From IMG/VR virus record IMGVR_UViG_3300015360_001544, positions 1-25,761 of that record: a DNA stretch of 25,761 nucleotides; one strand, given 5' to 3'. The DNA is from a virus. A program made the position numbers and the translations under genes. Positions 1 to 25,761 of the stretch are shown piece by piece; within the stretch, counting starts at the first letter, position 1; every line of letters begins with the position of its first letter. The notes under the pieces are model-generated. The model had not been told where the DNA came from, made no database searches, and was given only the letters and a program-made list of their open reading frames with translations.

Positions 1-564
1 AATTCTTGTGATTCGGATGAATGTCGAGGGCCTCACTTCTTGCGATTTCAAGGACGACCGAAAGGAACTCCCGGAATTGTGTTCCTTCGTGCTGGAGGAC
101 ATGCCATCAGGCAGACATACGATATGGACATTGTTCTGGTTGGCGACAAAGAGAAGAATCCTTCAGACAAGTTTACTTATGTTTCCAAAAAACGCATGAG
201 TTCCACAGAAGATGTAGATTTCAGATACTCTGGTCAACTTCATATCTTCTTTGCCGAAAAGCAGATACTACTGATGGCTGGCCGTGACTGCCCTCCTAAA
301 GAAGGAGGAGGATGTAAGGGTCCGTGTCTATATAATGTAATTGTGGCACGATGTCCTGTAATTTGTCCATTGACTGGAATTCTACACTGGACGGAAAAAG
401 CCATGAGTGAAAGAGTCTTCGCCTCAGCTTACCATCCGTGTCAAGTTCCTTGTGGTGGAGGAGATTGTCAAGAATACAACTCTCAAATGGCATCAGCCAA
501 AGATCCTCCTTGTGAGTCGTCAACACAGACGATTGACACAGGTGCTGGTAGCGTTACATTCTAA
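1..564 (+). CDS. Cysteine-rich tail protein, C-terminal part (possible baseplate spike/hub)
   Basis: The frame is open from the first base and ends in TAA at 562-564, so 187 C-terminal residues are seen and the start lies outside the window. The first half reads as beta-strand-rich sequence with a GIVFLRAGGHAI stretch. The last ~90 residues hold 9 of the 11 cysteines, in spaced groups such as CKGPC, CPVIC and CQVPCGGGDC, which could bind metal or form a disulfide knot. It lies immediately before the gp25-like gene. In P2-type tails that place belongs to the spike protein gpV, so a spike or hub role is a reasonable guess from position. I do not recognise the family from sequence, and a metal-binding tip protein or another baseplate component would fit equally well. 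Confidence 0.55.
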   Translation, partial: NSCDSDECRGPHFLRFQGRPKGTPGIVFLRAGGHAIRQTYDMDIVLVGDKEKNPSDKFTYVSKKRMSSTEDVDFRYSGQLHIFFAEKQILLMAGRDCPPKEGGGCKGPCLYNVIVARCPVICPLTGILHWTEKAMSERVFASAYHPCQVPCGGGDCQEYNSQMASAKDPPCESSTQTIDTGAGSVTF

Positions 565-572
565 AGGTGATT

Positions 573-986
573 ATGAAAAAGTTTATTGGGTTACAATATC
601 CATTGGTGAAAACAGCTAGAGGTCTGATGGCACAGAAAAATAATGTGGAACAGATCAAGGCTGATCTTTTGCAACTTCTTCTGACAAATCCGGGAGAACG
701 TGTGATGTTACCAGAATTCGGCACTCCTTTAAGGAAGCTTGTGTTTGAACCAAATGACAAAGCTTTGGAAATCATGGCAAAGCAAATGATTTCTGAATCA
801 ATCAAAAAATGGGAACCACGGATAGTAGTTTCTAACATATATGTAACATCTAGGTTTAACGTAGATAATTTGGATCAAAACGATTCGAGGGAAGAGATTG
901 ATGCGATATTGGGGATCTCTATATCGTTCTTTGATCCAGAAAATATTTCACAGATAGAAACTCTTAAACTGCAACTGCCGCTGTAA
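573..986 (+). CDS. gp25-like baseplate wedge protein (GPW_gp25 family)
   Basis: This 137-residue protein matches the size and pattern of the T4 gp25 / P2 gpW family, which sits in the inner baseplate wedge and helps start sheath assembly. Visible family marks are the N-terminal leucine-rich helix followed by NPGERVMLPEFGTPL, and the conserved E-P-R in KKWEPRIVV near residue 90. A GTG at 567 is in frame, but the ATG at 573 is preferred because AAAGG at 563-567 then has normal SD spacing. The gene starts 8 bases after the upstream stop and ends 8 bases before the J-like gene, consistent with one late operon. Confidence 0.9.
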   Translation: MKKFIGLQYPLVKTARGLMAQKNNVEQIKADLLQLLLTNPGERVMLPEFGTPLRKLVFEPNDKALEIMAKQMISESIKKWEPRIVVSNIYVTSRFNVDNLDQNDSREEIDAILGISISFFDPENISQIETLKLQLPL

Positions 987-994
987 GGAAAATA

Positions 995-2551
995 ATGACA
1001 TTTCCCAATTGCCCGTTCGATGTAACGCCATATGATGTATCCAGCTTGGTTAAAACTCCAAATCTGGTAAATGTAAACTATACAAATCAAGACTTCTGGT
1101 CAATGAAAGCTAGACTTGTTGATTACATCAAGCAACAATTTACAGACACGTTCAACGATTTTGTCGAGTCAGATCTGGCTATCATGTTGATAGAGAATTG
1201 GGCGTTCATCGCAGACACTCTTTCTTTCAAAATTGATCAAATTGCCAATGAAGTTTTCATAGACACAGTTACAGAAGTTGACAATGCTTTCAGACTAGCA
1301 ACACTTGTTGGATTCAAACCACAACCACCAATTGGAGGCAGATCTTTTTGGTCTGCGTCAATTAACAACCTGTTGGAAACAGATTTAGAAATCCCAACTC
1401 CAATTTTGGTTGATTATTCAACAGAAGAAGGTCCAAAGACAATTGAATTGTTCGAATCAGATGCGAACAAGAATCCGAGGTTTACAGATTCTGTGTATAT
1501 TAGTGCCGGGCAGTTCATAAACACAAGTTTGATAGGAATAGAAGGCACAACAATCAGCCAGCAATTTAATGGCACAGGAGAAACAAGTCAATCTGTTTCT
1601 CTAAGCTCTGGTCCTGTTATCTGGAATTCAGTCAGTGTTTATGTTGATGGATTATCTTGGACACAAGTAGATTACTTCACAGATTCTCAACCGAGGAGAG
1701 AATACAGAGTTGAATATGATTCTGATTACAATGCTTTCGTAATCTTTGGAAACAATAGGGCTGGCATGATTCCATCTACTGGCTCAATCGTAAACGTAAC
1801 ATATAGAGTTGGCGGCGGCAGTGCCGGTAACATTGTAACTGGATCACTTCAGTTACAAAAAAACTTCTTAGTTCCGGGGTTTGACTTTAGAGTCACTGTA
1901 ACATTCCAGAACTACACAAAGGGAGAATTTGGATATGCCGGAGACACAATTGAAGACATCAAACGAAAGCTGCCAAGTTGGCTCAGAACTCAAAACAGAG
2001 CCGTCAGCGGAGATGACTATGAAACTCTGACAGATCAATTTGCTACAGAGTTTCAAGGTCAGATTGGCAAATCAAAAGCCATACTTAGACAATACGGTTG
2101 TGCTGCGAATGTCATTGACTTGTACATATTGGCACTCAATGGAAGCAATGATCTTGAAGAAGCAAACAATGAATTGAAGGCGGCTCTGTCTGAAGAATTG
2201 AACACCAAAAAGATGATTACAGATTACGTTTGTGTCAGAGACGGCGTGGTAATCAGAACAGATGTGGCACTAGATGTTGTGGTAGATAAGTTCTACAGAA
2301 AATTCGAGGACGAAATCAGGACCAGAATCAATAACAAGATGAACACATTCTTTTCATTGAACAACTGGGATTATGATCAAGATCTAAAATCTTCTGATTT
2401 GGTTAAGCAACTTGCCGACATCAGCGAGATTAAAGGAACTGAAGTCAATTTCGTTACAGACAATGTAAACAATTCAGGAGATGTGGTTGTTGCAAGATTC
2501 TTCGAGATCGTAAGACCGGGAGTCATAGACATCAACTTTATTTACGAGTAA
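995..2551 (+). CDS. gp6/J-like baseplate wedge protein
   Basis: This 518-residue protein has the look of T4 gp6 / P2 gpJ (Baseplate_J superfamily), the core wedge subunit that dimerises around the hub. It has an N-terminal segment with DLAIMLIENWAFIADTLSFK and DNAFRLATLVGF, in which early helices are followed by the L-A-x-x-V-G-F/Y pattern typical of J-like proteins. A long beta-rich middle follows, then RAVSGDDYETL near residue 340, typical of the J C-terminal half. The ATG has TAAGGA at 985-990 as SD site. The order gp25-J-I is that of P2-like tails. The length is close to T4 gp6-like proteins and longer than P2 gpJ. Confidence 0.85.
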   Translation: MTFPNCPFDVTPYDVSSLVKTPNLVNVNYTNQDFWSMKARLVDYIKQQFTDTFNDFVESDLAIMLIENWAFIADTLSFKIDQIANEVFIDTVTEVDNAFRLATLVGFKPQPPIGGRSFWSASINNLLETDLEIPTPILVDYSTEEGPKTIELFESDANKNPRFTDSVYISAGQFINTSLIGIEGTTISQQFNGTGETSQSVSLSSGPVIWNSVSVYVDGLSWTQVDYFTDSQPRREYRVEYDSDYNAFVIFGNNRAGMIPSTGSIVNVTYRVGGGSAGNIVTGSLQLQKNFLVPGFDFRVTVTFQNYTKGEFGYAGDTIEDIKRKLPSWLRTQNRAVSGDDYETLTDQFATEFQGQIGKSKAILRQYGCAANVIDLYILALNGSNDLEEANNELKAALSEELNTKKMITDYVCVRDGVVIRTDVALDVVVDKFYRKFEDEIRTRINNKMNTFFSLNNWDYDQDLKSSDLVKQLADISEIKGTEVNFVTDNVNNSGDVVVARFFEIVRPGVIDINFIYE

Positions 2552-2554
2552 CCC

Positions 2555-5500
2555 ATGGCCTTAAAGAACTACACAGACGAACCAAGAATCACAGATTCAA
2601 TTCTGTTGAAGGTTGAAATCACAGATACAAGTGGGTGCTTGATAGATCCGTACAAGATCGACTCGGTAACTGTCTACTATGTAGAGAGAAACTTCCTTGG
2701 CCACAACTACGGAGAGTACGACTACCAGATTCAAGATTCTGACATCAGAAGTCAACTTGATGCCGCAGTCGCTGCTGCATGTATTGATCCAACTCCTGAG
2801 AATCTGGCGTTAGTCGTCAACCTGCAACAGCAACTATCATCAAGCACAACTTCTATACCTTATCACTACAAAGAAAGCGTTCCTGTACAAGTATTTGGCA
2901 CGCCTTCTTATCCGGCTTGGCTTTCGTCAGATGTGGTGAATTCTTTATTCACACAATCTGTTGATGAAGATGACAATCCAATTGTTGGAAACTATGAATT
3001 TGAGTGGACGCCAGATGGTTCTATCAGAGAGGGCAACTTCTTCCTTTGTTGGACGTGGACTCCATTGCCTGCTGGCGAGCAACTCACATCACACATGCCG
3101 TTCAATGTTGTTGGCGATCCAAAAGCCGTAACAACAATTCCAACACATGTGGCCCCGGAAGACAAGTACGATACTCTTCTGGAGAGATATCTGCCTGAGA
3201 TGTACAAGACATATCTTACAGATGATGATCTGACTCCAGATGTGACACATCAGTTGAATAAAGCTGTCGGTAGCGGTTTTACTATTATGGAGAATTTCGC
3301 CAATCAGATCATTGATCTGTTTGATGCCAACGCTCTGCATGAGTCCTTGCTGATGTATCTGTCAAATTTGTTTGATCTCAGGCTTAAGTCTGATGATCCT
3401 ACATTGTGGAGGCGTCAAATTAAAGAGGCGATTCCATTGTTCAAGAAGAAAGGAACAATGGACGCCCTGACATCAGCCTTCGCCCAATCTGGCATGATCC
3501 TGAATTCTTTTACTCAACACTGGCAACTAGCATCAAGATACACGCATCAAGAATCATTCAGGGTTGGATCGAGTGCAAATTTTGTATTGGCTAAGAAAAG
3601 CATTGTACTGCCGATAGATGAAGATAACTTTGGACTGTGGATCAGAAGAGAGGGAGACTCGTCATATATCGAATACTCTTCTGACTATGTGACATTTGAA
3701 GTAGACGAGGTATGCAACGACAAAGTGACAATGACTTGGATCGGAGATCAACTTTCTTCCAGCCCTGTTGATTTGTATGAAGGAGATATTGTTCGAGTTC
3801 TTTACGAATTCAATGAAGTTCCAAATCCTTCAGAACAGCAACTTGAGAATTATTTCAGAGACTTGCCACTGTTGGATAACAGGGACGAATTCGCACAGGA
3901 ATATCCGCCAAAAAACTGGAACATCAGAATCATTGATGAAAAAGATCCTTTGTTCCCAATTCTGATACCTGTGAAACATCCATTCGCAGACCCATTGATT
4001 TTTGGATATGTCAGAACTGAGTTTGCCTACTCAGAAAACATCTACAACATGGAAGAATACAACGGCAGCACAAGACCATCGTATGATGCCTGTAACATCG
4101 ACAAGAGTTTCATTGATCCTTGCGGTGCTTGCATTGGAAGCAGCTACAGCGTTGATGTTGGCGTTCAGGATTTGTGTAATGATAGAATGATTGAAGCTCA
4201 AGATGTTCTCCAAGAATTCATGCCGTTTCATGCCAGACTTCAAACTATAAACTTCACCGGCGAGGTGAACGAGTTCGTGCAGCCTCCAGTGGAGTCGATT
4301 GACTTCCTGATCCATGTTGACAGAACTGAGAATCATTTGTCTGGTCAAGGCAATCCAATCTTCACAAGACACGTTGAATCTCAGTGGATCGTCAATAGAT
4401 CACAACTGGCCGATCAAATGACAGTGTTGTCAGGCAAACTTGGAACTGCCACAAATGAGTCTGTATCTATTGTTACGCCAGATATCATTTTAAGAGATGT
4501 TGGAATAATGAGACAGAATCACATTCTTGAAGTTTTGTCTCCATCTGTAAACACAGGGACATACACAATCGAAGACATTCAGGAAAGAACAGCCAAGATT
4601 TCTTCCTCTGTGATTGAACCGCTAGATGAAAGCCAATTTACTTTCAATTTGTCGAACGTGACATACAGAAATTTCTCAACATCTGTAACACAAGATGATT
4701 ACTTCCAGTTCTCAGATAGTTCTGTATTGTTTGAAGACATCGGCGTCAAGACTCTGTGGGATATAGAAAACACTCCTGATTACACAGGTGGTTCATGGCA
4801 GATTCAGATCCCAGCCTATTCAACGACTTATTTGATTAGAGATATCATCAATGGAAAGTTGATTCTGGACGGAGATTCCAATCTTCCAGTGGTCTATACT
4901 GCTAATATTTCTTACACATTGCTTGACGACAACAACAACGAAATTTATTCATCTGTAATTGGAGAATTGTCTGTTGAAAGACGTGCGTTGATCGACTTCA
5001 ACGACTCGGCTCTGAATATTCACGACTACATAATTCTTGGAGATTTCCTATATTACAGTGGCGACGAATATGAGATTGTAGCCTTCTCTGACCAGAACTT
5101 CTGGATTGAAGGATGGGTTGATGGCGATATGGCCGGAATCACTGTTGATGTCAGATCAAGAATTGTTAATCAGGGAATCGGGCAATTTGGATATCGTGGT
5201 CTGCATCTGAGTACATTCTCGGACCATGAGTCTGAATTTGAAATTCAGAATGGATCTAATCCTCCTACAGTTGTTCTGGATGACAACAACTTCAAAGAGA
5301 ATTACATGTTCCAGATCAACGGAGACTTCTTTAAGATCCTCGAATGGGATGAAAAAGAAGTAAAGCTGGCAGGCAGAGACCAATACTGGATGACAGATAC
5401 TGCTGGTGGAACAATTGTCGCTTACAGTTTGGTGCAGTTTCCAAAAATTGGAGTAAACGTGGGATTCACAGTATTCAGCGAATTAGATCGTGACGGACAC

Positions 5501-5662
5501 GATCCAGTGATTAGAACAATTGAAGATCCGATTGGCAATTTGTCTATTGTCGCCCTCGCATCTGGAGGCACAGGCATGGAAGAAAACGTAGGTCAGGAGG
5601 AGGGAATCTCCTTCTCAATTCAAACCAGAAACGGCGAAACCGAAGAAGGAGTAGCACTATGA
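2555..5662 (+). CDS. Large gpI-like tail/baseplate protein
   Basis: This 1035-residue multidomain protein starts 3 bases after the J-like stop. Residues ~200-320 carry the P2 gpI-like signature: an LLERYLPEMYK helix, an ANALHESLLMYLSNLFDLRL segment, then WRRQIKEAIPLFKKKGT followed by an alanine-rich helix. In known phages this family links the wedge to tail fibres. The N-terminal ~190 residues and the ~700 residues after the gpI domain are beta-rich and unrecognised. A short Cys cluster (CNIDKSFIDPCGAC and a later C) lies near residues 508-545. It is far longer than P2 gpI (under 200 residues), so it is probably a gpI/gp7-like fusion that also forms a peripheral baseplate arm; that architectural reading is inference. 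Its stop overlaps the next start as ATGA. Confidence 0.8.
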   Translation: MALKNYTDEPRITDSILLKVEITDTSGCLIDPYKIDSVTVYYVERNFLGHNYGEYDYQIQDSDIRSQLDAAVAAACIDPTPENLALVVNLQQQLSSSTTSIPYHYKESVPVQVFGTPSYPAWLSSDVVNSLFTQSVDEDDNPIVGNYEFEWTPDGSIREGNFFLCWTWTPLPAGEQLTSHMPFNVVGDPKAVTTIPTHVAPEDKYDTLLERYLPEMYKTYLTDDDLTPDVTHQLNKAVGSGFTIMENFANQIIDLFDANALHESLLMYLSNLFDLRLKSDDPTLWRRQIKEAIPLFKKKGTMDALTSAFAQSGMILNSFTQHWQLASRYTHQESFRVGSSANFVLAKKSIVLPIDEDNFGLWIRREGDSSYIEYSSDYVTFEVDEVCNDKVTMTWIGDQLSSSPVDLYEGDIVRVLYEFNEVPNPSEQQLENYFRDLPLLDNRDEFAQEYPPKNWNIRIIDEKDPLFPILIPVKHPFADPLIFGYVRTEFAYSENIYNMEEYNGSTRPSYDACNIDKSFIDPCGACIGSSYSVDVGVQDLCNDRMIEAQDVLQEFMPFHARLQTINFTGEVNEFVQPPVESIDFLIHVDRTENHLSGQGNPIFTRHVESQWIVNRSQLADQMTVLSGKLGTATNESVSIVTPDIILRDVGIMRQNHILEVLSPSVNTGTYTIEDIQERTAKISSSVIEPLDESQFTFNLSNVTYRNFSTSVTQDDYFQFSDSSVLFEDIGVKTLWDIENTPDYTGGSWQIQIPAYSTTYLIRDIINGKLILDGDSNLPVVYTANISYTLLDDNNNEIYSSVIGELSVERRALIDFNDSALNIHDYIILGDFLYYSGDEYEIVAFSDQNFWIEGWVDGDMAGITVDVRSRIVNQGIGQFGYRGLHLSTFSDHESEFEIQNGSNPPTVVLDDNNFKENYMFQINGDFFKILEWDEKEVKLAGRDQYWMTDTAGGTIVAYSLVQFPKIGVNVGFTVFSELDRDGHDPVIRTIEDPIGNLSIVALASGGTGMEENVGQEEGISFSIQTRNGETEEGVAL

Positions 5663-6132
5663 TCAATACACAGATTTTGAGTCTCGGAGATATCGAGATC
5701 GTTCAAGAATGGAAAGATGGAAGACGAAATTCGTATGACATCGAAAACACAATCCTTTTGTCTGGTCGCCGTGCTCTGTGTAAAAGCTTGGCGAACCAAA
5801 TCGGGGACAGTTATCAATTCTACATCACTCGGATGTTGTTTGGAGATGGCGGCACACAAAGTGGCGTCAAGAAGTATGTCAACGCTGGTCGAGATGGTTT
5901 GTTCGGAGTAACCAGATTGTCCAAGCCTGTCATTGCTGGAATCGACGGTTCGATTCCGACTCAAGTTATTCTCACATCGGTTATTACTTTTGATGAGATC
6001 ATTGGAGTTACGCTCAATGAAATGGCATTGCAGATGGCCAACGGCGATTTGTACAGCATGACAACATTTGCTGATCTAAACAAGACAGAAGATATGCAGA
6101 TCACATTTAACTGGAGACTCAACTTTATTTAA
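5659..6132 (+). CDS. Small tail/fibre-associated protein
   Basis: This 157-residue protein is translationally coupled to the gpI-like gene by an ATGA overlap. It contains ITRMLFGDGGTQSG around residues 56-69. The 'hydrophobic-FGDGG' pattern resembles the start region of many phage tail-collar or fibre proteins, but the match is too short to assign a family. The C-terminal half is beta-rich and ends in NWRLNFI. Position directly after the gpI-like gene, where fibre genes lie in P2-like tails, supports a tail role. No catalytic motif is visible. Confidence 0.65.
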   Translation: MINTQILSLGDIEIVQEWKDGRRNSYDIENTILLSGRRALCKSLANQIGDSYQFYITRMLFGDGGTQSGVKKYVNAGRDGLFGVTRLSKPVIAGIDGSIPTQVILTSVITFDEIIGVTLNEMALQMANGDLYSMTTFADLNKTEDMQITFNWRLNFI

Positions 6133-6141
6133 TGGGCCATA

Positions 6142-6170
6142 TTGACAAATTTTTTGTAATCTGCAATAAT
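6142..6170 (+). promoter_or_regulatory. Sigma70-type promoter for the homing endonuclease
   Basis: TTGACA at 6142-6147 is followed after 17 bases by AATAAT at 6165-6170, preceded by TGC, which makes an extended -10. It lies in the only sizeable gap of the baseplate block, and transcription would start about 15 bases before the endonuclease ATG region. The fit to the bacterial housekeeping consensus is near perfect. Use in vivo is inferred. Confidence 0.65.
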
Positions 6171-6192
6171 ACATATCGCTAAGGAGGCGATC

Positions 6193-7185
6193 ATGTTTAA
6201 CGAAAAACAATTGCAGATTTTCACTGGGTCTATGCTCGGCGACGGGACAATAGTCAAGAATTGGCAGAACGGTGGATTGTGTAGATTTCAGATTGGTCAA
6301 TCAAAATTGGATCATAAAGAAAATGACAAAATATCATATATTGATTTCTTTATGAAAAACTTTGATGATTTTTCTGTTGAATTTAGAGAATCTTCTGTGT
6401 TAGCAAACAAAATGTTTCCATCAGCAGGATATGCAGAAGACAAGATGTTTGACAGATACGTGTTCTACACACACAATTTAAGATTTTGGGAGAAACTTGA
6501 ATCAAAGTGGTATGTGCCACGACTCGACCATCCAAGATTCAAGAGACGTAAGATAGTTCCTACAGACATCCGATTGACTCCGCTAACCTTGTGCGTTTGG
6601 CACATGGATGATGGATCGAACAATCAGACAGACGCTAACATTGAATTGAACACACAGAGTTTTACAGTTGATGAAATTGAGTTCCTCATCGAGAGACTCA
6701 AGAAAGATTTAGGAATAGACAGTCACAAAAAGACTGGCGGCAAAGAAGGACAATACAAAATTTACATCGGGCGAGGATCATACTTTGAGTTTATTGAGAT
6801 GATCAAGCCGCACGTTGAATGGGATTGTTTCAAGTACAAGATTGACACAAGCGGGTACACAAAGCAACCACACAGGGGAGAACTGCATTCTGGATCTATT
6901 CTTACAGAATTGGATGTAAGAGAAATATTTACATGCAGGAACAACGGGATGAAACAAAAAGACATAGCAGAGAAAATGGGTGTCAGCAACATCTCTGCGA
7001 TTTTGTCTGGAGAACAGTGGTCTCACTTGGGGCTAAGTATGCCAAAGGTCAAGAAGCCACGTTTGTCTAAAGAAGTCAAGCAGCAGATTACAGATTTACA
7101 AACTCAAGGATGTTCTCAGAATCAGATTGCCGAGAGACTAAATATCAATCAGAGCACAGTATCGAGAGTCCTTAGAGGAGCCTAA
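6193..7185 (+). CDS. LAGLIDADG homing endonuclease with C-terminal helix-turn-helix domains
   Basis: This 330-residue protein has two LAGLIDADG-type helices: LQIFTGSMLGDG (residues 7-18) and LTLCVWHMDDG (131-141), each ending in the acidic residues that bind metal in this nuclease family. Two helix-turn-helix-like segments follow, at ~250-272 (MKQKDIAEKMGVSNISAIL) and ~306-328 (SQNQIAERLNINQSTVSRVL), likely adding DNA contacts. The start ATG has a strong SD (AAGGAGG, 6181-6187). The gene stands free between two tail genes and is not inside an intron or intein that I can see. It is a clear paralogue of the endonuclease at 11409. Its stop overlaps the next start (TAATG), and its last codons contain the next gene's SD. 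Confidence 0.9.
   Translation: MFNEKQLQIFTGSMLGDGTIVKNWQNGGLCRFQIGQSKLDHKENDKISYIDFFMKNFDDFSVEFRESSVLANKMFPSAGYAEDKMFDRYVFYTHNLRFWEKLESKWYVPRLDHPRFKRRKIVPTDIRLTPLTLCVWHMDDGSNNQTDANIELNTQSFTVDEIEFLIERLKKDLGIDSHKKTGGKEGQYKIYIGRGSYFEFIEMIKPHVEWDCFKYKIDTSGYTKQPHRGELHSGSILTELDVREIFTCRNNGMKQKDIAEKMGVSNISAILSGEQWSHLGLSMPKVKKPRLSKEVKQQITDLQTQGCSQNQIAERLNINQSTVSRVLRGA
7174..7180 (+). promoter_or_regulatory. SD for the tail gene inside the endonuclease 3' end
   Basis: AGAGGAG lies within the codons for the last residues of the homing endonuclease (LRGA), four bases before the ATG at 7185. The downstream virion gene therefore takes its ribosome site from the mobile element, or the element inserted so as to recreate one. 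Confidence 0.6.
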
Positions 7186-7964
7186 TGCCAAGAATTGAAC
7201 TCATCCCAGAAGTCTATTACAATCCCCAAGATCCATATCATTGGGAGGTAGACAATTTGCCTCTGAAGAACATCATCAGAAGGCAAAACCTCATCAATTT
7301 GTCTGTAGACAACGTATTGGAACAAATACGTGATGCCATTGGAACTCAAGGTTCTATGGCTAATCGTCTGAACCAGTCGATCAATCAAGATGGTTCATTG
7401 AAAGCTGCTGCTATTGATGCTGCGTCCCATAGTATTGCAGAACACACAGACACAGATGACTTTGTTAGAATGACAAAGGCACAGTCTGACAAGCTTGATC
7501 TGATTTCAGATCAAGCTACAAATTTGTCAATTCAGATTGACACAGATGGCACAAGTTTTGTATTATTTGATGGCGGTGTAATCGAGCTTCAGGCTTCTGC
7601 CAGTGTGACACCAATTGTGACGGCTCCAAACATCCTCACATTTGAACTTGGATTTCCAGTAGCTGCCGCACATCAACACTTCTATGGATTGACGCCAGTC
7701 TCTGTAGACCTGTTGGACCCAGATTACATCAATTACACAGTGGACTCGATTCCGAGTGCTTTCGTAGAGGGCAGTCTGCGTGTGTTTGTGAATGGTGTTA
7801 GGATTTTTGAAGATCAGGCAGTATACGCACCCGGACCACTTGCGGACGACCCATGGACGCTCCTGTCATTTACTCCTGATCCAATCAACGGTGCATTTGA
7901 ATTGTCTTCTGCAATTTCAGAAGACGACATAATCAAAATTGATTACGACATCTCGTTCGTTTAA
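7185..7964 (+). CDS. Tail-fibre-like structural protein
   Basis: This 259-residue protein has an N-terminal segment (PRIELIPEVYYNPQDPYHW) followed by a helical region to ~residue 110 with heptad-like spacing, then a beta-rich C-terminal half rich in D, T and S. No enzyme motif is visible. The layout of an adaptor-like N terminus, a helical stalk and a beta head is typical of short phage fibres or baseplate-attached fibres. Context between tail genes agrees. I do not recognise a named family. The ATG overlaps the homing endonuclease stop. Confidence 0.65.
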   Translation: MPRIELIPEVYYNPQDPYHWEVDNLPLKNIIRRQNLINLSVDNVLEQIRDAIGTQGSMANRLNQSINQDGSLKAAAIDAASHSIAEHTDTDDFVRMTKAQSDKLDLISDQATNLSIQIDTDGTSFVLFDGGVIELQASASVTPIVTAPNILTFELGFPVAAAHQHFYGLTPVSVDLLDPDYINYTVDSIPSAFVEGSLRVFVNGVRIFEDQAVYAPGPLADDPWTLLSFTPDPINGAFELSSAISEDDIIKIDYDISFV

Positions 7965-7973
7965 GGAAGTACG

Positions 7974-8507
7974 ATGGATTTAGGATTTATCATCCTGTGC
8001 CCAGATAGAAATATCGGTGGACTTAGGAACACTCTGTTTTCAGTCAACAACAATTCTTACAACAGAGAAGCTCTAGCAGTGGTTGGCAGCAATGCGACTG
8101 CCGCAGAAATCAAAGAAATGAAGGAACTCTGCCCAATTCACAAGGGCAAAGAAACAATTACCAGTCTCATCAACGTCGGCATGAAAAAACTCAAGCACGA
8201 GTGGGCATTCTTGGTGTTCGCAGGAAGCAGATTGCAGCCCTATGTGGAGAAAAAATTGCATTTCGCACAAACAGAAAAGGATATTTTGTTTCCTGTTGTT
8301 GACAGAAGATGCGATTTTGTTTCTGGATCATTTGATGGTGTGTTGATCAACACAAAGTTCTTTCAAGAGATCGGCGATTTCCCAGATATCACTATGTTAA
8401 AGGAAGATGGAATGAATGAATTTGAGATGGCAAAGCTTTTCTGGTGTTTAGCCGCAACCAATAAGCAGGCCGTCTTCAAGGCGATAGTTGGCTTAAAGGT
8501 TTGTTAA
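7974..8507 (+). CDS. Glycosyltransferase family 2-like protein, short and possibly degenerate
   Basis: This 177-residue protein has the outline of a small GT-A fold. The N terminus has LGFIILCPDRNIGGLRNTL followed by SVNNNSY, like the first strand and helix of GT2 enzymes. SLINVGMKKLKHEWAFLVFAGSRLQ occupies the place of the acceptor-to-DxD segment, and FFQEIGDFPD followed by KEDGMNEFE resembles the 'f.eiGgFde...eD' region. The DxD metal site is replaced by FAGSR, so it may be inactive or use another geometry. SD AAGGA lies 6 bases before the ATG. The next gene's SD overlaps its stop. Assignment rests on pattern resemblance only. Confidence 0.5.
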   Translation: MDLGFIILCPDRNIGGLRNTLFSVNNNSYNREALAVVGSNATAAEIKEMKELCPIHKGKETITSLINVGMKKLKHEWAFLVFAGSRLQPYVEKKLHFAQTEKDILFPVVDRRCDFVSGSFDGVLINTKFFQEIGDFPDITMLKEDGMNEFEMAKLFWCLAATNKQAVFKAIVGLKVC

Positions 8508-8515
8508 GGAGATAT

Positions 8516-8998
8516 ATGACAGCTACAGTTCAAGGATGGACGTTAAGCATAGTAGATGAAGCCAGAACACCAATTTTGACAAATGTATTCACAGACAAAA
8601 TAGAAGTCGAATATGATTCTGACCGCTTTGAATATGGCATGAATCGTGAGAACAGATTCCAAACCACAAATTTCTACAGACATGGTACGATACAAATCGA
8701 GTTGGAGATTCCACAAAACCAAGCACTTCAATGGAACAACTACCTCGAAAGGATGTTCGCAAGAACTGAATTCAGGAAAGCGTCAGTGACGTTAGAAGCT
8801 GGCGGCAACAATGCCCAATATGACAACGCCATACTTACTTCTGTCAATTGGGGCATGTCTTACACAGATGACGATCAAACAACAACAGAAATGATATGGC
8901 GTTTCTCAGGCGTCACAAACGTAGTCGCATTACCGCCTAGAGAATTCAGAAAGCCAGTCAAATTACAAAATTTGGACTGGAAGGTTTACGGGTTCTGA
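8516..8998 (+). CDS. Beta-rich virion protein of unknown family
   Basis: This 160-residue protein alternates hydrophobic and polar residues in a way that predicts mostly beta strands (for example IQIELEIPQNQ and SVNWGMSYTDDDQ), with a WRFSG segment near residue 130. The ATG at 8516 is preferred over the in-frame TTG at 8501 because TAAGGAG (8505-8511) gives a textbook SD. It follows the GT2-like gene directly and overlaps the 3' end of the convergent deoxyribosyltransferase-like gene by 13 bases. A tail or baseplate role is inferred from context only. Confidence 0.65.
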   Translation: MTATVQGWTLSIVDEARTPILTNVFTDKIEVEYDSDRFEYGMNRENRFQTTNFYRHGTIQIELEIPQNQALQWNNYLERMFARTEFRKASVTLEAGGNNAQYDNAILTSVNWGMSYTDDDQTTTEMIWRFSGVTNVVALPPREFRKPVKLQNLDWKVYGF

Positions 8999-9600
8999 TA
9001 TCTCTGGAGTTCCAAGTTTTTACGAACCAGAACCCATTCATTACTGAGTGGATACAATCCCATGTCGAGAGACACAAGCTCTGTAACAACTTCTTCAACT
9101 GATTGGAAGACGTTGCAACGTCTGTTCTTCTCTGGACTATCCAAGTCGATCACATCAAACAGCCATCTCGGCAAATTTGACAATCCGCCATCGCAGATGA
9201 AGAACATTGGTTTGTGTTGCTGTTCGGCGGTGTAGACCTCGTTTGAAGTGCCCCACTGCGGAACACGAGGGTCAACCACAACAACCATGAAATCAGAAAT
9301 GTCCACAAACCGGAGATCGTATCTGCGGTATGCCTTAACGTATTGACGGAGTTCCTTCCAGCGTCCTTCTCGTTGAAGGGCTTCTTGATGGGCTTTGTTT
9401 TCGCCGATCTTAATGTCAATCCCGCCCGGCTTATTAGTTGGGTCGATCAAGTCGATCTTGAGTTTTGACTCAGCAACCAACTTGACAAATTTCCGACGCC
9501 ACTCAACACCATGGTCCGCCACAAACTCCATGGGGCCAGACAGATATCCACAGGCTCCATCGAGTCTTCCTGACTCGGAACATCCAGTTTCATCAATCAT
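8986..9600 (-). CDS. Nucleoside 2-deoxyribosyltransferase-like protein
   Basis: This 204-residue protein shows the fold marks of the nucleoside 2-deoxyribosyltransferase superfamily: YLSGPM at residues 19-24, a WRR helix at 34-36, DP at 53-54, then RYDLRFVDISDFMVVVVDP followed by WGTSNEV (116-122). The G-T-x-x-E glutamate (E121) is the expected catalytic nucleophile. Members move deoxyribose between bases or hydrolyse N-glycosidic bonds of nucleotides. The substrate here is unknown. It is the only leftward gene in the structural half, with AAAGGAG 8 bases before its ATG. Its 3' end overlaps the plus-strand gene by 13 bases. Possible roles are nucleotide salvage, modified-base metabolism or countering host nucleotide-based defence. 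Confidence 0.7.
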   Translation of the reverse strand: MIDETGCSESGRLDGACGYLSGPMEFVADHGVEWRRKFVKLVAESKLKIDLIDPTNKPGGIDIKIGENKAHQEALQREGRWKELRQYVKAYRRYDLRFVDISDFMVVVVDPRVPQWGTSNEVYTAEQQHKPMFFICDGGLSNLPRWLFDVIDLDSPEKNRRCNVFQSVEEVVTELVSLDMGLYPLSNEWVLVRKNLELQRYQNP

Positions 9601-9643
9601 TTGAGAACTCCTTTACTCTGATACTTACACAATGGAGGTGAAA

Positions 9644-10342
9644 ATGTCAACTGAACTCATCGAAAAGGTCGAAACGATCTTAAACAAAGTCGATCTCCCT
9701 GATCGGCACACATTCTTTCAGCTTGAAAAGTTCGTGATTGGCAAAGAGCCAACCGTTCAGGCTCAATTATGGCAAATTGTCAGGGAAATGCAAGCTCGTC
9801 TTGAAACTGTTGATTCTTACAGGAAACAACTTGAAGATGCCGAAGACACTCTGGAACTGTTTGATCTCAAGATTGAGCGTCAAAACAGGACAATTCGAGA
9901 AGAGTCAAAGTCTGTAACAGTTTACAGCGATCTAAATTTGCAGGAGTATGAGATAAATATCAGAAAGCTCCAGCGTGAAAAAGACTCCCTCATTCTATCG
10001 GCAAGAAAAGTTAACAAAAAACTCAAATGCGTTTTGGAAGAACTAGCATTTTTAACAATGGCGTATGAGAACATCACAAAGAATCACGGCGAGATTCGCC
10101 CAATCGACGATGATGAAGCTCAGAAAGAAATGTGGAACGAAAAGTTGCTTGAAGAATTCAACCTTCGAGTGATTCTACAACGCCCGTTGGAGCCAGAATT
10201 TGTCAGGACTGTGTTGTGTCTTGGCGATGATTCTCCTGTAAAGCAGCATGTGGTTAAGTTGGTTGAGAACATTCAGAAGAAGATGCTCACGCAAGCAAAG
10301 CCACCACAAGTAGAAACCAAAGCACAAATAGAGGCGAGATAA
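9644..10342 (+). CDS. Coiled-coil protein of unknown function
   Basis: This 232-residue protein is dominated by charged helices. Residues ~45-130 show long E/K/L/Q-rich heptad-like stretches (for example RLETVDSYRKQLEDAEDTLELF and KLQREKDSLIL), predicting a coiled coil. No catalytic motif is seen. The ATG at 9644 is preferred over 9632 because GGAGGTG (9634-9640) then has good spacing. It opens the second plus-strand block, 43 bases from the divergent deoxyribosyltransferase-like start, and abuts the first PKD gene. It could be a scaffold, a fibre chaperone or a structural rod. Confidence 0.6.
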   Translation: MSTELIEKVETILNKVDLPDRHTFFQLEKFVIGKEPTVQAQLWQIVREMQARLETVDSYRKQLEDAEDTLELFDLKIERQNRTIREESKSVTVYSDLNLQEYEINIRKLQREKDSLILSARKVNKKLKCVLEELAFLTMAYENITKNHGEIRPIDDDEAQKEMWNEKLLEEFNLRVILQRPLEPEFVRTVLCLGDDSPVKQHVVKLVENIQKKMLTQAKPPQVETKAQIEAR

Positions 10343-11368
10343 ATGGCAGACAGAATATCATCTTTAGACGCTGGATACAGAACAGGGGATTTGTCGATCT
10401 TCCCTTTGGCCCTAGACGATAAAGACGTTCTGTTCGAAGCAACCAATAACTCTAACATCACTCTCAAACAAGCTCTGACATACAACGGTAAAATCATAGT
10501 TGTAGAAGATACAGCTTCGTTCCCAGACAAGGGAGAGTTACGTGTTGGTCCATTGCCGGGCGAGGCCGGAGAGTATGAACTGATCTATTACAACAAAAGA
10601 ACCAGCAACACGTTTCAGGAACTCAAGCGTGGATACGCTGGATCTGCTGTGAATTACTGGCCAGCCAAAACAACATGGGTTTCAAATTCGGTGGTCGCCG
10701 AGCATCACAATGCAATTAAAGATGCGATCATCAACATTGAGTCAGATTTGGGAGTCAAAGTTGATCCAGAGCCTGAGTCTTTGAATGGCATCTTAAAGAG
10801 TCAAGAGATACGGTTCTTGGCCCCCAAGCCATTGTTCAGAGCTTTTCCAATCAAAGGCCCTCCAGAACTCAAGGTCAGGTTTCAGAACTTTACAACTGGG
10901 CATATAGCTAGATTCCTTTGGGATTTTGGTGACGGCGGCATGTCTCTGGACAAAAGCCCGATTCATACATACGTCACAGAGGGAACGTATACTGTAAAGC
11001 TGAATGTTGTAACCACAACAGGTGCTCAAGGAATCGCTACTAAAATTGGATACATTACAGTTAGTCAAGAAGAATCTCCTCCATTCTTTTATGTTGAGTC
11101 GATTGACCTGCCGTATTCTGTTGAAACAGCTACAGAACAAAGTGTGACTCCAAAAGAATTTGTTTTCGTAGATCAGACAGATGGCGACATCGTACAAAGG
11201 AACTGGATTTTCGGGGACAACGAAACATATACGCAAGAAGACCCGGACATTCATACAATCAGCCATATTTACAGTTTGCCCGGAAGTTACATAGTTACAG
11301 AACTGATTCAATTCAGCAACGGCAGACTTAAGAAATGCCAGCTACCAGAACCTCTGATAGTTTTGTGA
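10343..11368 (+). CDS. PKD-domain virion protein 1
   Basis: This 341-residue protein has an N-terminal module (1-155) shared with the next two PKD proteins: an FPLALDDKDVLF start, GEYELIYYN near 76-84, an LKRGYAGS turn and the motif VVAEHHNAIKDAI (117-129). Two PKD folds follow, marked by FLWDFGDGG (191-199) with GTYTVKLNV, and NWIFGDNE (287-294) with GSYIVTEL. PKD domains are Ig-like beta sandwiches common in surface-exposed, glycan- or protein-binding extracellular proteins. In a tail cluster they suggest fibre or decoration modules. GAGG upstream of the ATG serves as SD. A homing endonuclease separates this gene from its paralogues. Confidence 0.8.
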   Translation: MADRISSLDAGYRTGDLSIFPLALDDKDVLFEATNNSNITLKQALTYNGKIIVVEDTASFPDKGELRVGPLPGEAGEYELIYYNKRTSNTFQELKRGYAGSAVNYWPAKTTWVSNSVVAEHHNAIKDAIINIESDLGVKVDPEPESLNGILKSQEIRFLAPKPLFRAFPIKGPPELKVRFQNFTTGHIARFLWDFGDGGMSLDKSPIHTYVTEGTYTVKLNVVTTTGAQGIATKIGYITVSQEESPPFFYVESIDLPYSVETATEQSVTPKEFVFVDQTDGDIVQRNWIFGDNETYTQEDPDIHTISHIYSLPGSYIVTELIQFSNGRLKKCQLPEPLIVL

Positions 11369-11408
11369 ATTTCAAACTTTATTTGTGATATTGTCACATA
11401 GATATCTT

Positions 11409-12293
11409 ATGCAAAGATTTACACAATCAGAAATTTTATCACTCCCAAAAATAAACAATACTCAAATACAAGTAATTGAAGGATCTTTACTTGGAGATGG
11501 ATCGCTTACTGGTTGCAATAAATATCCAAATAGAAATTGGTATTTTAGAAAGTGTCAAAGTAAATTTTCTCACAGCGGATGTGATAAAATTGATTACATG
11601 CAATGGCACATAAATGAACTAAATCCATATTCAAAAACAAACATATATGAAGGTAAGTACAAATCAAAGCGAATATGTGGCAACAAAAACATTACAAAAG
11701 AATCACAATATTATTGCATTAGAACATGTTCAAACGAGCAACTTACAAACTTGGCTAAAAAATGGTATGTCAAGATTTCAGATAAGCTCACTAAAATTGT
11801 CCCTAATGATTTAATATTAACGCCACTTATGCTGTCTGTCTGGTATTGTGATGATGGTTGTAATGTCCCAACAACAAGAACAATCAATCTATGCACTGAC
11901 AGTTTTACTATAAATGAAGTAGATTATTTAGTTGAATCAATGAAAAGAGATCTTGGAATTGAATCATATCTGTATCTTAATTTCAACAAAAAACCAAATA
12001 TAAGAATTAGAACACATGAGTATATTAATTTTATTGATATTGTAAAAAGCAATTTCAATTGGAACTGTTTTAATTACAAAATTGACACCAGCAAATACAT
12101 TCCACCAAAACCAAAAGCATGTGGGGAAAAATCGGGAAATTCTAAAATGACAGAAGAAAAGGTGATACAATTGTTAAAAGAAAAATCAGAAGGAGAAACA
12201 TATAAAAATCTGTCAAAAAAATTTAACATATCAGAGTCAACTGTATGGCATATTATAAGTAGAAAAACTTGGAAACATGTGGTGATAACATGA
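11409..12293 (+). CDS. LAGLIDADG homing endonuclease 2 with C-terminal helix-turn-helix
   Basis: This 294-residue protein has the first LAGLIDADG-like helix IQVIEGSLLGDG (residues 20-31) and the second LTPLMLSVWYCDDG (137-150). Matching segments with the 6193 endonuclease (SFTINEVDYLVESMKRDLGI against SFTVDEIEFLIERLKKDLGI, and NCFNYKIDTSKY against DCFKYKIDTSGY) show the two are paralogues. One C-terminal helix-turn-helix-like segment remains (YKNLSKKFNISESTVW, ~265-280). Its codons are visibly more AT-rich than neighbouring genes, suggesting recent arrival. A GTG at 11385 is in frame, and no good SD supports either start, so the 5' end is uncertain. It sits between two PKD genes and its stop overlaps the next start as ATGA. 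Confidence 0.88.
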   Translation: MQRFTQSEILSLPKINNTQIQVIEGSLLGDGSLTGCNKYPNRNWYFRKCQSKFSHSGCDKIDYMQWHINELNPYSKTNIYEGKYKSKRICGNKNITKESQYYCIRTCSNEQLTNLAKKWYVKISDKLTKIVPNDLILTPLMLSVWYCDDGCNVPTTRTINLCTDSFTINEVDYLVESMKRDLGIESYLYLNFNKKPNIRIRTHEYINFIDIVKSNFNWNCFNYKIDTSKYIPPKPKACGEKSGNSKMTEEKVIQLLKEKSEGETYKNLSKKFNISESTVWHIISRKTWKHVVIT

Positions 12294-14563
12294 TGCCACA
12301 AGTACCACTATATCCAGACACATTTGACTCCGATGACAACTTGTATCTTGTACATGACTCTTTGAGACTTAGAGTATTAGAAGATTACAATCCGGGAGAT
12401 AGTTCAATTTATGCAGAAGGCGATCCAGTAGTAATCTCTAGGATTCCGCCAACAGGCCAGATCACGCTCACAGAACAATGCAGCGAACTAGAAAAAAGAG
12501 CTATTTCTTTCTACTATGCCAGCTTCGATCCAACAAGTGTTGTGTTTTCAGATTTGACTCTTCTTGAAGGATTTGAGGATGTTGCAAAATCCAAGAGAAT
12601 CACAAATGTCACAGTCAATGTGATGAAGGATCATCACAACAATCTCAAAGACACACTGATTGCAATCCAAGAATTCTGCGGCGTCAAGGGTACAGAAGAC
12701 ACAGAACCGTTTGGGCCAACATTAGAAGGTAGAATCAACTTCCTGAGAAGAGTGGTTATGCAACCAAAAGCATGGTTCACGGCAACTAACCGTGTTGGCA
12801 ACGTACCTCTTTGTGTGGAGTTTGAAGACTTGAGCTTCCGACTTGGTACAGATGGTGATGCCGGTACTGTTACATTGACTTGGGACTTTGGGGATAACAC
12901 AACTTCAATCGTGTCGATCATTAACGAAACAAGCATGGTTCCAGACAATGCCATGAACGTATTAGTCAGAGATACAGATGGTGGAAAGATTAAAAAGTGT
13001 TACCAACAACCCGGAATTTATGATGTCAAATTGACTGTTGAAAATGGATTCGGGTCTGATGTAATTGTAATACCCAACTTCGTCAATGCTCGTGTTAAAG
13101 CCCCGAATGACGCCATCATTCGTTTCATTGAAAACACTTCGACACAACAGGCAACGCCCGGAGTTCCTCCAGATGGTCCGTTTGAGATTACTCCTACAAT
13201 CAGATCACCGATCAACACATTGATACAATTGGAAATACCCAGCGGTGAGAATCCTGCAACAATCGGATATTCATACGCCGGAGAGGCTTTGGATGGTTTG
13301 GGAGACCCAGTTGACCCAATAATCACATACAACTGGTCTTTGGGAGATGATTTGCTTCATCCCAACTCTCCAGATACCAAGGCATCTTACAGCGTTGGTG
13401 GAATCTATGATGTTAAATTGAGAGCGGATACAGAATTCCATGCTTACAGAATCACATCTTATACAGCCGCCATTGATGTTATTGAAAACTACAATTTGTG
13501 GATGTGGGTATTTACAGACGATGACACTGTTAGATCGTATGAATACGGACTGATCAGCGAGACATTCAAGACAAATTCCACCAACAGCTTGAACGTCACA
13601 AGAGATGATAGCTTCTTGGTTGGAACTCCACAAGAAGACAAGCAGATAGCTGAATTCAAGAGGAATACTGGATTTGCTCCCAGAGGTTCTTTGGCATCTG
13701 GCCAGCATGGAACAGCTATGTTGTATTGGGCAAGCGGTAGAGGCCCTTCAGATCCTGTTGGCAATGAAGTGATCAATGTCAGAGAATTCAGTGGATTCCT
13801 TGGGACATATACGACAAAGCCATCAATCACAAGACAGTGGAATTGGTTGAACTTGAACTCTCCAGCAATTTCATATTTCTGTTTTGGCGATGTGCCTAGC
13901 AGACTTCCTTACACGTCTCAAACAAACACATCAAAGACATCACTTGAGTTGTCTGGATTGACCACATCGAGTGTTTCTTTGTTAGATGCAAATTACTTCA
14001 ACGGAGCCTCGGAGCTAGAGTCTAATCCAACGGTGTATGATAATGATGGAGACAGCACCTATGGCGATTTCAGCGTTTACAGAAGTGCATGGAAAGATAG
14101 CACTGGGTATTTCGCAAGGAACGATGGAGTTGGGCCATTCTTCAGGATCAAAAGCTTCTACAGAACAGAAGGATCTGTGTCTAACCCATTTGCATCAGTC
14201 AGAAAAATGCAAGACATTCAAGGGCCAACCAAATTGGAAGGTCAATTAACCAACCTCAGCACTGGTATATATGTTTTGAACAATACAGGGTCTGTGTCAA
14301 AATTTGACGATGCCGCTTCCACATGGACAACAGGTGGTCCCGGAGTAAACTCACTTCTTTACAGAAACTTGCAAGACACAGCAGTTCAAGGATTCGACGA
14401 TCCAACAAATACGCTTTTGCTTACATCGGATGGAGACAAACGAGCTTATTTGAGTTTTGACTACAGCCCTAACGCATTCGTAAAATTCAGTGAAATTGAT
14501 TTAAGCTTCAAGTTGTTGGCTCCTCGTCCAGATGGCGAACAATGGTTGCTGGGGATTAACTAA
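12290..14563 (+). CDS. PKD-domain virion protein 2 with large beta-rich C-terminal domain
   Basis: This 757-residue protein repeats the N-terminal module of the family (VPLYPDTFDSDDNLYLV; MKDHHNNLKDTLIAI at 112-126). Two PKD-like folds follow: TWDFGDNT (197-204) with GIYDVKLTV, and YNWSLGDD (347-354) with GIYDVKLRAD. Residues ~400-757 are beta-rich with repeated Trp, Gly and Asp turns (such as GIYVLNNTGSVSKFDD), in the style of a propeller or fibre head, but no family can be named. The ATG at 12290 (or 12293) is preferred over a TTG at 12269; GGTGAT just upstream may act as SD. It is coupled to the homing endonuclease stop. Probably a receptor-binding or decoration fibre component. Confidence 0.78.
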   Translation: MMPQVPLYPDTFDSDDNLYLVHDSLRLRVLEDYNPGDSSIYAEGDPVVISRIPPTGQITLTEQCSELEKRAISFYYASFDPTSVVFSDLTLLEGFEDVAKSKRITNVTVNVMKDHHNNLKDTLIAIQEFCGVKGTEDTEPFGPTLEGRINFLRRVVMQPKAWFTATNRVGNVPLCVEFEDLSFRLGTDGDAGTVTLTWDFGDNTTSIVSIINETSMVPDNAMNVLVRDTDGGKIKKCYQQPGIYDVKLTVENGFGSDVIVIPNFVNARVKAPNDAIIRFIENTSTQQATPGVPPDGPFEITPTIRSPINTLIQLEIPSGENPATIGYSYAGEALDGLGDPVDPIITYNWSLGDDLLHPNSPDTKASYSVGGIYDVKLRADTEFHAYRITSYTAAIDVIENYNLWMWVFTDDDTVRSYEYGLISETFKTNSTNSLNVTRDDSFLVGTPQEDKQIAEFKRNTGFAPRGSLASGQHGTAMLYWASGRGPSDPVGNEVINVREFSGFLGTYTTKPSITRQWNWLNLNSPAISYFCFGDVPSRLPYTSQTNTSKTSLELSGLTTSSVSLLDANYFNGASELESNPTVYDNDGDSTYGDFSVYRSAWKDSTGYFARNDGVGPFFRIKSFYRTEGSVSNPFASVRKMQDIQGPTKLEGQLTNLSTGIYVLNNTGSVSKFDDAASTWTTGGPGVNSLLYRNLQDTAVQGFDDPTNTLLLTSDGDKRAYLSFDYSPNAFVKFSEIDLSFKLLAPRPDGEQWLLGIN

Positions 14564-16396
14564 ATGACATTTCCTCCCGTTCCAGTATATCCAAAAGCGA
14601 TAGACAGTGATTACACATTGTTCTTGGTGAACAACACCGTTGAAACCAGATTGTGTTCTGACAACGCTGCTTGGTCTCAAGAGATAGAAATCATTGCTGT
14701 CCCGGCTGACAAGCCAGAGATTTGGCCAGAGAATGGCTTCGCAAACATAGAAGGCGAACTTCTGTATTATGACACTGTTGGATTTGACACAAATGGCAAA
14801 GTCAACAAGCTCAGAAGATGTGCTAGAAATTTGGGAGGAGAACATACCAAATTCAACAAGCGAGGGACTTGGATTAGAAGCTTTGTCATCGCAGAACATC
14901 ACAATCAAATGGTCGAAGCGATCCTGAAAACAGAAAACTTTATCGGCTATAATTTCGACCCTCGCAGGCCCACGTTAGATTGGAGAATTAGAAATCTCCA
15001 AGCCCTTGAAGTTATATTTGATGACTTTGATTGTCCAGACATCAACTTCACATTCAACGTCGTGCAGAACAATCCAGTAACTGGTATTGTGGCAAACTAC
15101 TTGGTTGAGATCAGCGGAAACGTCAGTAGTTACAGATTAGATTTTGGCGATGGGTCTTTCACAACAACAGATTTCAGGGGAACCCACACATATGCTGTGA
15201 ATTCTACTGTAGATCCAGTTGTTACAGTCACCAACGATCAGTGTCAAATTATCCAGACGCCAATTGAGCGTTCGCAACCGGGTGAACCTCCGGCTCAGAT
15301 TCAGGAAATCTTCAACATTCCAATTCCAGAATGTGCTGACTTTCCTAATTTCACATTTGTTCCGTGTTCTGTTCCAGAACCTGACATCAACTTGCCACCA
15401 CTGGTCGTGCCATGTATTTCAATCGAAGGACAAATTGGACCAATCCCATCAGTGATCACTGGTCCAAGCTTCTTTAGTCAAATTGTCGTTACTGGTCTAA
15501 GCGGGATCAACATTCCTAGTACAATTGAAATTACAGGGCCGACGATTCCACCAATCATTCTGGTGGAACCACCGATTCCTCCGACAATCATTATTGAGCC
15601 ACCGATTCCTCCGACGATTGTCATCATCCCTCCGCAATCAAGTATCGTATTGGCGTTGGATGCTTCAGATCTGCCGAGACTGGAAGTTGATTGGGGAATG
15701 CCGCCAAACATGGAAGTCGCATTGACTCTCGCCAAGCAGGTAAAAACACCACAAAGATTTGCTTCCGATCCGGCGATAGTGAAAGAATTTGGTGCTGAGT
15801 TTGCAGACTTGTTTGAGGCATCTGGAACAATGAAGATTGAGTATGAACCAGTCGGGTTGCCGTCTGAGATCATGATCATCGCTCCAGATATGCCGAAGAT
15901 CGAAATCGACACATCGAATATGATTGACAGGATAAAGATCGACTCCAGTGAAGTTCATATTCCTGACATCAAAATCTACGGTCCTGATACTCCAATACCA
16001 ACATATATCCGTTTGGATGGAAGTGAATTACCAGAAGAGTTTGATTTGGTTTACAGGGGCGGACCAATTCCAGTCAAAATTGACACAGAAGTTACACTCA
16101 AGATTGAAAGCACTTTGCCAGACAGAATTGTAATCGACATTCCTAAGCCAATCCCAGATAGAATCATCTTGGACAGTAGCGGATTACCTGATAAGATCAT
16201 TCTTGAAGGGCCAATCTCGATCCCCATTTCCATGCCAGAAAACTTTGGAATTCCTGTTTTATTCCCTGAGAAGATGCCTGAGATGGAGATCGTATATCGT
16301 GGTGCCCCGATTGAAGTCAAGATCACGATGGATGAAATCATGGACCGAAGTGCAGAAGGAAAGAACTGCGTGATGATCACGCCGTGCGTAAGATAA
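14564..16396 (+). CDS. PKD-domain virion protein 3 with Pro/Ile-rich fibrous repeat tail
   Basis: This 610-residue protein has the shared N-terminal module (VPVYPKAIDSDYTLFLV; FVIAEHHNQMVEAI at 107-120), then one PKD-like fold with YRLDFGDGS (190-198). From ~residue 240 onward the sequence becomes low in complexity: Pro, Ile, Val and Asp repeat in short strands. There is a three-copy 10-residue repeat at 327-356 and looser units of the form 'lPd-r-I-x-I-D-x-S' to ~550. The sequence VYRGxPIxVKI occurs twice (~496-506 and ~577-587). This pattern suggests a long fibrous stalk, perhaps a triple beta-helix or beta-solenoid. The ATG follows the upstream TAA with no gap. The terminal CVMITPC has two cysteines. 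Confidence 0.75.
   Translation: MTFPPVPVYPKAIDSDYTLFLVNNTVETRLCSDNAAWSQEIEIIAVPADKPEIWPENGFANIEGELLYYDTVGFDTNGKVNKLRRCARNLGGEHTKFNKRGTWIRSFVIAEHHNQMVEAILKTENFIGYNFDPRRPTLDWRIRNLQALEVIFDDFDCPDINFTFNVVQNNPVTGIVANYLVEISGNVSSYRLDFGDGSFTTTDFRGTHTYAVNSTVDPVVTVTNDQCQIIQTPIERSQPGEPPAQIQEIFNIPIPECADFPNFTFVPCSVPEPDINLPPLVVPCISIEGQIGPIPSVITGPSFFSQIVVTGLSGINIPSTIEITGPTIPPIILVEPPIPPTIIIEPPIPPTIVIIPPQSSIVLALDASDLPRLEVDWGMPPNMEVALTLAKQVKTPQRFASDPAIVKEFGAEFADLFEASGTMKIEYEPVGLPSEIMIIAPDMPKIEIDTSNMIDRIKIDSSEVHIPDIKIYGPDTPIPTYIRLDGSELPEEFDLVYRGGPIPVKIDTEVTLKIESTLPDRIVIDIPKPIPDRIILDSSGLPDKIILEGPISIPISMPENFGIPVLFPEKMPEMEIVYRGAPIEVKITMDEIMDRSAEGKNCVMITPCVR
15542..15631 (+). repeat. Three tandem 30-bp coding repeats
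   Basis: Three consecutive 30-base units encode TIPPIILVEP, PIPPTIIIEP and PIPPTIVIIP. The 17-base string CCACCGATTCCTCCGAC is identical at 15569-15585 and 15599-15615. The period is exactly ten codons, so copy number could change by slippage without breaking the frame of the fibre-like protein. Confidence 0.8.
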
Positions 16397-16398
16397 AG

Positions 16399-16611
16399 AT
16401 GTTCGACGATCTAATAAAGTTGTGTGGTGCAGACTGGTGGAATCAGAATGTGTTTTTTGTGTCTTGGACAAAACACTGGAAAGGCATCTATCTGCATTTC
16501 ATCCCACGATACACAATAAGATTGTATCTGTGGGGGTTTGATGCTCGTGTCAAGCATCAATACAAAAGAATATCCGTTCCATTAGTCAGGCAAATCTATC
16601 CAGAACTATGA
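16399..16611 (+). CDS. Small basic aromatic-rich protein, unknown
   Basis: This 70-residue protein is rich in Trp, Tyr, Phe, Lys and Arg (for example ADWWNQNVFFVSWTKHW), with no signal peptide or clear membrane helix. It starts 2 bases after the PKD protein 3 stop and is coupled to the next gene by an ATGA overlap, which supports real translation. No family is recognised. The in-frame GTG at 16384 would overlap the previous gene and is less likely. Confidence 0.5.
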   Translation: MFDDLIKLCGADWWNQNVFFVSWTKHWKGIYLHFIPRYTIRLYLWGFDARVKHQYKRISVPLVRQIYPEL

Positions 16612-17456
16612 AGATCAAGAAATCACACAACAACGAATACATTCAAGGCGGAGGCGTTTGGGTACGCAATTTCGCATTTAAGAGCAACACTCCTTTGTGC
16701 GAATCACATCTGTATGAACAAGAAGACTACAGTATGGTGATCAGGAATGAACAGGTCAATTCCGAAAAGCCAAAGATCGCTGACGAGAAACTGTCATTTG
16801 AGAAGGTTTTGATTGTCTCTGATGGATACAACTTTCATCAAAGACATCAGATTATAGAAAAGCTACCCAAAGATGTATGTGTACTGGCAATCAATGGTGC
16901 CTTGAAAGACTGGAAGCTTACTGGCAAGAGATCCATCAACGCCTATGTCGTCAACAACCCATATCAAGAGTGCATTCGGTTTATGCCGAAACCAAAAGGA
17001 TACTACCCAATCTGTGTGTCTTCTGTAAGAACAAATTACAATTTCACAAAGGGATACAAGAACGATGTGTATGTTTATTGCCCAACACCAGAAAACGATT
17101 TTGGCCTAGAATACAGCGAGAAATACTTCATTGATGACTACAGGAACCCAGTATGTGCGGCCATCGGATTGGCGTACCAATTCGGTGTTGAGAAGTTGAT
17201 GCTGATGTGTTGCGATGAGTCATTCAAAGACAAACGTGACTTCGCAGTTCAACTAGAAAACGGTTTGTGGACATACCCACAACACATAAGATCTAAGGAG
17301 ATCATTGACGCTAATCTGTATTGGCTGACTCATCAAAATGAGAAAGAAGTTGATGTAGTTGATTTTTCTGACGGTGGAGATTATTTTAATGCTTCATATA
17401 TAAACGAAGAAAAGGATGCTATAAACTTTTTCGTAAATGGGGAGGAAGCCCAATAA
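16608..17456 (+). CDS. Rossmann-like protein, possibly MptE/DUF115-type
   Basis: This 282-residue protein has an N-terminal ~60 residues that vary in style, then FEKVLIVSDGYNF (64-76), VCVLAINGALKDW (90-102) and INAYVVNNPYQECI (110-123). A helix-strand unit AAIGLAYQFGVEKLMLMCCDES (184-205) follows. The order 'I-V-S-x-G... A-I-N-G... Y-V-V-N-N-P... G-V-x-x-L-x-L' recalls the DUF115/MptE-like Rossmann fold found in glycan and flagellin-modification proteins. The match is by eye and weak. It overlaps both neighbours by 1-4 bases (ATGA, TAATG), forming a coupled trio. A role in sugar handling is possible, not shown. Confidence 0.5.
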   Translation: MKIKKSHNNEYIQGGGVWVRNFAFKSNTPLCESHLYEQEDYSMVIRNEQVNSEKPKIADEKLSFEKVLIVSDGYNFHQRHQIIEKLPKDVCVLAINGALKDWKLTGKRSINAYVVNNPYQECIRFMPKPKGYYPICVSSVRTNYNFTKGYKNDVYVYCPTPENDFGLEYSEKYFIDDYRNPVCAAIGLAYQFGVEKLMLMCCDESFKDKRDFAVQLENGLWTYPQHIRSKEIIDANLYWLTHQNEKEVDVVDFSDGGDYFNASYINEEKDAINFFVNGEEAQ

Positions 17457-17776
17457 TGGAGCCACAAAAAAGAATTTCGCTACAAGATTTTAAGAACTGG
17501 ATCTCAGAACAAAAAGATCTATCCAGTTTCTTCAACATCGGTGCCGAACAAGATAGTCCATACGACAAGTATGTCGGAAAAGCTGTCAAGACAAAAGTGG
17601 GCAAGAACAAGCTCATGGAAAGAGTTGAGGCCGACAATGATGCCGAAACTCTTATCGACGAATTCATTGAAGATGGTGGGACCATTCTCTCTGTAGAAGA
17701 GAAGAGGGTCCAAATTGAAGTAGACTCTGGCGAGTTCTACGTTCCAAGATTCTGTGTTAAGATCGTCAAGAACTAA
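17456..17776 (+). CDS. Small acidic protein, unknown
   Basis: This 106-residue protein has GGGGAGG (17438-17444) as SD and a TAATG overlap with the previous gene. It has a helical N terminus (ISLQDFKNWISEQKDL) and a beta-rich C-terminal half (SVEEKRVQIEVDSGEFYVPRF) that looks like a small SH3- or barrel-type domain. It is the last gene of the plus-strand block. Its TAA stop overlaps the stop of the convergent dehydrogenase gene. Confidence 0.55.
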   Translation: MEPQKRISLQDFKNWISEQKDLSSFFNIGAEQDSPYDKYVGKAVKTKVGKNKLMERVEADNDAETLIDEFIEDGGTILSVEEKRVQIEVDSGEFYVPRFCVKIVKN

Positions 17777-18642
17777 ACTACAGCACGACCCTTGAGTTGC
17801 TCCCAGTCTTTTTCAGGACGCACTTCCAAATTCGTTTGCCATGCACCAGCAAGTGTGTGGCAATCGACGTTTAGAGACTCTGCTAACGCCAAGAACCCAT
17901 TGAGATCTTTGGGGAAGCATGAGCCTCCAAATCCCTTCTTTCCGTCTGGTCCGGGCACAGACCAATGCGACAATCCGAGTCGCTTGTCTTTCACCGCATA
18001 CTCCACCACTTTATCATAGTCAATTTGAAGTTTAGAGCATACTTGCTCAATTTCATTCGCAACTGCAACCTTCGTAGCCAAGAAACAATTGGTCGTATAC
18101 TTAACCATTTCAGCGATTGTAGAAGATGTCTTTGTGACTTGAACATTTGGGTATGCCGTTTCGTAAATTTGTTTCAGAACAGCGGTGCCATCGTGAGGCC
18201 CACCAATGATGATTCGATCTTGATTCTTGAAGTCTTCAATGGCTTTTCTTTCTGTCAAGAATTCTGGGTTGAAACACACATTAAGGTTCGAGTACATCTC
18301 GTCCAGCCTCGCTGTTGTTCCGGGAGGGACAGTTGATTTGATTACAACTGTTGTTTGTCTTTTAGCGGCTCTCGACAATTCAGCGACAACACCTTCAACA
18401 ATCGAAGTGTCACAAGATCCATCTTCTTTCATCGGGGTTGGCACACAGACGAAAATCACATCGGTCTTCGTGGCCACTTGATCGAATCCATCCGCTGAAT
18501 TGACTGAAAATGGTTTGCCGCCCAAAATACCATGTACGCCCTTGAATTTATCATAGGCCCAGATCTCAAATGCGTGACGCATTCCTTCCATGACAGCAGT
18601 TCCAACAAAACCGGTGCCAATAATTCCAATTGTATCTGTCAT
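17773..18642 (-). CDS. Short UDP-glucose/GDP-mannose dehydrogenase-like enzyme
   Basis: This 289-residue protein has the NAD-binding GxGxxG (GTGFVG, residues 9-14), VFVCVPTP (63-70), STVPPGTT (103-110), FNPEFLTE (124-131), the conserved Lys and Asn of TKVAVANE (190-197) and the catalytic cysteine in GFGGSCFPKD (237-246, C242). These are the signatures of enzymes that oxidise a nucleotide sugar to its uronic acid in two steps. It stops soon after the central domain, whereas most family members have ~390-450 residues with a C-terminal nucleotide-sugar-binding domain. It is therefore a naturally short form, or its substrate binding differs. AAGGA lies before the ATG. It ends the leftward operon, with the only TAG stop in the window. 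Confidence 0.9.
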   Translation of the reverse strand: MTDTIGIIGTGFVGTAVMEGMRHAFEIWAYDKFKGVHGILGGKPFSVNSADGFDQVATKTDVIFVCVPTPMKEDGSCDTSIVEGVVAELSRAAKRQTTVVIKSTVPPGTTARLDEMYSNLNVCFNPEFLTERKAIEDFKNQDRIIIGGPHDGTAVLKQIYETAYPNVQVTKTSSTIAEMVKYTTNCFLATKVAVANEIEQVCSKLQIDYDKVVEYAVKDKRLGLSHWSVPGPDGKKGFGGSCFPKDLNGFLALAESLNVDCHTLAGAWQTNLEVRPEKDWEQLKGRAVV

Positions 18643-19088
18643 TAAAATCCTTCTTTCTTCCAGTTTATCGCCAGCTTAGTTACTTCAACAGCACTGCCGA
18701 ATCGACCAAGAGTAAAAACTCTTCCATCTCTTTCGGCCCTCTGTCTTCTTGTAGTAAATTCAGGCATAGCGTCCATTATTTCTGCGGCTAAAATCTCTGT
18801 CAATTCTAGTTCTGCGTTCAAGTTGTGCATGGCTCGCAGATCTTGCTGAGCATCCATTGTCCAAACGGCTCTCAATCTTCTTGTCGGTTCTGCAACATTC
18901 ATAGCGATACTCATAAGCTCCTTTTTCATAGCATCCAAAATAACATCAACTTTGTTTTCAATCATTTCTGGCGAAACAGTTGAAGACACGCCAAATCTAC
19001 GACCATCAATATCGGCCACCATGTTGATTATGATCATGCCGTTTTGAGGGTGTGTTTGACGCCAGATTCTAAAATTATCGACTCTCAT
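18642..19088 (-). CDS. Conserved-looking phage protein, unknown
   Basis: This 148-residue protein overlaps the dehydrogenase start by 1 base and the HNH-like stop by 4 (ATGA), within a leftward operon. A short beta-rich start (GMIIINMVADIDGRRFGVS) is followed by helices (EMIENKVDVILDAMKKELMSIAM and NLNAELELTEILAAEIMDAM). No catalytic motif is seen and no family is recognised. TAGGA before the ATG may act as SD. Confidence 0.55.
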   Translation of the reverse strand: MRVDNFRIWRQTHPQNGMIIINMVADIDGRRFGVSSTVSPEMIENKVDVILDAMKKELMSIAMNVAEPTRRLRAVWTMDAQQDLRAMHNLNAELELTEILAAEIMDAMPEFTTRRQRAERDGRVFTLGRFGSAVEVTKLAINWKKEGF

Positions 19089-19564
19089 TTCATTCCTAAT
19101 GCTTCTTTAGCTTTCAAAATGAATTCTTCCAAGACTTTTTCTTTAACATCATCAGAAGCATTGCCATAAAGATCTCTCATCTTAGAGAAAGCAGATCCTA
19201 TTCTGCCAGTAGATGATTCGCTGTTATCCAAGAAATCTATTATTCTTAAGTTAGATAGCTCGTAATGTTTAGAAGAGTCTTTTCGATCAACAGAAGGTGT
19301 GCTGCTTGGATTGTCTCTCATGAACTTTTCTATTTCTGGGACAGCCCAAGACATCCATTCTTCTCTAGTCATGCAAATATTGATATTCTTGTATGCTCTG
19401 TCCTTTGGTTTGTCGGAACCACATCTTTGGTTCATGTTGGTCCACATTGTCCCTGCTTTTCCTCGTGGACTTTTCCTGTATTTTCTAACTCTATCAACAA
19501 CGACATCTAAGTTAGATTGCCTGTATTTTTCTTGGCTAATTCTGTGTTTTTCTTTTGTATTCAT
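19085..19564 (-). CDS. HNH-like homing endonuclease / DNA-binding protein
   Basis: This 159-residue protein has a basic N terminus, then WTNMNQRC (41-48), YKNINICMTREEW (58-70) and SVDRKDSSKHYELSNLRIID (91-110). The spacing 'W..m..RC... Y..i.iC..W...F...S-x-D-R-x-d...-H-Y-e-x-x-N-x-R' matches phage homing proteins of the HNH type often annotated as 'SLDRIDN..NYEPxNCRW' proteins. Candidate active-site residues are D93, H100 and N105. It sits between the aldehyde dehydrogenase and an unknown gene in the leftward cassette, a typical free-standing homing location. The SD AAGGA lies in the 3' end of the dehydrogenase gene. Confidence 0.65.
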   Translation of the reverse strand: MNTKEKHRISQEKYRQSNLDVVVDRVRKYRKSPRGKAGTMWTNMNQRCGSDKPKDRAYKNINICMTREEWMSWAVPEIEKFMRDNPSSTPSVDRKDSSKHYELSNLRIIDFLDNSESSTGRIGSAFSKMRDLYGNASDDVKEKVLEEFILKAKEALGMK

Positions 19565-19565
19565 T

Positions 19566-21047
19566 TTAACGCATTCCTTGTGCCCAACTCACATTGCCTT
19601 CTTCGTAATTTACTGTTACAGACATTGTGTGGGTTACTGCCTTCCAAGTTGATGCTGCACTTCCGCCCCAGCCAGACTTCTTCCATGATGAGAAGGGCAA
19701 ATGAGACTCAGCAGCAATACTACCGCCGTTGATGTACAACATGCCCGTGGTGCATTCCTGAGCGATCCTACGATGCTTCCTGAAGTCATTGGTGATGACT
19801 CCCAACGCCAATCCGTAATCTGTATCATTGTAGATCCTGATGGCGTCATCGAGCGTGTCAAACGGGATCAAAGCCACATGTGGTCCAAAGACTTCTTGTT
19901 TGAGGAATGGCTTGTCTGCCCATTCACAACTGTAAACAAACGGTCTCAATGAATATCCGGTATCATCTGTTTTCCCGCCACCAAGCCAAACAGTGACATC
20001 TCTGTCATTACGAGCCAAATGGTTGAATTCGACAACTTTGTCCATTTGCTCTTCGCTGATCATCGGGCCATAGTCTGGTGCAGTATCAAACTTTGGATGA
20101 AACGGATCTCCGACAGTCAAGCTGTAAGCTTTGGCAATGAACTTGTCCTTGAATGAATCAAAGATTGATCGTTGAACAAGAATACGACTAGAAGAAACAC
20201 ATCTCTGTCCAGAGAGCTTGAATCCAGAGGCGATTGTGGCTGGCACGGCAATATCTAGGTCTCCATCTGCAAACACCATGGTTGCTGATTTGGAGCCACA
20301 TTCGATACTACATGTCTTAGAGAATGTCTCGGCACAATGGCGACGAATGTCTTGGCCTACTTCAGAAGATCCGGTAAAGAGAATGACATCTACATCGGAT
20401 CTTACCAGTGCGGCCCCCTGTAATCCCTCTCCGTGGACAAGGTTAAATACGCCGGGCGGGAACCCCGCCTCCTCGTACAATTCTGCGACAAGTTGGTTGA
20501 CCATTGGAGTAAGTTCGGAAGGCTTGTGTATAACAGTGTTACCCTCAACGAGAGCAGGACCGGCACACCAAAAACTACCAATAGCAAGAGGGAAATTCCA
20601 AGGACTAACAATAAGCACCACCCCACGAGGCTTGCGAATAACATAAGCATCCTTAGTAGCAAGTTCGGATGCCAAACATGTTCCGTATGGCTCTCTGCCA
20701 GACGCTGCCGCTGTCTGACACATGTGTAGAGCTTCAATGACCTCAGCGTGCGATTCATTAAGGTTTTTCCCCGTCTCAATGGAGATTGCATCTCTCAACT
20801 TGTCATGATCACGTTTGACCAACTGTGCAAGTTTGTCAAAGTAATCAGACCTCTTCACACGACTTTCTTTTCTCCATGAGTCAAAAGCTGTTCTTGCAGC
20901 ACAGACAACTTCTTCTATTGCATCGGCTGATGCTGCTGGGAACACACCATAGATTTGCTCGGTGGCTGGATTTATTGCTGGGAATGAAAAAGCTGCGTCT
21001 TCTTTCCACATGCCATTGATGAAATGGCGTCCTCTGAAAATCTCCAT
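19566..21047 (-). CDS. NAD(P)-dependent aldehyde dehydrogenase
   Basis: This full-length 493-residue member of the aldehyde dehydrogenase superfamily oxidises an aldehyde to a carboxylic acid. All key residues are present: SPWNFPL with N151, HKPSE with K175 and E178 (the pair that contacts the NAD ribose), FTGSSEVG (224-231), IECGSKSA with general base E249, GQRCVSS with nucleophile C283, and EVFGP (385-389) with E385 and F387. The substrate cannot be read from the sequence; SSADH-like and other subfamilies share these motifs. AAGGA before the ATG gives the start. Codon use does not differ sharply from neighbours. A complete aldehyde dehydrogenase is unusual cargo for a phage; it looks intact and under selection. 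Confidence 0.93.
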   Translation of the reverse strand: MEIFRGRHFINGMWKEDAAFSFPAINPATEQIYGVFPAASADAIEEVVCAARTAFDSWRKESRVKRSDYFDKLAQLVKRDHDKLRDAISIETGKNLNESHAEVIEALHMCQTAAASGREPYGTCLASELATKDAYVIRKPRGVVLIVSPWNFPLAIGSFWCAGPALVEGNTVIHKPSELTPMVNQLVAELYEEAGFPPGVFNLVHGEGLQGAALVRSDVDVILFTGSSEVGQDIRRHCAETFSKTCSIECGSKSATMVFADGDLDIAVPATIASGFKLSGQRCVSSSRILVQRSIFDSFKDKFIAKAYSLTVGDPFHPKFDTAPDYGPMISEEQMDKVVEFNHLARNDRDVTVWLGGGKTDDTGYSLRPFVYSCEWADKPFLKQEVFGPHVALIPFDTLDDAIRIYNDTDYGLALGVITNDFRKHRRIAQECTTGMLYINGGSIAAESHLPFSSWKKSGWGGSAASTWKAVTHTMSVTVNYEEGNVSWAQGMR

Positions 21048-21105
21048 ATCAATCCTTTCTTACAGAACAACGAATTGTACTGATATTTCTGTCAAACCGC
21101 AATAC

Positions 21106-21468
21106 TTATTGCTTTTTCCTGAGCATCGTTCTTGCGACTTTGCAAGATGTTGTGTCTGCAACTGGTGCTGTGGAATAAGCTTTGAAATCAAGTAATGGAG
21201 TGGCCCCCATTGGTATATTAGAGTATCCTCTGCCCTTAAGACGAGCAGACAACTCATTGAAATTATCTGCGGTCTCTATCCAAGGTTCATAAAGCATTCT
21301 ATTGTCATGGATAATCTGGGAGATCCGGCGTTGCCATGTAATCGGAAGGTCCAATTCCTCCAGATCCGTCAGCTTCGATGTTATCACAGATTCGCTCTGT
21401 AATACCGTCACCAGTTTGATCCCGTCCCTCTTCGAGCGGCTCGCCAAATACAAATAAAGTCTCTTCAT
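21106..21468 (-). CDS. Small conserved-looking phage protein
   Basis: This 120-residue protein starts MKRLYLYLASRSKR and contains RRISQIIHDNRMLYEPWIET (47-66), followed by RLKGRGYSNIPM (76-87). The composition and helix pattern look like a real folded protein, but I cannot name the family. Its first 54 codons overlap the upstream gene (21305-21586) in another frame. The next internal Met is at residue 57, so a shorter start would lose the best-looking part. It ends 58 bases before the aldehyde dehydrogenase start. A weak GGGG-type SD lies upstream. Confidence 0.6.
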   Translation of the reverse strand: MKRLYLYLASRSKRDGIKLVTVLQSESVITSKLTDLEELDLPITWQRRISQIIHDNRMLYEPWIETADNFNELSARLKGRGYSNIPMGATPLLDFKAYSTAPVADTTSCKVARTMLRKKQ

Positions 21469-21586
21469 ACATCAACCCCATGAATAGTTCTTCTAAAAGA
21501 ATCTGTGCATATATGTCATCGCCAAACTGTTGGAAAAATTCAACAATTGTACGTGTTCCAGCTTCAGCTTTTTCTTGATCGTTCAT
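21305..21586 (-). CDS. Small acidic protein overlapping the next gene
   Basis: This 93-residue protein begins MNDQEKAEAGTRTIVEFFQQ. The N-terminal ~50 residues form convincing amphipathic helices (DIYAQILLEELFMGLMYEE). The last ~40 residues, which lie over the next gene, are acidic and Gly/Pro-rich (ending SDYMATPDLPDYP) and look disordered. The open frame extends upstream to 21682, but that would overlap the divergent gene, so the Met at 21586 is preferred. No SD is visible. It would be the first gene of the leftward operon. Confidence 0.55.
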   Translation of the reverse strand: MNDQEKAEAGTRTIVEFFQQFGDDIYAQILLEELFMGLMYEETLFVFGEPLEEGRDQTGDGITERICDNIEADGSGGIGPSDYMATPDLPDYP

Positions 21587-21598
21587 CTTATAGTATCT

Positions 21599-22198
21599 AT
21601 GATCAGTTTCACAGACTACGCAAAGATCGCAAACAACTATTGCATCTGCTATTTCGGCTACGCAGATGAATACCTTGTACAATTGAGGTTACTTAAGCCA
21701 TTGTTGGAAAAAGCGTTCCCGGAAATAAACATCTACTATGGATGCAAAGATGAAAAAACACACATTCTAGGAGACTGTGAAAGAATCCTTAAGCTATCAG
21801 AGCTTAAAATTCGCAAAACTGAATTCGCACACATCTCAGAAATAAAATCTAACGGAGAAACTCATCCCATTGAGGATCTACTGATTGGGGCCGGTATTAC
21901 AAAATTTGCATTGGATATACCAAAAGCGACAAAAACAGATAAGTGCGTAATTATCTCCAGCGGATGTTTCCCAACGAAGCCTCTGGAAAAAGACAGGATC
22001 GACAGATTGAAGAAAAGAACTCCGATGCACTGTGAAATAGACACAGACATTTCTGGGGCTGGCTTGGTAATGGGCGTAGAATCTGCTGCTTTGTGTGAGG
22101 CTGCTGCCAGAGGAATTGAGACTGTTTTAGTACCAACAGGCACCGGTCTCCGCTTGTATAAAAACATGTTTCCAAATTTACAAGTTGTGCATATCTAA
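21599..22198 (+). CDS. GT-B-like glycosyltransferase-related protein
   Basis: This 199-residue protein has an N-terminal CYFGYADEYLVQLRLLKPLLEK (~18-39) and NIYYGCKDE, resembling the 'GD-i...p.l..l...fP.a.I' start of GT9-type proteins. The C-terminal half has GLVMGVESAALCEAAARGIETVLVP (~152-176), resembling the donor-binding 'S-h-d-t-a..h.A.A.G.P.v.l' region. It is shorter than a full GT-B enzyme (~300 or more residues), so it may be a reduced or binding-only form. It starts 13 bases from the divergent minus-strand start and has no clear SD. An in-frame TTG at 21530 is less likely. Confidence 0.5.
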   Translation: MISFTDYAKIANNYCICYFGYADEYLVQLRLLKPLLEKAFPEINIYYGCKDEKTHILGDCERILKLSELKIRKTEFAHISEIKSNGETHPIEDLLIGAGITKFALDIPKATKTDKCVIISSGCFPTKPLEKDRIDRLKKRTPMHCEIDTDISGAGLVMGVESAALCEAAARGIETVLVPTGTGLRLYKNMFPNLQVVHI

Positions 22199-22240
22199 TT
22201 GTGACGGACAATTCACACTCAAAGAACACATGGAGATAAC

Positions 22241-22837
22241 ATGTCAGTATTTCAAGTACAACTTCAGAATGTAAACCAAGGCTTGCTGGACCTCGATCCA
22301 AGCTCGTCAGTTGCTGGACACGCTTACGGGCAACTCGGCACAGCATTCGCCACATCCAAGCAGCGTCAGATTTACGTTGCCGGACCAAACCGCACATACA
22401 GACTGTTGAAAGACGGTGACACGTTCACCGACTGCAACTACTGGAAGAGATTCGCTTACCCACAGGTTGCCTACGACCGTGCCTTCATTAAGGTTGTCAC
22501 AGACGACGGCTCTGTTTACAGCGATGTCGCAGACGAAAACACATTTGTCAAGGGTGCAACAGTAACTTTGACGACCGCATTGTCTGGAAACGCAATTGAC
22601 TTCGTTACCACATACGGCGGACCAGCAAGATTCTTGCAGATTCAGAACTTGGATGGAACAAAATCCGTTACAGGTGAATTGAATGGAGACGTTAACGTCA
22701 CATTCACACTGAACGCAGGTGAGAGCCAAATCTTCAACAATGGAGATCTCGCAATTACTTTGTTGAGACTTAAGACTTCTAGCGGAACTTCTTCCGCTAA
22801 CTGGATGGCATCCATCAAGTCTACACCAACCAGCTAA
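22241..22837 (+). CDS. Probably abundant virion protein
   Basis: This 198-residue protein is low in charge extremes, rich in T, S, N and G, beta-rich, and lacks enzyme motifs. Its codons are more C-ending and less AT-rich than those of neighbouring genes, as in highly expressed phage structural genes. It has a good SD (GGAGATAAC before the ATG) and is followed after 30 bases by the strongest terminator in the window. The segment GKSV-like 'TKSVTGELNGDVNVTF' and the general composition would suit a capsid decoration, fibre or tail sheath-associated protein. I cannot assign the exact role. Two helix-poor halves may form one beta sandwich each. Confidence 0.65.
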   Translation: MSVFQVQLQNVNQGLLDLDPSSSVAGHAYGQLGTAFATSKQRQIYVAGPNRTYRLLKDGDTFTDCNYWKRFAYPQVAYDRAFIKVVTDDGSVYSDVADENTFVKGATVTLTTALSGNAIDFVTTYGGPARFLQIQNLDGTKSVTGELNGDVNVTFTLNAGESQIFNNGDLAITLLRLKTSSGTSSANWMASIKSTPTS

Positions 22838-22867
22838 TTAACTTTGGCTAAACTGTAAAAACTACTT

Positions 22868-22902
22868 GGGCACAGTTCTTCGGAACTGTGCCCTTTTCTT
22901 TT
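22868..22902 (+). terminator. Rho-independent terminator
   Basis: A perfect 11-bp stem (GGGCACAGTTC with GAACTGTGCCC) encloses a TTCG tetraloop and is followed by TTTTCTTTT. It lies 30 bases after the stop of the abundant virion protein and just before the GT9 gene, so it should insulate strong expression of the former. Confidence 0.95.
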
Positions 22903-22921
22903 GTACCCACTCTATTATTGG

Positions 22922-23899
22922 ATGCCAGTCATAAGATCCAAAACTCCAGTGAGAAGTCGCATCGAGTATAATCGGCCAAATCAAATCAGACCGACCATGA
23001 CCATACGTGACTTTTACAACAAACGCAACAAAATACTCATACAGAGAAATTGTGGCGGCTTGGGAGATATTCTCATGCACAGAATGATGTTTGAGGATTT
23101 TAAGAATCTATTGCCGAATGCAGAAATTCACTTTGCTTGTCCTTTAGCATACCACGAGGTAGTTTCAGATCATCCATTCATTGACAAGTTGATTGATTCC
23201 AACGTCGCAAACATGCACGACTACATCATTCACTACAACACTAGCACGGCCTGCGGCAGATGGGAAATGGCCATGGCTCCGATGTCTGGCAAGCATAGAA
23301 GCGATATTTGGGCCAATCATTGTGGCGTTGAATTGAAATCACACAATATGCACTTTCGATTTACAGACGACGAAATGAAAGAAGCTTGTGACATCATCGA
23401 AACGCATAGAGACAGAGAAGGCAAAATAGTCTTACTCGCTCCTATCTCTGCTATGCACAATAAAAACATGTCTGATGAACTGATGGTAGATGTCGCCAGA
23501 GGAATACAAGAACGAGGTTTTTGTGTCATTGGAGTTCATGGATCACCAATCTATGGACTTCTCAAAAACGATATTCCGAGTATTCACGGCATCAGGGCCA
23601 GAAAACTGTTGTCTGTCATAAACAAAGCAGATTACATGGTTAGCGTTGACACGGCTCATTTCCATGCTGCGGGAGGCATGGGGAAGCCAGTCGTTGGGTT
23701 GTTCACATTCGTCAATGGCAAGACATACGCAATGCACTATCCAAAAGTGGAATTGGTGCAAGGTCCATGTCCACTACTATATTCTGGATGCTACGATTGG
23801 GGCAAATGCCCGAAAATAAAAGACGGCACAAGAGTCCCTTGTTGTTCAGGAATTGCCTCTGCGTCTGTGCTTTCTGCATTTGATAGGTTGAGGGCTTAA
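22922..23899 (+). CDS. GT9-family glycosyltransferase (heptosyltransferase-like)
   Basis: This 325-residue protein from the ATG at 22922 has NCGGLGDILMHRMMFEDFK (43-61), the GT9 'gG-x-GD' start, then VLLAPISAMHNKNMS (170-184), VIGVHGSP (202-209) and YMVSVDTAHFHAAGGMGKPVVGLF (238-261), the nucleotide-sugar donor site of heptosyltransferase-like enzymes. The C terminus has five cysteines in CPLLYSGC...C...CC (283-308), seen in many GT9 relatives. An ATG at 22997 (MTIRDFYN) is the alternative start; a TATAAT at 22967-22972 would suit it, while neither start has a clear SD. The gene lies directly behind a terminator, so it needs read-through or its own promoter. The acceptor is unknown: host surface glycan or virion. 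Confidence 0.85.
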   Translation: MPVIRSKTPVRSRIEYNRPNQIRPTMTIRDFYNKRNKILIQRNCGGLGDILMHRMMFEDFKNLLPNAEIHFACPLAYHEVVSDHPFIDKLIDSNVANMHDYIIHYNTSTACGRWEMAMAPMSGKHRSDIWANHCGVELKSHNMHFRFTDDEMKEACDIIETHRDREGKIVLLAPISAMHNKNMSDELMVDVARGIQERGFCVIGVHGSPIYGLLKNDIPSIHGIRARKLLSVINKADYMVSVDTAHFHAAGGMGKPVVGLFTFVNGKTYAMHYPKVELVQGPCPLLYSGCYDWGKCPKIKDGTRVPCCSGIASASVLSAFDRLRA

Positions 23900-23927
23900 A
23901 GAATTTTGGCAGAATCGTAAATAGTGT

Positions 23928-24155
23928 ATGCCGCAGATCATCAAGCAACCGAAAACAAGCATTCGTATTGTCCCCAGAGAGGGCGAGATCGAAATTACTC
24001 TGAACATCAATATTTCAATTGATGGCCAAGTGTCAGCTTCTGCCGTAAACGCTCAAAGTGTCTCAGTTGTAAAAGAAGACGAAGAAAAAGATGCAGAACT
24101 TATGATCCCAGATTTCATGTCTGGTGCGAAGCTTAAGTTTGGAAAAGAGAAATAA
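23928..24155 (+). CDS. Small protein, unknown
   Basis: This 75-residue protein is a beta-rich core (SIRIVPREGEIEITLNINISI) followed by an acidic stretch (KEDEEKDAELMIP) and a basic end. It lies between two glycosyltransferase genes, coupled to the next by a TAATG overlap. No SD is obvious. No family is recognised. The coupling and coding style support it as a real gene. Confidence 0.5.
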   Translation: MPQIIKQPKTSIRIVPREGEIEITLNINISIDGQVSASAVNAQSVSVVKEDEEKDAELMIPDFMSGAKLKFGKEK

Positions 24156-25075
24156 TGAAAGTTAAGATAGATTTGCCGGAATACAAAATACACGACAAAG
24201 ACACTCTCAAGTGGATATCGAGATCACAGCCAAATCTTCAGATGATGGAGTATATTGAAAATCTGTTGATCCGGGCAAATGTGGATTACGAATTGGCAGA
24301 TCTTGGGTCTGATAAAATTGTCACGATGATGGAAATAGACGGCGTTCGTTGTGCATACTTAAGATTCATTAACTATCCCGGTCAATTCGACATCCGTGAT
24401 GTGATGAGAGATCATGATGCTGAATTTGCTTTTTGCAATTGGATCATTGAAGAACAAAAAACAATACCAAGATTGATCAACATTGGCCCCATGGTATTCG
24501 GGTATCATGCTGGCGTATTTGGGCCGTCAATCACATGGGAACTTTACGACAAGATGTGTGCCGAGACATGTTACAAAGCTGTTGGCAACAAAATCTTTAC
24601 TTACTTTGACACAAGTCGGGAATTCCCTGAAACTCCAGTGTATCCATTATTGGGAACTTACAGAAAAGTCTGGAAAGAAACTAGCAAGACCATAGAAGGA
24701 TATGTGATTGATTCCTCTCCGACGATGCCTGTGAAAATAATAGAAAGAGTCAATGAGTGTCTTGTTGGCATAACTGCACCCGGAACTATGCCAGAACAAC
24801 CAGATAGAACATTGATGTTGTTACTGGCCTCTGGATGTGGCGTGATCACTCCAAAAATACCAGATGTGTTCCACAACGAACAACTCGTAGATGGAATACA
24901 TTACATTTCTTGCAGAGAAGATTATTCAGACATTGCTGAAATTCTCAAAGAAGTGGATGGCAGACACGAAATGTTAACGCAAATCGGATTCAATGCAAGA
25001 ACTTGGTTCAGAAGAAACATGACTCCCGGTGCAATCTGGAATCTGATCAGGAAATCAGTTTCTGGCAAACTATAA
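24155..25075 (+). CDS. GT1/GT4-like (GT-B) glycosyltransferase-related protein
   Basis: This 306-residue protein has a C-terminal third with LLLASGCGVITPKIPDVF (~227-244), then LVDGIHYISCREDYSDIAEIL and an FNARTWFRRNMT helix. These match the 'E..a.G.p-V-I... L.dg...l....D...i...I' donor-binding region of GT-B enzymes of the GT1/GT4 type. The N-terminal half is atypical and lacks the usual Gly-rich loop, so it may be a reduced or divergent enzyme. It starts by TAATG overlap with the small gene before it and ends 23 bases before the actin-like gene. A function in sugar transfer is likely, but donor and acceptor are unknown. Confidence 0.6.
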   Translation: MKVKIDLPEYKIHDKDTLKWISRSQPNLQMMEYIENLLIRANVDYELADLGSDKIVTMMEIDGVRCAYLRFINYPGQFDIRDVMRDHDAEFAFCNWIIEEQKTIPRLINIGPMVFGYHAGVFGPSITWELYDKMCAETCYKAVGNKIFTYFDTSREFPETPVYPLLGTYRKVWKETSKTIEGYVIDSSPTMPVKIIERVNECLVGITAPGTMPEQPDRTLMLLLASGCGVITPKIPDVFHNEQLVDGIHYISCREDYSDIAEILKEVDGRHEMLTQIGFNARTWFRRNMTPGAIWNLIRKSVSGKL

Positions 25076-25076
25076 T
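25071..25076 (+). promoter_or_regulatory. Possible -10 box before the actin-like gene
   Basis: TATAAT overlaps the end of the glycosyltransferase gene, 22 bases before the ATG at 25099. No good -35 hexamer sits 16-18 bases upstream, so it may be chance or a phage-specific promoter. Confidence 0.3.
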
Positions 25077-25098
25077 AAAACAACAGAAGAGGTAAAAA

Positions 25099-25761
25099 AT
25101 GTCAATTGGATTTGATGCTGGAACATACAACTTGGTCTGCTGCAAGAGAAATGCAGACGGAAACTTCGCCTACAAGCGAGAGGTCAATGCTTTTCTTGAG
25201 ATGGAACTACAGAACGACTTCGTGTTCAATATGATGAAGAAATCTGGAGTGCCGCTGATTCTTCGAGAGGACGCTAACGTCGCTTATGCTCTAGGCGAAG
25301 CTGCGATCAACATGGCTTACACCATGAGAAACATGGACCTGAAACGTCCAATGAAAGACGGTTGCGTTAACCCACATGAGCGTGACGCCTTCCAGATCAT
25401 GAACATCATGATTCACAGTCTTCTGGAAGAGATTAAAGGTGATGGAGAGATTCTGTGCTATTCCGTGCCAGCCAACGCCATCAATGAAAATACAGATGCC
25501 GATTACCACAGAAAAATTCTTGATGCTATCTTCAAGGCTTTCAAGAGCGAAAGCGGATGGAAAGTTGACGCTAGGCCGATCAACGAAGCCATGGCTCTAG
25601 TTTATGCAGAACTTGCAGACAAGATGTTTACTGGCATCGGCGTTTCGTGTTTGTGTCCAAGAACAAAAATATACACAGACAAGGGAATTGTAGAAATACA
25701 AGATGTCAAAATTGGGGATAAAGTAATCACACATATGGGCAAATGGAGTGAAATCAGCAAT
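25099..25761 (+). CDS. Actin-like ATPase (ParM/Alp type), 5' part, intein-interrupted
   Basis: Reading from the ATG at 25099 (GAAGAGG SD at 25086-25092) gives 221 codons to the window end. The first residues, SIGFDAGTYNLV, hold the phosphate-1 loop of the actin/Hsp70 ATPase fold (D6-x-G8-T9). YSVPANAIN near 125-133 and INEAMALVYAEL (~161-172) correspond to the strand-helix elements of ParM/Hsp70-like subdomains that precede phosphate-2. At TGIGVS (178-183), where the phosphate-2 loop should follow, the frame enters an intein at codon 184. Such proteins polymerise to move or position DNA or other cargo; here that is inferred from fold. The mature protein depends on splicing, and the remaining part lies beyond the window. 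Confidence 0.8.
   Translation, partial: MSIGFDAGTYNLVCCKRNADGNFAYKREVNAFLEMELQNDFVFNMMKKSGVPLILREDANVAYALGEAAINMAYTMRNMDLKRPMKDGCVNPHERDAFQIMNIMIHSLLEEIKGDGEILCYSVPANAINENTDADYHRKILDAIFKAFKSESGWKVDARPINEAMALVYAELADKMFTGIGVSCLCPRTKIYTDKGIVEIQDVKIGDKVITHMGKWSEISN
25648..25761 (+). other. Intein, N-terminal splicing region (partial)
   Basis: Starting at codon TGT 25648 the protein reads CLCPRTKIYTDKG, then IVEIQDVKIGDKVITH. This is the block A pattern of inteins: Cys1, Leu, then T-x-I, a glycine turn, and I-x-D-x-x-x-G-D-x-V (Hint domain). The DNA changes to A-rich, AT-ending codons at the same point. Upstream residues TGIGVS belong to the actin-like extein. Blocks B, F and G and any endonuclease lie outside the window, so splicing competence is not shown. 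Confidence 0.85.

Follow-up and report, generated by a model that had tools for sequence, protein, structure and literature searches.

A putative LAGLIDADG homing intein in the phosphate-2 loop of a phage volactin-family actin-like ATPase

Introduction

Why would the reading frame of a phage actin-like ATPase turn, within its nucleotide-binding site, into a sequence resembling the start of an intein? This question is raised by the last gene of the window, the 25,761-nucleotide stretch of viral DNA analysed here (IMG/VR record IMGVR_UViG_3300015360_001544). The window is the entire virus record (25761 b), and an open reading frame on its + strand (25099-25761) continues without a stop to the record end, which falls 114 bases inside the presumed intein. 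A sequence-only reading had interpreted this gene as an actin-like ATPase interrupted in its phosphate-2 loop by an intein, and had suggested that splicing might gate filament formation, for example by redox through the Cys-Leu-Cys start. Approximately 70% of bacterial and archaeal inteins are found in ATP-binding proteins, and phage terminase inteins also occur at the P-loop (PMC5050341).

Results

Residues 1-184 of the truncated frame matched the Pfam Volactin family (PF25216, E 3e-31), while residues 184-219 gave a weak match to Hint_2 (E 0.001) that is below the cut-off of that profile. The first 183 residues (25099..25647, + strand) form the N-extein of a volactin-family actin-like ATPase, with a phosphate-1 loop, GFDAGTY, of the D-x-G-T type (25108..25128, +) in which D6, G8 and T9 are invariant across 20 intein-free homologues. 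The switch point lies where it had been described, at Ser183/Cys184 (25645-25650), and is followed by the N-terminal 38 residues of the intein, beginning CLCPRTKIYT and truncated by the contig end (25648..25761, +). The window alone displays just block A and these 38 residues, and the remaining intein is known from relatives. An attempt to extend the window via its intein DNA, using a 42-base probe, matched the L002 and L003 contigs only. No group I intron or tRNA was found in the window.

The actin-like identity of the host held up in both sequence and model. An intein-free orthologue, L006, matched the Volactin profile over its full length (E 2e-67), and its structural model folds as actin (pLDDT 75), with MreB as the best match in the PDB, alongside MamK. 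Since searching PDB sequences with the profile of the actin-like protein returned zero matches, the fold search and a comparison with MreB were used instead. In a profile alignment with E. coli MreB, S183-C184-G-A-G paired with the D-I-G-G-G of the phosphate-2 motif DIGGGTT, which locates the junction after the D and before the I and supports the phosphate-2 placement. By this alignment, the predicted intein lies directly behind the first residue of the phosphate-2 hairpin and so splits it (S|CGAG in the phage protein, D|IGGG in MreB). The motif reads S-[CFW]-G-A-G in phage volactins, with the glycines conserved and the Asp of D-x-G-x-G changed to Ser; wherever the motif can be recognised in a phage homologue, this first residue (window 25645-25647) is Ser.

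Close relatives of the actin-like protein are encoded at 40 viral loci, the majority of which are intein-free, encode about 333-341 aa, and cross the site uninterrupted as S-[C/F/A]-GAG or GGG. Intein-bearing precursors are ~710 aa long and consist of a volactin-family N-extein, an intein of 367-372 aa, and then a Cys with the resumed extein. In five of them (L002, L004, L005, L010 and L015), the 367-372 aa between S and C terminate in IHN or IKN and the actin-like extein resumes as CGAGMVN. The L002 contig (24.9 kb) carries the window's 114 intein bases at 113/114, followed by the complete intein and C-extein. The sequence-only reading had pointed downstream of the record end for a C-terminal splicing end, an endonuclease and a resumed extein. 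These were looked for in the full-length relatives, which contain blocks F and G ending ...IHN|C and a LAGLIDADG domain, then CGAGMVN. The CLCPRTKI stretch was absent from ~130 distinct intein-free homologues, all contiguous across the site (...GVS|CGAGMVN... type). The identity of the insert as an intein is thus supported by full-length relatives as well as by intein-free alleles.

Searches with these inteins recovered more carriers, every one at the identical site. The exteins of L049, L051-L053 and L058 are ~30-38% identical to the window's group and are still Volactin by profile, and additional carriers were L161, from the extein search, and L068, on a contig binned with a Neisseriaceae MAG. 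In cellular genomes, the same intein was found in L068 only, with other matches there being 18-31% identical. The L068 contig (RXKI01000042.1, 77 kb, binned as a Neisseriaceae bacterium) encodes an intein-bearing phage volactin and a phage-type downstream gene. As both the host gene and its downstream neighbour are phage-like, L068 is probably a misbinned phage contig.

The full inteins consist of a split HINT domain and a LAGLIDADG_3 domain in two stretches. Cys1, the block A nucleophile, occurs in every full intein as well as in the window. Seven positions are invariant across 13 inteins: Cys1, block-B His69, Asp142, Asp239, Asp353, His360 and Asn371, with Asp142 and Asp239 corresponding to the two LAGLIDADG catalytic aspartates, and the invariant set also covering the block-F His and the terminal Asn. 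In block B, the usual Thr of TxxH is replaced by Val and His69 is kept. All full-length relatives end in IHN|C except L015, which has Lys for the penultimate His (IKN|C); phage inteins without the penultimate His are already known (PMC5050341). The intein model (pLDDT 83.5) had as its best fold matches the homing-endonuclease inteins TliVMA and PI-SceI. The dN/dS of the intein was ~0.1 where estimable, indicating that its protein sequence is under purifying selection, and intein GC was below extein GC in every case. We classify it as a class 1 intein of ordinary type, with putative splicing activity and a LAGLIDADG endonuclease that has both motifs. A natural 163-aa mini-intein without the endonuclease occupies the same site in L058 (L058:926-1414) and shares 87% identity with the splicing portions of the L161 full intein. 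It is a candidate tool for engineering and may represent the decay stage of a homing cycle.

Comparison of the window with L003 and L002 revealed very different divergence in intein and extein. Between the window and L003, the inteins are identical at 114/114 bases while the exteins are 79% identical; 95 of the 183 extein codons differ, compared to 0/38 intein codons (p 4e-11). Between the window and L002, the corresponding values are 91/181 extein codons and 1/38 intein codons. Mismatch positions relative to L003 and L002 show that the identity block reaches 9 bases past the junction on its 5' side, covering GGCGTTTCG (Gly-Val-Ser; 25639..25647, +), where the intein-free L006 has GGAGTAAGC; the Ser of this flank is S183, which opens phosphate-2 in the MreB alignment. 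More broadly, the 16 inteins placed on a tree built from 102 exteins fell on 16 separate tips, with a scatter like that of shuffled labels and with carrier exteins as little as 30-35% identical, and the intein and extein trees conflict. For example, the L045 intein groups with those of L002, L004, L005 and L043 (100/100), but its extein does not, and L015 and L048 have exteins that are 89% identical and inteins that are 50% identical. We interpret the window intein as the product of recent homing between distantly related phages, with a very short co-converted flank on the N side.

The residue after the phosphate-2 Ser varies among distinct intein-free proteins (C 40, F 47, W 39, Y 2, A 2) and is Cys in every intein carrier. 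A nucleophile at +1 is a requirement of the splicing chemistry, and co-conversion can supply the Cys. Among independent tree pairs, the intein and the +1 Cys pointed in the same direction in ~10/15 and never in opposite directions (median p ~0.002). Synonymous codon identity beside the junction was 0.41 in intein/intein-free pairs; where both members were intein-free, it was 0.57 if their +1 residues agreed and 0.42 if they differed, a test weakened by the shared ancestry of the pairs and by the choice of nearest neighbours on the far flank. The low value in unequal-+1 pairs hints at earlier intein footprints or at other local conversion. A broader proposal is that repeated invasion and precise loss rewrote the ATP-phosphate loop of the whole phage actin family, such that both the C/F/W/Y/A variation at +1 and the disturbed synonymous codons would be footprints of homing. 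We consider this doubtful, although if true, it would mean that a selfish element steers active-site residues.

Baseplate wedge genes close to the window start indicate a contractile-tailed phage. Relatives of the window sit on contigs of up to 532 kb, and an annotated phage collection contained two related records, from uncultured phages of 595 and 485 kb. The tail region of the window also has two free-standing homing endonuclease genes that combine LAGLIDADG_2 with a helix-turn-helix (6193-7185 and 11385-12293), and no Rfam intron was found near either. A glycosyltransferase family 9 (heptosyltransferase-like) gene lies upstream of the actin-like gene (window 22901-23899; L004:4753-5760). 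Directly downstream is a small conserved gene (L004:8361-8858, L011:7022-7513, and equivalents elsewhere) with the motif DLGxAAYxLMH, encoding ~72 aa, or ~160 aa when it is a tandem duplicate. This gene was present at 53 of 68 distinct loci in the window's clade versus 0 of 60 in the other clade. It matched no convincing named family, and the neighbours gave no function for the actin-like gene. The small protein is a possible partner or adaptor of the phage actin-like protein, for which a partition or cytomotive role is plausible given its membership of the MreB-like volactin family.

Discussion

Collectively, these findings make it very probable, at the level of sequence, that the window holds the 5' part of a class 1 LAGLIDADG mobile intein, and that its host is a large tailed phage's actin-like ATPase of the volactin family. 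In our working model, ~370 residues split the phosphate-2 hairpin, and the precursor would be without normal nucleotide binding. Cys1 would then attack, Cys+1 would accept the N-extein, and the terminal Asn would cyclise, joining the exteins to restore ...GVSCGAGMVN.... The endonuclease is predicted to cut intein-free alleles at the conserved phosphate-2 codons, with repair copying the intein and a few flanking bases. These would include the +1 codon, so that even Phe or Trp alleles would acquire Cys. The endonuclease may decay afterwards, as in the L058 mini-intein.

As the intein breaks off at the record end, an assembly artefact was also considered, in which the assembler joined the start of an intein to the actin-like gene of a phage that is intein-free at this position. 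The window and L003 stop at the same base, 123 bases into their common sequence, which is typical of a repeat break in an assembly graph, and L007 stops 4 bases before the junction. However, the window and L003 both continue in frame from unique extein sequence into the intein, at the position already known from other carriers. The junction recurs in L002, where the two exteins are present, and inteins occupy the site in at least 15 more phages. A chimera is therefore extremely improbable. An identical intein common to several phages would itself break assemblies, which could account for the shared end base of the window and L003 and for the end of L007.

A different question is why the intein has been retained. 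Regulated splicing, through redox, temperature or slow turnover of the precursor, could determine when functional actin-like filaments appear in the course of an infection. In favour of this idea, a split ATP loop should leave the precursor inactive, and conditional splicing is described for other inteins, such as that of mycobacterial DnaB. The intein is also under purifying selection, but simple splicing competence explains this equally. Most relatives, including the closest, manage without the intein, and its scattered distribution and active spread agree with selfish homing. The redox trigger suggested by the sequence-only reading is unsupported, as the proposed residue, Cys3, is not conserved, with Val or Ile in its place in roughly half of the copies. 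Retention for regulation thus appears very unlikely, and the most likely explanation is a selfish homing intein sheltered in an ATP-site motif that the phage cannot lose.

The preference of inteins for ATP-binding motifs, a rule drawn from P-loop ATPases, is extended by this locus to the actin fold, and the locus provides a natural on/off insertion within a phage gene of cytoskeletal type. Its record of homing is also unusually clear, encompassing host genes that can be only ~1/3 identical, a stage that has lost the endonuclease, and a switch at the obligatory +1 position. In the open-access literature searched, with subscription journals mostly outside its scope, no intein was described in an actin-type protein (MreB, ParM or volactin). 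As far as this literature shows, both the host family and the insertion site are new for inteins. Within the annotated phage collection, the closest inteins are ~24% identical and reside in portal, terminase and reductase genes.

VMA inteins likewise interrupt an ATP-binding site. The VMA-type class 1 inteins TliVMA (7qsu) and PI-SceI (1vde) resemble the phage volactin intein in having a split HINT domain with an inserted two-motif LAGLIDADG endonuclease, but they are only ~14% identical to it over the structural match and differ in insertion motif. Their host is a P-loop ATPase, whereas the host here is an actin-fold ATPase. The inteins of phage terminase large subunits and other ATPases (PMC5050341) are similarly phage-borne and sporadic, lie in an ATP-binding motif, and show conflicting intein and extein trees. 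Unlike the volactin intein, they interrupt packaging ATPases, at the Walker A, Walker B or C motifs. On the host side, the closest known system is Haloferax volcanii volactin (PMC10869688; PF25216), described in a paper in which phages and viruses are unmentioned. The phage proteins belong to the same family by full-length profile match and share its actin fold close to MreB. They differ from the Haloferax protein in being phage-encoded and, in some cases, intein-bearing, and from MreB in opening phosphate-2 with Ser rather than Asp.
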